A DNA stretch of 64,000 nucleotides from an uncultured Mycobacteriaceae bacterium (GTDB lineage Bacteria > Actinomycetota > Actinomycetes > Mycobacteriales > Mycobacteriaceae): positions 1 through 64,000 of the forward strand of contig CADEGF010000014.1 in assembly GCA_902826815.1 (NCBI GenBank), written 5' to 3'. The translations under genes were made by a program, and so were the position numbers. Below are positions 1 to 64,000 of this stretch, in pieces (the first letter of the stretch is position 1; every line of letters begins with the position of its first letter). The notes beneath the pieces were generated by a model, which was not told the origin of the DNA, did not search any database, and saw only the letters and a list, made by a program, of their open reading frames with translations.

Positions 1-72
1 GTCTCTTGGCTCGCGAGCCGCTTAGTCGCGGCTGGCGTCGAACGGCTTGTCGACAAGGCCCGCTTCTCCGAG

Positions 73-99
73 GCTGTGACGCGGCCGCGTTGTCACAGC
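73..99. repeat. Inverted repeat around a GCGGCCGC core
   Basis: The 8-base arms GCTGTGAC (73-80) and GTCACAGC (92-99) are perfect reverse complements separated by 11 bases that include the palindrome GCGGCCGC. A further TTGTCACA copy follows at about 101-108. This could be an operator or a small hairpin. No gene start lies immediately next to it, so its role is unknown. Confidence 0.5.
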
Positions 100-184
100 G
101 TTGTCACAACACCTCGCTAACACGCAGGGATGAGATGGCGTGGACTGGGAGCATTAGCGCTGGTTGGCGACTGTCAAGGAATGA

Positions 185-268
185 GGCGACATCCCGGTAA
201 ACCCCGATCTACGGACGGTAAATCCGTCGGCTTACGCCTACGCAGGTTCGCGAATCCTGCACCTGCCA
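185..268 (+). pseudogene. Degenerate tRNA-Tyr-like sequence
   Basis: The 3' half reads like a class II tRNA-Tyr. It has a 5-bp anticodon stem (211-215 with 223-227) around a loop with GTA at positions 34-36, a variable arm (228-240), a 5-bp T stem (242-246 with 256-260) and an acceptor strand ACCTGCC (261-267). Several features are wrong for a working tRNA: the universal U33 is G, the T loop is nine bases (two extra inside TTCGAAT), the 3' end reads CCATCA, and the 5' acceptor and D arms do not fold well. It is best explained as a decayed tRNA copy or an attachment-site remnant. Confidence 0.55.
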
Positions 269-299
269 TCATGTGAGGTCTGAAGTCATAGAAATAGGT

Positions 300-334
300 C
301 CGAACCCACATTTTGGGGTTCGGGCTTTTTCTTT
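300..334 (+). terminator. Rho-independent terminator after the tRNA-like sequence
   Basis: A perfect 8-bp stem (300-307 with 316-323) with an 8-base loop is followed by a T-rich run (326-334). It lies 30 bases after the tRNA-like sequence in the same orientation, as expected for a tRNA transcript. Confidence 0.85.
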
Positions 335-398
335 GGGGGCGCAGGGCACGCCGCGGGGCTGATAGTCCCTGGTGGGTCCATCGGTCGTGGCGGCCTTT

Positions 399-1259
399 TT
401 ATGTTCGGTAGATCTCGTCGGCGCCAACAGGAGTGACGCCGAGTTCGTTCGCGACGGCGTCGATCGCCGCCCGGGCGGTGTCGAGATCCACCCGCCCGTC
501 GGAGGAGAAATACGGGGCGACGTATCGCTCGTAGTAGCGCTGCACCTCGTCCCGTGTCAGCCGGTTCAAGAACGAGGCGAGGTAGTCAACGGCTAGGTCT
601 GGCTGCTCTGCAGTCGTTTTCAGGGCGCGCTGGTTGGCCCGCACCAGCGCCTGCACCGCAGGGTGATCAGCGGGAAAGTGTGCCGCGTCCGCCGCGATTC
701 CGACGGTGGGGATCTGGAAATGGTCGCCCACCCAGGCCAACACATGGAAGCCCTCCTCCTCCGCGACCTGTTCGGGCCCGACGGTGCTACCGACATAGGC
801 GGCGTCGATAGAGCCGTCGCGCAGGCGACGAAGATCCATCTGGTAGTCGCCGGGAAACCGCGTCACACACTCCAGGTCGTGGTCGGGGTCGAGACCGTGC
901 CGGCGCAGCACGATCCGCGCGAAACATCCAGGTGCGGTGTGCGGAGCGTGTACCGCGAGCCTGCGCCCGCGAAGATCCGCCATGGACGTCACGTCTTTGT
1001 TTCCGAGAAACCAGAACAGCGGCCGATGGGTGTTGACGCTGTACGCCGTCCATTCGACGCCGTCGGTAAGACGGGACAGCACCGCCCGCCCGAGCCCGAT
1101 CGTCGCGCACGAGCGGAGCCTTTCCTCTTCCCACCCGGTCCCATCGTGCATGGCGACGTGGACGCCTTCGTCGTCGAAATAGCCCTCCTGGTCGGCGACA
1201 TGTGCGATCAGTTCCTCGTGGATCCCGCGCCCGACGTAGGCAAGGTCGATCGTGTGCAT
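399..1259 (-). CDS. NMT1/THI5-SsuA-like solute-binding fold protein, no signal peptide
   Basis: This 286-residue protein has the look of the type 2 periplasmic-binding fold used by SsuA/TauA/NMT1-like proteins, with a Met-Ala-Asp-Leu-Arg-Gly-Arg-Arg segment before the interdomain strand and an alternating alpha/beta pattern. It starts directly with the first beta strand and has neither a Sec signal nor a lipobox, so it probably acts in the cytoplasm, or the annotation misses an upstream exporter signal. The ATG at 1259 is preceded by GAGGAG. It sits 14 bases downstream of the SDR gene and is probably co-transcribed with it. No ABC permease or ATPase is adjacent, so a transport role is not supported. 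Substrate unknown. Confidence 0.6.
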   Translation of the reverse strand: MHTIDLAYVGRGIHEELIAHVADQEGYFDDEGVHVAMHDGTGWEEERLRSCATIGLGRAVLSRLTDGVEWTAYSVNTHRPLFWFLGNKDVTSMADLRGRRLAVHAPHTAPGCFARIVLRRHGLDPDHDLECVTRFPGDYQMDLRRLRDGSIDAAYVGSTVGPEQVAEEEGFHVLAWVGDHFQIPTVGIAADAAHFPADHPAVQALVRANQRALKTTAEQPDLAVDYLASFLNRLTRDEVQRYYERYVAPYFSSDGRVDLDTARAAIDAVANELGVTPVGADEIYRT

Positions 1260-1273
1260 GGTGACTCCTCTGT

Positions 1274-2017
1274 TCAGTCCATGGCGAGGCCGCCGTTGAC
1301 CGGAACATAGGCACCGGTGGTGAAACGCGAGTCCTCACTGGCCAGGAACGCGATCGTCTTGGCCACCTCCTCGGGGCGAACAAGCCGACCCATGGGGTTT
1401 GTCGCACCGAGCTGCTGCACCTGCTCTGGGGTCAACTGATCCGTCACCTTCGTCTCGTCCACCGTGGCCGGGGCGACGAGGTTGGCAGTGATCCCATGCG
1501 GCGCAAGCTCGAGTGCGATGTAGCGGACGAACTGGTCCATGGCCGCCTTGGCGGTACCGAGCGCGATCATCCCCTCCCGCGGACGTCGCGACAATCCGGT
1601 GCTGAGAAACACCAGCCGGCCGTACCCGCGCGAGATCATGCCAGGCACAACGGCTTTGGTTATCAGGTAGGCGGCTCGCAACTCACGGTCCAGCTTTCCG
1701 CCGAGCTGCTGCCAACTCAGATCAGCGAATGAGGTGACGTCGAACGGTATCAACGCGTTGTGAACGACCACGTCGATCCGGCCCCACCGCTGTTCGGTAT
1801 CCGCGATCATTTCGGCCACCTGGTCGGCCTCCGTGACATCGGCCCGAAACGCCACCGCTTCACCGCCTGCGTCCGTCACGCCTCGGACAACTTGTTCCGC
1901 TTCCTCGGCGCTGGACCGGTAGTTGACGACAACGCGAAAACCGCGTTGCGCCAGAACCGATGCCGTTGCCGCACCGATTCCCCGACTGGCCCCGGTGACC
2001 ACTGCGACAGGAGTCAT
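1274..2017 (-). CDS. SDR-family oxidoreductase lacking the catalytic Tyr
   Basis: This 247-residue short-chain dehydrogenase has the cofactor motif TGASRGIG at residues 8-15, a Ser at 139 and the usual C-terminal VNGG segment. It resembles FabG-type 3-oxoacyl reductases in length and layout. The active-site YxxxK is altered: Lys157 is present but residue 153 is Leu (codon CTC), and the NNAG motif reads HNAL. Normal SDR chemistry is therefore doubtful; it may bind cofactor without classical catalysis or use another residue. A GGAGG lies upstream of the ATG. It is first of a two-gene unit with the binding-protein-like gene downstream. Confidence 0.75.
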   Translation of the reverse strand: MTPVAVVTGASRGIGAATASVLAQRGFRVVVNYRSSAEEAEQVVRGVTDAGGEAVAFRADVTEADQVAEMIADTEQRWGRIDVVVHNALIPFDVTSFADLSWQQLGGKLDRELRAAYLITKAVVPGMISRGYGRLVFLSTGLSRRPREGMIALGTAKAAMDQFVRYIALELAPHGITANLVAPATVDETKVTDQLTPEQVQQLGATNPMGRLVRPEEVAKTIAFLASEDSRFTTGAYVPVNGGLAMD

Positions 2018-2265
2018 GAGAGTCGACCTCCATTGATGAGACGGGATTCATTATCGAGTTGGACCAGACGCCGTCACTCACGACGATCACCGCCGGGCGG
2101 TTGTTCGTCAACTGCCTACCGGAACTTCGCCGAAGCGGGCCGCCACGTCTGACAAACCGAGCGCCCAACCGGCACAGCTTCCTCGCAGCCGGACGCGGGT
2201 CGCATTCTGATGCGTCGGACACCTCTTCGCGGGCGATAAAGATTTCAGCGAGCAAAGGGGTGGCC

Positions 2266-2898
2266 TTGCTGACGATCGTTCGCCGAACGGCGAGTCTCTG
2301 GTGGCGTACCTGGCCCTGGCTGGTTGCCATCTACCTGGTGGGCTGGCTGGTCAGGTACTGGGTGCTGCAGGCCGCCGTCGCGGTGGGGTTGGCCCACGGC
2401 GTGCTGTGGGGAACGTTCGTCGTGGTTTTCGCACCGATCGTGCGCCTGCTGACCTACCTGGCGATGTTTCTGGTCATCCGGTCGACCACCGAGGAACTGC
2501 AGGACGTTCGGGTCGGCACGGAGCGGCACCAAGGTCTCTTCGACACCGTGACGTCGGCGATCCTGCCCTTCCTGGTGATCTACACGGTGTGGCAGCCGAT
2601 TGCCGAGGACTACTCGGCCTTCCTGTCCGCGGTCGATTACACCGCGGTCCAGTCGATGACGTTGGACCGTGTCGACCAGATCTCTTCCATGGCAAGCGGA
2701 TTGAGACTATGGATCGTTGTCCTCGTCGCATTCTCGGTCCGTTGGCTCATCACTCGGCTGCGCGACAAGGTGCCGAAGTGGGCGGAGGTGGTCGCTGTCA
2801 GCAGTTCTGAGATGGCGCAGCAAAGGCAGGTGAGGCTTAGGTCGCGGCTGGCCGATTCCACGCGCAGCAATGCTGTTTCAGCAATCGGCAGTGGCTGA
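2266..2898 (+). pseudogene. Truncated integral membrane protein (mycobacterial type)
   Basis: The frame encodes about 210 residues. It begins with an RRTxSLWWRTWPWL stretch and has three or four hydrophobic segments, including VLWGTFVVVFAPIVRLLTYL, then IYTVWQPIAEDY and a conserved-looking VRWLITRLRDKVPKW. From memory, mycobacterial relatives continue for several hundred residues after this point. Here the frame switches to unrelated polar sequence and stops. A TTG at 2266 follows AAAGGGG at 2254-2260, and GTG 2260 is an alternative start. The gene is probably decayed at its 3' end; whether a short product is still made cannot be told. Confidence 0.5.
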
Positions 2899-3149
2899 CG
2901 CTGCGTCGCTCTACCGAAGCAGGGTTCCACATCCGTCTGTCCTTCGCGGACCATGTACCGCCGTTCAACGGCGTAATGCAATGTAATTGACGTGTCTGAA
3001 AAATAAGCATTAGTACTCATGTGGCCCGGATGTCGGTGCGTGCAAGCTCATACCGCGGGCACTGCGGCAAAGCATCGATCATGATGTTAAAGCTCGATCC
3101 GTCGACGTGGTTCCCGCCACTAGCGAAAGCACGAGGAGAGCGGGAACTC
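2899..3149. promoter_or_regulatory. Intergenic region upstream of the repeat protein
   Basis: About 250 bases with a locally AT-rich part (about 2975-3015) that probably carries the promoter for the secreted repeat protein. No clear -35/-10 pair or operator could be assigned. An in-frame extension of the next gene back to 3021 exists but has no ribosome-binding site. Confidence 0.35.
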
Positions 3150-4361
3150 ATGGGTCAACACAGTATCGACAGGCGCTCCGACGCAAATCGTCGTCGGCGA
3201 GCCGGGGGCGGATTGCTGATCGGCGCACTGACGTCAGGGGTTCTGGCGGCAGGCGCGCTGAGCACTGCTGGGGAGGCCGACGCCAGCTGTGTGTCCGCGG
3301 GCGGTTGGTTCAAGATCGGCAAGGGTTGCGAAACCACCAAGCCCGGCGACTTCGCACTTGCGATAGGACCAGGTGCCACAGCCACTGCGACCGGCGGCTT
3401 CAACACCGCGTTTTCTTTCGGTCAGGGCGCGGTCGCCACAGCGGTCGGTAAGTTCAATTCGGCCTCGGCCAAGGGAATCAACGCGAGGGCGGAAGCCATT
3501 GGCGGATACAACAACACGGCGATCGCGATCGGCGATGCCGCCGCCGACGGCGGTGGTGGCGCCGAAGTCGAGCTGGCCCGCGCTTCAACGGGTACCTATG
3601 CGTCAGCGGGGAATGGGCTCATGAAGCTTGCAGACGGCTCCGAGACGGCGCAGAACCACGGCAACACCGCCATCGCGATCGGCAACAGCGCGCGGTCGCT
3701 CGCTACCGGTGTGCACAATTTCGCCGCGGCATGGGGTATTCAGGCCACTGCGCAGGCAATCGGCGGTCGCAACAACACGGCGATCGCGATCGGGAACCCC
3801 GACGAAGCCAACGTCGGCGGCGGCGGGGGCGCAGAGCAGCGCGCGGCTGCGAGGTTGATACCGACCACCGCAATTGCGGGGAACGTCCGTGCCGTTGAGG
3901 CAACGGCCAGGGACACTGAACGAGAGCAGTCCAGCGACAACAACACAGCGATCGCGATAGGAAACGGTACGCGGGCGGGGGCCGGGGACGGCAGTCAGAA
4001 CTTCGCGAAGGCACTCGGCAACCGCAGCGTGGCTGCCGCCCTTGGAGGCAACTGGAACAGGGCCTTGGTGTTCGGCGACGACAGCATCGCGAGCGCCGGA
4101 CTCCCCATCAATATTCCTGGAATGCCCAATACAGATGAGCGCTATCGCCTCACTGCTATCGAGCGAAAGCAGAGCAACGGCAATACTGCGGTCGTGGCTG
4201 GTAACAACAGCGTGGCCGTGGCCGGTGACGGGTTGAGAAATCTGGCCAGAGTGTTCGGCAATCGCAGCACCGCGTTGGCAGAAGGGGTGAAGCAACGGGT
4301 GACGTCGATCGGCAACGACGTGCACAAGCCTCCGAAGAAGCAGGATTCGCCGAAGGAGTGA
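3150..4361 (+). CDS. Secreted protein with YadA/Hia head-like repeats
   Basis: The ATG at 3150 follows GAGGAGAG (3133-3140) and gives 403 residues. Residues 14-45 are a signal sequence: four Arg, a hydrophobic stretch and an ADA cleavage site. The mature part is made of repeats around NTAIAIGN, with NFAxAxG and AxAIGGxxN units between them, at least four times. This strongly recalls the left-handed beta-roll heads of trimeric autotransporters such as YadA. No C-terminal beta-barrel anchor or LPxTG is visible; the C-terminus is a Lys/Pro-rich tail. It is therefore probably a secreted or wall-associated adhesin-like or structural protein. The resemblance is by motif only. A strong hairpin follows the stop. 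Confidence 0.75.
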   Translation: MGQHSIDRRSDANRRRRAGGGLLIGALTSGVLAAGALSTAGEADASCVSAGGWFKIGKGCETTKPGDFALAIGPGATATATGGFNTAFSFGQGAVATAVGKFNSASAKGINARAEAIGGYNNTAIAIGDAAADGGGGAEVELARASTGTYASAGNGLMKLADGSETAQNHGNTAIAIGNSARSLATGVHNFAAAWGIQATAQAIGGRNNTAIAIGNPDEANVGGGGGAEQRAAARLIPTTAIAGNVRAVEATARDTEREQSSDNNTAIAIGNGTRAGAGDGSQNFAKALGNRSVAAALGGNWNRALVFGDDSIASAGLPINIPGMPNTDERYRLTAIERKQSNGNTAVVAGNNSVAVAGDGLRNLARVFGNRSTALAEGVKQRVTSIGNDVHKPPKKQDSPKE

Positions 4362-4374
4362 TATCCGAACATCG

Positions 4375-4406
4375 GTCGGGGACGTGGATCATTCCACGTC
4401 CCCGAC
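4375..4406 (+). terminator. Long perfect hairpin after the repeat protein
   Basis: A 14-bp perfect stem (4375-4388 with 4393-4406) and a TCAT loop start 13 bases after the stop codon. Only a short ATTT follows, so it is a mycobacterial-style hairpin terminator without a long U tract. Confidence 0.8.
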
Positions 4407-4895
4407 ATTTGCTGAGGTGCTGCCCGCGGTTTCGCTGACGGCGGTTGAGGTGCACCAGCTCGCGGCGAAATTTGGAACGTTCCTCCTTTGCCACGAGGCC
4501 CAGGAGAGGGGCAGCCGCGGCAAAGACAGCGGCGGTAAGCGGGCGGCTAGGGAAAGAGATTTTCCGTTGCGTCAATTTTGCGGGGAGTCGGCTACCGCCG
4601 AAGTCGTTGCTTGGCGGAATGCAACCGGCACTTTTTGCATATGAACCCTTGATCTTGAACGCGACTTCTGTTTGCTGGTGTATTAACCGGCGAAATAGGC
4701 ACGGCTTAACCAGGAAAAACCGTCAAAACGCCTCTGAGTAAATATGCTCATAAATGTGCTTATGTTCAGTGTCCCGAGGATGAAGACCGGCGATCTTCTG
4801 GTGTGAATGGATGCCCACTTACGGGACCGGGTCGCTGCGATTAGTTTGCTGTCGAGGATGACAGCCGCGGAATGGCGATGGGAGGTCGGGAATTG
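4407..4895. promoter_or_regulatory. 490-base intergenic region before the LuxR gene
   Basis: No convincing gene. Two short open frames (4384-4644 and 4445-4741) lack ribosome-binding sites and look compositionally random. The part from about 4690 to 4790 is clearly richer in A+T than the surroundings and contains a CTCATAAATGTGCTTATG stretch. It is the likely promoter and binding region for the LuxR gene. Confidence 0.4.
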
Positions 4896-6188
4896 ATGCC
4901 GACCCTGTTCGAACGCGAATGCGTGCTTGCCGAGATGGAGGCGCTGGCACAGATCGCGGCAACCGGCGCCGGCCAGATCCTGTTGCTGCGCGGCGAGGCC
5001 GGCGTTGGCAAGACGGCTCTTGTCCGCCGCTTCCTCCACGCGGTGGCGGGCACAACCGAGACGTTGATCGGTTGTTGTGACCCGCTGTCCGCGCCGCGGC
5101 CGCTTGGGCCACTGATCGACATGTTCAGTCGGCTGCCCGAGAAACAGGCGGCGGAGCTGAGCGCGGCGATCGATACGGGCAGCACTGAGTCTGTGTACAA
5201 ACGACTGCTGGAGGTGCTTCGAGACGGCCACCGGTGGGTCTGCGTCATCGACGACGCGCAGTGGGCCGATGACGCCACATTGGATCTCGTGCGCTTCCTT
5301 GCGCGTCGTATCGACACGATTCCCGTTCTCGTCGTCGTGTCCTATCGTGACTACGAACTCGGCCAAGGACATCCGCTTGCGGCGATGTTGGGTGATATGT
5401 CGAATAACGCGGCCCTGACACGAATTGGTTTGTCGCCGTTGAGTGTCGGCGCTGTTGGCGTGATGGCCGCTGATACCGGAGCCGACGTCGAGCAGCTGCA
5501 CAGGCTGACCGGAGGGAACCCCTTCTACATCAACGAGATGCTTGCATTCGGCTCGGTCGGGCCGAGTACGGTCGCGCTGCCCCGCAGCGTTTCCGAGTCC
5601 GCATGGGGGCGGTTGGCGCGGCTGTCGACTGCCGCCCGCGAGGCCGCCGAGGTGGCGGCCGTGTGTGGTCCTGATGTCGACCCCCGACTTGTCGAGACGT
5701 TGTGCTCGGGTGCGGCGGCAGGCCTGAACGAATGTGTACGCGCCGGACTGCTCATCGCAGGCGAGAACGTGGTGCGATTTCGCCACGAGGTGGTACGTCT
5801 GGCGATCCTCGAACAGATCCCCGACTACATGCGAAGCGGCATTCGCAAGAGTGCTCTCGACGCGGCGGCCAACACTCGGGGGGATGCGCATTCGGCAGAG
5901 GCCCGGCAGTCCGATCACCACGCCCACGCGACCGCGCATGTGGCCAAGGTGCACGGGCACCGGGTGGACACGCGCGCCGATCCCGGGCACCTGACCCGAC
6001 GTGAAGGCGAGATCCTCGAACTCCTGGCTGTCGGTTATAGCGACGCCGAGATCGCCAACAGGCTGTTCATCAGCCATCGGACCGTCAACAATCACGTTCA
6101 CGCCATCCTGCACAAGCTGGGCGCGCAGAACCGCACTCAGGCGGCCACCTATGCGCGTCAATCGCGGAACGACAACCTCGAGGCGTAG
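4896..6188 (+). CDS. Short AAA-ATPase/LuxR-type transcriptional regulator
   Basis: 430 residues from the ATG at 4896, which follows GGGAGG at 4880-4885 (ATG 4872 is possible). The N-terminal half is an AAA/STAND-type ATPase with Walker A GEAGVGKT and Walker B VCVIDDAQWAD. The last 65 residues are a LuxR-type helix-turn-helix, LTRREGEILELLAVGYSDAE onward. Classical LAL (MalT-like) regulators are about 900 residues with a long helical sensor between these parts; here that middle is almost missing. The gene is followed 150 bases later by the nitrile hydratase-like operon on the same strand, so it is a candidate regulator of it. That link is inferred from position only. Confidence 0.85.
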   Translation: MPTLFERECVLAEMEALAQIAATGAGQILLLRGEAGVGKTALVRRFLHAVAGTTETLIGCCDPLSAPRPLGPLIDMFSRLPEKQAAELSAAIDTGSTESVYKRLLEVLRDGHRWVCVIDDAQWADDATLDLVRFLARRIDTIPVLVVVSYRDYELGQGHPLAAMLGDMSNNAALTRIGLSPLSVGAVGVMAADTGADVEQLHRLTGGNPFYINEMLAFGSVGPSTVALPRSVSESAWGRLARLSTAAREAAEVAAVCGPDVDPRLVETLCSGAAAGLNECVRAGLLIAGENVVRFRHEVVRLAILEQIPDYMRSGIRKSALDAAANTRGDAHSAEARQSDHHAHATAHVAKVHGHRVDTRADPGHLTRREGEILELLAVGYSDAEIANRLFISHRTVNNHVHAILHKLGAQNRTQAATYARQSRNDNLEA

Positions 6189-6337
6189 CCGTTTCAGCGT
6201 GAAGAGTAATTGACGCGCCTGCCCAGAAGGCCTTGCCGCCGATGGAAACGGTGACTTGCCAGTGCATTTGCTGCGCCGGTGATAGTTTTGAATTCTTCCT
6301 GATCTGGTAAATGACATTCATGCGGAAGTAGGTCGTT

Positions 6338-7177
6338 GTGCCTGATGCTGCTGAACGCGCCCAACAATTGGCGCTGGTTTCCCGGCTGAAGACGATTTTC
6401 CCTGAGATCCCGGAATGGCCCACGCCGGACATGGTCACCCACGAGCACTACCTGGCGTACATGAAGACGTCTCACGACGTGGGTGGCGAGCTGGACTATC
6501 CGCACCTCTACGAGAACAAAGAAGAAGAGCAGTGGGAGCTGATGACCTACGTGCTCTGCGAGCTTCTCGGTTGGCGCGGCATCTGGGTGTCCGAGGAACG
6601 TCGGCGGCTGGCCAACGTCGACGTCGGGCGCTCGATCTATCTGGGGATTCCGTACTACAGCCGCTGGCTCTGGTCGGTCGGCCGGTTGTTGATGGAGAAG
6701 AAGCACATTTCGTGGGGGGAGCTGACCGATCGGCTCGCCGAGGTGCAGGCGCGCTACGCCGGCGGGCTGAACGGCGGATATCCGGAGGCGAAGCCGAAGT
6801 TCGAAGGTGACGGCGCAAACGTCAACCGCAACAAGCATCACCTCGAGGCCGTCGGTATCGGTGATCCACAGTGCTTCGCGGGTCAGGCCGGCGTGGCGAA
6901 GTTCAAGGCAGGCGACAAGGTGAAGGTGCGCGAACTGCCCGCGATGTTCTATACCCGCACCCCGGAATACTGCCGGGGCGCGGAGGGGACGATCGCCGAG
7001 GTGACCTACGAGAGCCCGGCTCCCGAGGACGAGGCATGGGACCGCGAAGACGCCAAAGCGGAGTGGTTCTACATCGTGCGGTTCAACCAGGCGCAGCTGT
7101 GGGACAACTACACCGGTCCGAAAACAGACACTCTGCAAACCGAGATCCCAGAGCGGTGGCTGGAAGCCGTCGGCTGA
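6338..7177 (+). CDS. Nitrile hydratase/thiocyanate hydrolase beta-type subunit
   Basis: 279 residues from a GTG at 6338. The N-terminal part carries the HDVGG segment and the WELMTYVLCELL and YYSRWLWSVGRLLMEKKHIS helices of nitrile hydratase beta. The C-terminal part (about 190-279) is the SH3-like barrel beginning FKAGDKVKVRELP. Thiocyanate hydrolase splits these halves into two chains; here they are one. The partner metal subunit is the next gene. Together they should form a cytoplasmic heteromeric hydratase acting on nitriles or a related small substrate. The sequence alone does not decide between nitrile and thiocyanate. Confidence 0.85.
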   Translation: MPDAAERAQQLALVSRLKTIFPEIPEWPTPDMVTHEHYLAYMKTSHDVGGELDYPHLYENKEEEQWELMTYVLCELLGWRGIWVSEERRRLANVDVGRSIYLGIPYYSRWLWSVGRLLMEKKHISWGELTDRLAEVQARYAGGLNGGYPEAKPKFEGDGANVNRNKHHLEAVGIGDPQCFAGQAGVAKFKAGDKVKVRELPAMFYTRTPEYCRGAEGTIAEVTYESPAPEDEAWDREDAKAEWFYIVRFNQAQLWDNYTGPKTDTLQTEIPERWLEAVG

Positions 7178-7231
7178 GAGCACGCATCACCTAGTTCCCA
7201 GTCGCGCTTGATCGAAAGGAATATTGCGTCT

Positions 7232-7942
7232 ATGTCCGACCATGGTCACGATCACGACCATTCGCGAACCGTCAAGCCGATGGTGGACGAGATCACCGAC
7301 TTCGAGGTGCTCGAGATCGCCCTGCGCGAATTGTGTATCGAGAAGGGGCTTTTCACGGCTGACGAACACCGTCAGTTCACCGAGTACGCCGAGCACATCG
7401 GGCCGACTCCTGGGGCGCGGCTGGTGGCCAAGGCATGGCTGGACGATGACTTCAAGGCGCTTGCGATCTCCGATGCCGTGGCCGCGGCCAAGGCGGTCGG
7501 CATCGACTGGCTCGACCCGACGGGCTTCGGCACCCCCAGTGACTTCGTGGCGTTCAAGATCCTCCCCGACACCCCGACAGTGCACAACGTCATTGTGTGC
7601 GCACTGTGCTCCTGCTACCCACGCCCGATCCTCGGTAACTCGCCGGAGTGGTACCGCACGCCGAATTACCGACGCCGCATCGTGCGCTGGCCCCGGCAGG
7701 TGCTCTCCGAATTCGGCCTCGAGTTGCCCGACGACGTCGAGGTGCGGGTGGAGGACTCCAACCAGAAGCACCGATTCATGGTCATGCCGCTGCGTCCGGA
7801 GGGCACCGACGGGTGGACCGAAGACCAGCTGACCGAAATCATCACCCGCGACTCCCTGATCGGTGTCGCGTTACCCAAACCAGGTGTCACGACGAACGTC
7901 ACTCCATTGGTCCGCGCAGCCATCCGGCCGATCGAAGAGTGA
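7232..7942 (+). CDS. Nitrile hydratase alpha / thiocyanate hydrolase gamma-type metal subunit
   Basis: 236 residues from the ATG at 7232, with AAAGGA at 7215-7220; an in-frame TTG at 7208 exists. The N-terminus is His-rich (MSDHGHDHDH). The metal-binding claw motif is VCALCSC with Cys123, Cys126, Ser127 and Cys128, the set that binds non-corrin Co or low-spin Fe once two Cys are oxidised. The first variable position is Ala rather than the Thr or Ser usual in Co- and Fe-type nitrile hydratases, so the metal type is open. The C-terminal RPEGTDGWTEDQL and TRDSLIGVALP segments are typical of the family. It shares 4 bases with the next start. Confidence 0.88.
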   Translation: MSDHGHDHDHSRTVKPMVDEITDFEVLEIALRELCIEKGLFTADEHRQFTEYAEHIGPTPGARLVAKAWLDDDFKALAISDAVAAAKAVGIDWLDPTGFGTPSDFVAFKILPDTPTVHNVIVCALCSCYPRPILGNSPEWYRTPNYRRRIVRWPRQVLSEFGLELPDDVEVRVEDSNQKHRFMVMPLRPEGTDGWTEDQLTEIITRDSLIGVALPKPGVTTNVTPLVRAAIRPIEE

Positions 7943-8319
7943 CGGCATTGGTCGACGAAACGCGTAACGGCGCAGACGAATTCGCCGTGCTGACGGAGAT
8001 ATCGAAAGCTGAGCAGACTTGGCCTGCGATGACGGCCAAGTACGGCGTCGAGAATCCCTTGCCGCCGTGGAAGACCAGTCTGGATGGACTGTGCGACGCG
8101 CTTGACCGGTCCTGCAGCGCAAACGATGACCTGGATTTCACCTTCAAGCAACGCCGCGACGAGGAAGACGAGCTCTCGGCCGACCGGTACGCACAGCTGC
8201 CATATCCCGAGAACCAGCTTGTCTCGCTTGCGCATTCGCTGTTGAAGCGAGGCCTCATCGATGAAGCCGACTTGCGTGCCCGGCTCGCATCGATCCGTAC
8301 GCGTCTCGAGGCGGAGTGA
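7939..8319 (+). CDS. Small third protein of the nitrile hydratase-like operon
   Basis: 126 residues from a GTG that overlaps the previous stop (GTGA), so it is translationally coupled to the metal subunit. It is helical and charged, with PENQLVSLAHSLLKRGLIDEADLRARLASI near the C-terminus. This resembles both the N-terminal helical part of nitrile hydratase beta and the P14K/NhlE-type activators that help insert the metal. It may be a maturation factor or a third structural subunit. No separate P47K/GTPase-type activator is visible in the window. It ends 10 bases from the convergent acetolactate synthase-like gene. Confidence 0.65.
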   Translation: MTALVDETRNGADEFAVLTEISKAEQTWPAMTAKYGVENPLPPWKTSLDGLCDALDRSCSANDDLDFTFKQRRDEEDELSADRYAQLPYPENQLVSLAHSLLKRGLIDEADLRARLASIRTRLEAE

Positions 8320-8329
8320 CGCGCATTCC

Positions 8330-9991
8330 CTAGGACAGCGATTCGTCCAATTCGCCCAGCGAGGCGATCAGTGCGCTGTTGGCCGAATAGTCGACCGGGC
8401 ACGCGATGACGCTGACGGTGTCGTCGTCGAGCGCTCGGCGCAGCGTCGGGAGCAGTTCGGCCGCCGAGGTGATTCGGTAGCCCTTCGCACCGAAACTCTC
8501 GGCGTAGGCGACGAAGTCCGGATTGGAGAACTTGGTCTCGACGTTGTGGCCGATCTCGAGGTCCATCTTCCAGCTGATCAATCCGAAGGCGTTGTCATCC
8601 CAGATCAGGATCACGAAGGGCGTTTTCATGCGCAGGGCCGTCTCGATCTCCTGCGAGTTCATCAGGAACGCACCGTCACCGTTGGCGACGAGCACCCTGG
8701 AATTCGGTCGCGCGATCTTGGCGGCGATCGCCCCCGGCACCGTCCACGCCATGGTCGAAAGACCGTTGGAGATCAGGCATGTGTTCGGCTCATACGTCGG
8801 ATAGAGCCTGGCCATCCACATCTTGAGTGCGCCGGTGTCGACCAGCACGATGTCGTCGCTGCGCATCGCCGCCCGGGTATCGGCCACGATGCGGGCAGGG
8901 GTGAGGGGGAAGCTGTCGTCGGCGCGGCCGCGGTCGAGTTCTCCGGACAGCAGCTCACGGATTCGTACGTGACCTTCTGAATGCGGATATTGGCGAGTCA
9001 CCCGGGTAGCCAGCGCGTCCAGCGTGCCGCCGATGTCGGCCTGCAATCCCACCGCGACGTCGTAGTGCACGTCTACTTCCGCCGGAAAGCGGTGGATGTG
9101 GATGATCTTCGTATTGCCGGTCGGATTGATGCGGATCGGGTCGAACTCCTGAAGTTCGTAACCGGCGGCGACGATGACGTCGGCCTGGTCGAAGCCGAAG
9201 TTCACGTAGTCATGGCGCATGAAGCCGACGGCGCCGAGTGCCAGCGGATGGTCGTCGGGCATGACGCCCTTGCCGTGGAACGTCGTCGCCACGGGAACGA
9301 GAAGCGCTTCGGCGAACCGGCGGACCGCGCCGGCCGCTCCGCTGCGCGCAGCACCGTGGCCGGCCAGCAAGATGGGATTGCGCGCTGCGCACAGAAGCTC
9401 CACGGCGCGGTCCAACTGCGCGGCCGAGGGATCGTCGGGCCGTGGCACGTTGACAGGCAGGGGGCTTGAACCCTCTGGGGCGGGCGCTTCTTCGACGTCC
9501 TCGGGTACGGCCAAGTAAACGGCACCTGGGCGCTCGGTCTGTGCGAGTTTGAACGCCTTCCTGACCATTTCCGGGACCGCCCCCGGTGTCGCGACGAGCG
9601 CGGACCACTTCGTGGCCGGAGCGAACATCGAGACGAGGTCGACGCTCTGGTGTGACTCCTTGTAGCTACGGCGCATTCCAACCTGAGCCGAGATCGCCAG
9701 CACCGGAGTCGAATTCGTAGTCGCATCGGCGGCGCCGAGCAGGAGGTTGATGGCGCCAGGGCCAAGCGTCGCCGAACACACGCCGGCTTTACCCGTCAGT
9801 CGCCCGTAGACCTCGGCCATGAACGACGCGCCCTGCTCGTGTCGCGTCAGCACGTATTCGATCGATGACTTCGACACCGCTTCGGTGAAGCGAATGTTCT
9901 CCTCGCCAGGGATACCGAAGACGTGTGTGACGCCCTCGTTCTCCAGGCATTCGACGATCAGCTCGGCCGTGCTTCGATTCGGCTCACTCAC
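8330..9991 (-). CDS. Acetolactate synthase-like ThDP-dependent enzyme
   Basis: About 553 residues from the GTG at 9991; the frame stays open to 10090, but the extra N-terminus is unlike the family. The N-terminal Pyr domain has the catalytic Glu in LTRHEQGASFMAEVYGRLTG, a central FAD/DHAP-like domain follows, and the C-terminal PP domain has the ThDP/Mg motif NGDGAFLMNSQEIETAL. It best resembles catabolic acetolactate synthase (AlsS) or related acetohydroxyacid synthase large-subunit-like enzymes, which condense pyruvate. No small regulatory subunit gene is adjacent, in keeping with the catabolic type. It is transcribed away from the arsenic genes upstream. Confidence 0.8.
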   Translation of the reverse strand: MSEPNRSTAELIVECLENEGVTHVFGIPGEENIRFTEAVSKSSIEYVLTRHEQGASFMAEVYGRLTGKAGVCSATLGPGAINLLLGAADATTNSTPVLAISAQVGMRRSYKESHQSVDLVSMFAPATKWSALVATPGAVPEMVRKAFKLAQTERPGAVYLAVPEDVEEAPAPEGSSPLPVNVPRPDDPSAAQLDRAVELLCAARNPILLAGHGAARSGAAGAVRRFAEALLVPVATTFHGKGVMPDDHPLALGAVGFMRHDYVNFGFDQADVIVAAGYELQEFDPIRINPTGNTKIIHIHRFPAEVDVHYDVAVGLQADIGGTLDALATRVTRQYPHSEGHVRIRELLSGELDRGRADDSFPLTPARIVADTRAAMRSDDIVLVDTGALKMWMARLYPTYEPNTCLISNGLSTMAWTVPGAIAAKIARPNSRVLVANGDGAFLMNSQEIETALRMKTPFVILIWDDNAFGLISWKMDLEIGHNVETKFSNPDFVAYAESFGAKGYRITSAAELLPTLRRALDDDTVSVIACPVDYSANSALIASLGELDESLS

Positions 9992-10086
9992 CTGAACGAG
10001 CGTAGTCGCGGCACCGGTGCGCGAGATTGCATTCGCGCAGGCCTCCACTCGCGATTCCTCTGCTGGAATGCCATTTCGCGGGTGTC

Positions 10087-10752
10087 TCACGCCACCGAGA
10101 CGTTGAGTTCCGCGAGGAGTCGGCGAACGCGTCGTTCGATGTCGTCGCGAATCGGGCGCACCTCGTCGACCGATCGCTCTGCGGGGTCATCGAGTTCCCA
10201 GTTCTCGTATCGCTTTCCCGGGAAGATCGGGCACGCGTCACCGCACCCCATGGTGACGACGACGTCCGCGGCCTGCACGATCTCATCGGTCCATGGTTTG
10301 GGGAACTCTCCCGTTATGTCGATACCGACCTCTGCCATCACTTCAACGGCGGTTGGGTTGATCTCATGACCTGGCTCCGACCCGCCCGACCACGCGACAG
10401 CCCGCTCGCCGGCGAGGTGGCTGAAGAATCCGAGCGCCATCTGCGAGCGGCCGGCGTTGTGGGTGCAGAGGAATAGCACGGTGGGCTGTCTGTCGCTGAT
10501 CTTGCCCTCGACGCGAGCCAGGGCGTGGAGGCGTTGGCGGGCGAACCGTTCGGCCAGCAGGGGCAGGAAGTTTGGAACGGTTGCGCGGCCGGCGAACTGG
10601 TCGTAGGAGGAGTGCAGGAACCGTTCAATGGTTTCGGCGCCGAACGTGTCGGCGAACTCAGACTCCAGCCGCGCCGCCGCCGTCTTTATCGCGAGATTCT
10701 GGTCGATGGGCAAGTCGGCGCGCAGTTGATGGGTTACCGGGCTGTCGGTCAC
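10087..10752 (-). CDS. arsC: Arsenate reductase with N-terminal helical domain
   Basis: 221 residues. The C-terminal 130 residues are a low-molecular-weight phosphatase-type arsenate reductase with P-loop CTHNAGRS starting at Cys96, followed by GDACPIFPGKRYENW with its resolving Cys and DP residues. The first 88 residues form a separate helical domain found in many actinobacterial ArsC proteins. It would reduce arsenate to arsenite, probably with mycothiol or thioredoxin as electron donor. The start overlaps the ACR3 stop by 4 bases, so arsR-ACR3-arsC is one operon. Confidence 0.9.
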   Translation of the reverse strand: MTDSPVTHQLRADLPIDQNLAIKTAAARLESEFADTFGAETIERFLHSSYDQFAGRATVPNFLPLLAERFARQRLHALARVEGKISDRQPTVLFLCTHNAGRSQMALGFFSHLAGERAVAWSGGSEPGHEINPTAVEVMAEVGIDITGEFPKPWTDEIVQAADVVVTMGCGDACPIFPGKRYENWELDDPAERSVDEVRPIRDDIERRVRRLLAELNVSVA

Positions 10753-11864
10753 GGTGTGGTCTCCGTTCTCGTCGTCGAGGTATCGGGAAGGTGTTCGGGG
10801 GTGTGATGGGTGAACCGGCGCCGCAGCGCCAGGGAGACATACACCAGCGCGACGAGGACTGGTACTTCGATGAGGGGTCCGACGACTCCGGCGAGAGCTT
10901 GTCCGGAGGCGGCGCCGTAGGTGGCGATGGCGACCGCGATGGCGAGTTCGAAGTTGTTGCCGGCAGCGGTGAATGCCAGGGTGGTGGTGCGCTCATAGCC
11001 CAAGTGCAAAAGGATGCCGAGCAGGTAGCCGCCGCCCCACATAATGGCGAAGTAGGCCAGCAACGGCAGGGCAATCCTGGCCACGTCGAACGGCTGGTTT
11101 GTGATCTGATCGCCCTGTAGCGCAAAGAGAATCACGATGGTGAACAGCAGTCCGTAGAGCGCCCACGGCCCGATGCGCGGGAGCAGCCGTGCCTCGTACC
11201 AGTCGCGGCCCTTCGCTTTTTCGCCGATGCGGCGGGAGAGGTATCCGGCCAGCAGGGGGATGCCGAGGAAGATGAGCACCGATTTGGCGATCTGCCAGGG
11301 TGAGGTGTCGATGGTGGTTTGTTCCAGTCCGAGCCAGCCGGGCAGCACCGACAGGTAGAACCAGCCCAGCACGGCGAACATGACGACTTGGAAGATCGAG
11401 TTGAGCGCGACGAGGACGGCGGCGGCTTCCCGATCGCCGCACGCCAGGTCATTCCAGATGATGACCATCGCGATGCAGCGGGCCAGCCCTACGATGATCA
11501 ACCCGGTGCGGTACTCCGGCAGGTCCGGCAGTAGCAGCCAGGCCAGCGCGAACATCAGTGCCGGGCCGAATACCCAGTTCAGCACCAGTGACGAGAGCAG
11601 GAGTTTGCGGTCGCCAGTGACGGTGTCGAGTCGGTCGTAGCGCACTTTGGCCAAGACCGGATACATCATGATCAGCAACCCGAGGGCGATGGGCAGCGAA
11701 ATCCCGTCCAGTTGAACGCTTTCCAACGCCGTGTTCAACCCGGGGATCCACCGCCCGAGCAGCAGTCCGGCGATCATGGCGGCGCCGATCCAGACCGGCA
11801 GGAACCGGTCGAGGGTGGAGAGCTTGCCCATGACCCCCGGCGCTGCGGTGGCAGTGTCGGTCAT
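10749..11864 (-). CDS. acr3: ACR3-family arsenite efflux permease
   Basis: 371 residues with about ten hydrophobic segments. The conserved Cys of ACR3 transmembrane helix 4 is in GLARCIAMVIIWNDLACGD, and the conserved AAGNNFELAIAVAIATYG segment of the second half is present. It exports arsenite produced by the ArsC encoded downstream. It is coupled on both sides by 4-base overlaps with arsR upstream and arsC downstream. Confidence 0.93.
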   Translation of the reverse strand: MTDTATAAPGVMGKLSTLDRFLPVWIGAAMIAGLLLGRWIPGLNTALESVQLDGISLPIALGLLIMMYPVLAKVRYDRLDTVTGDRKLLLSSLVLNWVFGPALMFALAWLLLPDLPEYRTGLIIVGLARCIAMVIIWNDLACGDREAAAVLVALNSIFQVVMFAVLGWFYLSVLPGWLGLEQTTIDTSPWQIAKSVLIFLGIPLLAGYLSRRIGEKAKGRDWYEARLLPRIGPWALYGLLFTIVILFALQGDQITNQPFDVARIALPLLAYFAIMWGGGYLLGILLHLGYERTTTLAFTAAGNNFELAIAVAIATYGAASGQALAGVVGPLIEVPVLVALVYVSLALRRRFTHHTPEHLPDTSTTRTETTP

Positions 11865-12235
11865 GCCCGCACCCCGACCGTGTCGGTGGCCGCGCCAAGC
11901 AGCACCGACAGGCTAGCCAGCGCTTCGGGCACCACCGCGTAGTACACCCACGACGCCCGACGCTCGGAGGTGAGCAGCCCCGCGTCGCGCAGCACCTTGA
12001 GGTGATGGCTCACGGTGGGCTGGGAAACCTCCAACCCGGTCGAGATGTCACAGACACAGGCCTCGCCGCCGGCGTGGCTTGCGATCGAGGAAAACAACCG
12101 CAGCCGCACCGGATCGGCCAGCGCCTTGAGTTTGACCGCCATATCCGCTGCCGCCTCGGGCGTGAGTGGATCGCGTAGGAGCGCGCCGGGTGGGCAACAC
12201 GCCGGATCGGTCGACAACCCGCGTGACTTCGACAT
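11861..12235 (-). CDS. arsR: ArsR-family repressor of the arsenic operon
   Basis: 124 residues with a winged helix-turn-helix. The ACVCDIS segment matches the ELCVCDL-type As(III)-binding site of the family, and VSQPTVSHHLKVLRDAGLL is the recognition helix. Extra Cys near the N-terminus (PACCPPG) may add metal ligands. It is first of the arsR-ACR3-arsC operon. An inverted repeat overlapping its own start codon is a good operator candidate, suggesting autoregulation. Confidence 0.92.
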   Translation of the reverse strand: MSKSRGLSTDPACCPPGALLRDPLTPEAAADMAVKLKALADPVRLRLFSSIASHAGGEACVCDISTGLEVSQPTVSHHLKVLRDAGLLTSERRASWVYYAVVPEALASLSVLLGAATDTVGVRA

Positions 12236-12242
12236 ACGTCGA
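12229..12242. promoter_or_regulatory. Candidate ArsR operator over the arsR start
   Basis: A perfect inverted repeat TCGAC-ATAC-GTCGA includes the arsR start codon (12233-12235). Its core GACATACGTC matches the motif GACATAYRTC found twice upstream of cadI and the second arsR, which suggests a common binding specificity. Confidence 0.6.
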
Positions 12243-12356
12243 TATTGACAGGCATCGAATCAGTTAGCAAATGAACGCCGGGTGAAGAACGGATCCCCAT
12301 CTCGGGCAGCCGCCTACCGCGCCCGTGTGGCCACGGCCGCGGTAGGTCGCGATCGG

Positions 12357-12824
12357 CTAGCAGCAGGACGCTGCCGCTTTGTCTGCTTCCTCGGACGATC
12401 CGCCGCAGCACGCGGTGTCGTCGCCTTCCCCGGGGTGCTGCGGGCTGGTGCCGAAGGTGTTGGAATCGGCCAGCACGGTGTAGACCTCCCACTTCTCGCC
12501 GGCCGGCCCGGTCACCCAGACCTTGTCCTGGGTGGCAAAGCAACACGTTGTGCCGATCTCCTCGTCAGTGAACAAGCCTGCTTCACTGAGGCGCGCGATT
12601 TCCGAGTGGACCTGGTCGCTCGAGTCGACTTCTACGCCTAGATGGTTGATCGAGCCGCCGTTGCCTGGACTCTCTATGAGCACCAGCTTGAGCGGCGGTT
12701 GGACGACGGCGAAGTTCGCGTAGCCCTCCTTCACCTTGTTCGGCTCGGTGTTGAAGAGCTTCGAGTAGAAGGTGATCGCTTCGGCGAGGTCGTCGACGTT
12801 GAGTGCGAGTTGGACGCGGGACAT
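12357..12824 (-). CDS. cadI: CadI/ArsI-type vicinal-oxygen-chelate protein
   Basis: 155 residues of the glyoxalase/VOC fold. It resembles mycobacterial CadI and the ArsI C-As lyases that demethylate organoarsenicals. The Cys94-Cys95 pair in GTTCCFATQDKVW is the thiol pair that binds trivalent arsenic in ArsI, and His61 and Glu113 fit the metal triad. The C-terminus carries two more Cys pairs (TACCGG and the final SCC). It is transcribed divergently from a second arsR over a region with paired operator motifs, so it is probably induced by metal or arsenic. Confidence 0.88.
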   Translation of the reverse strand: MSRVQLALNVDDLAEAITFYSKLFNTEPNKVKEGYANFAVVQPPLKLVLIESPGNGGSINHLGVEVDSSDQVHSEIARLSEAGLFTDEEIGTTCCFATQDKVWVTGPAGEKWEVYTVLADSNTFGTSPQHPGEGDDTACCGGSSEEADKAAASCC

Positions 12825-12846
12825 GATGGAGACCTTTCAGGTGTGA

Positions 12847-12900
12847 GACATATATCGAAATGGCGCCGACTCCAGAATGCCCACCTCTTTGATATATGTC
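12847..12900. promoter_or_regulatory. Paired operator half-sites between cadI and arsR
   Basis: GACATATATC (12847-12856) and its exact reverse complement GATATATGTC (12891-12900) lie 34 bases apart in the divergent region. Each is close to one of the two starts. Both fit GACATAYRTC, also seen at the first arsR. Confidence 0.7.
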
Positions 12901-12912
12901 AAGAAGGTCGGT

Positions 12913-13284
12913 ATGGTTGGGAGCATGCCGAAGACGCTGCCGATGATCGACATGTCCACTCCGGTCTGCTGCGCTCCGGTGGCCGCCGGTCCGATGTCGG
13001 ACGAAGCTGCACTCGAAGTTGCGCTGCGATTGAAGGCGCTGGCCGACCCGGTGCGGGTGAAGATCATGTCCCTGCTCTTCGGCTCGGCCGACGGTGAAGA
13101 GAACAGCGGCGATCTTGCAGCGACATTGGGCCTGACCGAATCGACTGCGAGCCATCATCTTGCCCAATTGCGCAAGGCGGGTCTCGTCGAGTCGCAGCGG
13201 CGGGGAATGAACGTCTTTCACCGAGCGCATCGTGACGCGCTGATCGCGCTGTGCGCCGTGCTGGATCCGACCTGCTGCACGTAG
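12913..13284 (+). CDS. arsR: Second ArsR/SmtB-family regulator
   Basis: 123 residues from the ATG at 12913, which follows AAGAAGG (12901-12907) by five bases; ATG 12925 is an alternative. The winged helix contains LGLTESTASHHLAQLRKAGLV. There is a Cys pair near the N-terminus (TPVCCAP) and another at the very end (PTCCT), likely metal or arsenic ligands different from those of the first ArsR. The layout cadI / arsR matches the Rv2641-Rv2642 neighbourhood of M. tuberculosis. It probably represses itself and cadI. Confidence 0.9.
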   Translation: MVGSMPKTLPMIDMSTPVCCAPVAAGPMSDEAALEVALRLKALADPVRVKIMSLLFGSADGEENSGDLAATLGLTESTASHHLAQLRKAGLVESQRRGMNVFHRAHRDALIALCAVLDPTCCT

Positions 13285-13292
13285 CCCGGTCG

Positions 13293-14084
13293 TCACGTGT
13301 TCGACTCCAGTACGCGGATGACCTCGTGCAGTGGTTCCGGTGAGGTTCCGATGTCGCCGGCGAACGGATGTGACAGCTCCAGGACAAGGAAAAGCTGCGC
13401 ACCGACGAGCACGCCGAGGATCGCAACCATCGTGTAGTGCGTGGCGGACTTCTCGACGCCGTAGATGATCGCGCAACCGAGGAGCAGGGCGCTGGTCAAG
13501 AAGATGACAGCCCAGAGTGACCACGGCGGGCCGATGTCGGTGCGGGCCTGTAGAACTCGTTGCGTCCGGGCCTGGCTGAGACTGTCGAGGTTGGCGAAGG
13601 AGGTTCCCAACACCGACTCTTGGGCGGGGGTGTGCGTCTGCACGCTTTCGTAAGCCGAACGGAGGCGGGCCAGTGCATCGTCGGCCTGAGGATAGTGACG
13701 GCCACTGGCTGCCTCGTTCCACTCGGTGGCGGCGGCGTGTTCATAGTCCAGCAGGCTCTGATGAATGCGGTCGCGGTCCGGCTGATCAAACACATTCAAG
13801 CTTCTGGCCAACTCGACACCAGCCGCGCCCTCGGTGCGCGCCCTCCCGTCCGCATCGTTGATCTGGCCCCACATCGCAGACACGACGAACCCGATGAAGA
13901 AGGCGAAGACAAACCCGACGACTCCGAACGCGAATCTCGTGACATCGTTGTGCTCTTCGCCCCTCAGTGTCGGAAAACGACGGCGCACGAAAATCTGGAT
14001 GGCGATGGCTGCGCTCGTCGTGATTACGACAATGCCCAGCAGCAGAAGCCACGAGGGCAGCGCACTCACCAACCATTGACTCAA
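13293..14084 (-). CDS. DUF4239 (bestrophin-like domain) membrane protein
   Basis: 263 residues with two N-terminal transmembrane segments (about 10-30 and 50-70), a long soluble helical region (about 75-185) and two more hydrophobic segments (about 187-210 and 217-237). The order and the FAFFIGFVVSAMWG segment fit DUF4239, a family with weak similarity to bestrophin channels. Function unknown. It converges with the second arsR, with only eight bases between stops. Confidence 0.75.
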   Translation of the reverse strand: MSQWLVSALPSWLLLLGIVVITTSAAIAIQIFVRRRFPTLRGEEHNDVTRFAFGVVGFVFAFFIGFVVSAMWGQINDADGRARTEGAAGVELARSLNVFDQPDRDRIHQSLLDYEHAAATEWNEAASGRHYPQADDALARLRSAYESVQTHTPAQESVLGTSFANLDSLSQARTQRVLQARTDIGPPWSLWAVIFLTSALLLGCAIIYGVEKSATHYTMVAILGVLVGAQLFLVLELSHPFAGDIGTSPEPLHEVIRVLESNT

Positions 14085-14177
14085 AGCCGCTCTCCTAACG
14101 CATTCACGGCTTTTCGACTGTAGGCGCCCGTCGGGTTCGGCGAGTGGTGATCTGCGGGTTCCGTTTCCGTCGCTGAC

Positions 14178-14978
14178 TCAGCGAGTCAAATCCCATTGGC
14201 CGTAATCGGCAGCAAGGATGTCATCCTCGTCCACATGGGTACCTCCCAAGCTGATGCCCGGGTCCGACGCGGTGACGATCACCCGTTGATAGAGAACCGC
14301 GGCGGGTTCGCGCTCACCGTCCGACCATGCGCGGGTCTGCCAGGCCCACCGGTATCCCGGGGTGGTCGAGTGGCCGATCACGCCGTCGGCGATCGCCCAT
14401 CCACACACTCCGGCGTGCCCGTAGACACCGGTGCGCTCCACACCGATCACCGAGTTGATGCCGCGAAGCCACTGCACTGCAACGCTTTTCCAGGTGGCGG
14501 AATCGATGTCCTCGTCGATGCTGAAGAAGATCGGCGCCGAGTCCGGGCCGCCTGCCGCGACGTGCAGCAGCAGCGCCGTCTGCGCGTCGGAGACGCCGCC
14601 GTCGTATCCGCGGGTGTAGTCCGACGGTGCTCCAGGCCAGTTCGGCTTGCCGTATTGGTAGATGCTGACGACCTGAAGTCCTAAGGCGCGCAGTGCGTCC
14701 GCGTACTCGCGGGTGACGGGTTTGAAATCGAACGTGGCGCCAGGCCGCAGCTCGGATACGTACACCAGCGCTCCTGTGTAGCCCGCGGCGGCGACCTGAT
14801 CGGCGGGGACCAGCTTCTCGGCGAAGTCGATCAGCTTGCCGTTGGCGGCCGACGCCTTCGGCGCTTCGACAGCCGACGCGACGAAACCGGCCAGAACCGG
14901 TGCCGCCAGCGCGTATTTGAAGAGTTCGCGTCTGGTGACGGAGCCGGTCGGCTCTTGGCTATTCGGGTCCGACGACAC
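14178..14978 (-). CDS. Tat-secreted DUF1906 (Rv2525c-like) glycoside hydrolase-fold protein
   Basis: 266 residues from a GTG at 14978. The N-terminus has a twin-arginine signal, TRRELFKYALAAPVLAGF (RR at 16-17), ending in ASA. The mature part begins GKLIDFAEKLVPADQVAAAG and has the TIM-barrel-like DUF1906 motifs (FFSIDEDID, RTGVYGHAGVCGWAIADG, GTHVDEDDI). It resembles M. tuberculosis Rv2525c, a Tat-exported cell-envelope protein. The start lies inside the end of the cutinase gene (20-base overlap), implying translational coupling. The enzymatic substrate is not known. Confidence 0.85.
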   Translation of the reverse strand: MSSDPNSQEPTGSVTRRELFKYALAAPVLAGFVASAVEAPKASAANGKLIDFAEKLVPADQVAAAGYTGALVYVSELRPGATFDFKPVTREYADALRALGLQVVSIYQYGKPNWPGAPSDYTRGYDGGVSDAQTALLLHVAAGGPDSAPIFFSIDEDIDSATWKSVAVQWLRGINSVIGVERTGVYGHAGVCGWAIADGVIGHSTTPGYRWAWQTRAWSDGEREPAAVLYQRVIVTASDPGISLGGTHVDEDDILAADYGQWDLTR

Positions 14979-15828
14979 GACACTCGGTTGTACACGAGGC
15001 CACGGTCTCCGGCGAGGGCTGCAAGTGCTGCTGGGGTTGCGAAGGCGCGGCGGGCGCGGGCAAGTGCGGCTGACCGGCGGCCGGGACCAGGGTCTGCGGC
15101 TGACCCGCCGGGACAGGGGTCTCCGGCGTCGCCTCGCGCGGAGGCGTCGTCGCCACTTTGCCTGCCGCGAACATCGCCGCTCGGTCGACCATCCCCGTTT
15201 CCACGTACTGCGTATGTGCGTTGAAATCCCGTCCGCTCGAGCAGACGAAATCATCCTCGACACAGAGTTCGACGGTCCTGTCCTCATACAGCGGGCCGAC
15301 GTCGACGTCTGGCTGATTGATCACGCGCATGAACCGGTCGTTGGGTTTCCCGAACAGCGTGACGGCGACGACGTGCGGGGCCACGTCGTCCGGCATCGGA
15401 TTCGGGACGCCTTCTGGGGCGCCGTCCGGGATGACGTTCGACGTGACGAAGCCGGCGACGGCAGCGCCCTGGGAGAAGCCGCCGAGCACGATGTTGGTGT
15501 TGGGACAGTTGGCTGCCATGGACTCGACGCGGGCGCTGGCATCGCGGACACCGTCCAGCGCCTTGGGGAATTCGGTGGTGGCGGGGTAGTCGACCGGATA
15601 GACGTCGAGCGACTTGGTGCCGATGCGGGAGCGCAGGGCGCTGACGAACGCCTCGCCGGTCGGTCCGACGCCAGGAGCTTCGGCCGTGCCCCGTGCGAAC
15701 ACCACCTCGACGTCTGGGCACGGGTCCGCAGATGCGGTCTGAACCGGGCTCAGCGGAGACAGACAAGCTGCTGCTGCGCCCACGAATATTGCAAATCGTC
15801 GTCCCCTCACGGCGCAATGTTGACACAT
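14959..15828 (-). CDS. Secreted cutinase-family esterase
   Basis: 289 residues with an N-terminal Sec signal (hydrophobic 12-32, cleavage near ASA-D). The alpha/beta hydrolase core has GFSQG with nucleophile Ser119, the acid in CVEDDFVC (about Asp193) and His205 in DFNAHTQY. Paired Cys fit the cutinase disulfides. A Pro/Gln-rich tail of about 60 residues follows the catalytic domain. Mycobacterial cutinase-like proteins hydrolyse lipid or polyester esters outside the cell. A GTG at 15810 is an alternative start. Confidence 0.88.
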   Translation of the reverse strand: MCQHCAVRGRRFAIFVGAAAACLSPLSPVQTASADPCPDVEVVFARGTAEAPGVGPTGEAFVSALRSRIGTKSLDVYPVDYPATTEFPKALDGVRDASARVESMAANCPNTNIVLGGFSQGAAVAGFVTSNVIPDGAPEGVPNPMPDDVAPHVVAVTLFGKPNDRFMRVINQPDVDVGPLYEDRTVELCVEDDFVCSSGRDFNAHTQYVETGMVDRAAMFAAGKVATTPPREATPETPVPAGQPQTLVPAAGQPHLPAPAAPSQPQQHLQPSPETVASCTTECRVVGPE

Positions 15829-16034
15829 CGATATGCCGCGCGCGATTCGAATTTCAAACAGCTAATGAACGTCTTATCAATCGGTTATCGATGGCTTAGT
15901 CAATTCGATTTCAGCGCTAATTCGCTTTGCGTGATCGACCTGGTCAGACGGCAAATTTCGCGAACGTGACGGCACCGCGATTTTCGGCGCCGAATTTCGC
16001 AGAGCCTTCACGTTCGGCGAAGTTCCCGACGGTC
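15829..16034. promoter_or_regulatory. AT-rich intergenic region upstream of the cutinase
   Basis: 206 bases, richer in A+T than the surroundings (about 15830-15960), lying upstream of the cutinase/DUF1906 pair and downstream of the flippase-like gene. It probably holds the cutinase promoter. No operator or RNA gene is recognisable. Confidence 0.35.
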
Positions 16035-18407
16035 TTAGATCATGTCCTTGTCGGCGAGCCAGCGCATCAAGAACCAGCCGACGAACACCGGTAGCCAACA
16101 GGTGAGCACCCGGTAGAGCAACACCGACGGGACCGCGATCCCCGCGGGCACCCCGAACGCCGCGAGCCCACCGATGAGCGCCGCCTCCACCGCGCCGACA
16201 CCGCCGGGGGTGGGTGCCGCCGACGCCAGGGTGCCGCCGATCATCGTCACCACCGTCACCGTGACGAATGACGCGTTGCCGCCGAACGCCGCGATACATG
16301 CCCACAATGCCACCGCACCACCGAGAGTCGTTGCGGCGCAGCCAAGGACGATGAGGATGAGACGCCTCGGCTCGCTCGCCAGTTGGCGCAGGTCGTTGAG
16401 GACTTCCCTGGCCCGGGGCACTACCGTCCCCGTCAAGAACCTGCGCAACTTGGGCACGATCACGAAAGCCGCGACGACGACCGCGATCGCGCCACCGACG
16501 GCGTACACGATCGTCGACGACGGGACGAACTTGGTGAGGTTGGCCGACGCTCCCGCGAACGCGCTGAACAGGATCAGCAGCGTGAGGTGGGTGACCACCT
16601 GCACCGACTGCTGCAGTGCCACCGCGGTCGCGGCGCGCAGTGCCCCGAGCCCACCCTTCTGCAGGAACCGGGCGCTCAACGCCAGCCCGCCGACGCCGGC
16701 GGGGGTGGTGGTGGCGGCAAACGTGTTGGCCACCTGCATCAGCGTGAGATTGCGGAAACTCACCAGGCCGTCGGCGCATGCCCACAGTGCCGCCGCGGCG
16801 CCGACATACTTCAATGCCGAGATCGCCAACCCGAGCAGCCCCCACCACCAGTTCGCCGTCCGCAGTTCGGAAATGAACGTCGGCACCGTGCTGATGAACG
16901 GCAGCGCGACGTAGATGAGCGCGACGAGCAGCACCATCTGCAGGAGCTGGTTGCGGTTGAACCGCGTGATCGTCGCCGTCTCGATCTCGTCGGCACCGGT
17001 CTGCAGCATCACCTCGTCGCGCGCGGCCGAGATGATCCCTCTGGCGTCGGGTATCGACTCCCGGAGGCGTTTGGGCACAGCGGCTTTCGCGAGTCGCTCC
17101 GATGCGGTGAGGACCGCACCCTTGCCGAAGACACCCATGGCTGCCCGCACCGCGGTGGGTGCGTCGTAGAGCGCTGTCGTCGTTACCAGCAGCTGCGCGA
17201 TATCGGACTGCAGCTGTGCGTCGGTGGCCCCGTACTCGGCATGCTCGAATCCGCCAAACAGAACCGTGTCGCCGTCGACGGTGATCTTTCGTGCGCGCAG
17301 ATCGCCGTGTGAGATGTGCTGGTCGTGCAGGATTCGCAGCGCCCCCCAGATCCGCGGCACCAGGGTGGACTCTCCTGCCTCGTCGAGCGGTGTGCCGCGC
17401 GCAGGCGTGTGCGCGTACAAAGTCCATCCGCGGTCGAGCGGTGTCACCGCCAGCGGCGCCGTGTTGGCGACGTCGAGGTCGCCGATCGCGATCGCCATCA
17501 GTGCGCGGTGCTCGACGACGCGGCGCATCGACGCGTGGAACGGCGCGGTCTCGCCGCCGCGCAACGTGAACTTCCGCCACAGCTGGCGCAACGCGCCGCC
17601 GCTGCGCTGGTTCGGGCTGTACAGCTCGATTACCTTGACGGTCCCGTCGGCGCACGTCGCAGACAGCAGCAGCGATCCGCGGCCGGGCAGCCGGACCACC
17701 GTCAGGTCGGTGATCTTGCAACCCCGGCGGTCCATCGCCCGCACCGCCCCTTCGAGCGGCACCTCGAGGGCCGGGGTGCCGACGACGAGGATCACCAGCG
17801 CGCCGATGAACCAGCCCACCGCGAGACCCAGCAGCGAGCGCGCGGGCACCACGGCACTGACGACCAGGTGGATCGGCACGAACGACAGCAGCAGCGCCCA
17901 CCACCAGTGCCGCCACCGGGCAGGCAGCCACGGCCCCGACACCGTGAGCATGGCGGCCAGCATCGCGATCCAGCGCGGGTCGTCGAGGAACTGCGAAAGG
18001 AACGTCTTGGGCTGGTCGGCGACGTCGAAATGCCACCGCGGGGCGGCGATGCCGTCGGGCCGCACCGACAGGGCGAGTACGGAGATGACGCCTGCCGCCG
18101 CGTACGCGCCCAGCAGCTTCCAGTGCCTGCCCGCGATCAGCCCGATGAGGATCGCGAACGGCAGCGCAACGATCGCGATGCCGTACGCCAGATACACCAG
18201 GTTCGACTGGGTCGGGGTGAGCACGCCGACGATGTCGCTGATCGACTTCTCCAGCGAAACCCAGTCATATCGGGTGATCAGCGAGCTGGTGATGACGACC
18301 GCGAGGAAGAGCGCGGCCAACAGCAATCGCAGGATGTCGCTGGTGCGGCGGGTCAATGGCTGCAGCAAGCGGCCAGTAACGGTGATGTCCCGCCCGTCGA
18401 CCCGCAC
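16035..18407 (-). CDS. Large membrane protein: kinase-like segment plus LPG-synthase/YbhN-type flippase domain
   Basis: 790 residues. The first 240 hold about six transmembrane helices. Residues about 250-470 are soluble and kinase-like: ILHDQHISHGDLRARKITVD resembles an APH/Rio catalytic loop and VLFGGFEHAEYG sits where the DFG motif would be, so catalysis is doubtful. Residues about 480-790 have a further six to eight helices of the LPG_synthase_TM/UPF0104 type, with TPAGVGG and TPGGVGAVEAALIGGL motifs. Relatives flip or transfer lipids. It ends 53 bases downstream of the convergent-free AT-rich gap at 15829-16034. Confidence 0.78.
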   Translation of the reverse strand: MRVDGRDITVTGRLLQPLTRRTSDILRLLLAALFLAVVITSSLITRYDWVSLEKSISDIVGVLTPTQSNLVYLAYGIAIVALPFAILIGLIAGRHWKLLGAYAAAGVISVLALSVRPDGIAAPRWHFDVADQPKTFLSQFLDDPRWIAMLAAMLTVSGPWLPARWRHWWWALLLSFVPIHLVVSAVVPARSLLGLAVGWFIGALVILVVGTPALEVPLEGAVRAMDRRGCKITDLTVVRLPGRGSLLLSATCADGTVKVIELYSPNQRSGGALRQLWRKFTLRGGETAPFHASMRRVVEHRALMAIAIGDLDVANTAPLAVTPLDRGWTLYAHTPARGTPLDEAGESTLVPRIWGALRILHDQHISHGDLRARKITVDGDTVLFGGFEHAEYGATDAQLQSDIAQLLVTTTALYDAPTAVRAAMGVFGKGAVLTASERLAKAAVPKRLRESIPDARGIISAARDEVMLQTGADEIETATITRFNRNQLLQMVLLVALIYVALPFISTVPTFISELRTANWWWGLLGLAISALKYVGAAAALWACADGLVSFRNLTLMQVANTFAATTTPAGVGGLALSARFLQKGGLGALRAATAVALQQSVQVVTHLTLLILFSAFAGASANLTKFVPSSTIVYAVGGAIAVVVAAFVIVPKLRRFLTGTVVPRAREVLNDLRQLASEPRRLILIVLGCAATTLGGAVALWACIAAFGGNASFVTVTVVTMIGGTLASAAPTPGGVGAVEAALIGGLAAFGVPAGIAVPSVLLYRVLTCWLPVFVGWFLMRWLADKDMI

Positions 18408-18430
18408 GCGGACTAGTTAACCGGACGTCC

Positions 18431-19393
18431 TCAGCCGCCGTGCACCACATTGCGCAGCGGCTCGCCGCGCGCCAACCTCCCGATATTGGCGACGACGTCA
18501 TCGACGCGGCCGGTGAAGGTGTCGCGGGTGACTCCCGACGAATGCGGCGTCATCAGCAGATTCGGCAGGTCAGCGAACGGCAGATCGGCAGGCGCGCTCA
18601 TATCGTCGCCCGCGGGGTAGTGGTACCAGACGTCGATGGCCGCCGCCCGGATGACGCGGTCGGCAAGCGCGTCATACAACGCGCGCTCGGCCACGAGCCT
18701 GCCGCGGCCGACGTTGATCAGCACCCCGTCCGCGCCGAGCGCCGCCAGCTGCGCCGCACCGATCATGCCCTCGGTGTTCTCGTTGAGGGGTGTGGAGAGG
18801 ACGGCGACGTCGCATTCGCGCAGCAGCCGGTCGAGCGCACCTGTGTCGCCCGCCCACGCGAGCCCGACATCGGGAACCCGGCCCGATCCGGTAACCGCGA
18901 CGCCTGTGCAGCCGAAGGCGCGGAACAGGTTCCAGCTGCGCTGCCCGATATGGCCGAACCCGATGAAACCGATCCGGGCGTCGGCGAGCGCACTGGGCTG
19001 GGGGATCGCCTTGTCGTACACCGACGTCGCCCAGATGTTTCGGCGCAGCTGCCGATCCTGGTTCAGGAAGTCGCGGCGCAGCATCACCGCGGCCGCAACG
19101 ATGTATTCGGCGATGGACTGCTCATGGTGAAAGGTGTTGGCCACCAGGACGCCGGGCGGTAATGCATCGAAGTCGATATTGTCGGTGCCCGCGGCCGCGG
19201 GATGGATCAGCTGCAGTTTCTCCGCGGCATCGGCCATCGCTGCCGTGAAGCGGCTTCCCACGTACACATCGGCGTCGCGCAGTTCGTCGGGCGAGACGCC
19301 GTTCGTCTGCCAGCGCACCTCAGCGCCGGGCAGGGCGGCCTCCAGCCGCTCGCGATGCGGTACCAGGTTCGGGTCGGCGACTACTATCCTCAT
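18431..19393 (-). CDS. D-isomer-specific 2-hydroxyacid dehydrogenase of the glucarate operon
   Basis: 320 residues from the ATG at 19393, one base after the glucarate dehydratase stop. The NAD-binding motif is GFGHIGQRSWNLF. The catalytic Arg is in INVGRGRLV and the His in MTPHSSG. The usual catalytic Glu position reads DVWYHYP, a variant seen in some subfamilies. It is the last gene of the nine-gene operon and may reduce or oxidise a 2-keto or 2-hydroxy acid linked to aldarate breakdown. It is only distantly like the second dehydrogenase at 28183. Confidence 0.82.
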   Translation of the reverse strand: MRIVVADPNLVPHRERLEAALPGAEVRWQTNGVSPDELRDADVYVGSRFTAAMADAAEKLQLIHPAAAGTDNIDFDALPPGVLVANTFHHEQSIAEYIVAAAVMLRRDFLNQDRQLRRNIWATSVYDKAIPQPSALADARIGFIGFGHIGQRSWNLFRAFGCTGVAVTGSGRVPDVGLAWAGDTGALDRLLRECDVAVLSTPLNENTEGMIGAAQLAALGADGVLINVGRGRLVAERALYDALADRVIRAAAIDVWYHYPAGDDMSAPADLPFADLPNLLMTPHSSGVTRDTFTGRVDDVVANIGRLARGEPLRNVVHGG

Positions 19394-19394
19394 C

Positions 19395-20732
19395 TCAACT
19401 CCGTTGCAGCGCAGGGCGCTTGCTGTCGAACGTCCAGCCGGGGACCAGATACTGCATGGCGACGGCGTCGTCACGGCTGCCGAGCCCCTCGCGCATGTAC
19501 AACTCGTGCGCCGCGGCAACCGCGTCGTCGTCGAGCTCGATTCCGAGACCGGGCTTGTCGGGCACCGTCAGGTAGCCGTCGACGATCTCGTACGGCTCCT
19601 TGGTGACCCGTTGACCGTCCTGCCAGATCCAATGCGTGTCGATCGCGGTGACGACGCCAGGCGCCGCGGCGGCCACGTGTGTGAACATCGCCAGCGAAAC
19701 GTCGAAGTGGTTGTTGGAGTGCGACCCCCACGTCAGGCCCCACGCATCGCAGAGCTGTGCGACGCGCACCGAACCCGCCATCGTCCAGAAGTGCGGATCG
19801 GCAAGCGGGATGTCGACGGCGTTGGCGCGGATGGCGTGGCCGAGTTCACGCCAGTCGGTGCCGATCATGTTGGTCGCGGTCGGAAGCCCGGTGGCGCGCT
19901 TGAACTCCGCCATCACCTCGCGGCCGGAGAAACCGCCTTCTGGGCCGACGGGATCCTCGGCATAGGCGAGCACATCGGTCAGCTCGCGGCAGGTCTTCAC
20001 GGCATCGTCGAGCAGCCATCCGCCGTTCGGGTCGAGCGTGATGCGGGCCTCGGGGAACCGGTCGGCGAGCGCGATGATCGCCTTGGCTTCGTCGGGTGCG
20101 GGCAGCACGCCGCCCTTGAGCTTGAAGTCGACGAAGCCGTAGCGCGCCTTGGCCGCCTCGGCGAGACGGACCACACCCTCGGGCGACAGGGCTTCCTCGT
20201 GGCGGACGCGCATCCACTCGTCGGCGTCTGCGGGTTCGTCGGCGGGCGACTGGTACGCCAGATCGGTCTTGTTGCGGTCACCGACGAAGAACAGGTAGCC
20301 CAGCGCCTGCACCCGGTCGCGCTGCTGGCCGTCGCCGAGCAGCGCCGCAACCGGCACCTCGAGGTGCTGACCGAGGATGTCCAGAAGCGCGGATTCGACG
20401 GCGGTGACGGCGTGTACCGCGATCCGCAGATCGAACGTCTGCGCGCCGCGTCCGCCTGAGTCGCGGTCGCCGAACGCGCGACGCATGTCGTTGAGCACGC
20501 CGTGGTGGTCACCGATGCTGCGGCCGACGACGATCGCGCGTGCGTCCTCCAGCGTGCGGCGGATCGGCTCGCCGCCGGGCACCTCGCCGACGCCGGTGTT
20601 GCCGTCGGAGTCGGTGACGATAACCAGATTCCTGGTGAAGAACGGGCCGTGTGCACCGCTGAGGTTCAACAGCATGCTGTCGTGGCCTGCGACCGGGATC
20701 ACCGTCATATCGCGGACGACTGGAACACTCAT
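19395..20732 (-). CDS. gudD: Glucarate dehydratase (enolase superfamily)
   Basis: 445 residues, the same length as E. coli GudD. The enolase-superfamily catalytic set is visible: KLK at 204-206, Asp234 in LDPNGGW, Glu259 in AEDP, and HSNNH with its catalytic His near 340, followed by [12 protein letters not shown]. It dehydrates D-glucarate (and often L-idarate) to 5-dehydro-4-deoxy-D-glucarate. It lies between an IclR regulator and a 2-hydroxyacid dehydrogenase at the end of an operon beginning with an ABC importer. The product is the substrate of the enzyme encoded at 34849. Confidence 0.92.
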
Positions 20733-20748
20733 CGGATTCTCCTGTTAC

Positions 20749-21552
20749 TCATGACGCAAACCACTTGTCGCCGTTCGCTAATGGCCGAACCACGCGTGTC
20801 ACCTTGTCGCCCATCGAGCGCAGCGCGTCGACGATCTCGCGCTCGCGCTGCGGGTTCAGCCGCTCGACGGGTATCGATGCGCTGATGGCGTCCTGGGCGG
20901 GGGTGCAATAACGCAACGCGACGGCGAAGCACTTCAGGCCTGGGGTGTTCTCTTGGTCGTCGATCGCGTAGCCGCGCACCCGGACTACTTCGAGGGACTC
21001 GTCGAGGGCGGCCCGGTCGACGATCGTCTCGGTGGTCAACGGCGCCAATGCGGCGGGCAGGTGCGCGTCGCGCTCGACGCCGAACCGTTCGGCGAGCAGC
21101 GATTTGCCCAGCGCCGTCGTGTAGGCGGGTAGCCGCCGACCGACCCGGCTCTGGATCCGGTTGTACTGCTTGGATTCCCGGGTGGCCAGGTAGACGATGT
21201 CGGTGCCGTCGAGCCTGCCGAGGTGGAAGGTCTCGTCGAGGTCCTGCCGAAGGTCCTCCAGGAACGGGGTGATCAACGGCAGGTACGGGTCGCTGTCGAG
21301 GTAGCTCGTGCCGACGAGCAGTGCGCGGATGCCGATGCCGTACAACATGCCCGACGCATCGGATCGCACCCAGCCCTGGGAGACCAGCGTGCGCAGCAGG
21401 GCGTGCGCGCTACTGCGCGGCATGTCGAGCGAGTCGCTGATCTCGCGAAGCCGCGCCGGGTTGTCGTGGCGGGCGGCGAGGTATTCGAGCAGCTCGACGG
21501 TCCGCACGGCCGACTTCACCTTGCGCACCGCAAGATCGGGTTCGTCTGTCAC
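20749..21552 (-). CDS. IclR-family transcriptional regulator
   Basis: 267 residues. An N-terminal winged helix (about 10-75, with LREISDSLDMPRSSAHALLRTL) precedes the IclR effector domain ending in CTPAQDAISASIPVERLNPQR. IclR proteins commonly control sugar-acid and aromatic catabolism. The gene is inside the transport/catabolic operon, one base after the TauE-like gene and 16 bases before gudD. It probably senses the aldarate or an intermediate and controls the promoter upstream of 27875. An inverted repeat at 27904-27917 is a candidate site. Confidence 0.9.
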   Translation of the reverse strand: MTDEPDLAVRKVKSAVRTVELLEYLAARHDNPARLREISDSLDMPRSSAHALLRTLVSQGWVRSDASGMLYGIGIRALLVGTSYLDSDPYLPLITPFLEDLRQDLDETFHLGRLDGTDIVYLATRESKQYNRIQSRVGRRLPAYTTALGKSLLAERFGVERDAHLPAALAPLTTETIVDRAALDESLEVVRVRGYAIDDQENTPGLKCFAVALRYCTPAQDAISASIPVERLNPQREREIVDALRSMGDKVTRVVRPLANGDKWFAS

Positions 21553-21553
21553 G

Positions 21554-22282
21554 TCACCCTCCTAGCGCCAGTAATTCACGGCCGATGAGCACGACGGCGC
21601 CCAGCGTAGAGGCGCCGATCGCCAACCACCGCAGTCGTTTCGGGTCGAGGTACTTGTTCATCGGCCGCGACAGCAGATACCCCGCGATGGCCGCGGGAAT
21701 GAGCACGGCAAAACCCCACATCGTTCGTTCGTCGATGGCCCCCGTCGCGGCCAGGGCTGCGATCGACAGCATCGAGCCGACCAGGAAGAAGCTGCCCATC
21801 GTGCCGCGCAGCCGAGCGCCGGTATTTCGTTGCCACACAAGTGCCATCGGCGGGCCACCGATCGCCGTCGCCGTGCCGAGCACGCCGGAGGCCGCACCGG
21901 CGAGCACCACATTGCGCCGCCGCGCCACGGGGACCCAGCCGAAGCTGGTGATGAGCACGCCGACCAGCACGACCCCTGCCAGGAGAATGGCCAGCGCCTG
22001 GTGCGGCAGCATTGCCAGCAGCAGTGCGCCCGCGAGGGTGCCAGGCACGCGGCCGACCAATGCCCAGCCGGTGCCGTGCAGGTCGATGTCCTGCCGCTCG
22101 CGGATGACCACAATCAGGGTGAGAAATGCCGCGACCATGATCAGGGTGCCGGGGATCAGGTCGGGGTCGACGAGCGCGACGATCGGTGCGGCGAGCATCC
22201 CGATGCCGAATCCGATGGACGCCTGCAGCGCCGACGCCAGCATCACCGCAGCGGCGATGATGCAGTAGCCGAGCACACTCAC
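21554..22282 (-). CDS. TauE/SafE-family membrane transporter
   Basis: 242 residues from a GTG that overlaps the upstream ABC ATPase stop (GTGA). Seven or eight transmembrane helices in two repeats, with ASIGFGIGMLAAPIVALVDP in the first and ATAIGGPPMALVWQ in the second, are typical of TauE/SafE. The family moves organic anions such as sulfonates or sulfite. Here it may export or import an acid connected with aldarate metabolism, by context only. Confidence 0.85.
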   Translation of the reverse strand: MSVLGYCIIAAAVMLASALQASIGFGIGMLAAPIVALVDPDLIPGTLIMVAAFLTLIVVIRERQDIDLHGTGWALVGRVPGTLAGALLLAMLPHQALAILLAGVVLVGVLITSFGWVPVARRRNVVLAGAASGVLGTATAIGGPPMALVWQRNTGARLRGTMGSFFLVGSMLSIAALAATGAIDERTMWGFAVLIPAAIAGYLLSRPMNKYLDPKRLRWLAIGASTLGAVVLIGRELLALGG

Positions 22283-23283
22283 GCTGATGCGAGCACGCTC
22301 CCTTCCTCCAGGAGGGGATGGTGGCATTCGGCGCCGTGGCCGACGACCTCGAGATCGAGTGCGTTCGGCGGCGCGGTCGTCGCACAGACGTCGGTGGCTT
22401 TCCAGCAGCGGGTCCGGAACCGGCAACCCGACGGCGGGTTGAGCGGTGACGGCACCTCGCCCTTGAGCAGGATCCGCTCGCGGCGTTGTTCGCTGTCCAG
22501 CGTCGGCGCGGCGGACATCAAGGCGGCGGTGTACGGATGGTTGGGCCGCTCGAAAACCGCTTCGGTTGGCCCGGATTCGATGATCCGGCCGAGGTACATC
22601 ACCGCGACCCTGTCCGCGACGTGCCGAACCACCGACAGATCGTGGGAGATGAACACATACGAGATCTGCAGCTGCTGCTGAAGGTCGTTGAGCAGGTTGA
22701 GCACCTGCGCCTGCACGGACAGGTCGAGCGCGGAGACCGGCTCGTCGCAGATGATCACGTCGGGGTCGAGCGCCAGCGCGCGGGCGATGCCGATGCGCTG
22801 CCGCTGCCCGCCGGAGAACTCCTGCGGGTACTTGTCGGCCGCCTTGGCGCCGAGGCCGACGAGGTCGAGCAGGCCGCGCACCCGCATATCGCGCTCGCGC
22901 TTGTTCTTGTACATGCCTTTGTGGCTGCGCCACGGCTCGGCGATGATGTCGCCCGCGGGCATCCGCGCGTTCAGCGAGGCGTACGGGTCCTGGAAGACCA
23001 TCTGCACGCGGCGGCGGAACTTCAGCAGGTCCTTACCGCGCAGGCTGAACGGGTCGATGCCGTCGAAGCGCACGGTGCCGGAATCGGGCCGCTCCAGCAT
23101 CATCAGAGTCCTTGCCAGCGTAGACTTTCCGCAGCCGGACTCGCCGACAAGGCCAAGGGTCCGGCCGCGCGGCAGGTCAAGGTTGATGCCGTCGAGCGCC
23201 TGCAGTCGCTTCTTGCCTGCATTCGGCACGCTGAAGGACTTGCGCAGGTCGCGGACCTCGAGCAGGTTCTCTTGCTCAGACAT
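22279..23283 (-). CDS. OppF/DppF-type ABC transporter ATPase
   Basis: 334 residues from the ATG at 23283, whose first eight bases overlap the end of the upstream ATPase gene. It has Walker A GESGCGKST, the signature FSGGQRQRIGIARAL, Walker B VIICDEP and the H-loop. The C-terminal oligopeptide-ABC region holds the Cys cluster CRFRTRCWKATDVC that can bind an iron-sulfur cluster or metal. It pairs with the upstream ATPase to power the permeases. Confidence 0.93.
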   Translation of the reverse strand: MSEQENLLEVRDLRKSFSVPNAGKKRLQALDGINLDLPRGRTLGLVGESGCGKSTLARTLMMLERPDSGTVRFDGIDPFSLRGKDLLKFRRRVQMVFQDPYASLNARMPAGDIIAEPWRSHKGMYKNKRERDMRVRGLLDLVGLGAKAADKYPQEFSGGQRQRIGIARALALDPDVIICDEPVSALDLSVQAQVLNLLNDLQQQLQISYVFISHDLSVVRHVADRVAVMYLGRIIESGPTEAVFERPNHPYTAALMSAAPTLDSEQRRERILLKGEVPSPLNPPSGCRFRTRCWKATDVCATTAPPNALDLEVVGHGAECHHPLLEEGSVLASA

Positions 23284-24322
23284 TTGTGACCTCTTCCGGG
23301 AAGTGGCATGCGGCTTCGCGGCGGCCGCCGGCGGTGCCGGCAATTGAGCCTTGTCCGGAGTCAACAGTGGGGCGTTTGGTGGCGCAGATGTCACGGGCCA
23401 GCGGACAGCGCTCCTGGTAGACGCAGCCTTCGGGGATCGCGTGCAGATCTGGCGGCGAGCCGCCGATCGACTTGAGCTCGTCGCCGCGGCGCGCGTGCAC
23501 GGGCACCGAGTTCAGCAGGCCTTTGGTGTAAGGGTGCTTCGGGTTGGCGAAAACCTCCGCCACTGGGCCGGTTTCGACGATGTTGCCCGCGTACATCACG
23601 GCGACGCGGTCAGCCTCCTCGGCGACCAGCGCCAGGTCGTGGGTGATCAGCACGAGCGCCATCTGGTACTCGGAGCGCAGGTCGCGCAGCAGCGCCATGA
23701 TCTGCGCCTGCACGGTGACGTCGAGAGCGGTGGTGGGCTCGTCGGCGATCAGCACGCTGGGGTTGAGCGCGACGGCCATCGCGATGAGCAGGCGTTGGCG
23801 CATGCCGCCGGAGAACTGGTGTGGATAGGAGTTCAGCCGCGTCTCGGGCTGCGGGATGCCGACGCGGGTCATCAGCTCGACCGACTTGGCCTTGGCTTCC
23901 TTGGCGCTCAGGTTGTGGTGAATCCGGAACGGTTCTGCCAGTTGGGTTCCCACGGTGTAGAGCGGGTTGAGCGCGGTGAGCGCATCTTGGAAAACGATCG
24001 CGAGATCGGTGCCCGCCATCTCCTGGCGCTTTCGGCGGCCGACGCTGAACAGGTCGATGCCGCTGAGCTTGGCGGTGCCGTCGATGACATCGGCGACGGG
24101 CTCGAGCAGCCCGACGAGTGCGGTGGCGGTCATCGACTTGCCGCAGCCGGATTCACCGAGCAGCGCCAGCGTTTCGCCGCGGCGGGCGGTGAAGCTCACG
24201 TCGTCGACGGCGCGCACCGTGCCGTTGATGGTGCGGATGTCGACAGTCAGGCCGTCGACGTCGAGCACCGGTTGGGTATCGGTCTGGCCGAGGCTTGGCT
24301 TGTGGTCAACTGCGGCAGTCAT
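23276..24322 (-). CDS. OppD/DppD-type ABC transporter ATPase
   Basis: 348 residues from the ATG at 24322, preceded by AAAGGGG. It has Walker A GESGCGKSM, the signature FSGGMRQRLLIAMAV, Walker B VLIADEPTTALD, and a C-terminal OppD extension with CVYQERCPLARDIC. The last residue of Walker A is Met rather than Thr/Ser, a common OppD variant. It forms a heterodimer with the downstream ATPase. Confidence 0.93.
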   Translation of the reverse strand: MTAAVDHKPSLGQTDTQPVLDVDGLTVDIRTINGTVRAVDDVSFTARRGETLALLGESGCGKSMTATALVGLLEPVADVIDGTAKLSGIDLFSVGRRKRQEMAGTDLAIVFQDALTALNPLYTVGTQLAEPFRIHHNLSAKEAKAKSVELMTRVGIPQPETRLNSYPHQFSGGMRQRLLIAMAVALNPSVLIADEPTTALDVTVQAQIMALLRDLRSEYQMALVLITHDLALVAEEADRVAVMYAGNIVETGPVAEVFANPKHPYTKGLLNSVPVHARRGDELKSIGGSPPDLHAIPEGCVYQERCPLARDICATKRPTVDSGQGSIAGTAGGRREAACHFPEEVTNV

Positions 24323-24333
24323 GTCGGCCCCTT

Positions 24334-25329
24334 TCAGATGCGCTTCGTGGTCTTGGTGAACTTGGTCAGGCGTTTCTGCGGGACGGTCAGCCGCCACCGC
24401 TGTCCCGGGTCGGTGGCGATCCGCGCCCACGCGGCGAGGATGGTGGCCGACACGGTGGTGATGACGATGGCCACGCCGGGGAAGAACGACAGCCACCATG
24501 CGGAGTGCAGGTAGGTGCGGCCCTGCGAGACCATCAGGCCCCAGCTGACGTCGGGCGGCTGGATGCCGATGCCGAGGAAGCTCAGTGACGACTCCGCCAA
24601 CATCACGTAGCAGAAGTCCAGCGTCGCAACGGTCAGCAGCGTCGGCAGCACGACCGGAAGGACGTGGCGCCAGATGATCGACTGGGCGCTGGCGCCGAAC
24701 GTGCGGGCGGCGTCGACGAACAGCCTGCTCTGCAGCTCGGCGGACTCGGCGCGGGCGGTGCGCAGGTACACCGGGATGCGGGTGATCGCAAGCACTGCAA
24801 CGATGTTTGCGGCGCTGGGGGAGAACACGTAGAGCACGACGACGGCCAGCAGCAGCGACGGGAAGCTCATGATGACGTCGGCGACCCGCATCGCGATGGT
24901 CTCGCGCCAGCCGCGGTAGTAGCCGGCCCACATGCCGATCGCCGATCCGATGACGGCGGAGATGACCACCGCGGGAACTGCGACGGACAGCGTGGTGCGG
25001 CAGGCGACGATCAGCCGGGCGAGCATGCTGCGGCCAAGCGGATCGGTGCCGAGGATGTTGGCCCAGCCGTGCGACAGCGTGAACGGCGCCTGATTGGAGT
25101 TGTCCAGATCGATGTGCGTGGCGAGGTTGCCGACGAGCATCGGGCCGAAGATGGCGGTGAGGAAGACCAGGCCGAGGATGACGGCTGCCACGGCGGCGAC
25201 GCGGTCATTGACCAGCATCGCGAACCACCGCGACGAGCGCTTGCGCGAGGAGCCGACGGACCTGGTGCCGGCCTCGCCGACGATCGCCGTCGTTGGCTTG
25301 ACGGGGACCATATCGATTTGAGTGCTCAT
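24334..25329 (-). CDS. OppC/DppC-type ABC permease
   Basis: 331 residues. One N-terminal helix (about 40-60) is followed by the permease core of five helices. The EAA loop reads AARTFGASAQSIIWRHVLPV. Typical of peptide/nickel family inner-membrane permeases (GsiD/DppC). It lies 14 bases after the oppB-like gene and 11 before the first ATPase. Confidence 0.93.
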   Translation of the reverse strand: MSTQIDMVPVKPTTAIVGEAGTRSVGSSRKRSSRWFAMLVNDRVAAVAAVILGLVFLTAIFGPMLVGNLATHIDLDNSNQAPFTLSHGWANILGTDPLGRSMLARLIVACRTTLSVAVPAVVISAVIGSAIGMWAGYYRGWRETIAMRVADVIMSFPSLLLAVVVLYVFSPSAANIVAVLAITRIPVYLRTARAESAELQSRLFVDAARTFGASAQSIIWRHVLPVVLPTLLTVATLDFCYVMLAESSLSFLGIGIQPPDVSWGLMVSQGRTYLHSAWWLSFFPGVAIVITTVSATILAAWARIATDPGQRWRLTVPQKRLTKFTKTTKRI

Positions 25330-25343
25330 GAGTGTCTGTCTCC

Positions 25344-26273
25344 CTAGGCCATTACCGGTTCGCGGACGCGGGCGTCGAGTAGCGCGTAGCAGGCGTCGAT
25401 GGCGATGTTGAGGACGAAGATGCTCACCGCGGTCAGCAGTACCGCCGCCTGCAGCACCGCGAAGTCACGTTGCAGGATCGCGTCGATCATCAGCTTGCCG
25501 ATGCCGGGCCAGCCGAAGATGGCCTCGACGACGACCGCGCCGTTGATCAGGCCGACGGCCAGGTCGCCTGCGACGGTCAGCGCGGGTGCGGCGGCGTTGC
25601 GCAGCGCATGGTGGGTGACGACGCGGAAGTCGCTGGCGCCCTTGCTGCGGGCCAGCCGCACGTAGGGCGCCGACAGCGCGGAAACCATTGCGCCGCGCAC
25701 CACTTGGGTGAGGACGCCGAGTGGACGGATCATCAGCGTCGCGATCGGCAGAATCCAGGACAGGATGCCGCTGTCTACACCGGAGGTGGGAAGCACGCCG
25801 AGCAGGACGGCGAACAGCCACACGCCGGTGATCGCGAACCAGAAGTCGGGGATGCTGGCAGCCGTCATGGACAGCAGGCTGGAGAACCGGTCGGCCAGCG
25901 AGTTGGGCCGGTAGGCGGCCCAGCACCCGATGACGACCGCGAGCACCGTCGCCAGAAGCATTGTGGTGACGGCCAATTGCAGGGTGGCGGGGAAGGCGCG
26001 CAGCGCCATCGTCGATGCTGGCTCGCCGGTGCGAAGCGACGTGCCGAAGTCGAGGTGGATCACGCCCTTGAAGTAGTCGACGAGCTGCGTCCACACCGGC
26101 TGGTCAAAGCCGTTCTGCGAGGCGAAATCGGCGCGTTGCTCAGGAGTGGCCGACTCGGGCAGATACAGGTTGGTTGGGTCACCGGTGAGCCGGGCGAGCA
26201 GGAACACGCCGAGCAGCACGATGATCAACGGCAGTGCGCTGGTGTACATCCGGCGCCGGACGAAGGGAAACAT
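25344..26273 (-). CDS. OppB/DppB-type ABC permease
   Basis: 309 residues with an N-terminal helix and five core helices. The EAA loop reads YVRLARSKGASDFRVVTHHALRN, here given in part, and is the ATPase contact. It partners the OppC-like protein to form the translocation path. 18 bases separate it from the binding-protein gene upstream. Confidence 0.93.
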   Translation of the reverse strand: MFPFVRRRMYTSALPLIIVLLGVFLLARLTGDPTNLYLPESATPEQRADFASQNGFDQPVWTQLVDYFKGVIHLDFGTSLRTGEPASTMALRAFPATLQLAVTTMLLATVLAVVIGCWAAYRPNSLADRFSSLLSMTAASIPDFWFAITGVWLFAVLLGVLPTSGVDSGILSWILPIATLMIRPLGVLTQVVRGAMVSALSAPYVRLARSKGASDFRVVTHHALRNAAAPALTVAGDLAVGLINGAVVVEAIFGWPGIGKLMIDAILQRDFAVLQAAVLLTAVSIFVLNIAIDACYALLDARVREPVMA

Positions 26274-26291
26274 GGGCTGCTGCCTTCCTTG

Positions 26292-27875
26292 TTACTGGGC
26301 GACCGTAGGGGTGGCGGAGCCGGCGGGTGTCATCTCCGACAGCCGCATCTCGTCACCGGTGGCGGAGTTCGGGGTGTAGTCGACGCGGGCGGACTTGCCG
26401 AGAATGCCCTTCATGTGCGCGATGTAGGCCATGCTCATGATGTCCTTCGGCTCTTCGGCGAACAGCTTGGCGAAGGCGTCCTGCCGCTGCTGTCCCGTCA
26501 GCGCTTCGGCGGCGCGGATCTTCGCATCGAATTCCGGTGTGCCGTAGGAGGCCTGCGCACCGTCGCTGAGCATGTACTGGTCCATGGTGAAGGCGGCGTC
26601 ACCGGCCTGGTTGCCGTGCATGATCATCAACAGGTACGGGCCGGCACCCTCGGGGAACGGCCGTAGCTGGTACAGCAGCTGATTGGACGTGTCCATCATC
26701 TCGATCTTCACGTTGAGGCCGATGTCGGCGAACTCGCTCTGCAGCACCTCGATGGTCTCGCTGATGTTCGGGAACTGTGCGGTGCGGCCGATGAGGCGGA
26801 TCTGCTTGTCGACGGGCACACCGTCCGCCTTCGCCTCGGCGACGAGTTGCTTGGCCTTCTCGGTATCGTGCGGCCACAGCGGCAGGTGGTCGTTGTAGCC
26901 CACGACGCCGGATGGAATCAGCTGTGACGCAGGCTGTCCAAGGCCGCGGAACAGTGCCTTGACGATGCCCTCGCGGTTGACGGCGTAGTTGATGGCCTGC
27001 CGGACCCGCATGTCGTTCAGCGGTGCCTCGGTGGCCTGCATGCGCAGCGCGGTGGTCTCGTTGTTCTGGAACGGCACGCCGAGATCGCCTGCGCCGTCCT
27101 CGGGGCCGAGCCCGGTGGCGATGTCGGTCTCGTCGTTGGTGATCATCGCGGCGCGGACGCTGCCCTCGCTGCGCCACTGGTACTCGGCGTGGGCGAACGC
27201 AGGCTTGCGTCCCCAGTAGGAGTCGTTGCGCTTCAGGATCAGCTTCTGCCCGTACTCCCAGTCGTCGATCGCGTAGGGGCCGGTGCCGATGGGCTCACGC
27301 ACTTTCTCCTTCATGCTGGTGCCCTGCGGAACGATCTCCACAAACGAGATACGCAGCGGGAGAATGGGATCGGGAGTCTTGGTACCGACGATGAGGGTGG
27401 AGTCGTCAGGAGTGGACACCTCGAGCGGGTCGTCGCCGAAGACGTAGCCGTCGACGTTGCAGTTGAGGTCGGAGTTGACGGCGCGGTCGATGGAGAATGC
27501 GGCGTCCTTCGCGGTCATCGGCGCACCGTTGGAGAACGTCACACCGTCGCGGATGTCGAATTCCCATTGGTTGGGCGAGGTCTGGCGCCATTTGGTGGCG
27601 AGCAGCGGCTGGAGGTCACCGGAGTTCGGGTCGCGCTCGATGAGCGGTTCGGTGATGTTGGACCGGACGACGATGCCGGTGGACGTCAGCGAGCTCTCGC
27701 ACGGTTCCAGCGTCGGCGGCTCCTGCTGGAGCACGATGCGCAGGGTGTTGGGGTCGTAGCCACCGTGGCGGGAGTTGGCGACCGTGCAACCGCTTGCGGC
27801 GACGGTGATACCCGCGAGGGCGACGGCAGCCGCCGCGGTGATGCGGCGTCGCGGTGTGCGTGCTGCGGGGCTCAT
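26292..27875 (-). CDS. Family 5 (peptide/nickel-type) ABC substrate-binding lipoprotein
   Basis: 527 residues from the ATG at 27875, preceded by GGGAGGAT. It has a lipoprotein signal with lipobox AASGC (Cys30). The mature protein has the DppA/OppA layout: TLRIVLQQEPPTLEPCESS at the start, the LATKWRQTSPNQWEFDIRDG segment, and RQAINYAVNREGIVKALFRG. It captures the substrate outside the membrane. Operon context (glucarate dehydratase downstream) suggests a sugar acid rather than a peptide, but that is inference. First gene of the operon. Confidence 0.9.
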   Translation of the reverse strand: MSPAARTPRRRITAAAAVALAGITVAASGCTVANSRHGGYDPNTLRIVLQQEPPTLEPCESSLTSTGIVVRSNITEPLIERDPNSGDLQPLLATKWRQTSPNQWEFDIRDGVTFSNGAPMTAKDAAFSIDRAVNSDLNCNVDGYVFGDDPLEVSTPDDSTLIVGTKTPDPILPLRISFVEIVPQGTSMKEKVREPIGTGPYAIDDWEYGQKLILKRNDSYWGRKPAFAHAEYQWRSEGSVRAAMITNDETDIATGLGPEDGAGDLGVPFQNNETTALRMQATEAPLNDMRVRQAINYAVNREGIVKALFRGLGQPASQLIPSGVVGYNDHLPLWPHDTEKAKQLVAEAKADGVPVDKQIRLIGRTAQFPNISETIEVLQSEFADIGLNVKIEMMDTSNQLLYQLRPFPEGAGPYLLMIMHGNQAGDAAFTMDQYMLSDGAQASYGTPEFDAKIRAAEALTGQQRQDAFAKLFAEEPKDIMSMAYIAHMKGILGKSARVDYTPNSATGDEMRLSEMTPAGSATPTVAQ

Positions 27876-28182
27876 GGATCCTCCCGGGACTGCGGTTGTG
27901 ACGTCCACGTATGTGGATGTGACGTGTGATCGCAGACACAAGATAAGGACGTGGCTTCTGGAGCGTCAACCCTCGCCAAATGGCGAAATCAGGCTTCCGG
28001 CGACCATCGATGTCGCCCGGTTAGGACCGCTAAACAGCATCTGAACTGGGACTTTTATCCGCTCTCCTGAACAGCGATACCTTGCGGGTCGTCTAGATTC
28101 GCCGATCATGCTGGTTGGGTATGAATCGATGCTAATTGGATGTTGGACGGGTATCCGCAGGTCGTCGTACCGTGGTCGCAAC
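27876..28182. promoter_or_regulatory. Divergent regulatory region of the aldarate operon
   Basis: About 307 bases between the importer operon (minus) and a 2-hydroxyacid dehydrogenase gene (plus). It contains the inverted repeat TCCAC-GTAT-GTGGA at 27904-27917, close to the operon start, plausibly an IclR operator. No clear sigma-factor boxes could be assigned. No gene is visible. Confidence 0.5.
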
Positions 28183-29172
28183 ATGAGTACTTCACCCCGC
28201 ACCGCGCAGCGCCGGACCGTCCTCCAGGTCGGGCCGCTCATGCCATCGCTCGCCAAGATCCTTCAGGACGATTACGCGGCCTTCGCGCTGCCCGATGAGT
28301 CGGCCGAGCGGAACGCCTTTCTGTCGTCACACGGCGCGGACGTCACGGCGGTGGTGACCTCAGGGCGCACAGGCGTGGACGCCGATCTGATGGCGGCCCT
28401 GCCGAACCTCGGTGCCATCGTGCACTTCGGCGTCGGCTACGACACGACGGATGTGGACGCCGCGGCGGAACGAGGAGTCGCCGTCAGCAATACGCCCGAC
28501 GTGCTGACCGACTGCGTGGCCGACACCGCCGTCGGCCTGATGATCGACGTGTTGCGGCAGTTCTCGGCGGCGGACCGATACGTGCGGGCCGGCCGCTGGC
28601 CCGTCGACGGGATGTACCCGTTTTCGCGCCAGGTGAGCAACACGCGGGTGGGAATCATCGGGCTCGGCCGGATCGGAGGGGCAATCGCCAAGCGGCTCAG
28701 CGCGTTTGACTGCACCATCTCCTATCACAACCGGAACCAGGTGGCCGATTCCCAGTACACGTACGTGTCGTCGCCAGAAGAGTTGGCGAAGCGGGTCGAC
28801 GTTCTCATCGTCGCGGCAGCAGCCGGATCGGGTACGCAGAAGCTGGTCAGCCGCGAGGTGATCGACGCGTTGGGTCCCGACGGATACCTGGTGAACATCG
28901 CGCGGGGGAGCCTTGTCGACGAGTCGGCATTGGTCGAGGCGCTTGAGACCGGTCGACTGGCAGGCGCGGGCCTGGACGTCTTCGCCGCCGAGCCGAACGT
29001 GCCTGCGGCGTTGTTGGCGATGGACAACGTCGTCGTCCTGCCGCACGTGGCCAGCGGCACGGTGCAGACGCGCGCGGCGATGGATGCACTCACGCTGCGC
29101 AACCTCGACAGCTTCCTCGCGTCGGGTGCACTGGTGACTCCGGTGCCGATGCCCGCCCCAATGTCCCGGTAG
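28183..29172 (+). CDS. D-isomer-specific 2-hydroxyacid dehydrogenase (hydroxypyruvate/glyoxylate reductase-like)
   Basis: 329 residues from the ATG at 28183. It has the NAD(P) motif GLGRIGGAIAKRL, catalytic Arg in NIARGSLVDE, Glu in FAAEPNVP and His in LPHVASGT, so the catalytic triad is complete. It is transcribed divergently from the aldarate import operon and may share its regulation. A role in reducing hydroxypyruvate, glyoxylate or tartronate semialdehyde-type intermediates fits the setting. Confidence 0.88.
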   Translation: MSTSPRTAQRRTVLQVGPLMPSLAKILQDDYAAFALPDESAERNAFLSSHGADVTAVVTSGRTGVDADLMAALPNLGAIVHFGVGYDTTDVDAAAERGVAVSNTPDVLTDCVADTAVGLMIDVLRQFSAADRYVRAGRWPVDGMYPFSRQVSNTRVGIIGLGRIGGAIAKRLSAFDCTISYHNRNQVADSQYTYVSSPEELAKRVDVLIVAAAAGSGTQKLVSREVIDALGPDGYLVNIARGSLVDESALVEALETGRLAGAGLDVFAAEPNVPAALLAMDNVVVLPHVASGTVQTRAAMDALTLRNLDSFLASGALVTPVPMPAPMSR

Positions 29173-29225
29173 ATCGCACTGCAAATTCGAGCTGTTTCGG
29201 CGATGACGTCAATTACGCTCACGCC

Positions 29226-30767
29226 ATGCCGGAAACGGCGTACGCCAAGTGCGGTGATCTGAGCCTCGCCTACCAGGTGTTCGGGGACGGGCCGATCGAG
29301 CTTGTCTTCATGGGGCCGGTGGCCAGCCATGTCGAGCTGTTCTGGACCCTGCCCGACTTCAAGTCCTTCTTCGAGCAGCTGTCCACGTTCTGTCGCGTCG
29401 TCCTGTTCGACAAGGCCGGCCTAGGGCTGTCCGATCCGATCCCGCAGCTACGCACCCTGGATGATCGGGTGTCCGAAATCGAGGCCGTGATGGACGCCGC
29501 CGGCTTCGACGAAGCGGTCATCTTCGGGATGAGCGAAGGCGGGCCCGCCTCCGCCGTGTTCGCAGCGAAGCGCCCCGAGCGGACGAAGGCCTTGATCCTC
29601 TACGGCTCGTACTCGTGGATCCCGGGCGGCCCGGATGACGTCGAATGTGACGCGGCCGAACTGCGCGCGCGCTACTACTCGGAGGGCGAACCCGACGTCA
29701 GGTACACGCCGACGGTCGGTCAGATCGCGGGGCTGCAAGCGATGTGCCGAGCAGGCTTCACGCAGTGGGGTACCGGCGAGATGATCAAGGCGATGTTCCC
29801 CTCGGCGCGAACTGGGCCCCGACTGGGAATGGTCGAGCGCATGTGCGCCAGCCCGGGAATGATACGAGCGGCGATGCAGTCGCTTTTTCGGCTGGACATT
29901 CGGCCGTTGCTGTCGAGCATCACTGCTCCCACCCTCGTGATCCATGCCAGGGACGACCCGATGCCGGTGCAGTTCGGCCGTTACCTCGCCGATCACATCC
30001 CGCGCGCGAGGATGCTCGAGGTCGAGGGAGACGATCATGCGCCGTGGCTCACCGAGCCGGGCCGAATCCTCAGTGCGATAGAGGAATTCCTCACCGGCAG
30101 CCATCTCGCACCTCCGCAGACGCATCGCGCGCTTCGGACCGTGTTGTTTACCGACATCGTCGCATCGACCGAGCGAGCGGCGGCCACCGGCGATGAGCGG
30201 TGGCGTGCGCTGCTGCAACGATTCGCCGAGATCACCGGCGAACTTGCCGAATCCTTCGGCGGCACGATTGTGAAGAGCACCGGCGACGGACACCTCGTCA
30301 CCTTCGACGGCCCCACGCAGGCCATCCGGTGCGCCGAGGCCCTGTGTCATGAGGCCCAGTCGTTGGGGATCGACATCCGTGTCGGCATACACACCGGCGA
30401 GTGCGAACTCCTCGACGGTGATATCGGCGGGCTCGCAGTTCATATTGCGGCGCGAATTCTCGGCCAGGCCGATGCGGGCGAGATCCTCGTTTCGCGCACC
30501 GTGCGTGATCTGGTGGTCGGCTCGGGCACCGCGTTCAATGATCACGGCACCTTCGACTTGCGGGGCGTTCCCGGCACGTGGGATCTGCTCGCGGTCGATC
30601 GGATTGGTGCGCAAGCGGATTCGGCTGAGGCGAAGTTGAGCTCGATGCCGACTCCCGGCCCGCGCGCGACGATGCGCCCGGCGGACAGGGCAGTCGAGGC
30701 GATGGTCAGGCGCACACCGTGGATCCTGCGCGGGGTGGCGCGAGGGTGGCGCGTATCGCCCCGATGA
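29226..30767 (+). CDS. Alpha/beta-hydrolase fused to a class III adenylate/guanylate cyclase
   Basis: 513 residues. Residues 1-290 are an alpha/beta hydrolase with nucleophile Ser103 in GMSEGG, a probable acid Asp near 243 and His271. Residues 300-470 are a class III cyclase domain with metal-binding Asp310 (LFTDIVAST) and Asp354 (STGDGHLVTF) and the RVGIHTGE strand. At the transition-state Asn position the motif reads VHIAAR (His406), a variant seen in related mycobacterial cyclases. A basic tail follows. It probably makes cAMP in response to a ligand bound or cleaved by the hydrolase domain; the signal is unknown. Confidence 0.88.
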   Translation: MPETAYAKCGDLSLAYQVFGDGPIELVFMGPVASHVELFWTLPDFKSFFEQLSTFCRVVLFDKAGLGLSDPIPQLRTLDDRVSEIEAVMDAAGFDEAVIFGMSEGGPASAVFAAKRPERTKALILYGSYSWIPGGPDDVECDAAELRARYYSEGEPDVRYTPTVGQIAGLQAMCRAGFTQWGTGEMIKAMFPSARTGPRLGMVERMCASPGMIRAAMQSLFRLDIRPLLSSITAPTLVIHARDDPMPVQFGRYLADHIPRARMLEVEGDDHAPWLTEPGRILSAIEEFLTGSHLAPPQTHRALRTVLFTDIVASTERAAATGDERWRALLQRFAEITGELAESFGGTIVKSTGDGHLVTFDGPTQAIRCAEALCHEAQSLGIDIRVGIHTGECELLDGDIGGLAVHIAARILGQADAGEILVSRTVRDLVVGSGTAFNDHGTFDLRGVPGTWDLLAVDRIGAQADSAEAKLSSMPTPGPRATMRPADRAVEAMVRRTPWILRGVARGWRVSPR

Positions 30768-30818
30768 CGACTCGCAGCACTATCCGCAGCTAGGGGAGGA
30801 GGTGTTATCACGCTCGAC

Positions 30819-30868
30819 CGTATGGGCTACGTACAAAAACGCGGGACACTTCGTAGACAGCCCATACG
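30819..30868. terminator. Inverted repeat between convergent genes
   Basis: CGTATGGGCT (30819-30828) and AGCCCATACG (30859-30868) are perfect reverse complements around a 30-base loop that itself contains TACG/CGTA pairing. It lies between the convergent cyclase and LysR genes (gap 30768-30884) and could terminate both. No U tract is present. Confidence 0.5.
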
Positions 30869-30884
30869 CTCGACGCGCGCCCGA

Positions 30885-31811
30885 TCAGCCCACCACGTCC
30901 TCCACCAGATCGTCGGTCGTCCATTCCCGTTGCGGCAGCACGTCTCTGAGCAGTCGCAGCAGCGCAGGGTTGGTGCTGTCGCCGCGCCACACCGCATCGA
31001 GTTCGACCGGCCGCTCCCGGAACGCCCCGATCGAGCGGAACACCACCCCCTCGGGGTGCAGCGTCGCCGCGGACGCGGGCACCAGCGCGATGCCGATGCC
31101 TGAACGCACGAGCACCAGCATGGTGTGCACCTGCGTCACCGTCTGCACGTACCGCGGCGTCGCGCCCGCGATGGTGAACGTGCTGATGAGCAGTTCGTTG
31201 AAATAGCGCGCCTGCACCGGCGAGTACATGACGACGTCCTGGCCGTCGAGGTCGTTCAGCGTCAACTGCCTGCCGAGCCCCACCAGCGGATGCGTCTCCG
31301 GCAGCGCGGCGATCAACTGCTCGTGCAACAGCGGCCGCGACACCAGGCCCGGCCTGCGCACCGGTGGACGCGCCATGCCCAGATCGACCTCGCCCGTCAT
31401 CAACCCCTCGAGCTGAACGGCCGTCACCATCTCCCGCAGATCGAGTTTCACGTCGGGCAGCTTTTCGCGCGCCGCGCTGAGCAGCCGCGGCAACACCACA
31501 TGCGCGGAGGCGGCCGTGAAGCCGATGACGACCGTGCCGAGATCGCCCGCGGGAATCCTTTTCACCGTCTGCGCCGCGCCCTCGGCGAGTTGCAGAATTC
31601 TGCGGGCGTCGGGCAGAAACGCCAGCCCGGCCGGGGTGAGGGTGACCGCCCGCGTGCTTCGCTCGATCAGCTGCACGCCGAGCTCGCTTTCGAGCTGTTG
31701 AATCTGGCGGCTCAGCGGAGGCTGGGTCATGTGCAGCCGCTCCGCCGCCCTCCCGAAGTGCAGTTCCTCGGCGACGGCGACGAAACAGGACAGCCTGGCA
31801 AGCGATAACAC
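30885..31811 (-). CDS. LysR-family transcriptional regulator
   Basis: 308 residues from the GTG at 31811, preceded by AGGAG with 8-base spacing; an upstream in-frame ATG gives an unusual extension. The N-terminal winged helix reads LHFGRAAERLHMTQPPLSRQ, followed by the linker helix and a two-lobed effector domain. BenM/CatM-like in feel. It may control the sugar-acid genes at 33581-37412 or the divergent diguanylate cyclase; neither is proven. Its upstream end overlaps possible starts of the diguanylate cyclase gene. Confidence 0.88.
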   Translation of the reverse strand: MLSLARLSCFVAVAEELHFGRAAERLHMTQPPLSRQIQQLESELGVQLIERSTRAVTLTPAGLAFLPDARRILQLAEGAAQTVKRIPAGDLGTVVIGFTAASAHVVLPRLLSAAREKLPDVKLDLREMVTAVQLEGLMTGEVDLGMARPPVRRPGLVSRPLLHEQLIAALPETHPLVGLGRQLTLNDLDGQDVVMYSPVQARYFNELLISTFTIAGATPRYVQTVTQVHTMLVLVRSGIGIALVPASAATLHPEGVVFRSIGAFRERPVELDAVWRGDSTNPALLRLLRDVLPQREWTTDDLVEDVVG

Positions 31812-31960
31812 CGATGCACTCCTAGCATCACTAAGCGTCTGTGCGTCGTGACGGTGCATCAGTCTAATGCTGCGCAACAGCTGAATCCGGCATCGTGCAA
31901 TCCCCAAACCGGTACCTTGGCGGAGGACGTCCAGCAAAGGCGTCAGGAAGGGACTTCGCG

Positions 31961-33568
31961 TTGGCGGCCGCTGAAAATCGGCAACTCTCTCATGGGTTGA
32001 CCGAAGAGGGCTACCGCCGACTGGTCGAGCGCAGTCCCGACGGAATCTGTGTGTATGCCCACGGGCAGGTGGTGTTCGTCAACGGCGCGGGCATGCGGTT
32101 GATGCGCGCCGACTCCAGCGACCAGCTTGTGGGCCGCCCCATCGACGAGTTCGTGATGGCCGAATCGCTGCCTGCGATATCCGCCGGCGTCACCGAGCTA
32201 CGGGAGGTCGGCGACTGCACCGGCCAGTACCCCGCGCAGATGATCCGGATGGACGGCAGTCTGCTGGCGGTCGAGGTGGTCGTCGCGATGACGGTATGGC
32301 GTGACGAGCCTGCCCTTCAAATCATCACAAGAGACGTCAGTGCCCGCCACGCGACCGATGCTGTGCTCCGCTATCAGGCAGGCCTGGTCAATCACGTCAG
32401 TGACGCCATCGTCGGGACGACAGCGGCAGGCGTGGTCAGCAGTTGGAACCCCGCCGCCGAGGCCATTTACGGTCGGTCCGCCGCCGAGGCGTACGGACAT
32501 TCGATCAGCGAGGTTGTCGGCGCCGCAATGGATCCCGCGGCGATCATCGCCTCCGGCGGCGTTCTGCACAGCAGCCACCGTCGCGCCGACGGCGCACCGC
32601 TGGACGTTCGCGTCTCCGCCGCGGTGATGGCCGACGGCTACGTCTTCGTCTGCTGCGACCTGACGGATCTGCGCCGGGCAGAGCGGCAGTTCGAAACGAT
32701 TGTGGCGTCGATGGTCGAAGGCGTCGTCCTCATCGGCAAGGACAAGCGCATCAAGTCCATCAACCCGGCCGCCGTGCAGATCATGGGTACCGGACCTGAA
32801 CACGTGGGCCGCGACTTCTTCGCGATCACGGATCAATACCCGTTCTACGACGCCGATGGTGCGAACATCCCGCCGGCTGAGCGCCCGGCCCTGGCCGTGC
32901 TGCGCGACGGCGTGCCGTTCTTCAACCAGGTGTTCGGTTTCGACGAGTTCGGCGGTGAACGGAAATGGTTGATGTCGAGCTGCCGTCTCGTCAACCCCGA
33001 TATGCCCGGTCAGTCGGACATGTTGATGTCGTTCGTGGACATCACCGCCGAACGGAAGACCGCCGACAAGGTGATGTTCTATGCCAGCCATGACGCGTTG
33101 ACGAAGTTGCCCAACAGGGTCTCGGTGCTGCGCAGGCTCAGGAAGGCAATCGCGGCCGGGCACCGGGGCGACCGGTTGCGCTGGGTGTTGTTCATCGACC
33201 TCGACGACCTCAAGGCGATCAACGACACACTGGGCCACACTGCGGGCGACGAACTGCTGCGCACCGCCGCGAAGTGTCTGCGCCGCGTTGCCCCCACGGA
33301 CGACGTGGTAGGCCGGCTGGGTGGTGACGAGTTCGTCGTCCAAGTCTTCCGCGACATCACGCGCGACGAGCTCGACGACATGATCGAGCGCCTGTGTGAG
33401 GAACTGGCCACACCGGTGGAGGTCGGTTCAACGAGTGTGCCGATCAACGCCAGCATCGGGGTGGTCGAGGTGCACCGCGGTGACAAGCGCACCGCAGACG
33501 AGATACTGCGCGACGCCGACCTCGCTATGTATGCGGCCAAACGCGCGCGCCAGCGTCGCGACGGCTAG
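31961..33568 (+). CDS. Multi-PAS diguanylate cyclase
   Basis: About 535 residues from the TTG at 31961, which follows AGGAAGGGA; the frame is open from 31895. Three PAS-type domains (GICVYAHGQVVFVNGAGM, AIVGTTAAGVVSSWNPAAE and GVVLIGKDKRIKSINPAAV) precede a GGDEF domain with intact RLGGDEFVV about 80 residues before the end. It should make cyclic di-GMP in the cytoplasm in response to signals sensed by PAS. No transmembrane segment. No EAL domain. The last PAS-GGDEF part is closely similar to the whole protein at 39943. Confidence 0.9.
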   Translation: MAAAENRQLSHGLTEEGYRRLVERSPDGICVYAHGQVVFVNGAGMRLMRADSSDQLVGRPIDEFVMAESLPAISAGVTELREVGDCTGQYPAQMIRMDGSLLAVEVVVAMTVWRDEPALQIITRDVSARHATDAVLRYQAGLVNHVSDAIVGTTAAGVVSSWNPAAEAIYGRSAAEAYGHSISEVVGAAMDPAAIIASGGVLHSSHRRADGAPLDVRVSAAVMADGYVFVCCDLTDLRRAERQFETIVASMVEGVVLIGKDKRIKSINPAAVQIMGTGPEHVGRDFFAITDQYPFYDADGANIPPAERPALAVLRDGVPFFNQVFGFDEFGGERKWLMSSCRLVNPDMPGQSDMLMSFVDITAERKTADKVMFYASHDALTKLPNRVSVLRRLRKAIAAGHRGDRLRWVLFIDLDDLKAINDTLGHTAGDELLRTAAKCLRRVAPTDDVVGRLGGDEFVVQVFRDITRDELDDMIERLCEELATPVEVGSTSVPINASIGVVEVHRGDKRTADEILRDADLAMYAAKRARQRRDG

Positions 33569-33580
33569 CCGAACCCGCAG

Positions 33581-34846
33581 CTACCAGCGCGGGCTGCTCG
33601 CCTCGAAGCTCGGATCGACGGTCTTCATGTACCCGGTGTCGTCGCGGTCGCGGATCCCGCAGCGCACGTACTGCTCGTGCAACGCGGCGAGCGAATCGTC
33701 GTCGAGTTCGATGCCGAGGCCCGGCGTCGTCGGTACGGCCACCGAGCCGTCGACGAACGTCAGCACGCCTGGCTTGACGATCTCCTCGGTCTTCCACGGC
33801 CAGTGGGTGTCGCAGGCGTAGGTGAGATTCGGGGTGGCGCCTGCGAGGTGCACCATCGCGGCGAGGCTGATGCCCATGTGGGAGTTGGAATGCATCGACA
33901 GCCCGAGGCCGAAGGTCTCGCAGATTCCTGCCAGCAGCCGTGACCGCTGCAGGCCACCCCAGTAATGGTGGTCCGAAAGCACCACCCGCACGGAATCTTT
34001 CGCGACGGCCGGGGCGAGCTGATCGAACGCCACCACGCACATATTGGTGGCCAGCGGCATCGGCGCCTGCTGAGCCACCTCGGCCATGCCGTCGAGTCCC
34101 GGTGTCGGATCCTCCAGGTACTCGAGGATGCCCGCCAGGCCCGAAGCCACCTTTACCGACGTCTGCGGTGTCCAGGCCGCATTCGGGTCCAGTCGCAACG
34201 GATGGTCGGGGAAGGCCGCGTGCAACGCCTCGATCGCCGCCATCTCCTCCTCAGGCGGGAACACCCCACCTTTGAGTTTGATTGCGGTGAAACCGTATTC
34301 GTCGATTATTCGACTGGCTTGCGCGACGATGCCGTCGGGGTCGAGGGCTTCGCCGAACGCATCGGATTCAGCGCCGGGGTGGGCGGCCCACTTGTAGAAC
34401 AGGTACGCGCTGAACGGGACGGCGTCGCGCACCGTGCCGCCGAGCAGATCGGAGACCGGCCTGCCGGTGGCATGCCCCTGAATATCGAGACAGGCGACCT
34501 CGAACGGCGACAACACCTGGTCGACGGCGCTGGCCGTGGTGATCATGCCCGCGGTGCCGACGGCGCGGGTGTCGCCGGCAAGACGGTCGGCGATGGCTGC
34601 ACGAATCTCGTTGAGCGCGAACACGTCCAGGCCGGTGATGGCATTGGCTGCGGCATTGAGCCGGACCAGGTGCGTCTCGTCGGCGTAGGTCTCGCCGAGT
34701 CCGACCAGACCCGCATCGGTGTCCAGCTGGATGATCGCGCGCAACGCGTACGGCTGGTGGACCCCGACCGTGTTCAGCAGCGGCGGGTCGACGAACGCGA
34801 TCGGCGTGATGCGGGCGCCGGTGATGCGGATCCGGCTCGGCGCCAT
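33581..34846 (-). CDS. Second glucarate dehydratase-like enolase-superfamily enzyme
   Basis: 421 residues. Catalytic features match the GlucD group: IKLKGG, the metal Asp in LRLDPNAAW, Glu in LEDPTPG, Asn in ATNM, Asp in VLSDHHYWGG, His in MHSNSHMGIS, and DTHWPWKTEE. Clearly a paralogue of the enzyme at 19395 but quite diverged. It may act on glucarate, galactarate-related or idarate isomers. It lies one base from the 5-dehydro-4-deoxyglucarate dehydratase gene upstream in the same operon, so its product should be that substrate. Confidence 0.86.
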   Translation of the reverse strand: MAPSRIRITGARITPIAFVDPPLLNTVGVHQPYALRAIIQLDTDAGLVGLGETYADETHLVRLNAAANAITGLDVFALNEIRAAIADRLAGDTRAVGTAGMITTASAVDQVLSPFEVACLDIQGHATGRPVSDLLGGTVRDAVPFSAYLFYKWAAHPGAESDAFGEALDPDGIVAQASRIIDEYGFTAIKLKGGVFPPEEEMAAIEALHAAFPDHPLRLDPNAAWTPQTSVKVASGLAGILEYLEDPTPGLDGMAEVAQQAPMPLATNMCVVAFDQLAPAVAKDSVRVVLSDHHYWGGLQRSRLLAGICETFGLGLSMHSNSHMGISLAAMVHLAGATPNLTYACDTHWPWKTEEIVKPGVLTFVDGSVAVPTTPGLGIELDDDSLAALHEQYVRCGIRDRDDTGYMKTVDPSFEASSPRW

Positions 34847-34848
34847 CG

Positions 34849-35787
34849 CTAGCGCGCCTGGGTGAGCGCGTCGGCGAGCACCGAACGACCGGCGGCGATG
34901 ATCGAGCTCAGCTTCGCGACGTCGTCGGCGCTCGGCATCACCAGCGGCGGCCGTACCGGTCCGGCGGGAATACCCTCGAGTGCGACACCGGCCTTGACGA
35001 GCGAGACGGCGTATCCGGGCACCGTGTCGCGGAGCCGGACCAGCGGGTGGAAGAACTCGCGCATGAGCGCGTCTGCCAGGGCATCGTTGCCGGTCTCGAG
35101 CGCGTTGTAGAACGCCAGCGTGATGTCGGGAGCGAACGCGAAGGAGGCGGACGAGTAGAGCGGGACGCCGATCGCACGGTAGGCGTGCTGCGTCACCTCG
35201 GCGGTGGGCATGCCGTTGAAGAACAGGAAGTCCTTGCCCTCTCCAGCGAGAGCGTCGGTGACCGCGCGGACGATACGCCCGACGTTGTCGAGATCGCCTG
35301 TGCCGTCCTTGAATCCGATGACATTCGGAATCTTGGAAACGGCGATCGCCGACACATCGGTGAAGCGTGCGTTGTTGCGGTTGTAGACGATGACGGGCAG
35401 GTCGGTGGTTTCGGCGACTTCGCGTACGTAGGCGACGAGGCCGGCCTGCGGCATCTCGACGAGGTACGGCGGAAGCAGCAGCAGTCCGTCGGCGCCTGCA
35501 TCCTTTGCGGCCCTGGCGAACTGCTTGGCCTGCGCGATGGAGCCGCCCGCTCCGGCGTAGACGGGTACGCGGCCCGCGGCCACGTCGACGGCGGTGCGGA
35601 CGACCGGGCCGAACTCTTGGACGTCAAGTGCGTGGAATTCGCCTGTGCCGCAGGCGATGAAGATACCGCCGGGGCCTGCGTCAACGCCGCTGGCGATATG
35701 GCGCGCCAGCACATCGAGGTCGACAGCGCCTGACTCGGTGAGGGGCGTGACGGGGAAGAACAGAACTCCACTAAAGGTGGGGTGCAT
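34849..35787 (-). CDS. kdgD: 5-dehydro-4-deoxyglucarate dehydratase
   Basis: 312 residues of the DHDPS/NAL superfamily from the ATG at 35787. The Schiff-base Lys is at 160 (VIGFKDGTGD) and the catalytic Tyr at 135 (VIVYNRNN). FTDVSAIAVSKIPN and the FFNGMPTAE region are characteristic of KdgD. It dehydrates and decarboxylates 5-dehydro-4-deoxyglucarate to 2,5-dioxovalerate. The aldehyde dehydrogenase for that product is encoded immediately upstream. Confidence 0.92.
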   Translation of the reverse strand: MHPTFSGVLFFPVTPLTESGAVDLDVLARHIASGVDAGPGGIFIACGTGEFHALDVQEFGPVVRTAVDVAAGRVPVYAGAGGSIAQAKQFARAAKDAGADGLLLLPPYLVEMPQAGLVAYVREVAETTDLPVIVYNRNNARFTDVSAIAVSKIPNVIGFKDGTGDLDNVGRIVRAVTDALAGEGKDFLFFNGMPTAEVTQHAYRAIGVPLYSSASFAFAPDITLAFYNALETGNDALADALMREFFHPLVRLRDTVPGYAVSLVKAGVALEGIPAGPVRPPLVMPSADDVAKLSSIIAAGRSVLADALTQAR

Positions 35788-35816
35788 CTCGGGGGACTCC
35801 TTGGTTATCGGTTTGG

Positions 35817-37412
35817 TCAGTCCTGGTAGAGCCGGCCGTCGATGCGCCGCCACAGGTTATCGGGGTTGCCGTCAGCGATTGCGCTGGGCAGCAACGACTT
35901 CGGCACGTCCTGGTAGCAGACGGGCCGTAGAAAGCGTTCGATCGCGCGCGCGCCGACCGAGGTGGTGCGCGAATCCGACGTCGCGGGGGAGGGTCCGCCG
36001 TGCACCATCGCGTGGCAGACCTCGACACCAGTCGGCCAGCCGTCGAACAGGATTCGGCCCGCCTTGAGCTCGAGCAGCGGCAGAAGCCTGCCTGCCTCGT
36101 CGAGGTCGGACTCGTCGGCGTGCACCGTCGCGGTGAGCTGGCCTTCGATGTTCTCGGCGACCGTCCGCATCTCGGCGGGATCGGCGCAGCGGACGATCAG
36201 GCTGGACGATCCGAACACCTCGGCCTGCAGTGTCTCGGACTTCAGGAAGTTCTTCACGTCCGTGGCGAACAGCGCTGAACGACAGGTTGTTTCGCTGTCG
36301 CTGGTTTCGCCGCGCACGATCAGGTCGGCTTCATCGGTTAGCTTGCTGACACCCTTGGCGAACGCGTCGGCGATTCCGGGGGTCAGCATTGGGGCGGGCG
36401 ACGACTGTGCGATCGCATCGCGCGCGGCGTCGATGAACGCCTCGAGCCCGGGGCCGTCGACCGCGATCACCAGGCCGGGGTTCGTGCAGAACTGCCCGGA
36501 ACCCATGGTGAGTGAGCCGACGAAGGCGCGACCGAGGTCAGCGCCCCTGCTGACCAACGCACCGTCGAGCAGGAAGACGGGGTTGATGGAGCTCATCTCG
36601 GCGTAGACCGGAATCGGCTCGGGCCGAGCCGCCGCGGCGGAGACCAATGCCATTCCGCCGGAACGGGATCCGGTGAAGCCGACGGCCTTGATGCGCGGAT
36701 CGGTGACAAGCGCGACGCCGAGCTCCGGGCCGAATCCGTACAGCAGCGAGAAGGTACCCGCGGGAAGGCCCGCGGCGGCGACGGCGGCGGTGATGGCGCG
36801 GCCGACGAGTTCGGACGTGCCGGGGTGGGCGTCGTGTGCCTTGACGACGACGGGGCAGCCCGCGGCGAGAGCCGATGCGGTGTCGCCGCCCGCGACCGAG
36901 AAGGCCAACGGAAAGTTGCTGGCGCCGAAGACGGCGACCGGACCCAGCGGCACGGACCGCTGGCGAATATCGGGCCGGGGCAACGGAGTTCGGTCAGGCA
37001 GTGCCGGGTCGATACGGGCGCCGTTCCAGCTGCCCTCGCGCAGCACACTGGCAAACAGCCGGAGCTGTCCGGTGGTGCGGCCGACCTCGCCGGTCAGCCG
37101 GGCCTGCGGCAGCCCGCTCTCGGCGACCGCGCGCTCGATGACGGCGTCCTTGACGGTCTCGATATTGGTGGCGATCGCTTCTAGGAACTGGGCGCGCTGC
37201 TCGGCGGTCGTCGACCGGTACTCGGCGAAGGCCGCGGCGGCTGCCGCGCATGCGGCGTCCACATTGGATGAGTCGCCGTAGGCGTAGGCGGGTTCGAGCT
37301 CGCGGCCTGCGGTGGGGTCGAACGCGCGGATCGGCTTACCGGAACCCCGGACCGGTTCGCCGGCTATCAGCATCTGTCCCGTCAGGTGAGTGTCGGGCAT
37401 CGTCGCAGTCAT
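35817..37412 (-). CDS. 2,5-dioxovalerate (alpha-ketoglutarate semialdehyde) dehydrogenase
   Basis: 531 residues of the NADP-type aldehyde dehydrogenase family that includes alpha-ketoglutarate semialdehyde dehydrogenases. The catalytic Cys is in GSGQFCTNPG and the general base Glu in VYAEMSSINPV. The cofactor region contains VGFTGSRSGG. It oxidises 2,5-dioxovalerate to 2-oxoglutarate, feeding the TCA cycle. First gene of the ALDH-kdgD-gudD-like operon. Confidence 0.92.
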   Translation of the reverse strand: MTATMPDTHLTGQMLIAGEPVRGSGKPIRAFDPTAGRELEPAYAYGDSSNVDAACAAAAAAFAEYRSTTAEQRAQFLEAIATNIETVKDAVIERAVAESGLPQARLTGEVGRTTGQLRLFASVLREGSWNGARIDPALPDRTPLPRPDIRQRSVPLGPVAVFGASNFPLAFSVAGGDTASALAAGCPVVVKAHDAHPGTSELVGRAITAAVAAAGLPAGTFSLLYGFGPELGVALVTDPRIKAVGFTGSRSGGMALVSAAAARPEPIPVYAEMSSINPVFLLDGALVSRGADLGRAFVGSLTMGSGQFCTNPGLVIAVDGPGLEAFIDAARDAIAQSSPAPMLTPGIADAFAKGVSKLTDEADLIVRGETSDSETTCRSALFATDVKNFLKSETLQAEVFGSSSLIVRCADPAEMRTVAENIEGQLTATVHADESDLDEAGRLLPLLELKAGRILFDGWPTGVEVCHAMVHGGPSPATSDSRTTSVGARAIERFLRPVCYQDVPKSLLPSAIADGNPDNLWRRIDGRLYQD

Positions 37413-37638
37413 GTGTTCCTCGGCCTAGAAAGGTCCAGTAGGTCTTCTATCTGGGTGATGTCTGGCACTAACGGTAGAAGCGACATCAATACTTGTCCAA
37501 GACCATTTGAGGTATGACTGATGCACGATTTGGATTAATCGCCCACCCCGTGAGGGCGGGTGGCTAACTCGGCGAATGTCCTTCTACAGGCCGCGACGGT
37601 AGTCTCTGACCCGGATGTAAGGCAGAGGGAGATAGCGA
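37413..37638. promoter_or_regulatory. Divergent region between the dehydrogenase and DUF7159 genes
   Basis: 226 bases with promoters expected in both directions. A short GC hairpin (CCACCC with GGGTGG, about 37542-37562) is present. No operator for LysR could be assigned with confidence. Confidence 0.35.
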
Positions 37639-38856
37639 ATGGACCTGGTACTCGGTCTGTCGGTCACCTCGACAGCCGTCCGATGGGTGCTTGTCGAGGG
37701 AGTGACGGGCGACGGCGACGCCGTTGACCGCGGCGCACTCGACGTCATCGACAGTGCGGATTTCGACGCGGACGCCCTGCTCACAGTGTTGCTGGACGCC
37801 AACGAGGCGGTCGTGGAGAACGGTTTGCACGCCGCAGGCGTCACATGGACGCCTGCAGGCGAGGCGATCGCTGGTGCGATCCTCGAGGCCCTCCAAGCAC
37901 GTCGCCTGCAGGGTGCGATCGCGGTGTCCGAAGCGGAGGCCGCACAAGCGCTGGCAAGCGGAATCTCGGCGATCTCCGGGTACGAGGACGTCGCTGTCTG
38001 CGTGTTCGAGCCCGACACCACCCTGATCGCCCTGGTGAACCCCGACGGCGTGGCCGTCGACGCCCAGGAATTGGTCCCCGACCGCGACGTCGAACTGGCC
38101 GCCAGCGTCATCGCCCTCGATCTCAACGATCGCCAGCTCGAGGCCATCTTCGTGGTCGGCTCGGCCGATCTGGACCCCGCGGTGTCCTCGATGGACGCCG
38201 TGGCCGCGGCCCCGGTGATCTCCTCCGCCGAGGCGGATATGGCGATGTCGCGTGGCGCCGCGGTGGCGTCGGCCATGGCCGTCAACGCCATGGGCGGCAG
38301 GTCGGCCCCGTTGTTCCGGCTGCGCGAGATGTCACGGACGAGCGTGCTGACGTCCGTCGTCGTCGGAGCTGCCGTCACCCTGGTGATCGCGCTCTCGGTC
38401 GTTCTCGGCCTGCAGGCGATATCGGATTCGCCGCCGAAGACCGAGAACGCCAACGCCACCGGCGAACAGCTGAAGCAGGGCCTGAAGCAGGGCAAGGTCA
38501 GCGACAAGTCCGCGCTGGCCGCGCCGAAGCTGGAGCAGCGCCCTGCGGCGCCTGGGCCGAAACCGAAGGCCAAGGCCGTGCCCGCGGCACGTCCGCCCGC
38601 TCCCGAGCCGGAAGCGCCGCCGATCGCGGAGACATTGGTGCCTGCAGCGGTGCCGGATGCTCCTGCCTACGTTCCGCCGGTCCCGGCCTACACGCCGCCC
38701 GCCCCCGCCTATACGCCGCCCGCACCCGCGTACATCCCGCCCGCGCCGCAGGTTCCCGCGGTGCAACCGCAACCACGTCTGCGCGACAAAATCATCGAGC
38801 GCATTCCGATCATCAACCGGTTCCACGACCCGCAGCCGATGTACCCGACGCCGTAG
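37639..38856 (+). CDS. DUF7159-type mycobacterial membrane protein with Pro-rich repeats
   Basis: 405 residues beginning MDLVLGLSVTSTAVRWVLVE, the typical opening of DUF7159 proteins. Residues 1-210 are a soluble, actin/hexokinase-fold-like region. One transmembrane helix lies near 240-262. The outer part is rich in Ala, Pro and Lys and contains four copies of PAYxPPx near residues 347-375, then a basic conserved-looking tail. It is probably anchored in the membrane with the Pro-rich region outside, perhaps wall-spanning. Function unknown. Confidence 0.78.
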   Translation: MDLVLGLSVTSTAVRWVLVEGVTGDGDAVDRGALDVIDSADFDADALLTVLLDANEAVVENGLHAAGVTWTPAGEAIAGAILEALQARRLQGAIAVSEAEAAQALASGISAISGYEDVAVCVFEPDTTLIALVNPDGVAVDAQELVPDRDVELAASVIALDLNDRQLEAIFVVGSADLDPAVSSMDAVAAAPVISSAEADMAMSRGAAVASAMAVNAMGGRSAPLFRLREMSRTSVLTSVVVGAAVTLVIALSVVLGLQAISDSPPKTENANATGEQLKQGLKQGKVSDKSALAAPKLEQRPAAPGPKPKAKAVPAARPPAPEPEAPPIAETLVPAAVPDAPAYVPPVPAYTPPAPAYTPPAPAYIPPAPQVPAVQPQPRLRDKIIERIPIINRFHDPQPMYPTP

Positions 38857-38922
38857 CTTCGACACCGCGCTGTACACGACGCGGAAAGCCAACGTACACA
38901 AGCTGTTTTCGTAACGTCATCG

Positions 38923-39687
38923 CTAATCGCGCTCGAAGTGCTGATAGTCCTTGGGATTTCGCCAATTACCGCCCCACCGCCAACCGCGATCGGTGAAGGC
39001 GCGCACGGCGGGATCGCCCGCGTGCAGCATGCCGGGGTCAGTGCGCTTGCGGTCGAGGTACGGGCCGCCGGTCTTCGGCTCGATGTTGCCGTCGTTGTCG
39101 ATGTACGGGTTGATGAGCGGGTTGACGTCGATGGCCCGCCCGTAGGCGTGCAGGGACCACGCCCGCCCCGACGGCAGGGGTCTGCAGTTGAACGCCGAGG
39201 TGTTGTTGTCCTCCATCGACAGCTCGTCCTCGGCGCCCGGATAGCCGGCGACCGAGCGCATCTTCGCGATCGGATAGCCGAGTTCGTAGAGCTGGCCGAA
39301 GATCGCGATCGCGTCGGCGACGACGTCCTCGTGCACGATGAGCTCGCCGCGGTGGGTCTGCCCGTCGAAGCCGAGGTAGTTCACCTCGACCCGGCGCAGC
39401 AGCTCGGGACCGACGGGGCAGTCGGGCTTCCACGTCGCACCCAGTTCGGCCGTGGTGACGGGGTCGACGGAGGCAGGCGCGGGAGCCGTCGGCGGCGGTG
39501 AAGGTGCAGCGGACGTCGTTCGCGTCGTCGTGATCGGTGACGAGGACGACGATGACGACGGCCCCTCGGCGGCTGGCGGCGAACTGCAGTTCACCAGGCT
39601 GGCGCCCATGAGGGTCAGCCCCAGCAGAGTGGCGATATCCCGGTGAACGTTGATTGCCCCACGATATCGAGCATCACAGCCGTGCAA
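38923..39687 (-). CDS. M15-family D-Ala-D-Ala carboxypeptidase-like exported protein
   Basis: The frame is open to 39825; a TTG at 39687 gives about 254 residues with a hydrophobic export segment (DIATLLGLTLMGASLVNC) that may be a lipoprotein signal, though the lipobox is not canonical. A Ser/Thr/Pro linker follows. The catalytic domain has the M15 zinc motif SLHAYGRAIDVNP and the third ligand in DYQHFE, with WRWGGNW between. It would cut peptidoglycan stem peptides. The start is uncertain. Confidence 0.75.
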   Translation of the reverse strand: MHGCDARYRGAINVHRDIATLLGLTLMGASLVNCSSPPAAEGPSSSSSSSPITTTRTTSAAPSPPPTAPAPASVDPVTTAELGATWKPDCPVGPELLRRVEVNYLGFDGQTHRGELIVHEDVVADAIAIFGQLYELGYPIAKMRSVAGYPGAEDELSMEDNNTSAFNCRPLPSGRAWSLHAYGRAIDVNPLINPYIDNDGNIEPKTGGPYLDRKRTDPGMLHAGDPAVRAFTDRGWRWGGNWRNPKDYQHFERD

Positions 39688-39942
39688 TTTGCGCAAATGT
39701 CTCTGCAGTTGCTCGCGCCGCAGGATACGTGTCGAAAGCCGTTCCGGTAGTCGTTTACCTGTCCGCAAGTTCTCAGGTTCACTCGGCTCGCAATATGCGG
39801 ATATGTCAATTAACATCGTCGACATGCATGCTCAAACAGTCGGGCGCGCCGGTTACCAGGTTGGTCTGACAACGATGCCAGAAATTGCGCTAACCGCTAC
39901 ACCAGCAAATTCTGTCGGCAAGGACGGTTCAAGGCCCTGACG

Positions 39943-40893
39943 ATGGGAGAGCGATCAGCCCGCCCACAGCTCAGCGTCCGCGATAAGACCACTTCGAGCG
40001 CGCCAGGGGAACGGGACTTCGAGGCGGTCGTCGAAGGGTTGCATGAAGGCGTGATCGTCGTGGGCACAGACGGCAGTCTCAAGTATGTCAATCCCGCGGC
40101 CCTGCGCATCTACAACATTTCGTCCGAACGTGCTGCGGTCGATCTGGTCAAGAAGGCGTCAACGGCCCCGTGCTACGACGTCGAGGGCACGCGGATACCA
40201 CCCGCGATGCACCCGGCAGCGCTGTCGTTCCGCGCGCAGTTGTCGTTCAGCAAAGAGATCTACGGCATGGACCTGCCCAACGGTGAACGGCGATGGTTGC
40301 TCATCAGCGGGTGCCTGCTGAACCCGGACGATACCGATTCCGACCTACTGGTGTCGTTCTCCGACATCACCGCGGAGCGCGAAGATCTCGATCGCCTGGT
40401 CTATCAAGCGAACCATGATCCGCTGACCGGCCTGCCCAACCGCGCCTACATTTTGCGCAGGATCACCGGGGCGCTGGTATCGAACGGCGGTGGGCAGCTG
40501 CGTGCGGTGTTATTCATGGACCTGGACGACCTGAAGGCCACCAACGACACGCTGGGCCATGAAGCGGGAGACGAACTTCTCAACGCCGCGGCGAAACGGC
40601 TTCGCCAGGCCGTCGGTTTCGCAGACGTCGTCGGCCGGCTTGGCGGGGACGAGTTCGTCGTCCTGATCTTTGACGATGCCACCTGGGCGAACCTCGACGT
40701 CCTTTCGGGCCGGCTGCGGTGCGCGCTGGCGGAACCGGTGGCGATCGCGGGGACGACCATCCCGATCCGCGCGAGCGTCGGCGTCGTGGAGGTCGAGTAT
40801 GACGACGTGCGCAGCGCCGAGGCGATCCTGCGTGACGCCGACCGGGCGATGTACGAGGTCAAGCGGGCGGTCCATGGGTATAGGAAGGTATGA
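39943..40893 (+). CDS. PAS-GGDEF diguanylate cyclase
   Basis: 316 residues. One PAS domain (about 25-140, GVIVVGTDGSLKYVNPAAL) and a GGDEF domain with intact RLGGDEFVV and FMDLDDLKATNDTLGH. No membrane segment. It matches the last PAS and GGDEF of the protein at 31961, including the YDVEGTRIPP and GERRWLLISGCLLNPD segments, so the two are paralogues. It makes cyclic di-GMP. The stop overlaps the next start by 4 bases (ATGA). Confidence 0.9.
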   Translation: MGERSARPQLSVRDKTTSSAPGERDFEAVVEGLHEGVIVVGTDGSLKYVNPAALRIYNISSERAAVDLVKKASTAPCYDVEGTRIPPAMHPAALSFRAQLSFSKEIYGMDLPNGERRWLLISGCLLNPDDTDSDLLVSFSDITAEREDLDRLVYQANHDPLTGLPNRAYILRRITGALVSNGGGQLRAVLFMDLDDLKATNDTLGHEAGDELLNAAAKRLRQAVGFADVVGRLGGDEFVVLIFDDATWANLDVLSGRLRCALAEPVAIAGTTIPIRASVGVVEVEYDDVRSAEAILRDADRAMYEVKRAVHGYRKV

Positions 40894-41798
40894 CCTTCAC
40901 CCTTCGTAAGAGTCTTGGCCGAGTTTCGATAGCGCTGACTGCGGCATTGCTGGCGGTGTCGGGTTGCGCCAGTTCGCAGGGGGAGCCGAACGGGGGACCG
41001 TCCGACGTCGCCACGAACCTTGACGTGCCGTGGGGCATCGCGTTCCTCGGCGACGGCAGCGCCTTGATCGCCGAACGAAACACCGCCGCGGTCAAGCACC
41101 TGGCGTCGGGAACGGTGACCGACGCAGGAACCATCGGCGGGGTGGCGGCGCGCGGCGAAGGCGGCCTGCTTGGCCTGGCGACGGCCGGGCAGACGGTGTA
41201 CGCGTACGTCACGACGGGCGGCGACAACCGCGTCGTCCGGATGGGATTCGACGGCGACAGGCTGGCCGGGCAGACGCCCGTGTTCACCGGTATCCCCGCG
41301 GGTAGCCGCCACGACGGCGGGCGCATCGCGTTCGGGCCGGATGGCAAGCTGTATGTCGCGACGGGCGAAACGGGCAATACCGATCTGGCGCAGGACAAGT
41401 CGTCGCTTGGCGGAAAGATTCTGCGTATCAACCCAGACGGTTCGGTTCCGGCCGACAACCCCGATCCGAACTCGCCGATATGGTCGTACGGCCACCGCAA
41501 CATCCAGGGGCTGGCGTGGGATTCGCGCGGCCGGCTGTGGGCGACGGAGTACGGCGCGAACAAGGTGGACGAGCTCAACCTGATCGAGCCGGGCGGTAAC
41601 TACGGGTGGCCGATCGTCGAGGGCAGCTCCGACGAGCCGGGGTTCGTCAACCCCGCCGTCGAGTGGTCGACGGGCAATGCGTCACCGTCCGGGCTGGCGT
41701 ACTACGGCGGATCGCTGTGGGTGGCGTGCCTGCGCGGTGAACGGCTGTATCGGATTCCGATAAGTGGCGACGACCGCATTCTGCGGCTGCAGCCCTAA
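40890..41798 (+). CDS. PQQ-type sugar dehydrogenase-like lipoprotein, C-terminally shortened
   Basis: 302 residues with a lipoprotein signal (lipobox VSGC, Cys26). The beta-propeller of the glucose/sorbosone dehydrogenase family is clear: LDVPWGIAFLGDGSALIAER, GEGGLLGLA, HDGGRIAFGPDGKLYVATGE and GYGHRN-like WSYGHRNIQGLAWD. After LRGERLYRIPISG the protein jumps to DDRILRLQP, so about 40 residues of the final blade usual in the family appear to be deleted in frame. It may be inactive or a binding protein. It is coupled to the upstream diguanylate cyclase. Confidence 0.8.
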   Translation: MTFTLRKSLGRVSIALTAALLAVSGCASSQGEPNGGPSDVATNLDVPWGIAFLGDGSALIAERNTAAVKHLASGTVTDAGTIGGVAARGEGGLLGLATAGQTVYAYVTTGGDNRVVRMGFDGDRLAGQTPVFTGIPAGSRHDGGRIAFGPDGKLYVATGETGNTDLAQDKSSLGGKILRINPDGSVPADNPDPNSPIWSYGHRNIQGLAWDSRGRLWATEYGANKVDELNLIEPGGNYGWPIVEGSSDEPGFVNPAVEWSTGNASPSGLAYYGGSLWVACLRGERLYRIPISGDDRILRLQP

Positions 41799-41868
41799 TC
41801 GTTCCGCGAAATTGCATTCCATCAGGCCCTCACTCGCACTTTCGCTGCGGGGATGCAATCTCGCGGGC

Positions 41869-41910
41869 GCTTGCTCGCGGGTGCTTGCTCGCGGGAGCTT
41901 GCTCGCGGGA
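41869..41910. repeat. Three tandem 14-base repeats
   Basis: Unit GCTTGCTCGCGGG plus T or A occurs three times in direct succession (41869-41882, 41883-41896, 41897-41910), with a degenerate partial copy just before. They lie between the stops of two convergent genes. Confidence 0.85.
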
Positions 41911-41911
41911 G

Positions 41912-42298
41912 TTAGAGGTCGCTCGCATCGTCGGGGACGTCGACGGCGTGTTCGGCCAGCGCTTCCAGCGGCACCACTTCGAGCGTGCGCTCATGCGTCG
42001 ACGCCATCACCACCGGCGCGGCCCGGCCGTCCTCGTATGCCTTCAACCAGTTCGCGGCGGTGACGCACCAGCGGTCGCCGGGCATCAGGCCGGGGAAGCG
42101 GAACTCCGGCCGCGGCGTCGACAGGTCGTTGCCGATGAGGCCCTGGTGTTCGAGGAACTCGGCGGTCATCACCGCGCAGATGGTGTGCAGGCCGACGTCC
42201 TCGGGCCCCGACGAGCAGCAGCCGTCGCGGTAGAACCCGGTCAGCGGCTCGGTGCCGCACGGCTCCATCGGTGTGCCCAGCACGTTGAGATCCGGCAT
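41912..42298 (-). CDS. DUF2237 family protein
   Basis: 128 residues. The LNVLGTPMEPCGTEPLTGFY opening, RDGCCSSGPEDVGLHTICAV and FPGLMPGDRWCV segments are diagnostic of DUF2237, a small cytoplasmic family with conserved Cys. No function is established. Divergent from the hydrolase gene at 42334. Confidence 0.88.
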   Translation of the reverse strand: MPDLNVLGTPMEPCGTEPLTGFYRDGCCSSGPEDVGLHTICAVMTAEFLEHQGLIGNDLSTPRPEFRFPGLMPGDRWCVTAANWLKAYEDGRAAPVVMASTHERTLEVVPLEALAEHAVDVPDDASDL

Positions 42299-42333
42299 CG
42301 GCCCAGTATCGCCGCTTGACTAGTGTCGTCGCC

Positions 42334-43689
42334 ATGCCAACCCTCACGCCCGTGCCGGGCAAACCGAACCTGCTCATCGGTGGCTACGACATCTCCGACC
42401 TCGGCTATGCGGCGAGCGAGTTCTTCGTCTCCGGGACGGCGGCGTCATACGCAGGCGAAGGCGCCGCGGGCGAGGCCGAGTACACGACCCGGATCGTGGC
42501 GCTCACGCCGGTCGACGCATCGCTGTTCAACGGCACGGTCCTCGTCGAGTGGCTGAACGTCAGCGGGGGCATCGACGCGCCTGCGGTCTGGATGATGGCT
42601 CACCGCGAGATCGCCCGCGCCGGTTACGCCGTGCTGGCAGTATCGGTGCAAAAGGTCGGCGTCGACGGTGGAGTGACCATCACCGGCATCGACATGTCGC
42701 TGAAAACGCAGGACCCGCAACGGTATTCGAGTCTCAGCCATCCCGGTGACGCCTACGCGTACGACATCTTCAGCCAGGTCGGCCGGCTGGTTCGCGAAAG
42801 GTCGGACGATGTACTCGGACAACTGAAGCCAGAACAATTTGTGGCAGTCGGGGAATCGCAGTCGGCGATGTTCCTGACGACGTACATCAACGCGGTGGAT
42901 CGCCTCGCGAACGTTTACGACGGCTTCCTGGTCCATTCCCGATTCGGTGCCGCGGCGCCGCTCGACGGTGTGTCCGCGTTGGAGTCACTGCAGGAGGGCT
43001 CATCGGATCCAGCGCCGTTCCGCGAGGACCTGCGTGTCCCGGTGATGAACGTCATCACCGAGACCGATCTGATAGGCGCGGTGCTGGCCGGTTACTACCG
43101 GTCGAGGCAGTCCGACAACGCGCGGCTACGGACGTGGGAGATCCCGGGGACCGCGCACGCCGATGCGTACACCATCGCGGTCGGCTTCATCGATACCGGA
43201 TCTGCGCCGGTGGACCAGCTGGCTGCCGCCTACGCACCGACCACCATGCTGATGGGGCAGGACATGGGGTACTTCATCAACTTCGCCCCCCAGCATCACT
43301 ACGTTCTGCAGGCGGCCATCGCGGGCCTCGACAACTGGGTGCGCACCGGCACTGCGCCGCCAAGCGCGCCGCGCATCGAGATCGGCGACGGCCATCCGCC
43401 ACCGTTGGTGTTGGACGAGAACGGGATCGCGGAGGGCGGGGTGCGCACGCCGTGGGTAGACGTGCCGATCGCCCGCACATCGGGAATCGCCGAGAGTGAC
43501 AACGTCTTGGCGCACCTGTTCGGCTCCGGCGAGGTCTTCGACGACGCGACCCGCAAAAAGCTGTATCCGGGCGGCAAGAACGAGTATCTCGAACGCTTCA
43601 CGGAGTCGCTGGACGCGACGATCCGGGCGGGCCACCTGTTGCGGGCCGACCGCTCGGAGATTCTCGAGTTGGCGGCCGCAACGTACTAA
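42334..43689 (+). CDS. Alpha/beta hydrolase-domain protein (abhydrolase_10 type)
   Basis: 451 residues from the ATG at 42334 (an in-frame TTG lies at 42316). The nucleophile motif is GESQS in QFVAVGESQSAMFLTTYINA. VEWLNVSGGIDAPAVWMM and the ITETDLIGAVLAGYYRSRQ acid region are typical of a large hydrolase-like family common in actinobacteria. No signal peptide. Substrate unknown, probably an ester. Its stop overlaps the convergent nitroreductase stop. Confidence 0.75.
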   Translation: MPTLTPVPGKPNLLIGGYDISDLGYAASEFFVSGTAASYAGEGAAGEAEYTTRIVALTPVDASLFNGTVLVEWLNVSGGIDAPAVWMMAHREIARAGYAVLAVSVQKVGVDGGVTITGIDMSLKTQDPQRYSSLSHPGDAYAYDIFSQVGRLVRERSDDVLGQLKPEQFVAVGESQSAMFLTTYINAVDRLANVYDGFLVHSRFGAAAPLDGVSALESLQEGSSDPAPFREDLRVPVMNVITETDLIGAVLAGYYRSRQSDNARLRTWEIPGTAHADAYTIAVGFIDTGSAPVDQLAAAYAPTTMLMGQDMGYFINFAPQHHYVLQAAIAGLDNWVRTGTAPPSAPRIEIGDGHPPPLVLDENGIAEGGVRTPWVDVPIARTSGIAESDNVLAHLFGSGEVFDDATRKKLYPGGKNEYLERFTESLDATIRAGHLLRADRSEILELAAATY

Positions 43690-44171
43690 GCGGGAGTGAG
43701 CTTTACAGCGCTCATCTTCTCGCGCTGGGTCGCTTCTGTGAATTCCTCGAGGCTTGGGACGGTGCCGTCGCGGAACTTCAGGCCCATCATCCGCTGTGCC
43801 GTCTTTGCGCCATAGGCCTGCGCGGAGCGGTAGCAGAGGTCAGCGACGGCAGCCGGGTCGCGGATGAGTTCGCCGCGCATCGGCGTCGTCTTGCCCGCAT
43901 GCAGCACATCGGCGTTGGCGCCGCCTGTGAAGTTGGCCGTCCAACCCGCGTTCGCCAGTGCATAGAGCGCGTTGTCGAGTTGGTGCGCGCTGACCGGGAC
44001 CGAGAACTGGCGCCCGCTCTTGCGGCCCGTGAAATTCAACACCATCATCTGCCTGCCGAGTCCGCCGCCGGCAAGCGGTGTACGCAGCAGAAACTTCACG
44101 ACGGGGTTCATTGCGCGAAGGAGCGCGTCCGGCGGATGCGCGACGGTCACCGCGGGCGACTGTTCTGTCAT
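43686..44171 (-). CDS. Deazaflavin (F420)-dependent nitroreductase family protein
   Basis: 161 residues from the ATG at 44171. The split beta-barrel FDOR/Ddn signature is present: MMVLNFTGRKSGRQFSVPVSAH, followed by ALANAGWTANFTGGANADV. Members use F420 or flavin to reduce quinones, nitro compounds or lipids. Substrate unknown. F420 usage agrees with a mycobacterial host. Confidence 0.85.
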   Translation of the reverse strand: MTEQSPAVTVAHPPDALLRAMNPVVKFLLRTPLAGGGLGRQMMVLNFTGRKSGRQFSVPVSAHQLDNALYALANAGWTANFTGGANADVLHAGKTTPMRGELIRDPAAVADLCYRSAQAYGAKTAQRMMGLKFRDGTVPSLEEFTEATQREKMSAVKLTPA

Positions 44172-44221
44172 GCCGCTACCGTAGGACCTATCGACGTCCA
44201 AAGGGACGGAAAGGATTACGA

Positions 44222-45799
44222 ATGGCCTCCCCGCAGGGCGATTCACGGCTGGGCACTCGATTCGGCCCGTATGAGCTGCAGTCGGTGATCGGTGTCGGCG
44301 GTATGGGCGAGGTGTACCGCGCGTACGACACGGTCAGGGAGCGCACGGTGGCCGTCAAACTGCTGCGCGCAGAGTTCGCCGCCGACAAGAGCTATCAAGA
44401 GCGGTTCCGTCGCGAGTCGCGGGTGGCGGCGCGGCTGCAGGAACCGCACGTCGTCCCGGTGCACGACTTCGGCGATATTGACGGCACGCTGTACATCGAC
44501 ATGCGCCTGGTCGAAGGCGCGAGTTTGAAGGATGAGCTGCGGGCCAACGGTCCGCTGGAGCCCAAGCGCGCAGCGTCGATCATCAAACAGGTCGGGGCGG
44601 CCCTTGACGCCGCGCACGCCGACAAGCTGATCCACCGCGACATCAAACCGGAGAACGTGCTGCTCACGCCGGACGACTTCGCGTATTTGGTGGACTTCGG
44701 GATAGCGCACGCAGGCGGCGATGCGAGCGTGACGTCGACGGGTCTGATCATCGGCTCGTGCGCGTACATGGCCGCGGAGAGGTTTGCGGGCGGTCAGGTC
44801 GGGCCTGCGGCAGATATCTACTCGCTGACGTGTCTGCTGTATGAATGCCTCACCGGCAGGGCGCCTTTCGAGACCGGCGGGGATTTGCGGCAGCTGATGA
44901 GCGCACACATGTTTTCGCCTCCGCCGCGGCCGAGCACGATGCGGCCGGGGATCACGCGGGCGTTCGACGACGTGATCGCGAAGGGAATGGCGAAGCGGCC
45001 GTCGGACAGGTATGCGACGGCGGGGGCGCTGGCGAAGGCGGCGTCGTCGGCGGCCGGTTCGGATCTGCCGCCGCGTCTGCCGCTTCCGCCGTTTCCGACG
45101 CCAAGCCCGGCGACGAACACCAGAGCGTTCTCCGCGGTCTACGAGAATCCGTCGGGGACGGGTTACACGCCGTACCCGCAGGCTGTGCATGCCATTGCGC
45201 CGCCTTCGCCGCCGAAGAAGCCGCGGTTCGGCCGGACCCAGGTGATGCTGGTGGCGGCCACGGTCGCGCTGTTCGGAGTGGCTGCGGTGCTGGCGTCGGT
45301 GCTGGCGCTCTCGGGTGGCGACTCGGAGACGACGCCTCGGTCACCGCTGGCCGCGCCGCCGCCGAGTACGACGACCGTGACCACCACCGCACCGTCACCG
45401 TCGGACGAGACCTCGACGACGACGCCGACGACGACGCCCACGTCATCGCCGACAGCGAGCGCGGCGCCGCTTGCAGGCATGACGGGGATGGACGGCCAGG
45501 GGTTCGTCGGGCACACGACGCGGTGCGATCCGGGCGCGCGCCCGGTGGCGGCGATCGAGACGTCGCAGTCGATGGCAGTGGTCTGCGAGACGTCGCCGGG
45601 GACCTATCAGTATCGAGGTGAGCGACTGCGCGACGGCGCGAACCTCCAGCTCGACAACGCGACGCAGGCCGGAGGCGGGTTCGACGTGACCAACCCGGAC
45701 GACGGCGCGCGATACGAGATCAGGCCCGATCGGCTGCGGATCCTCAGCAACGGCGGCGTCGACTCCGACGAGCCCGCGCTCCAATACGGGACGCGGTAG
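44222..45799 (+). CDS. Membrane Ser/Thr protein kinase with short extracellular domain
   Basis: 525 residues from the ATG at 44222. The kinase domain (15-275) is complete: GVGGMGEVY 24-32, Lys46, HRDIKPEN with Asp140, and DFG 158-160. A Pro-rich juxtamembrane stretch leads to a transmembrane helix (339-364), a Thr/Ser/Pro linker, and an outer domain of about 100 residues with two Cys (near 487 and 508). The outer domain is not a PASTA repeat. A typical Hanks-type sensor kinase of actinobacteria, similar to the PknF/PknJ group in layout. It is followed by a related kinase. Confidence 0.92.
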   Translation: MASPQGDSRLGTRFGPYELQSVIGVGGMGEVYRAYDTVRERTVAVKLLRAEFAADKSYQERFRRESRVAARLQEPHVVPVHDFGDIDGTLYIDMRLVEGASLKDELRANGPLEPKRAASIIKQVGAALDAAHADKLIHRDIKPENVLLTPDDFAYLVDFGIAHAGGDASVTSTGLIIGSCAYMAAERFAGGQVGPAADIYSLTCLLYECLTGRAPFETGGDLRQLMSAHMFSPPPRPSTMRPGITRAFDDVIAKGMAKRPSDRYATAGALAKAASSAAGSDLPPRLPLPPFPTPSPATNTRAFSAVYENPSGTGYTPYPQAVHAIAPPSPPKKPRFGRTQVMLVAATVALFGVAAVLASVLALSGGDSETTPRSPLAAPPPSTTTVTTTAPSPSDETSTTTPTTTPTSSPTASAAPLAGMTGMDGQGFVGHTTRCDPGARPVAAIETSQSMAVVCETSPGTYQYRGERLRDGANLQLDNATQAGGGFDVTNPDDGARYEIRPDRLRILSNGGVDSDEPALQYGTR

Positions 45800-45837
45800 C
45801 CGGTTTAGCGACTCGCGGAATCGCCAACACTCCGGCC

Positions 45838-45993
45838 ATGGAAGAGCGCACCGATCCGCCACTGAACCCGAAGGACGCCAGGGAGTCGACCGAGGAGCAG
45901 CGCGAACTCCAGCAGGAGTTCGATCATCAGGATGACGATCCGGATGCGCCGGGCGGCCATCAAACCCGAAAGCAGGTCGCCGACGAGACCTGA
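45838..45993 (+). CDS. Small acidic hydrophilic protein (51 aa)
   Basis: An ATG at 45838 opens a 51-residue frame that is highly charged: MEERTDPPLNPKDARESTEE, then a Glu/Gln-rich part, a DDDPDAP segment and a basic end. It lies alone in the 290-base space between two kinase genes on the same strand. It looks like a real disordered small protein rather than a random frame, but its ribosome-binding site is weak and the function is unknown. A kinase substrate is one speculative idea. Confidence 0.5.
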   Translation: MEERTDPPLNPKDARESTEEQRELQQEFDHQDDDPDAPGGHQTRKQVADET

Positions 45994-46087
45994 GCCCGTA
46001 TTGACGCACGCGCGGACAATCTCGGCAAACGTGGTGTAGCTTCAAGCGACACATCAGCGCGGCTACGCGTGCCGAGGAGTAAACGCG

Positions 46088-47905
46088 GTGGATGCGACAC
46101 CATTCGGGCAATATCAGCTCCAGGAGCTGATCGGCCGGGGCGGAATGGGCGAGGTCTACAGGGCCTTCGACACCCGGACCGACCGCATCGTCGCGCTCAA
46201 GCTACTGCCGACGCACCTCGCCAAGGACGGCGTCTTCCAGCAGCGTTTCCGGCGTGAATCTCAGGCCGCCGCGGGCATCAACGAACCGCACGTGGTGCCG
46301 ATCCACGGCTTCGGCGAGATCGACGAACGCCTCTACCTGGATATGCGGCTGATCGACGGCCGCAATCTCGGCGCCATGCTGGGCGAGGACGACGACAAGA
46401 AACCGCTGAAACCCGCTCTGGCCGTGACGATCATCGAGCAGGTCGCCGCCGCGCTGGACGCGGCGCACGAACTCGGCCTGATCCACCGCGACGTGAAGCC
46501 GTCGAACATCCTGGTCACCAAGAACGACTTCGCCTACCTGATCGACTTCGGGTTGGCCCGCACCGCAGGCCAACAAGGGCTGACGACGGCGGGCAGCACG
46601 CTCGGCACGATGGCCTATATGTCGCCCGAGCGGTTCGAGGGCGGCGAGATCGACCCGCGCTCCGACGTCTACGCGCTGACGTGCGTGCTCTACGAATGTC
46701 TGACGGCACAGAAGCCGTATCCCGTCGACAGCCTCGAACAGCAGATCGCCAAGCACATCAATGCGCCGGCGCCGAAACCGTCGGCGATCGATCCGAGGCT
46801 GGCGGCTTTCGACGAGGTCATCGCCAAGGGCATGGCCAAGAAGCCGGGCAGGCGCTATCAGTCGGCGGGCGAGATGGCCGCCGCCGCGCGCCGCGCGTCG
46901 GACGTCCCGGTACGCACGACGGGCCGCTCCGGGCGGCACTCCGCGGGCCGCGCCAAGCAGAGCCCGGGCCGAGGAGTGTCGTCGCGCACCTTGGCGATCC
47001 TGAGTGCCGCGGTGCTGCTTGGCGCGGCGATCGTGTTCGGCGCGTGGCACTTCTGGGGCGGAGGCGACGACAAAGAATCGGCTGGACCGCCCTCGACGTC
47101 GGCGCCACCAGGTCCCTCGGAGGATTCGAGCGGGCCCGTGCCCGCGATCGCGGCGACGCTGCCCCCCGAGATCAAGGAGTCGGGCCGACTGACGGTCGGC
47201 GTCAATGTGCCATACGCGCCAAACGAATTCAAGAACTCTGCGGGCGACATCGTCGGTTTCGACGTCGACCTCATCAACGCGGTCTCGAAAACACTTGGCC
47301 TGGTTCCCGAGTATCGCGAGTTCCTGTTCGAGGACATCATCCCGACGGTCCAGCGCGGCGAGATCAACGTCGGGATGTCGTCGTTCACCGACACGCTCGA
47401 GCGTCAGGAGCAGGTCGACTTCGTCACCTACTACGAGGCGGGCACGCTGTGGGCGCAGCGCGCAGGCTCGGACATCGACCCGAATGCGGCGTGCGGGTTG
47501 CGGATCGGGATGACGCCGGGCTCGACCCACGAAACCGTCGAGGTTCCGGCCAAGAGCGACCAATGCGTCGCGGCGGGTCTGCCGCCGGTAGAGGCGGTCG
47601 TGTACCCGCGCCAGGACGAACTCACCGCGGCGGTGATCAACGGCGAGATCGATGCGATGTCGGCCGATTCGCCCGTGACGGGTTTCGCGATCAAGGGCAG
47701 TAACGGCGCGCTCGTACCGGCGGGCGAGATCTTCGATACCGCGCCCTACGGCTGGCCGGTGCAGAAGGATTCGCCGCTCGCCGAATCGCTGCGGCAGGCG
47801 ATGGAGCATGTGATCTCGACCGGCGAGTACAAGGCCATCGCCACCAAATGGGGTGTGGAGAAAGGCATGATCGCCAAGCCGGTGATCAACGGCGCGGTCA
47901 ACTGA
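46088..47905 (+). CDS. Ser/Thr kinase fused to an extracellular solute-binding domain
   Basis: 605 residues from a GTG at 46088, preceded by GAGGAG. The cytoplasmic kinase (8-270) is complete: GRGGMGEVY 16-24, Lys38, HRDVKPSN with Asp135, DFG 153-155. One transmembrane helix lies at 301-322 and a Ser/Pro linker at 328-357. Residues 360-600 form a family 3 (amino-acid-type) solute-binding domain starting IKESGRLTVGVNVPYAP and including FKNSAGDIVGFDVDLINAVS and GVNVGMSSFTDT-like strands. The kinase thus appears to sense an outside nutrient directly through a tethered binding protein. No ABC permease is nearby. Confidence 0.92.
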   Translation: MDATPFGQYQLQELIGRGGMGEVYRAFDTRTDRIVALKLLPTHLAKDGVFQQRFRRESQAAAGINEPHVVPIHGFGEIDERLYLDMRLIDGRNLGAMLGEDDDKKPLKPALAVTIIEQVAAALDAAHELGLIHRDVKPSNILVTKNDFAYLIDFGLARTAGQQGLTTAGSTLGTMAYMSPERFEGGEIDPRSDVYALTCVLYECLTAQKPYPVDSLEQQIAKHINAPAPKPSAIDPRLAAFDEVIAKGMAKKPGRRYQSAGEMAAAARRASDVPVRTTGRSGRHSAGRAKQSPGRGVSSRTLAILSAAVLLGAAIVFGAWHFWGGGDDKESAGPPSTSAPPGPSEDSSGPVPAIAATLPPEIKESGRLTVGVNVPYAPNEFKNSAGDIVGFDVDLINAVSKTLGLVPEYREFLFEDIIPTVQRGEINVGMSSFTDTLERQEQVDFVTYYEAGTLWAQRAGSDIDPNAACGLRIGMTPGSTHETVEVPAKSDQCVAAGLPPVEAVVYPRQDELTAAVINGEIDAMSADSPVTGFAIKGSNGALVPAGEIFDTAPYGWPVQKDSPLAESLRQAMEHVISTGEYKAIATKWGVEKGMIAKPVINGAVN

Positions 47906-47911
47906 CCGCAG

Positions 47912-48073
47912 CTATCTGACGTTGCAGCCGGTGTCCATGTTGTGGCAGTGCCCGGTGTTGCACGTTGGGCAGCTGCATCCGCACTTCACGTGCGACTGCG
48001 CCCGCACCCGTGGCGGCTGTTGGACAACGACGTCGATGTCTCGGTCCCGACGCCGACGGTCACGTCCTGGCAT
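47912..48073 (-). CDS. 53-residue Cys-rich peptide
   Basis: The ATG at 48073 has a good ribosome-binding site, AGGAG five bases upstream. The first 30 residues are Arg/Asp-rich and then hydrophilic (MPGRDRRRRDRDIDVVVQQP). The last 23 hold six Cys (31, 33, 35, 38, 43, 50) and two His (42, 44) in CGCSCPTCNTGHCHNMDTGC. This spacing fits a small metal-binding protein such as a metallothionein, or a leader-plus-core peptide. No modification enzyme is adjacent. It converges with the kinase gene with six bases between stops. Confidence 0.7.
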   Translation of the reverse strand: MPGRDRRRRDRDIDVVVQQPPRVRAQSHVKCGCSCPTCNTGHCHNMDTGCNVR

Positions 48074-48268
48074 GTCAACTCCTTCGATTGTGCTGACCTG
48101 CTTCGACATCAGTGACGGTAGACCTCGGCGCGGCCACTTTGGGCAGTTTGGACAGTTACCAGTCCAGCTTCGGCTTCCGACCACGCCCGTCCGCTTGGAG
48201 GTGAACCTGCCGAACTACGCTGCCGTGGTGACCACCGACGAGGTCGTCGACGCGATTCGCGCAAGCCG
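48074..48268. promoter_or_regulatory. Divergent region with a possible leader ORF for the exporter
   Basis: 195 bases between the Cys-rich peptide and the ThrE-type gene. A frame from GTG 48201 (23 codons) stops at 48272, overlapping the exporter start as ATGA. It could be a coupled leader peptide. Otherwise nothing is assigned. Confidence 0.35.
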
Positions 48269-49543
48269 ATGAACGGCAGAGCGCGCAGGCTGCTGCAGTC
48301 GATCCGCAAGGAGATCCCCGAGGCGCTGCCGGAGGGGCAGGACCATGACGACGCGGAGATCGCCGCCATGCTGCGCGAGCTCGGCATCGCGCTGATCGAA
48401 TGCGAGCAGCCTGCGCAGCTGGTGCAGGCGCGGCTGCTCGCGATCGCCAAGCAGTACACCCACCACACGGTCCGCGTCGTGGTGCTGCCCACCGCGCTCG
48501 TCGTCCAGGTCGGCACCGTCGCCTACGAGGTCGAAACCGTCATCAACCCGACGACACAGCTGAACCTCGCGGGCCGGGTCGACGCAATCGCCGAGCTCGC
48601 CGAGGTCGGCGCCATCACCCCTGCCGACGCGGTCCGGGAGGCCGCCGCCGCCCGCATCATGAAGCCGCGGTTCGGTTCGGTCGTCACCGTGATCGGCTAC
48701 GTCATCACGACGCTCGGCTTCGGCATGGTGATCAACCCGACGTGGGCGTCGTTGTGGGGCTATGTGTTCCTCGGCTCGGTGGTGGGCGTGATCGTCATCC
48801 TGGGCCGGCCGTTCCCGACGCTGACCGCGGTGCTGCCGACGTTCGCGGCGATGGTCGTCACCGTGCTGGCGACGTGGTTCGTCGCCGACGCGGCCAACGA
48901 CGGTCTGTTGCGGGTGATCAGCCCGCCGTTGGTGGCGATCCTGCCGGGGCTGTCGCTGACGATCGCCGCGATGGAGTTGTCCAGCGCGCAGATCATCAGC
49001 GGCGCGAGCAGGCTCATTTACGGTGTGACACAACTGATGTTGCTCGTCTTCGGGGTCGGCATCGGCATCCACGTCGCGGGCCGGGTCGCTCCGCAGCCGC
49101 CGTCGCCGCAGATGGGCAGTTGGGCGCTGTACGTCGCCATCATTGTGATCGCGATTGGGCTGTACATCTATCTGTCGGCACCCACGGGATCGCTGGTGTG
49201 GCTGGCGCTGGCGGTCGGTGTCGCGTTGATCGGCCAGCAGGTCGGCGGCCTCTTCATGTCGCCGACGCACTCGGGTGCCGTCGGCGCGTTCCTGGTGGTG
49301 CCGTTCGCGATGCTCGGCGCGCGCATCAAGACGTCTCCACCTGCGATCGTGATGATGCTTGCGGCGTTCTGGGCGCTGGTGCCGGGCTCGCTGAGCTTCC
49401 AGTCGCTTGGTGAAGCCGTCCAAGGCGGCGGCAACGACATCGCGACGCTCGGCTCCAGCGTCGCAGCGATCTTCTCGATCGCGCTCGGCACCCTTGTCGG
49501 CTGGAGTGTCCTCGAGACGATCAGGACTCGGATAGGGCGCTGA
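48269..49543 (+). CDS. ThrE-type threonine/serine exporter family protein
   Basis: 424 residues. A soluble N-terminal domain (about 1-125) precedes ten hydrophobic segments that correspond to the fused ThrE (DUF1212) and ThrE_2 (DUF3815) parts. Conserved features include a PTTQLNLAGRVDAIAEL-like loop and the final LVPGSLSFQSLGEAV. The family exports threonine and serine in corynebacteria. Together with the symporter downstream it points to handling of small amino acids. Confidence 0.85.
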   Translation: MNGRARRLLQSIRKEIPEALPEGQDHDDAEIAAMLRELGIALIECEQPAQLVQARLLAIAKQYTHHTVRVVVLPTALVVQVGTVAYEVETVINPTTQLNLAGRVDAIAELAEVGAITPADAVREAAAARIMKPRFGSVVTVIGYVITTLGFGMVINPTWASLWGYVFLGSVVGVIVILGRPFPTLTAVLPTFAAMVVTVLATWFVADAANDGLLRVISPPLVAILPGLSLTIAAMELSSAQIISGASRLIYGVTQLMLLVFGVGIGIHVAGRVAPQPPSPQMGSWALYVAIIVIAIGLYIYLSAPTGSLVWLALAVGVALIGQQVGGLFMSPTHSGAVGAFLVVPFAMLGARIKTSPPAIVMMLAAFWALVPGSLSFQSLGEAVQGGGNDIATLGSSVAAIFSIALGTLVGWSVLETIRTRIGR

Positions 49544-49659
49544 CTGCGGTCCTTACCGGCACGTGACTGATCTGTAACAAGTCGCTGGCTGTTTCATGTC
49601 AGGATGCTGTGAATCCACATCCGGGTTCACCACGTTCGAAGCGCAAGCAGGAGGCCGTC

Positions 49660-51198
49660 TTGTCGGAATTCCTCGACACCGTCAACGGATACGTCTGGAG
49701 CAACGCACTCGTCTACCTGTGTCTGGCTGCAGGGGTGTACTTCTCGATCAGATCCCGATTCGTCCAGGTCCGACAAGTCCCGGAGATGATCCGGTTGATG
49801 CTCAAGGGAGAGAAATCCCCCTCGGGAGTGTCGTCGTTCCAGGCGCTGACGATGTCGCTGGCGGGTCGTGTCGGCACAGGCAACATCGCAGGTGTCGCCA
49901 CCGCCATCGCGTTCGGCGGTCCCGGCGCGCTGTTCTGGATGTGGGCGGTGGCGTTCCTTGGTGCGTCGACATCGTTCGTGGAGTGCACGCTGGGGCAGAT
50001 CTACAAGACCCGCGACCGGTTGACCGGCGAATACCGCGGCGGGCCCGCGTACTACCTCAGCCGCGCGTTCGCGCATACCCCCGCCGCGACGGCGTTCAAG
50101 GTGTACGGGTTCGTCTTCGCCGCGGTGACGGTGCTGGCGTGCGGGCTCCTGCTGCCCAGTGTCCAGTCGAATTCGATGGCGTCGGCGATGAGTTCGGCCT
50201 GGGGATGGGACAAGTGGTGGATCGCCGTGGGCTCCGTGATCGTGCTGGCGTTCGTCATCATCGGCGGCGTCAAGCGGATAGCGGCGTTCGCCTCGATCGT
50301 GGTGCCGTTCATGGCGGTGGTCTACATCGTGCTGGCGTTGGTGATCGTCGCCATGAATGCCAGCCTGGTGCCCGAGGTGCTGACGACGATCTTCGCCAGC
50401 GCCTTCGGGTTCGACTCGGCGTTCGGAGCGATCATCGGATCGGCCGTGATGTGGGGCGTCAAACGCGGCATCTATTCAAATGAAGCCGGGCAGGGCACCG
50501 GCCCCCATGCCGCGGCCGCCGCCGAGGTGTCGCATCCGGCGAAGCAGGGCCTTGTGCAGGCGTTCGCCGTCTATATCGACACGCTGTTCATCTGCTCGGC
50601 GACGGGATTCCTCATCTTGTCCACCGGTGCCTACCGAGTGTTCGAAGGCGAAAGCGAAGACGGCGCAGTCCTTTCCGAGGGTGGACTGCTGCCCGCGGAC
50701 GCGGAGGTCGGCCCGACGTTCGCGCAGACCGGCTTCGATACGCTGTGGGGCGGCGCCGGCGCATCCTTCATCGCGATTTCGCTGGCGTTCTTCTGCTTCA
50801 CCACGTTGATCGCCTACTACTACATGGCCGAGACGAATCTGCGATTCATGCTAGGCAAGTTCTCGACGACCTCGATGCCCGTGATCCGCGGCACCGTCGG
50901 ACAGAACCTCACTATGCTGCTGCAGGCGTTGATCCTGGTGTCAGTGGTGATCGGCGCGGTGTCCACGGCCACCGATGCCTGGGTGCTCGGCGACATCGGC
51001 GTGGGCCTGATGGCGTGGCTGAACATCGTCGGGATCATCATCCTGCAGCAGCCTGCGTACAAGGCGCTGTGGGACTTCGAGAAGCAGAAAAAGGCGGGCC
51101 TCGACCCAGTGTTCAACCCCATGGAACTCGACATCGTCGGCGCCACGTTCTGGGAGAACTACACCCGCGACCGGGAAGAGGAGCCGAGCCGGACGTGA
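49660..51198 (+). CDS. Alanine/glycine:cation symporter (AGCS family)
   Basis: 512 residues from a TTG at 49660 with a strong AGGAGG (49649-49654). It has about eleven transmembrane helices and the AGCS signatures GRVGTGNIAGVATAIAFGGP, GGPAYYLSRAF and SNEAGQGTGPHAAAAA. It imports alanine or glycine with Na+ or H+. An insertion with acidic residues (EGESEDGAVLSEGG) lies in one outer loop. Confidence 0.93.
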   Translation: MSEFLDTVNGYVWSNALVYLCLAAGVYFSIRSRFVQVRQVPEMIRLMLKGEKSPSGVSSFQALTMSLAGRVGTGNIAGVATAIAFGGPGALFWMWAVAFLGASTSFVECTLGQIYKTRDRLTGEYRGGPAYYLSRAFAHTPAATAFKVYGFVFAAVTVLACGLLLPSVQSNSMASAMSSAWGWDKWWIAVGSVIVLAFVIIGGVKRIAAFASIVVPFMAVVYIVLALVIVAMNASLVPEVLTTIFASAFGFDSAFGAIIGSAVMWGVKRGIYSNEAGQGTGPHAAAAAEVSHPAKQGLVQAFAVYIDTLFICSATGFLILSTGAYRVFEGESEDGAVLSEGGLLPADAEVGPTFAQTGFDTLWGGAGASFIAISLAFFCFTTLIAYYYMAETNLRFMLGKFSTTSMPVIRGTVGQNLTMLLQALILVSVVIGAVSTATDAWVLGDIGVGLMAWLNIVGIIILQQPAYKALWDFEKQKKAGLDPVFNPMELDIVGATFWENYTRDREEEPSRT

Positions 51199-51273
51199 CG
51201 CCGCAGCTAGTGCTACGAGCCGACGAGACCGGTTCGCCCGCCGAGTAGACAACTTCTCGATAGTGTCGCGTGC

Positions 51274-52401
51274 GTGGACTTCGAGCTCGACGACGCCCAG
51301 CGCGCGTGGGTCGCCGAAGTGCGGCAGTTCCTCGACGAGAACGTCACGCCTGCGCTGAAGGCGGAGATGACCGAGCACGGCCTCGAGTACCAGGGCGGCG
51401 AGCTCACCGCCTTCCGCCGCAAGATCGGCGAGAAGGGCTGGTTCGGCCTGAACTGGCCAACGGAGTACGGCGGCCTCGGCCTGACCGCCATGCACCAGCA
51501 CCTGCTGATGACCGAGTTCGAGTATGCCCGCGTGCCCGGCCCTGACCTCACCGTCACGTCGATCGCGCCGATGATCATGCGGCACGGTACCGAGCAGAAC
51601 AAGCAGGAGTTCCTGCCCGGAATCGCGCGGGGCGAAATCGTCTTCGCACTCGGCTATTCGGAGCCGAACGCCGGAACCGACCTGGCGAGCCTGCGCACCC
51701 GCGCGGTTCGCAACGGCGACGAATGGGTGATCAACGGATCCAAGATCTGGAACAGCGGAGCGCAGCGATCCACCCACGAATGGCTCTGCGTACGAACCGA
51801 TCCCGACGCGCCGCGACACCGCGGTATCTCGGTGATCGCCGTCCCGGTCGACAGTCCGGGTATCGAGATCCACCCGCTGATCGCCTGGTCGGGGTACCGC
51901 ACGAACGAGACGTTCTTCAACGACGTGCGCGTGCCGGTGACCAACCTGATCGGCGAGATGAACGCCGGCTGGACGTACATCACCGGCGCGCTGGACCTGG
52001 AACGCGGTGCACTGACCAACGCGGGCGACCTTCACCGCGCGCTCGACGACCTGATCGCGATGGCGGGTGATCCGTCTCCCGCCTTTCGCCGCAGGCTCGC
52101 ACAGGCCGAGGCCGACGTGGAAGTCGCGAAGTTGATGGGCCTGGAAGCCGCGTCGATACTCGTCAGCGGCCGCATTCCCAGCGTCGAGGTGAGCGTCGAG
52201 AAGATCTTCACCTCTGAGCTGCGCCAGCGGATCGCCGACCTCGCGATCGATGTGCTCGGGCCAGAGGGGCTTCGCGTCGGCAACTTCTTCGAGCGGCTGT
52301 ACCGGGTGTCGCCCCTCATGCGTTTCGGCGGCGGCACCAACGAAGTCCTGCGCGACGTCATCGCCCAGCGGGGCCACAAGATGCCGTCGTACGGTCGGTG
52401 A
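51274..52401 (+). CDS. Acyl-CoA dehydrogenase (FadE26-like)
   Basis: 375 residues from a GTG at 51274. The N-terminal helices, the middle FAD segment (LGYSEPNAGTDLASLRTRAV) and the C-terminal LMRFGGGTNEVLRDVIAQRG are typical. The pattern of two neighbouring, dissimilar FadE genes is that of the heterotetrameric steroid side-chain dehydrogenases. It would introduce a double bond next to CoA-activated carboxyl carbon. First gene of the 51274-57556 operon. Confidence 0.88.
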   Translation: MDFELDDAQRAWVAEVRQFLDENVTPALKAEMTEHGLEYQGGELTAFRRKIGEKGWFGLNWPTEYGGLGLTAMHQHLLMTEFEYARVPGPDLTVTSIAPMIMRHGTEQNKQEFLPGIARGEIVFALGYSEPNAGTDLASLRTRAVRNGDEWVINGSKIWNSGAQRSTHEWLCVRTDPDAPRHRGISVIAVPVDSPGIEIHPLIAWSGYRTNETFFNDVRVPVTNLIGEMNAGWTYITGALDLERGALTNAGDLHRALDDLIAMAGDPSPAFRRRLAQAEADVEVAKLMGLEAASILVSGRIPSVEVSVEKIFTSELRQRIADLAIDVLGPEGLRVGNFFERLYRVSPLMRFGGGTNEVLRDVIAQRGHKMPSYGR

Positions 52402-52405
52402 CGGC

Positions 52406-53377
52406 ATGCGGGTGACTCTGGATCAGGACGAGCGTGACCTCGCTGCGATGTGCCGCAGCGTGCTGGCCGCGGAGCTCGAAGCGGATGCGCAGTGGAAGGC
52501 GCTGGCCGACGCTGGAGTGCTCGGGCTACCGATCGACGGCAGCCTCACCGACGTCGGCATTTTCTGTGTAGAAGCGGGAAGGGCGTTGTGCCCCAGAGCT
52601 GTTCAGAGCACGTTGTACACGATGCTGGCGATCGACTGGTTCGGCGTCGGATCGGACTGGCTTCCTCGACTGGCCTCCGGCGAGGCGCGTGGAACCTACG
52701 CGCTCTTCGACCCGCGAGACTCGTCCGTCGGCTTGGACTTGGATGGAGTCGCTGACTTCGTTCCGGATGCCGATGTCGCCGACGTGATCATCGCGTCAAC
52801 GAACTCGGGTGTAGTGGCCGTCGACACGTCGACCGGCGTCAACATCGAGCCCATTTCCATGATGGGCGGTTATCCGGCGTTCACCGTGCGCTTCGACGAT
52901 GTGGCGGGTGCCGTCGACGTCGACCCGGACCGGTTACGGCGACTGGCCAATGCCATTGTGGCGCTGGACTGTTTGGACCTTGTCGGCGTCGGCGAGGCGG
53001 TCATCGAACGGACCGTCGAGTACACGAAGATGCGCGAACAGTTCGGCAGGCCGATCGCGTCGTTCCAGGCCGCGCAGCACATCGTCGCCGATATGCATAT
53101 CGCGCTGGCGGCGGCGCGGCTCGCCGGGTACTCGGCGGTGTTCGAACTCGGGCAGGGCCGAACCGCGACCCGTGAGACGGCTATTGCTCGCATGCGCGCC
53201 GCCGAGGTCAAGAAGATCACGCTCGACGCGCATCAGCTGCACGGCGGCATGGGCTATGTCGTCGACACCGGGCTGTACCGGTTCTCCGAGCGTGCCCGCA
53301 TCCTGGCCACGCTCGGCGGCGGAGCCGATATCGTCGCGAAATGGCTTGAGCACGAGATGAACTGGGGAGGGCCATGA
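52406..53377 (+). CDS. Acyl-CoA dehydrogenase, partner subunit (FadE27-like)
   Basis: 323 residues from the ATG at 52406, five bases after the previous stop. It is shorter than usual (about 380), with a reduced middle domain. The C-terminal helical domain is intact, with MREQFGRPIASFQAAQHIVADM and HQLHGGMGYVVDTGLYRFSERARI. It most likely forms an alpha2beta2 enzyme with the preceding subunit. The stop overlaps the next start by 4 bases. Confidence 0.85.
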   Translation: MRVTLDQDERDLAAMCRSVLAAELEADAQWKALADAGVLGLPIDGSLTDVGIFCVEAGRALCPRAVQSTLYTMLAIDWFGVGSDWLPRLASGEARGTYALFDPRDSSVGLDLDGVADFVPDADVADVIIASTNSGVVAVDTSTGVNIEPISMMGGYPAFTVRFDDVAGAVDVDPDRLRRLANAIVALDCLDLVGVGEAVIERTVEYTKMREQFGRPIASFQAAQHIVADMHIALAAARLAGYSAVFELGQGRTATRETAIARMRAAEVKKITLDAHQLHGGMGYVVDTGLYRFSERARILATLGGGADIVAKWLEHEMNWGGP

Positions 53378-53877
53378 CGGCCGAAAGCCTCATCGACGCC
53401 GAGTCGGCCGAGAAGATCGGCCAGGTCGTCGCCGTCGCCACCGGTGAGGTGTACCGGCGCGATTGGCAGCGATGGGCCGCCGCGGTCGGCGACCACAACC
53501 CGCTGTGGTTCGACGCCGACTACGCGCGCCGGCGCGGCTACCGCGACATCGTCTGCCCACCGCTGTACTTGCAGTATGCGATCCTCGGCGTTGCCGCGCT
53601 CGGCGATCTGCGGCCCGATGGCTCGTCGGGTGCGGTGACGGGCAGCATGGCGTTCCCGCGTGCACCGAGGCGGATGGCGGGCGGGGAGAGCACGACCTTT
53701 CACCTGCCCGCGTATCACGGCGACGAGGTCGAGATGACGCGCACCGTCGAGTCGATCGTCGAAAAGGACGGCAGATCAGGCAAGTTCGTGCTGGTGACCT
53801 GGCGCGCGGAATACCGCAACCAGAACAGCGACCTGCTCGCCGAGGCCACCACGTCGATGATCGCCAGGCCCGCATGA
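53374..53877 (+). CDS. MaoC-like hydratase half (FAS1-DH13 type)
   Basis: 167 residues. The hotdog fold is recognisable: YRRDWQRWAAAVGDHNPLWF near the start, then AFPRAPRRMAGGESTTFHLP. In the R-hydratase motif the Asp and Asn are kept (GDHNP) but the catalytic His position is Trp. It should pair with the next protein to form the enoyl-CoA hydratase, as in ChsH1-ChsH2 of cholesterol degradation. Overlaps both neighbours by 4 bases. Confidence 0.82.
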   Translation: MTAESLIDAESAEKIGQVVAVATGEVYRRDWQRWAAAVGDHNPLWFDADYARRRGYRDIVCPPLYLQYAILGVAALGDLRPDGSSGAVTGSMAFPRAPRRMAGGESTTFHLPAYHGDEVEMTRTVESIVEKDGRSGKFVLVTWRAEYRNQNSDLLAEATTSMIARPA

Positions 53878-54383
53878 GCCCACCTACTACCCCCGCGAGC
53901 AGACGCAAAAGCATGCGACACGCCGGTGAAATTGATGCATTTGCGTCTGCTCGCGAGAGAAGGCAACCGTATTTCGACGACGTTCAGACCGGCGACGAGA
54001 TCCCGGCGCTGACGGTGACCGTCGACGAGACGCAGATGTTCTTCTTCAGCGCCGCCACCTACAACGGTCACCGCATCCACTACGACAAGGAATGGGCGCG
54101 CGATCGCGAGGGCTACGACAACGTGCTCGTGCAGGGCCCGCTGCAGGCGGCGCTGCTGTCGCGGGCGCTGACCGACTGGATCGGCGGCGACGGGCGACTG
54201 GTGGCCTTCTCGGTGCAGAACCGCGCGATCGCCTTGCCGGGTCAGGAGCTGACGTTCGGGGGCGTCGTCACCGGGAAACGCGACGACGGCCTCGTCGACC
54301 TCGACATCTACTGCAAACGCGGCGACGACGTGCTGATGCCGGGGACCGCGACCGTCGCGCTGCCGCAGCGAGGTTCATCGTGA
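53874..54383 (+). CDS. MaoC-like hydratase half with inserted repeat at the N-terminus
   Basis: 169 residues from the ATG at 53874, overlapping the previous stop. The core FDDVQTGDEIPALTVTVDET and FFFSAATYNGHRIHYDKEWA is a MaoC hotdog domain. The His of the hydratase motif is present but the Asp position is Thr, complementary to the preceding subunit. The first 27 residues are encoded across a 16-bp inverted repeat and do not look like family sequence, so the original start may have been nearer 53964. Confidence 0.82.
   Translation: MSPPTTPASRRKSMRHAGEIDAFASARERRQPYFDDVQTGDEIPALTVTVDETQMFFFSAATYNGHRIHYDKEWARDREGYDNVLVQGPLQAALLSRALTDWIGGDGRLVAFSVQNRAIALPGQELTFGGVVTGKRDDGLVDLDIYCKRGDDVLMPGTATVALPQRGSS
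53894..53955. repeat. 16-bp inverted repeat inside a coding start
   Basis: CGCGAGCAGACGCAAA (53894-53909) and TTTGCGTCTGCTCGCG (53940-53955) are perfect reverse complements with a 30-base centre. It looks like a small dispersed palindromic element that has entered the 5' end of the MaoC gene without breaking the frame. The TGCTCGCG core recurs in the tandem repeats at 41869-41910. Confidence 0.85.
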
Positions 54384-55582
54384 CGGGCCTGCGCGGCGAG
54401 GCCGCCATCGTCGGTATCGCGGAACTGCCCGCCGAGAAGAAGCAGAGCGCGCCACCGTCATTCACGCTGGACCAGTATGCGCGACTGGCAAAGATGGTCA
54501 TCGAAGATGCGGGCGTGGATCCCGCTGTCGTGAACGGGCTTTCGACGCACGGCATCGCGGAGTCGAACATGTTCGCCCCGGCCACGCTGTCGGAGTACCT
54601 CGGGCTGCCGCTGGACTTCGGCGACCGCGTCGACCTCGGCGGTGCGACGGCGGCAGGCATGGTGTGGCGGGCCGCCGCGGCCGTCGAGTTGGGACAAGCC
54701 GACGCTGTGCTCGTCGTGATGCCCGGTTCGACCGAGATCCCGCGATCGGAAGCGAAGCCCGGCCGGACGCTCAGCTGGTTCGGGGCGTCGAGCAACAACT
54801 ACGGCTCCCCGCAGGCAGAGTTCGAGATTCCGTACGGCAATGTCGGCCAGAACGGCCCGTACGCGCAGATCGCGCAACGATACGCGCACGAATTCGATTA
54901 TGACGCTGCCGCATTGGCGCGCATAGCGGTGCACCAGCGCGAGAACGCGTGCGCTCACCCCGGTGCGGTGTTCCACGGCAAACCCATCACCGTCGACGAC
55001 GTGCTGAACAGCCCGGTGATCGCCGACCCGATCCACATGCTCGAGACGGTGATGCGGGTGCAGGGCGGCGCGGGCGTGCTGGTCGCGAACGCCGACGTGG
55101 CGCGGCGGTCGCGTCGTCGGCCCGTGTGGATCAAGGGGTTCGGTGAGCACATCCGGTTCAAGACGCCAACCTACGCCGACGATCTCATCCGCACGCCCAT
55201 CGGCCGCGCAGCGGAGCGTGCCTTCGCGATGGCGGCCTTGGCGCGATCCGACGTCGACATGGCGTCGATCTACGACTGCTACACGATCACCGTTTTGATG
55301 ACGCTCGAGGACGCAGGCTTCTGCGGCAAGGGCGAGGGCATGAAATGGCTGACCGAGCACGACCTGACCTTCCGCGGCGACTTCCCGATCAACACCGCAG
55401 GCGGGCAGCTGTCGTTCGGCCAGGCGGGCATGGCAGGCGGCATGCACCACGTCGTCGACGGCGCACGCCAGGTGATGGGCCGCGCGGGGGAGGCGCAGGT
55501 GGCCGACTGCGACACGGCCTTCGTCACCGGCAACGGCGGCATCATGAGCGAGCAGGTCGCGTTGATCCTGGGCGGTGACTGA
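54380..55582 (+). CDS. Thiolase-fold lipid-transfer/aldolase (Ltp2-like)
   Basis: 400 residues from a GTG overlapping the previous stop. A thiolase fold without the nucleophilic Cys: the motif region reads GGATAAGMVWRAAAAVELGQ. The Tyr-containing segment SIYDCYTITVLMTLEDAGFC and GNGGIMSEQVALILG match Ltp2, which cleaves 17-hydroxy steroid side-chain CoA thioesters by a retro-aldol reaction together with a DUF35 partner. Such a partner is the next gene. Confidence 0.88.
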   Translation: MTGLRGEAAIVGIAELPAEKKQSAPPSFTLDQYARLAKMVIEDAGVDPAVVNGLSTHGIAESNMFAPATLSEYLGLPLDFGDRVDLGGATAAGMVWRAAAAVELGQADAVLVVMPGSTEIPRSEAKPGRTLSWFGASSNNYGSPQAEFEIPYGNVGQNGPYAQIAQRYAHEFDYDAAALARIAVHQRENACAHPGAVFHGKPITVDDVLNSPVIADPIHMLETVMRVQGGAGVLVANADVARRSRRRPVWIKGFGEHIRFKTPTYADDLIRTPIGRAAERAFAMAALARSDVDMASIYDCYTITVLMTLEDAGFCGKGEGMKWLTEHDLTFRGDFPINTAGGQLSFGQAGMAGGMHHVVDGARQVMGRAGEAQVADCDTAFVTGNGGIMSEQVALILGGD

Positions 55583-55989
55583 TGACGGCGCCCCTGCCCG
55601 AACCGACGCCGGTATCGCGGCCGTTCTGGGATGCGTTGCGCGAGCATCGGATTCTGATCCAGTACTCGCCGTCGACCGGGCGCTACGTGTTCTACCCACG
55701 CACGCTCGCGCCGGGCACACTGGCCGACGAACTGGAGTGGCGCGAGATCGATGGCGCAGGCTCGCTGTACACGTATACCGTCGCGCGCAGGCCAACCGGC
55801 CCGCCGTGGGCAGAGCAGCTGCCGCAGCTGCTTGCGGTCGTCGAGTGGGACGCAGGCCCGCGGGTCAGCACGGAACTCGTCGATGTCGAACCCGAGGACA
55901 TCCGTATCGGCATGCGCGTCGAGCCGGTCTTCGTCGATATACCCGACGCAGGCATCACTCTGCTGCGCTACAGGCCTGCCGATGTTTGA
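55582..55989 (+). CDS. DUF35 OB-fold partner protein without zinc-ribbon Cys
   Basis: 135 residues. The layout PFWDALREHRILIQYSPSTG, then FYPRTLAPGT, then an OB-fold with SLYTYTVARRPTGPPW is DUF35. The four Cys that bind zinc in many members are replaced (YSPSTG, LAPGTL), so the ribbon is metal-free. In ChsH2 the DUF35 domain is fused to MaoC and binds Ltp2; here it is separate. It should form the aldolase complex with the preceding protein. The stop is overlapped by the next start. Confidence 0.85.
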   Translation: MTAPLPEPTPVSRPFWDALREHRILIQYSPSTGRYVFYPRTLAPGTLADELEWREIDGAGSLYTYTVARRPTGPPWAEQLPQLLAVVEWDAGPRVSTELVDVEPEDIRIGMRVEPVFVDIPDAGITLLRYRPADV

Positions 55990-57556
55990 GACCGTGCAGC
56001 AGCTACTGCGCTCGCGGATGGACGACGACGGCGTCGCGATGATGCACGATGACCGGACGTGGACGTGGCGTGAGCACCTTGCCGAAGCGGGGGCGGAGGC
56101 GTCGGCGCTCATCGCGCAGATGAACCCGTCGCAACCCATGCATGTCGGTGCGCTGCTGGGCAATACGCCTGCGATGCTGCGGTCGATGGCCGCGGCGGCG
56201 CTCGGCGGATACGTGCTGTGCGGCATCAACACGACAAGACGCGGCGACGGGCTGGCCGCCGACATCGGTCGGTCTGACTGTCAGCTGGTGCTCGCCAACG
56301 CCGAGCACATGCCGCTGCTCGACGGCCTCGCCCTTGGAGGTGCAACGGTTCTCGATGTCGACGACCCCGGCTATCGCGAGCTGGTGGCCGCGGCGGAACC
56401 GCTTGTCCCGCATCGTGAAGTCGAGGGGATGGATCCCGTCGTCATGCTCTTCACGTCGGGCACGAGCGGCGACCCGAAGGCTGTCCGCTTCGCGCACGCG
56501 ATGGCGGTGCTGTGCGGCGCGAGCCTGGCCGAACGGTTCGAGCTGACCTCCGACGATGTCTGCTATCTGTCGATGCCGCTTTTCCACTCCAACGGGGTGG
56601 CGGCGGGTTGGGCGGTGGCGCTGGCATGCGGAGCGGCGATGGTGCCGGAGAAGTTCTCGCCGTCGCGGTTCCTCTCCGATATCCGCCACTACGGCGCGAC
56701 CTATATGAACTACGTCGGCAAACCGCTGGCTCTGGTGCTGGGCACAGTCGAGAAGCCCGATGATGCCGACAACACGCTGCGGGCGGCGTTCGGCAACGAG
56801 GCCACCGAGCGCGACGTCGACGAGTTCGCGCGACGGTTCGGATGCCGCGTCGTCGACAGCTTCGGATCGAGCGAGTTCGCTGTCGTCGTCATGCGCGAAG
56901 ACGGCTGCCCGTCGGGGTCGATCGGCAAGGGGTATCCGGGCGTGAGCGTCTACCACTCCGACACCGTGACGGAGTGCGCGCCAGCGGTTTTCGACGAGCA
57001 CGGGGCGCTTGCCAACTTCGACGACGCGGTGGGCGAGCTGGTCAACACCTACGGCGTCGGCGGCTTCACCGGCTACTACAACGATGCGGCCGCCACCGAG
57101 GAGCGGATGCGGCACGGCATGTACTGGTCGGGCGATCTGGCCTACCGCGACGCGGACGGCTGGATCTACCTGGCCGGCCGAACGGCGGACTGGATGCGGG
57201 TGGACGGCGAGAACCTCGCGGCGGGCCCGATCGAGCGGATTCTGCAGCGGCTGCCCGAGATCAACCACGTGGCGGTGTACGCGGTCCCCGACGATCGCGT
57301 GGGCGACCAGGTGATGGCGGCCGTCGTGCTCAATGAGGGAGCGGCGTTGTCGCCCAGGCAGTTCGAGGACTTCCTCGCGTCGCAGCCCGATCTGTCGCCG
57401 AAGGCGTGGCCCAGATACGTCCGCGTCAACGATGCGCTGCCGCAGACGGCGACCAACAAGATCCTCAAGCGCGCGCTGATCCAGGAAGGCGTTACCGCGA
57501 CCGACGGCGTGCTGTGGGAGCGGGATCCGCGCGGCCGTACCTACACGAAGCGGTGA
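55982..57556 (+). CDS. Acyl-CoA synthetase (FadD17-like)
   Basis: 524 residues from the ATG at 55982, overlapping the DUF35 stop by 8 bases. The adenylate-forming motifs are present: LFTSGTSGDPKAV, YWSGDLAYRDADGWIYLAGR and the catalytic Lys in TATNKILKRALI. In M. tuberculosis fadE26-fadE27-fadD17 are adjacent, matching this operon. It activates a carboxylic side chain with ATP and CoA. Last gene of the operon; it overlaps the convergent SDR gene by 16 bases. Confidence 0.88.
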   Translation: MFETVQQLLRSRMDDDGVAMMHDDRTWTWREHLAEAGAEASALIAQMNPSQPMHVGALLGNTPAMLRSMAAAALGGYVLCGINTTRRGDGLAADIGRSDCQLVLANAEHMPLLDGLALGGATVLDVDDPGYRELVAAAEPLVPHREVEGMDPVVMLFTSGTSGDPKAVRFAHAMAVLCGASLAERFELTSDDVCYLSMPLFHSNGVAAGWAVALACGAAMVPEKFSPSRFLSDIRHYGATYMNYVGKPLALVLGTVEKPDDADNTLRAAFGNEATERDVDEFARRFGCRVVDSFGSSEFAVVVMREDGCPSGSIGKGYPGVSVYHSDTVTECAPAVFDEHGALANFDDAVGELVNTYGVGGFTGYYNDAAATEERMRHGMYWSGDLAYRDADGWIYLAGRTADWMRVDGENLAAGPIERILQRLPEINHVAVYAVPDDRVGDQVMAAVVLNEGAALSPRQFEDFLASQPDLSPKAWPRYVRVNDALPQTATNKILKRALIQEGVTATDGVLWERDPRGRTYTKR

Positions 57557-58467
57557 ACCGCTTCGTAGGCGTTGCGCTGGAACTCCGGACTCCCGAAATC
57601 CGAATAAACCTCGGCCTGGTCGATCAGCGGGCCGGTAAGTATCTTCGCCGTGCTGGCATAGAAGCGTCCGCTGTGGAGTTCGTCTGACGTCGCGGCGTCG
57701 ACGATTCGCCGCGCGCCTGTGCCAAGCGGGTGCGCAAGCCCGAACCTAGGGAATACGCGGCCCATCAGAACGCGATCCCACACCGGCCTCACCACCGGTG
57801 GCAGGAAGCCGAACACCTCCGTTCCAGCGGTGTTGCCCGGACTGACGGTGACGAGCCGCAGCTGTGGGTTGCGACGCGCGAGCTCTGACATCCACAGAGC
57901 GCCGAGATATTTCACCTGTGAATACGTCAAGGCCGGAACCGCCTTCCGGTGGGCGAAGAACGACCCGTCCATCACGCTCGCGAACTCGTCCACCGAATGC
58001 GTCGCGAACATTGGCCGCTTCATCCCCAGCCTCGGCACACCGCGTGCGGCTTCGCTTCCGACCAGAACCGCCGAACTGGTCAAGACGGCAGTCGCGATCA
58101 GCTGCTCGAGGAGCACCACATGGCCCAGCACGTTAGAAGCGAATGTGGTGGTGACGCCGTCACGGGTGAGCCCCATCCGATTGGAATCGCCGGTACCACC
58201 GGCGTTCAAGACGACTGCCTGCAGCGGCGCCTCGATCGATGCGATCGCAGCGCGGACCGAGTCGAGGTCGCTCGTGTCCAACTGCACGGTCGTGAAGATC
58301 GTTTTGCCGGTGCTCTGCTCGAGTTCGGCGCGCGCCGCCTTTGCCTTCTCCTGATTCCGGCACGCTAGGTACACGGTGTCGAAGGCGTTCAGCTGGGCGA
58401 ACTGGCGGGCCACTTCTTTGCCGATGCCGGAGTTGGCGCCGGTGATGAGCACGGCGGATGCGGGCAT
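57541..58467 (-). CDS. Short-chain dehydrogenase (protochlorophyllide reductase/retinol dehydrogenase-like)
   Basis: 308 residues with TGANSGIGKEVARQF for cofactor, NAGG, and the active-site YSQVK. The long C-terminal part and LTRDGVTTTFASNVLGHVVL match the oxidoreductases often annotated as light-dependent protochlorophyllide reductase-like, here a general SDR. Substrate unknown, perhaps a sterol or lipid alcohol by context. Confidence 0.85.
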   Translation of the reverse strand: MPASAVLITGANSGIGKEVARQFAQLNAFDTVYLACRNQEKAKAARAELEQSTGKTIFTTVQLDTSDLDSVRAAIASIEAPLQAVVLNAGGTGDSNRMGLTRDGVTTTFASNVLGHVVLLEQLIATAVLTSSAVLVGSEAARGVPRLGMKRPMFATHSVDEFASVMDGSFFAHRKAVPALTYSQVKYLGALWMSELARRNPQLRLVTVSPGNTAGTEVFGFLPPVVRPVWDRVLMGRVFPRFGLAHPLGTGARRIVDAATSDELHSGRFYASTAKILTGPLIDQAEVYSDFGSPEFQRNAYEAVHRFV

Positions 58468-58511
58468 ACCCCACTATTACAGCCGGATACGACGGGCGCT
58501 CGGCGGCTCGT

Positions 58512-59750
58512 TCACCGGTATTCGACCTGCCAGTGCTTGATGCCGTTGATCATGCTGTGCCGCAGGCGCTCCGGTGCGGCGACCGGCGTCAGGTCGGGGA
58601 TGTGGTCGGCGATCGCGTTGAACATCAGGTCGATGGTCATCCGCGCGAGGCTGGCGCCGACGCAGTAGTGCGCGCCGGTGCCGCCGAACCCGAGGTGTGG
58701 GTTGGGATCTCGCAGGATGTCGAAGGTGTACGGGTCGACGAAGACGTCCTCGTCGAAATTCGCCGACCGGTAGAAGAGCACCAGCCGCTGCCCCTTCTTG
58801 ATCTTCACGCCGCCCAGCTCGGTGTCGGCAAGAGCGGTCCGCTGGAACGCCGTGATGGGCGAGGCCCAGCGGATGATCTCGTCGGCGGCGGTCTTCGGCC
58901 GCTGCGCCTTGAACAGCTCCCACTGCTCGGGGAACTCGGAGAACGCCATCATGCCCTGGGTGATCGAGTTGCGGGTCGTCTCGTTGCCCGCCACCGTCAG
59001 GGTCACGACGAACATGCCGAACTCGGCTTCGGTCAGATTGCCGTCGGCCTCGGAGTCGATCAACGTGGTGACGATGTCTCGATCTCCTGAACCGGGCTCC
59101 TCCTTCTTGCGCGCCGCCAATTGCATGGCGTACCAGATCAACTCGGCCGTCGACTCCAGCGGGTTGAAGTCCGCGAACTCCGGATCCTCGTCGCCGCCGA
59201 TCATCTGGTTTGTCCAGTCGAACAGCTTTTCGCGCTCATCCAACGGCACGCCGAGCAGTTCGGCGATCGCCTGCAGCGGCAGCTCGCGGGCGACCTGCAG
59301 GACGAAATCGCCGGAGCCCTCCTTGGCCGCCTCCGCAGCGATGCGTTGCGCGCGGTCCTTGAGCTCGGCCCGCAGCCGTTCGATCGCTCGCGGTGTGAAG
59401 CCGCGGGAGATGATCTTGCGAAGGCGCGTGTGCTCGGGGTCGTCCATCATGATCATCGACAGCGAGCCCGCCTCGATCTGACCGCCGCCGCCGGTCACCT
59501 TGTAGCGCGGCACGATCGACTTCTTGGCCGACGAGAACACGTCGCTGCGCCGGGACACCTCACGGACGTCGCGGTGCTTGCTGACCACCCAGAAACCGCC
59601 GTCCCCGAACCCGCCGACATCGGGTGGCTGCTCGTTCCACCAGATCGGTTCTGTGCGGCGGACCTCGGCGAACTCCTCCGTCGGCAGCCGGGAGGCGTAG
59701 ATCTCGTGATCGGTGAAGTCGAAACCGGCCGGCAGGTTGGGGGCGGCCAT
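58512..59750 (-). CDS. Cytochrome P450, CYP125-like
   Basis: 412 residues. It closely follows CYP125 sequence: NLPAGFDFTDHEIYASRLPT, RRTEPIWWNEQ, RLRKIISRGFTPRAIERL, VAGNETTRNSITQGMMAF, and the heme motif FGGTGAHYCVGASLAR with the Cys ligand. CYP125 hydroxylates and oxidises C26/C27 of cholesterol side chains, the first step before CoA activation. Its neighbourhood of FadE/MaoC/Ltp/FadD genes fits a sterol-type substrate. A GAGGAGG lies upstream of the ATG. Confidence 0.9.
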   Translation of the reverse strand: MAAPNLPAGFDFTDHEIYASRLPTEEFAEVRRTEPIWWNEQPPDVGGFGDGGFWVVSKHRDVREVSRRSDVFSSAKKSIVPRYKVTGGGGQIEAGSLSMIMMDDPEHTRLRKIISRGFTPRAIERLRAELKDRAQRIAAEAAKEGSGDFVLQVARELPLQAIAELLGVPLDEREKLFDWTNQMIGGDEDPEFADFNPLESTAELIWYAMQLAARKKEEPGSGDRDIVTTLIDSEADGNLTEAEFGMFVVTLTVAGNETTRNSITQGMMAFSEFPEQWELFKAQRPKTAADEIIRWASPITAFQRTALADTELGGVKIKKGQRLVLFYRSANFDEDVFVDPYTFDILRDPNPHLGFGGTGAHYCVGASLARMTIDLMFNAIADHIPDLTPVAAPERLRHSMINGIKHWQVEYR

Positions 59751-59813
59751 GCGGACCTCCTCAGGAGGGGTTTTTGTGATGGTAGCCAGGGACCTGCATT
59801 ACCGTTGCCGATC

Positions 59814-60755
59814 ATGGACGACGGCGTTGCGAAGTTCATGCGGGACACGAACGACGCATTCCCGGCCGTCGAGAAGATGACCGCGGTGGAGGCGCGGGCG
59901 TTCCTGGCGGGACGGCGTGTGGCGGTCTCCAACCTGTATGACGTGGCGCGGGCCGACGACCGTCCGATCCCCGGGCCCGACGGCGACGTGCCGGTACGGG
60001 TCTACCGGCCGCACGGGTCCGGCGGTCCACGTCCCGCAGTGGTGTTCGCGCATGGCGGCGGCTTCGTGCTCTGCGACCTCGACTCGCACGACGGCTTCTG
60101 CCGCGCGATGTCGAAGTACACGGAGTCGGTCGTCGTGTCGGTCGACTACCGGCTGGCACCCGAGCACCGCGCGCCCGCGGCGGTCGAGGACGTGTGCGCG
60201 GCCTTCTGTTGGGTGATCGATCGGGCCGACGAACTCGGCGTCGACCCGTCGCGGGTGCTCGTCGCCGGTGACAGCGCGGGCGGCAACCTCGCTGCGGTGA
60301 CGCCGCTGATGTGCCGCGAGCGCGGCACGCCGATGCCTGCGGGACAGGTACTGATGTATCCGGCCATCGAGCCGTTCTTCGACACCGAAAGCTATCGCAA
60401 GTATTCGACGGGATACGTCAACACCCGCGACGCCATGCAGTACTACTGGCGCGAGTACCTCGACGACAAGATGCCGTCACCGGAGTGGCTGGTGGCGCCG
60501 GCACGCTCCGAGTCGCACGAGGGCCTTCCGCCCGCGATCTTTCTGACGGCCGGGATGGACGTGCTGCAGAGCGAGGGTATGGCGTATGCACAACGGCTGC
60601 GGGACGCGAATGTGTCTGTGGTGCATCGTGATTACCCCGGCTTGTTTCACGGCTTCGCGACGATGATACCGTTCGGCGCCGGCGCCGCAGCGCGGGAACT
60701 GCTGTTCGCGGACATGCGGCGGTTGCTCGCCGAGCGAGTGGGAGTCCAGGCATGA
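59814..60755 (+). CDS. HSL-family alpha/beta hydrolase (Lip-type esterase)
   Basis: 313 residues from the ATG at 59814. HGGGF oxyanion motif, GDSAGG nucleophile, acid in the GMDVLQSEG region and His in YPGLFHGF identify the hormone-sensitive lipase family. Mycobacterial Lip proteins of this kind hydrolyse short to medium esters. It is divergent from the P450 and overlaps the next gene by 4 bases, so ester produced by that monooxygenase could be its substrate. Confidence 0.9.
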   Translation: MDDGVAKFMRDTNDAFPAVEKMTAVEARAFLAGRRVAVSNLYDVARADDRPIPGPDGDVPVRVYRPHGSGGPRPAVVFAHGGGFVLCDLDSHDGFCRAMSKYTESVVVSVDYRLAPEHRAPAAVEDVCAAFCWVIDRADELGVDPSRVLVAGDSAGGNLAAVTPLMCRERGTPMPAGQVLMYPAIEPFFDTESYRKYSTGYVNTRDAMQYYWREYLDDKMPSPEWLVAPARSESHEGLPPAIFLTAGMDVLQSEGMAYAQRLRDANVSVVHRDYPGLFHGFATMIPFGAGAAARELLFADMRRLLAERVGVQA

Positions 60756-62347
60756 GTTCCGACGCCATCGTCATCGGGGCCGGCTTCGCGGGCCTGTACG
60801 CGGTGTACCGGTGCGCGTCGGCGGGGTTGACGGTGCTGGGTATCGAGGCGGCGCCGAGCGTCGGCGGCACCTGGTACTGGAACCGCTATCCCGGCGCGCG
60901 CTGTGACGTCGAAAGCGTTGACTACTCCTACTCATTCGACGACGAGTTGCAGAACGACTGGACGTGGACCGAGCGGTTCGCGGCGCAGCCCGAGATCCTC
61001 GCGTACCTCGACCACGTTGCCGACAGATTCGACCTGCACCGGCATTACCAGTTCAACACGGAGGTCGTCGGCGCTCAGTTCGACGAGGGCGCGGGCGAGT
61101 GGATCGTGCAGACGTCGACCGGTGAGAAACATCGCGCAAGGTTCCTGCTGTGCGCGACCGGATGCCTGTCGGCGGTGAACCGGCCCGATATCCCCGGCGT
61201 CGACGACTTCGCGGGCGAGGTCTACTACACCGGGGCGTGGCCGCGCGAGGATCCGACGCTGCGCGGCAAGAAGATCGGCGTCATCGGCACCGGCTCGTCG
61301 GGTATCCAGGTGACGCCGATCCTCGCCGAGCAGGCCGAGTCGCTTGTGGTGTTCCAGCGTTCACCCAATTACACGATTCCGATGCCGAACTACCCGTGGT
61401 CGGATGAAGACATACAGCGCATCCGTCGCGAATACCCCGATCGCCGAGAGCGTTCGGCGTACGCACCGGCTGGCACGCCGCACGGCACATATCACCAAAG
61501 CGCGCTCGACACCGATGCCGAAGCGCGCGACGAGGCCATGTGGGCGCGCTGGCGCGACGGCGGCGTGCTGTTCAGCAAGACGTTCCCGGACCAGATGTCG
61601 GTGCTGAGGGCCAACGACATCGCGCGGCAGTTCGCCGAGGACCGCATCCGCGACATCGTCGCAGATCCTGCGGTCGCCGAGGACCTGATCCCCACCGACC
61701 ACCCGATCGGAACGAAGCGGATCTGCACTGACGCCGGTTACTACGCGACGTTCAACCGCGACAACGTGCAGTTGGTGAACCTGCGCCGAGAGCCGATCGA
61801 GGCGATCACCGCTGATGGCGTGCGGACCAGCGAGGGCGTGTATGGCTGCGATGTGCTCGTGTTCGCAACAGGTTTCGACGCGTTGACAGGCGCCATGACG
61901 CACATCGATCCCGTCGGACCGTACGGGGATCGACTATCCGAGCTATGGGCGGACGGGCCGGTGACGTTTCTCGGGATCATGATGCCGCGACTGCCGAACC
62001 TGTTCAGCTTCAGTGGCCCTGGCAGCCCGTCGGTGCTTTCGAACATGGTGCTGCACGCCGAGGTGCAGGTCGACTGGGCCGTCGACCTGATGGTTGAAGC
62101 CGGACGCAGGGGTATCACCGAGGTCGAGCCGCGCCGCGACGCCTCGGAGGCATGGACGAGCCACGTCGCCGAGGCCGCCGAGAAGACGCTGTTCCCGAAG
62201 GCGCAGTCGTCGTGGTACCTGGGCTCCAACATCGACGGCAAGAAGCGGGTGTTCATGCCCTACATCGGCGGCTTCGGCAACTACCGCCGGTCGCTGGACG
62301 ACGTTGCGGCGCAGGGCTATCCCGGCCTCGTGCTGACGACACGCTGA
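60752..62347 (+). CDS. Flavin monooxygenase, Baeyer-Villiger type with altered fingerprint
   Basis: 531 residues with the FAD motif GAGFAG, GGTWYWNRYPGARCDVES and a second Rossmann motif GTGSSGIQ. The BVMO fingerprint FxGxxxHxxxWP reads FAGEVYYTGAWP, with Tyr159 at the His position. The rest resembles cyclohexanone/steroid monooxygenases. It probably inserts oxygen into a ketone to give an ester, which the esterase encoded just upstream could open. The His change leaves real BVMO activity uncertain. Confidence 0.88.
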   Translation: MSSDAIVIGAGFAGLYAVYRCASAGLTVLGIEAAPSVGGTWYWNRYPGARCDVESVDYSYSFDDELQNDWTWTERFAAQPEILAYLDHVADRFDLHRHYQFNTEVVGAQFDEGAGEWIVQTSTGEKHRARFLLCATGCLSAVNRPDIPGVDDFAGEVYYTGAWPREDPTLRGKKIGVIGTGSSGIQVTPILAEQAESLVVFQRSPNYTIPMPNYPWSDEDIQRIRREYPDRRERSAYAPAGTPHGTYHQSALDTDAEARDEAMWARWRDGGVLFSKTFPDQMSVLRANDIARQFAEDRIRDIVADPAVAEDLIPTDHPIGTKRICTDAGYYATFNRDNVQLVNLRREPIEAITADGVRTSEGVYGCDVLVFATGFDALTGAMTHIDPVGPYGDRLSELWADGPVTFLGIMMPRLPNLFSFSGPGSPSVLSNMVLHAEVQVDWAVDLMVEAGRRGITEVEPRRDASEAWTSHVAEAAEKTLFPKAQSSWYLGSNIDGKKRVFMPYIGGFGNYRRSLDDVAAQGYPGLVLTTR

Positions 62348-62348
62348 A

Positions 62349-63125
62349 TCAGTCATGCACGGCTTTGGCGAGCGCGACGTATTTGGTCAGCTCCGCCGGA
62401 TCGCGGGTCGCCTCGCGGACAACGCGGATGACGACGTATGCGCGGGCACGGTCCTCGTCGAAGCCTCCGGCGTCGACCAATGAGTAGAAGCGCCGCTGCA
62501 CGCCGAAGCGGACGTTGTCGGCGAGCTCGTCCCAGCGATGCCACAGCATCGGCGCGACCTCGAAGTGCGGATCGCCGTTGAGAGGCATCGGTGAGATGGC
62601 CAGCCACGGTTCACGATCGGCGGCCAAGACGTTCCCGTAGTGCAGGTTGCCGTGCAGGACATCGCCATCGGCATGGGCTGCGAGATCGCGACACAAGGTG
62701 ATCGCCTGCTCGACGAGGCGGTGGGGGACCGCAGCACTGCGCGGAAGGGCGGCGAACTCGTCGGCCCACTGCTCGAGAAGCGAGGAAAGCGACGGCAATT
62801 GCGGCATCGCAGGCACGAGTAGGCGTCGATACAACGCGGCGACGGCCTCACATGCCTCGACATCGGACAAACTCCGCAGCGACTCCGGCCGCAGCCGCTC
62901 AAGCAGTAGTGCCCGTCGGTGCGGGTCCGCCCGCAGCAGCCGTACGGCGCCGGCACCGTTCCACCGCCGCAGCACCAGGTGCTCGTGTTCGGAGTGGCCG
63001 ATCTTGAGCACCGCCGGAACTCCGTCAGCCGATCGCACAGGCAGCACCACAGCGCGAGAGCCACGCACCGCGTCGCCCTCGGCCCGCAGGCCCCACTCGT
63101 CGACGAGTTCGTCGAGGTCGCTCAC
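62349..63125 (-). CDS. APH(6)/streptomycin 6-kinase-like protein with degenerate active site
   Basis: 258 residues from the GTG at 63125. The family layout is clear (VLKIG with Lys41; LLLERL; the C-terminal catalytic region). The catalytic loop, normally HGDLHxxN, reads HGNLHYGN (Asn160), and the magnesium motif, normally IDPKP, reads ISPMP (Ser178). Both essential Asp are gone, so it is unlikely to phosphorylate aminoglycosides and should not be called a resistance gene. It may bind nucleotide or sugar. Confidence 0.82.
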   Translation of the reverse strand: MSDLDELVDEWGLRAEGDAVRGSRAVVLPVRSADGVPAVLKIGHSEHEHLVLRRWNGAGAVRLLRADPHRRALLLERLRPESLRSLSDVEACEAVAALYRRLLVPAMPQLPSLSSLLEQWADEFAALPRSAAVPHRLVEQAITLCRDLAAHADGDVLHGNLHYGNVLAADREPWLAISPMPLNGDPHFEVAPMLWHRWDELADNVRFGVQRRFYSLVDAGGFDEDRARAYVVIRVVREATRDPAELTKYVALAKAVHD

Positions 63126-63169
63126 CGCATCACGATAGTGCGATCGTCCCGCGGCGATCGTCGCCGGCT

Positions 63170-63209
63170 GACCTGTGAAGTTGCTCAGCGGCCGACCTGT
63201 GAAGTTGCT
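63170..63209. repeat. Direct repeat pair in divergent promoter
   Basis: GACCTGTGAAGTTGCT occurs at 63170-63185 and 63194-63209, in the same orientation and 24 bases apart start to start. An AT-rich palindrome GAATATATTC (63216-63225) follows. This lies between the APH-like gene and the MFS gene and is likely regulatory. Confidence 0.7.
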
Positions 63210-63234
63210 GAACGGGAATATATTCATATATGTC

Positions 63235-64000
63235 TTGGCTGAAGCGACGCGTGCGCGCTCCAGTCCCTTCGATCAGCCGCCCCAACGTGATGTGGCGCTG
63301 CCGGATGGACCCGACGGCCAACTTCAGGCAGGGCTGATGCGACAGGGACCCCTTGCCGGACGCTATCCGGCGGTGGCCGCCATGGTCACCCTCGCGTTGA
63401 TCCCCTATCTGGCGCTGTCGTCGGCGATCGACCCGTTGGTGCCGATCATCTCCGAACAACTGCACATGACCACCCAGGAGATGACCCTGGCGTCCGGTCT
63501 GGGCAACGCAGCGTATGCGGTCGGCACGGTGCTCGCGGTGCAATTCGCCCAGCATCTGCCGCAGCGCAGGATGCTGCTTCTCTATGCGGTGGTGCTTGCG
63601 GTGGGCTCCGTGCTCGCAGCGGCCGCGCAGAACGCAGGCATGTACATCGGCGGGCACGTGCTGCAGGGGCTCGCGACGAGCATGCTGCTGATCGCCGCCG
63701 CGCCGCCGCTGACGATCGGCTTCCCGAGGGACAAACTCCGCAACACCGCGGTGATCATGAACATGTGCGTCTTCGGTGCGGTCGCGCTGGGTCCTTTCAT
63801 TGGCGGCGCGCAGGCCGAGGCGCACGCCTGGCGTCCGCTGTTCTGGATCGTCGCAGCGATCGCGGTGCTCGCTTTGATCATGGCGGCGTTGACATTTGAG
63901 GATGCCCCGCCCGCCGATCTCGATGCGCCGCGCGACCTCAGGGCAATCGGGCTCGCGGCGGTCGGATGTACCGCCGCGTTCGTCGGCGCCGCACAACTGA
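63235..64000 (+). CDS. MFS transporter, N-terminal part (runs off the window)
   Basis: An open frame from a TTG at 63235 (or ATG 63337) continues past the last base. It encodes at least six hydrophobic segments, with VAAMVTLALIPYLALSSAID, a QFAQHLPQRRMLLLYAVVL motif A-like loop, and MLLIAAAPPLTIGFPRDKL. The order fits a DHA2-type drug or metabolite exporter of the major facilitator superfamily. Truncated only by the window edge. Confidence 0.8.
   Translation, partial: MAEATRARSSPFDQPPQRDVALPDGPDGQLQAGLMRQGPLAGRYPAVAAMVTLALIPYLALSSAIDPLVPIISEQLHMTTQEMTLASGLGNAAYAVGTVLAVQFAQHLPQRRMLLLYAVVLAVGSVLAAAAQNAGMYIGGHVLQGLATSMLLIAAAPPLTIGFPRDKLRNTAVIMNMCVFGAVALGPFIGGAQAEAHAWRPLFWIVAAIAVLALIMAALTFEDAPPADLDAPRDLRAIGLAAVGCTAAFVGAAQL

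Follow-up and report, generated by a model that had tools for sequence, protein, structure and literature searches.

The abstract of the 2018 mBio paper on GlnH calls it an outstanding question which stimuli bacterial Ser/Thr kinases respond to. In the published GlnH-GlnX-PknG model, which draws on genetic and binding data, a solute-binding protein (SBP) steers a mycobacterial Ser/Thr kinase, and the mBio paper also names MSMEG_1200, or StpK7, as a fusion of a kinase with an SBP. Like GlnH-GlnX-PknG, StpK7 ties a family-3 SBP to a mycobacterial Ser/Thr kinase, and the anchor residues of the two binding domains correspond; unlike that system, in which the sensor, the membrane relay, and the kinase are three proteins, StpK7 is one. 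Reviews state that StpK7 phosphorylates MSMEG_1198 in M. smegmatis, that it represses a BREX-like island, and that phage TM4 requires it, and StpK7 serves as the comparison for a phage kinase in a 2025 mSystems paper. Since the kinase-SBP design has already been described, the architecture of the protein analyzed here is not new in kind, and the view of the initial annotation that it was unusual enough to be new falls away. What the analysis adds is the transporter relative of the sensor, the single clade that the sensors form, the operon-embedded forms of the gene, and the comparison of the binding pockets.

The StpK7-type kinase of the window and its neighbors

In the window (the whole 64,000-nucleotide stretch of DNA that was analyzed), an stpK7-type gene on the plus strand (46088..47905) starts with GTG at 46088 and runs for 605 stop-free codons. 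Its product scored 1053 bits over residues 1 to 604 with the NCBIfam model NF052427, "serine/threonine protein kinase StpK7" (MSMEG_1200), for which the curated cutoff is 900, and it shares domain order and length with that protein. In the explanation that we consider the best one and likely to be correct, the product serves this Mycobacterium species as its StpK7 receptor kinase.

The cytoplasmic Hanks-type kinase domain covers approximately residues 7 to 270 (46106..46897, plus strand; Pfam, NCBIfam, and motifs), with the best Pkinase stretch at residues 9 to 225 (E = 1.3e-42). Its catalytic set is complete: GRGGMGEV starts at residue 16, VALK contains the catalytic Lys (K38), HRDVKPSN contains the HRD Asp (D135), and DFG contains the last Asp (D153). 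A single transmembrane helix at approximately residues 301 to 323 (46988..47056, plus strand) is the only clear hydrophobic stretch by hydropathy; a basic stretch lies just before it, and the charges around the helix suggest that the kinase faces the inside of the cell. A Pro/Ser-rich linker (residues 324 to 358) leads to the predicted extracellular family-3 solute-binding domain at approximately residues 359 to 592 (47162..47863, plus strand), which carries the anchors Y376, F414, T434, R439, and D527 and matches SBP_bac_3 over residues 368 to 589 (E = 6.9e-28). A comparison of the outer domain with the PDB gave 87 distinct sequences at E ≤ 0.001. The reconstructed amino-acid-binding protein AncQR ranked first (E = 2e-27), and reconstructed and natural amino-acid-binding proteins headed the best 60 of these 87. 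This likeness to amino-acid-binding proteins, measured on sequence, is far above chance. The initial annotation was thus right that an intact kinase, one helix, and a full family-3 SBP domain share a single 605-residue chain (Pfam, motifs, and hydropathy agree) and that the outer domain aligns with solute-binding proteins.

PknB has a single-helix layout. StpK7 resembles PknB-type PASTA kinases in its kinase domain (293.7 bits with the PknB model, below the cutoff of 450) but differs in that its outer part is a solute-binding domain, and no PASTA family appeared in the Pfam scan. Elsewhere in the same genome, a GlnH-like SBP adjoins a PknG-like kinase (L236:1830-5083), which makes a second SBP-kinase couple.

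Upstream of stpK7 on the plus strand lies another Ser/Thr kinase gene (44222..45799; Pfam and NCBIfam), whose start codon is not fixed. It matched kinase-type families only, and its outer part (45101-45796) had no Pfam match, in keeping with the earlier statement that the adjacent kinase has a different outer domain. The tandem pair (44222-47905) is kept in Mycolicibacterium stellerae (L089/L192), in L091, and in L090, where the contig begins within the neighboring kinase and its outer part alone is seen. As had been claimed, a permease or an ATPase of the same kind as the sensor is missing from the surroundings: tblastn (E ≤ 1e-5) with the paralogous permease found nothing near StpK7 in the window, and the paralogous ATPase gave two weaker, ABC ATPase-like stretches at 22513-24223 on the minus strand (36% and 33%). 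With its SBP fused to a kinase and its own-kind permease and ATPase absent nearby, the protein does not qualify as the binding component of an ABC transporter.

The amino-acid transporters placed downstream by the initial annotation are present (ThrE, 48269-49543; AgcS symporter, 49660-51198), but they do not hold up as partners, since they adjoin the kinase in none of its three nearest relatives. In L089, 8.7 kb separate ThrE from the kinase; in the stretches of L090 and L091, the former of which stops 3 kb downstream, both genes were looked for and not found. Among 55 loci (one record being included twice), no cluster of open reading frames occurred near stpK7 in more than 21.

Distribution and origin of the sensor

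The initial annotation proposed a survey of how widely the fusion occurs. Matches above the NF052427 cutoff were found in 66 of 148 genomes of the genus, including the window's own; G040, in which stpK7 is split over two contigs, was scored as lacking StpK7 in this count and in the co-occurrence counts below. In a phylum sample of 396 genomes, with three candidates scored per genome, 5 exceeded the cutoff, and all of these belong to the same genus. The SBP profile matched more widely, in 217 of 301 genomes of the family and 23 of its 31 genera. Among the SBP rows listed from other genera, 5 had open frames of >450 residues, and a kinase fusion was found in none of the 5. A scan of named genomes with a single protein returned 32 loci, 4 of them with full-length StpK7. 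More distantly related fusions of a kinase with an SBP are said to occur in Streptomyces.

The window's genome also encodes a lipoprotein-type SBP (L039:4157-5143), its lipoprotein status being read from the signal sequence, that is 61% identical over 276 amino acids to the outer part of the kinase. It is followed in gene order by a permease, an ATPase, a histidine kinase (HK), and a LuxR-type regulator, and we take this locus to be the MSMEG_3235-type transporter. One paper's table lists MSMEG_3235 as the secreted component of an amino-acid ABC transporter. In the parts of the literature that were searched, no link between StpK7/MSMEG_1200 and this transporter (six tags from the range MSMEG_3234 to MSMEG_3240) was found.

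To place the sensors in a tree, 107 fused and 61 free SBP frames were used, 12 free frames at ≤200 bits were left out, and identical frames were merged to give 127 distinct sequences. All 75 kinase-borne sensors, one of them from a broken gene, formed one clade (SH-aLRT, 99). In a tree of a hand-picked 55-row subset, the 26 kinase rows likewise formed one clade (100/99, and 200 of 200 bootstrap trees, in a bootstrap that had not fully settled). Because the kinase-borne sensors form a single clade, the trees point to one capture of the sensor from the SBP lineage of an amino-acid-type ABC transporter.

In two genomes, this sensor type is also found on a second protein, attached to a clearly different kinase domain (L051:8202-10049 in G086 and L198:8138-9973 in G108), which scores 134 and 136 bits, versus 461 to 570 in the other fused frames; this suggests that the sensor and the kinase have recombined in the past. 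A second StpK7-like gene on C2 of G095 (L053:8159-9960) has its kinase and sensor in separate open frames and is a broken copy. In the SBP tree, the StpK7 proteins of G004, G018, G042, and G135 (L123, L170, L167, and L033) fall together with those of G065 and other genomes; in the tesB tree described below, these four genomes lie in a 12-row clade as its sole StpK7 carriers, a pattern that may reflect transfer.

Genomic ties between StpK7 and the transporter

The initial annotation saw no transporter link, a reading that is overturned by the paralogous transporter in the same genome and by five genomes in which the kinase lies inside the transporter row (SBP-permease-ATPase-HK-response regulator). 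In G083, G055, G012, and G418, the kinase gene is located between those for the ATPase and the HK on the same strand, and G040 has the identical gene order across a contig break. Of the 57 loci that carry a fused kinase and span 9 kb or more, 4 contained both the permease and the ATPase; in this set at least two pairs come from the same record, and G040 does not belong to it. Four of the five row-embedded genomes were sampled in the tesB tree, where together they form one clade (95). The window's genome has its kinase and its transporter on separate contigs.

In the raw table, the transporter SBP occurred in 62 of 66 genomes with StpK7 versus 13 of 82 without it (Fisher P = 1.5e-23), with G071, which has a 55% match, scored as lacking the transporter SBP. 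We mapped both genes on a tree of tesB from 100 of the 143 genomes that have this gene, including all odd combinations with tesB and a remainder chosen by hand. The kinase required 7 changes on this tree and the transporter required 5. The independent pairs numbered 4 and 6, respectively, and of these a mean of 1.2 and 1.8 had the other gene changing in the same direction and 0.0 had it changing in the opposite direction; the sign test gave median P values of 1 and 0.5, the pairs being too few to reach 0.05. Since there are too few independent changes on the tesB tree, we gave co-occurrence no weight as evidence of a partnership.

Two genomes, G106 and G121, retain StpK7. At their loci L240 and L241, tblastn located the two-component genes, next to which it found neither an SBP nor a permease nor an ATPase, and searches of the two genomes found neither the free SBP nor the permease. 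Given that these genomes keep StpK7 without the transporter, the kinase does not need it. We also considered the two-component pair as a specific partner of StpK7 and rejected it. The HK is present in 102 of 148 genomes of the genus, many of which lack the transporter, and tblastn with the HK over 18 kb around the transporter in 11 loci of other genera gave no match; an HK that often occurs without the transporter and has no match around it at these 11 loci is not specific to StpK7.

Binding pocket and candidate signaling mechanism

Residues 413, 476, and 507 are among the positions at which the kinase sensors depart from the transporter SBPs. Residue 476 presumably faces the ligand side chain, as judged from the numbering of LAO and GlnBP; residue 507 was placed as side chain facing from an alignment with a gap nearby, and residue 413 may be structural. 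These positions are D, Q, and D in all 36 transporter sequences of the genus, which belong to free lipoproteins serving a permease, and in 12 of 13 from other genera. In contrast, the whole set occurs in none of the 75 kinases, which have D413 in 0, Q476 in 5, and D507 in 1 case; the deep-branching L193 (A, Q, and D) is the only kinase with two of the three, and the window protein has L, T, and P. Overall, 26 positions carry a residue found in ≥90% of the transporters of the genus and <15% of the kinases, among them loop 476-478. Loop 476-480 is remodeled in the kinase sensors; at 478 to 480, the window protein shares G-S-T with its three nearest relatives, a motif that 4 of the 75 sensors have. 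Given the loss of the D/Q/D set and the remodeled loop, binding could be weakened or changed.

The residues that contact the ligand backbone behave differently. In GlnH, Ser164, Arg169, and Asp250 are reported to hold the amino and carboxyl groups of the ligand; from the alignment and from motif spacing on the GlnH of the same genome, their counterparts are T434, R439, and D527, so that the family-3 amino- and carboxyl-contact residues are present in the window sensor. Far from being lost in all relatives, a possibility that the initial annotation had raised, these anchors persist across the 75 kinase sensors (T434 in 74 and R439 and D527 in 75), and Y376 and F414 are invariant (75 of 75). GlnH is also reported to contact the Asp side chain through Arg147, Thr162, and Trp232, with Lys161 acting via water. 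Here the two proteins differ, since Arg147, Lys161, and Thr162 align to I417, S431, and S432 of StpK7 (a gap leaves the counterpart of Trp232 uncertain). With I/S/S at the positions that read the Asp side chain, sensing of Asp or Glu is not indicated. The anchors point to a real ligand, and the changed positions suggest that this ligand may not be that of the transporter.

We favor, as the likely reading, that StpK7 is a receptor kinase in which a captured flytrap senses an amino-acid-like solute and drives a ligand-dependent kinase switch. The outer Venus-flytrap pocket would close on the solute outside the membrane; this closure, relayed across the single helix as a change in dimerization or in juxtamembrane geometry, would switch the cytoplasmic kinase, which would in turn phosphorylate cytoplasmic regulators (MSMEG_1198 in M. 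smegmatis, according to reviews). We infer the class of ligand, ligand-driven switching, the direction of the switch, and dimerization. Judging by its residues, StpK7 is probably a sensor of an amino-acid-like ligand, which may by now differ from the ligand of the transporter. Of the earlier proposal that the kinase directly senses an outside nutrient or wall fragment, the idea of direct sensing holds up at the level of sequence, and a wall fragment as the ligand gains no support.

It is possible, if doubtful, that the outer domain reads exactly the solute of the paralogous transporter, such that kinase and transporter share one ligand. The 61% identity of the two sensors, the embedding of the kinase in the transporter row in five genomes, and the identical backbone anchors would fit this arrangement, but the D413/Q476/D507 set of the transporters is not found together in any kinase, even if L193 keeps two of the three, and G106 and G121 have the kinase without the transporter. 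We regard it as quite improbable that the outer domain has lost ligand binding altogether and serves as a docking or structural module, e.g., one touching a permease or an envelope component. The 26 positions conserved in transporters and rare in kinases, loop 476-478 included, would be expected of such a module; the retention of Y376, F414, T434, R439, and D527 is hard to explain without a ligand, given that the sensors compared are 62 to 70% identical to that of the window.

That StpK7 responds mainly to phage infection or envelope damage, and not to a nutrient, seems very improbable to us, even though the published role of StpK7, as reviews give it, concerns phage infection and not nutrition, which counts against a nutrient receptor. 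Beyond the TM4 requirement and the repressed BREX-like island, PADLOC models for the PD-T4-6 kinase match both window kinases strongly (best E = 7.2e-118, for StpK7). However, these matches are for the most part confined to the kinase domain, so that defense kinases and other kinases cannot be told apart by them; among the nine window proteins scanned, PADLOC found no BREX part and no match in the remaining seven, and the outer domain has, by its sequence, an amino-acid-binding fold. A broader scenario, speculative and rather unlikely, is that StpK7 was born in an amino-acid ABC operon by duplication of the SBP and was retuned to a different small amino-acid-like signal, in which case extracellular nutrient or envelope chemistry would set the antiphage state via the kinase.

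Under the receptor kinase reading that we favor, StpK7 offers a sensor whose relative in a transporter can be traced and whose conserved and altered positions are defined, which opens the way to a ligand search by comparing the two purified domains. Since gating of TM4 infection has been reported for StpK7, the ligand would link chemistry outside the cell to phage susceptibility in a laboratory mycobacterium.
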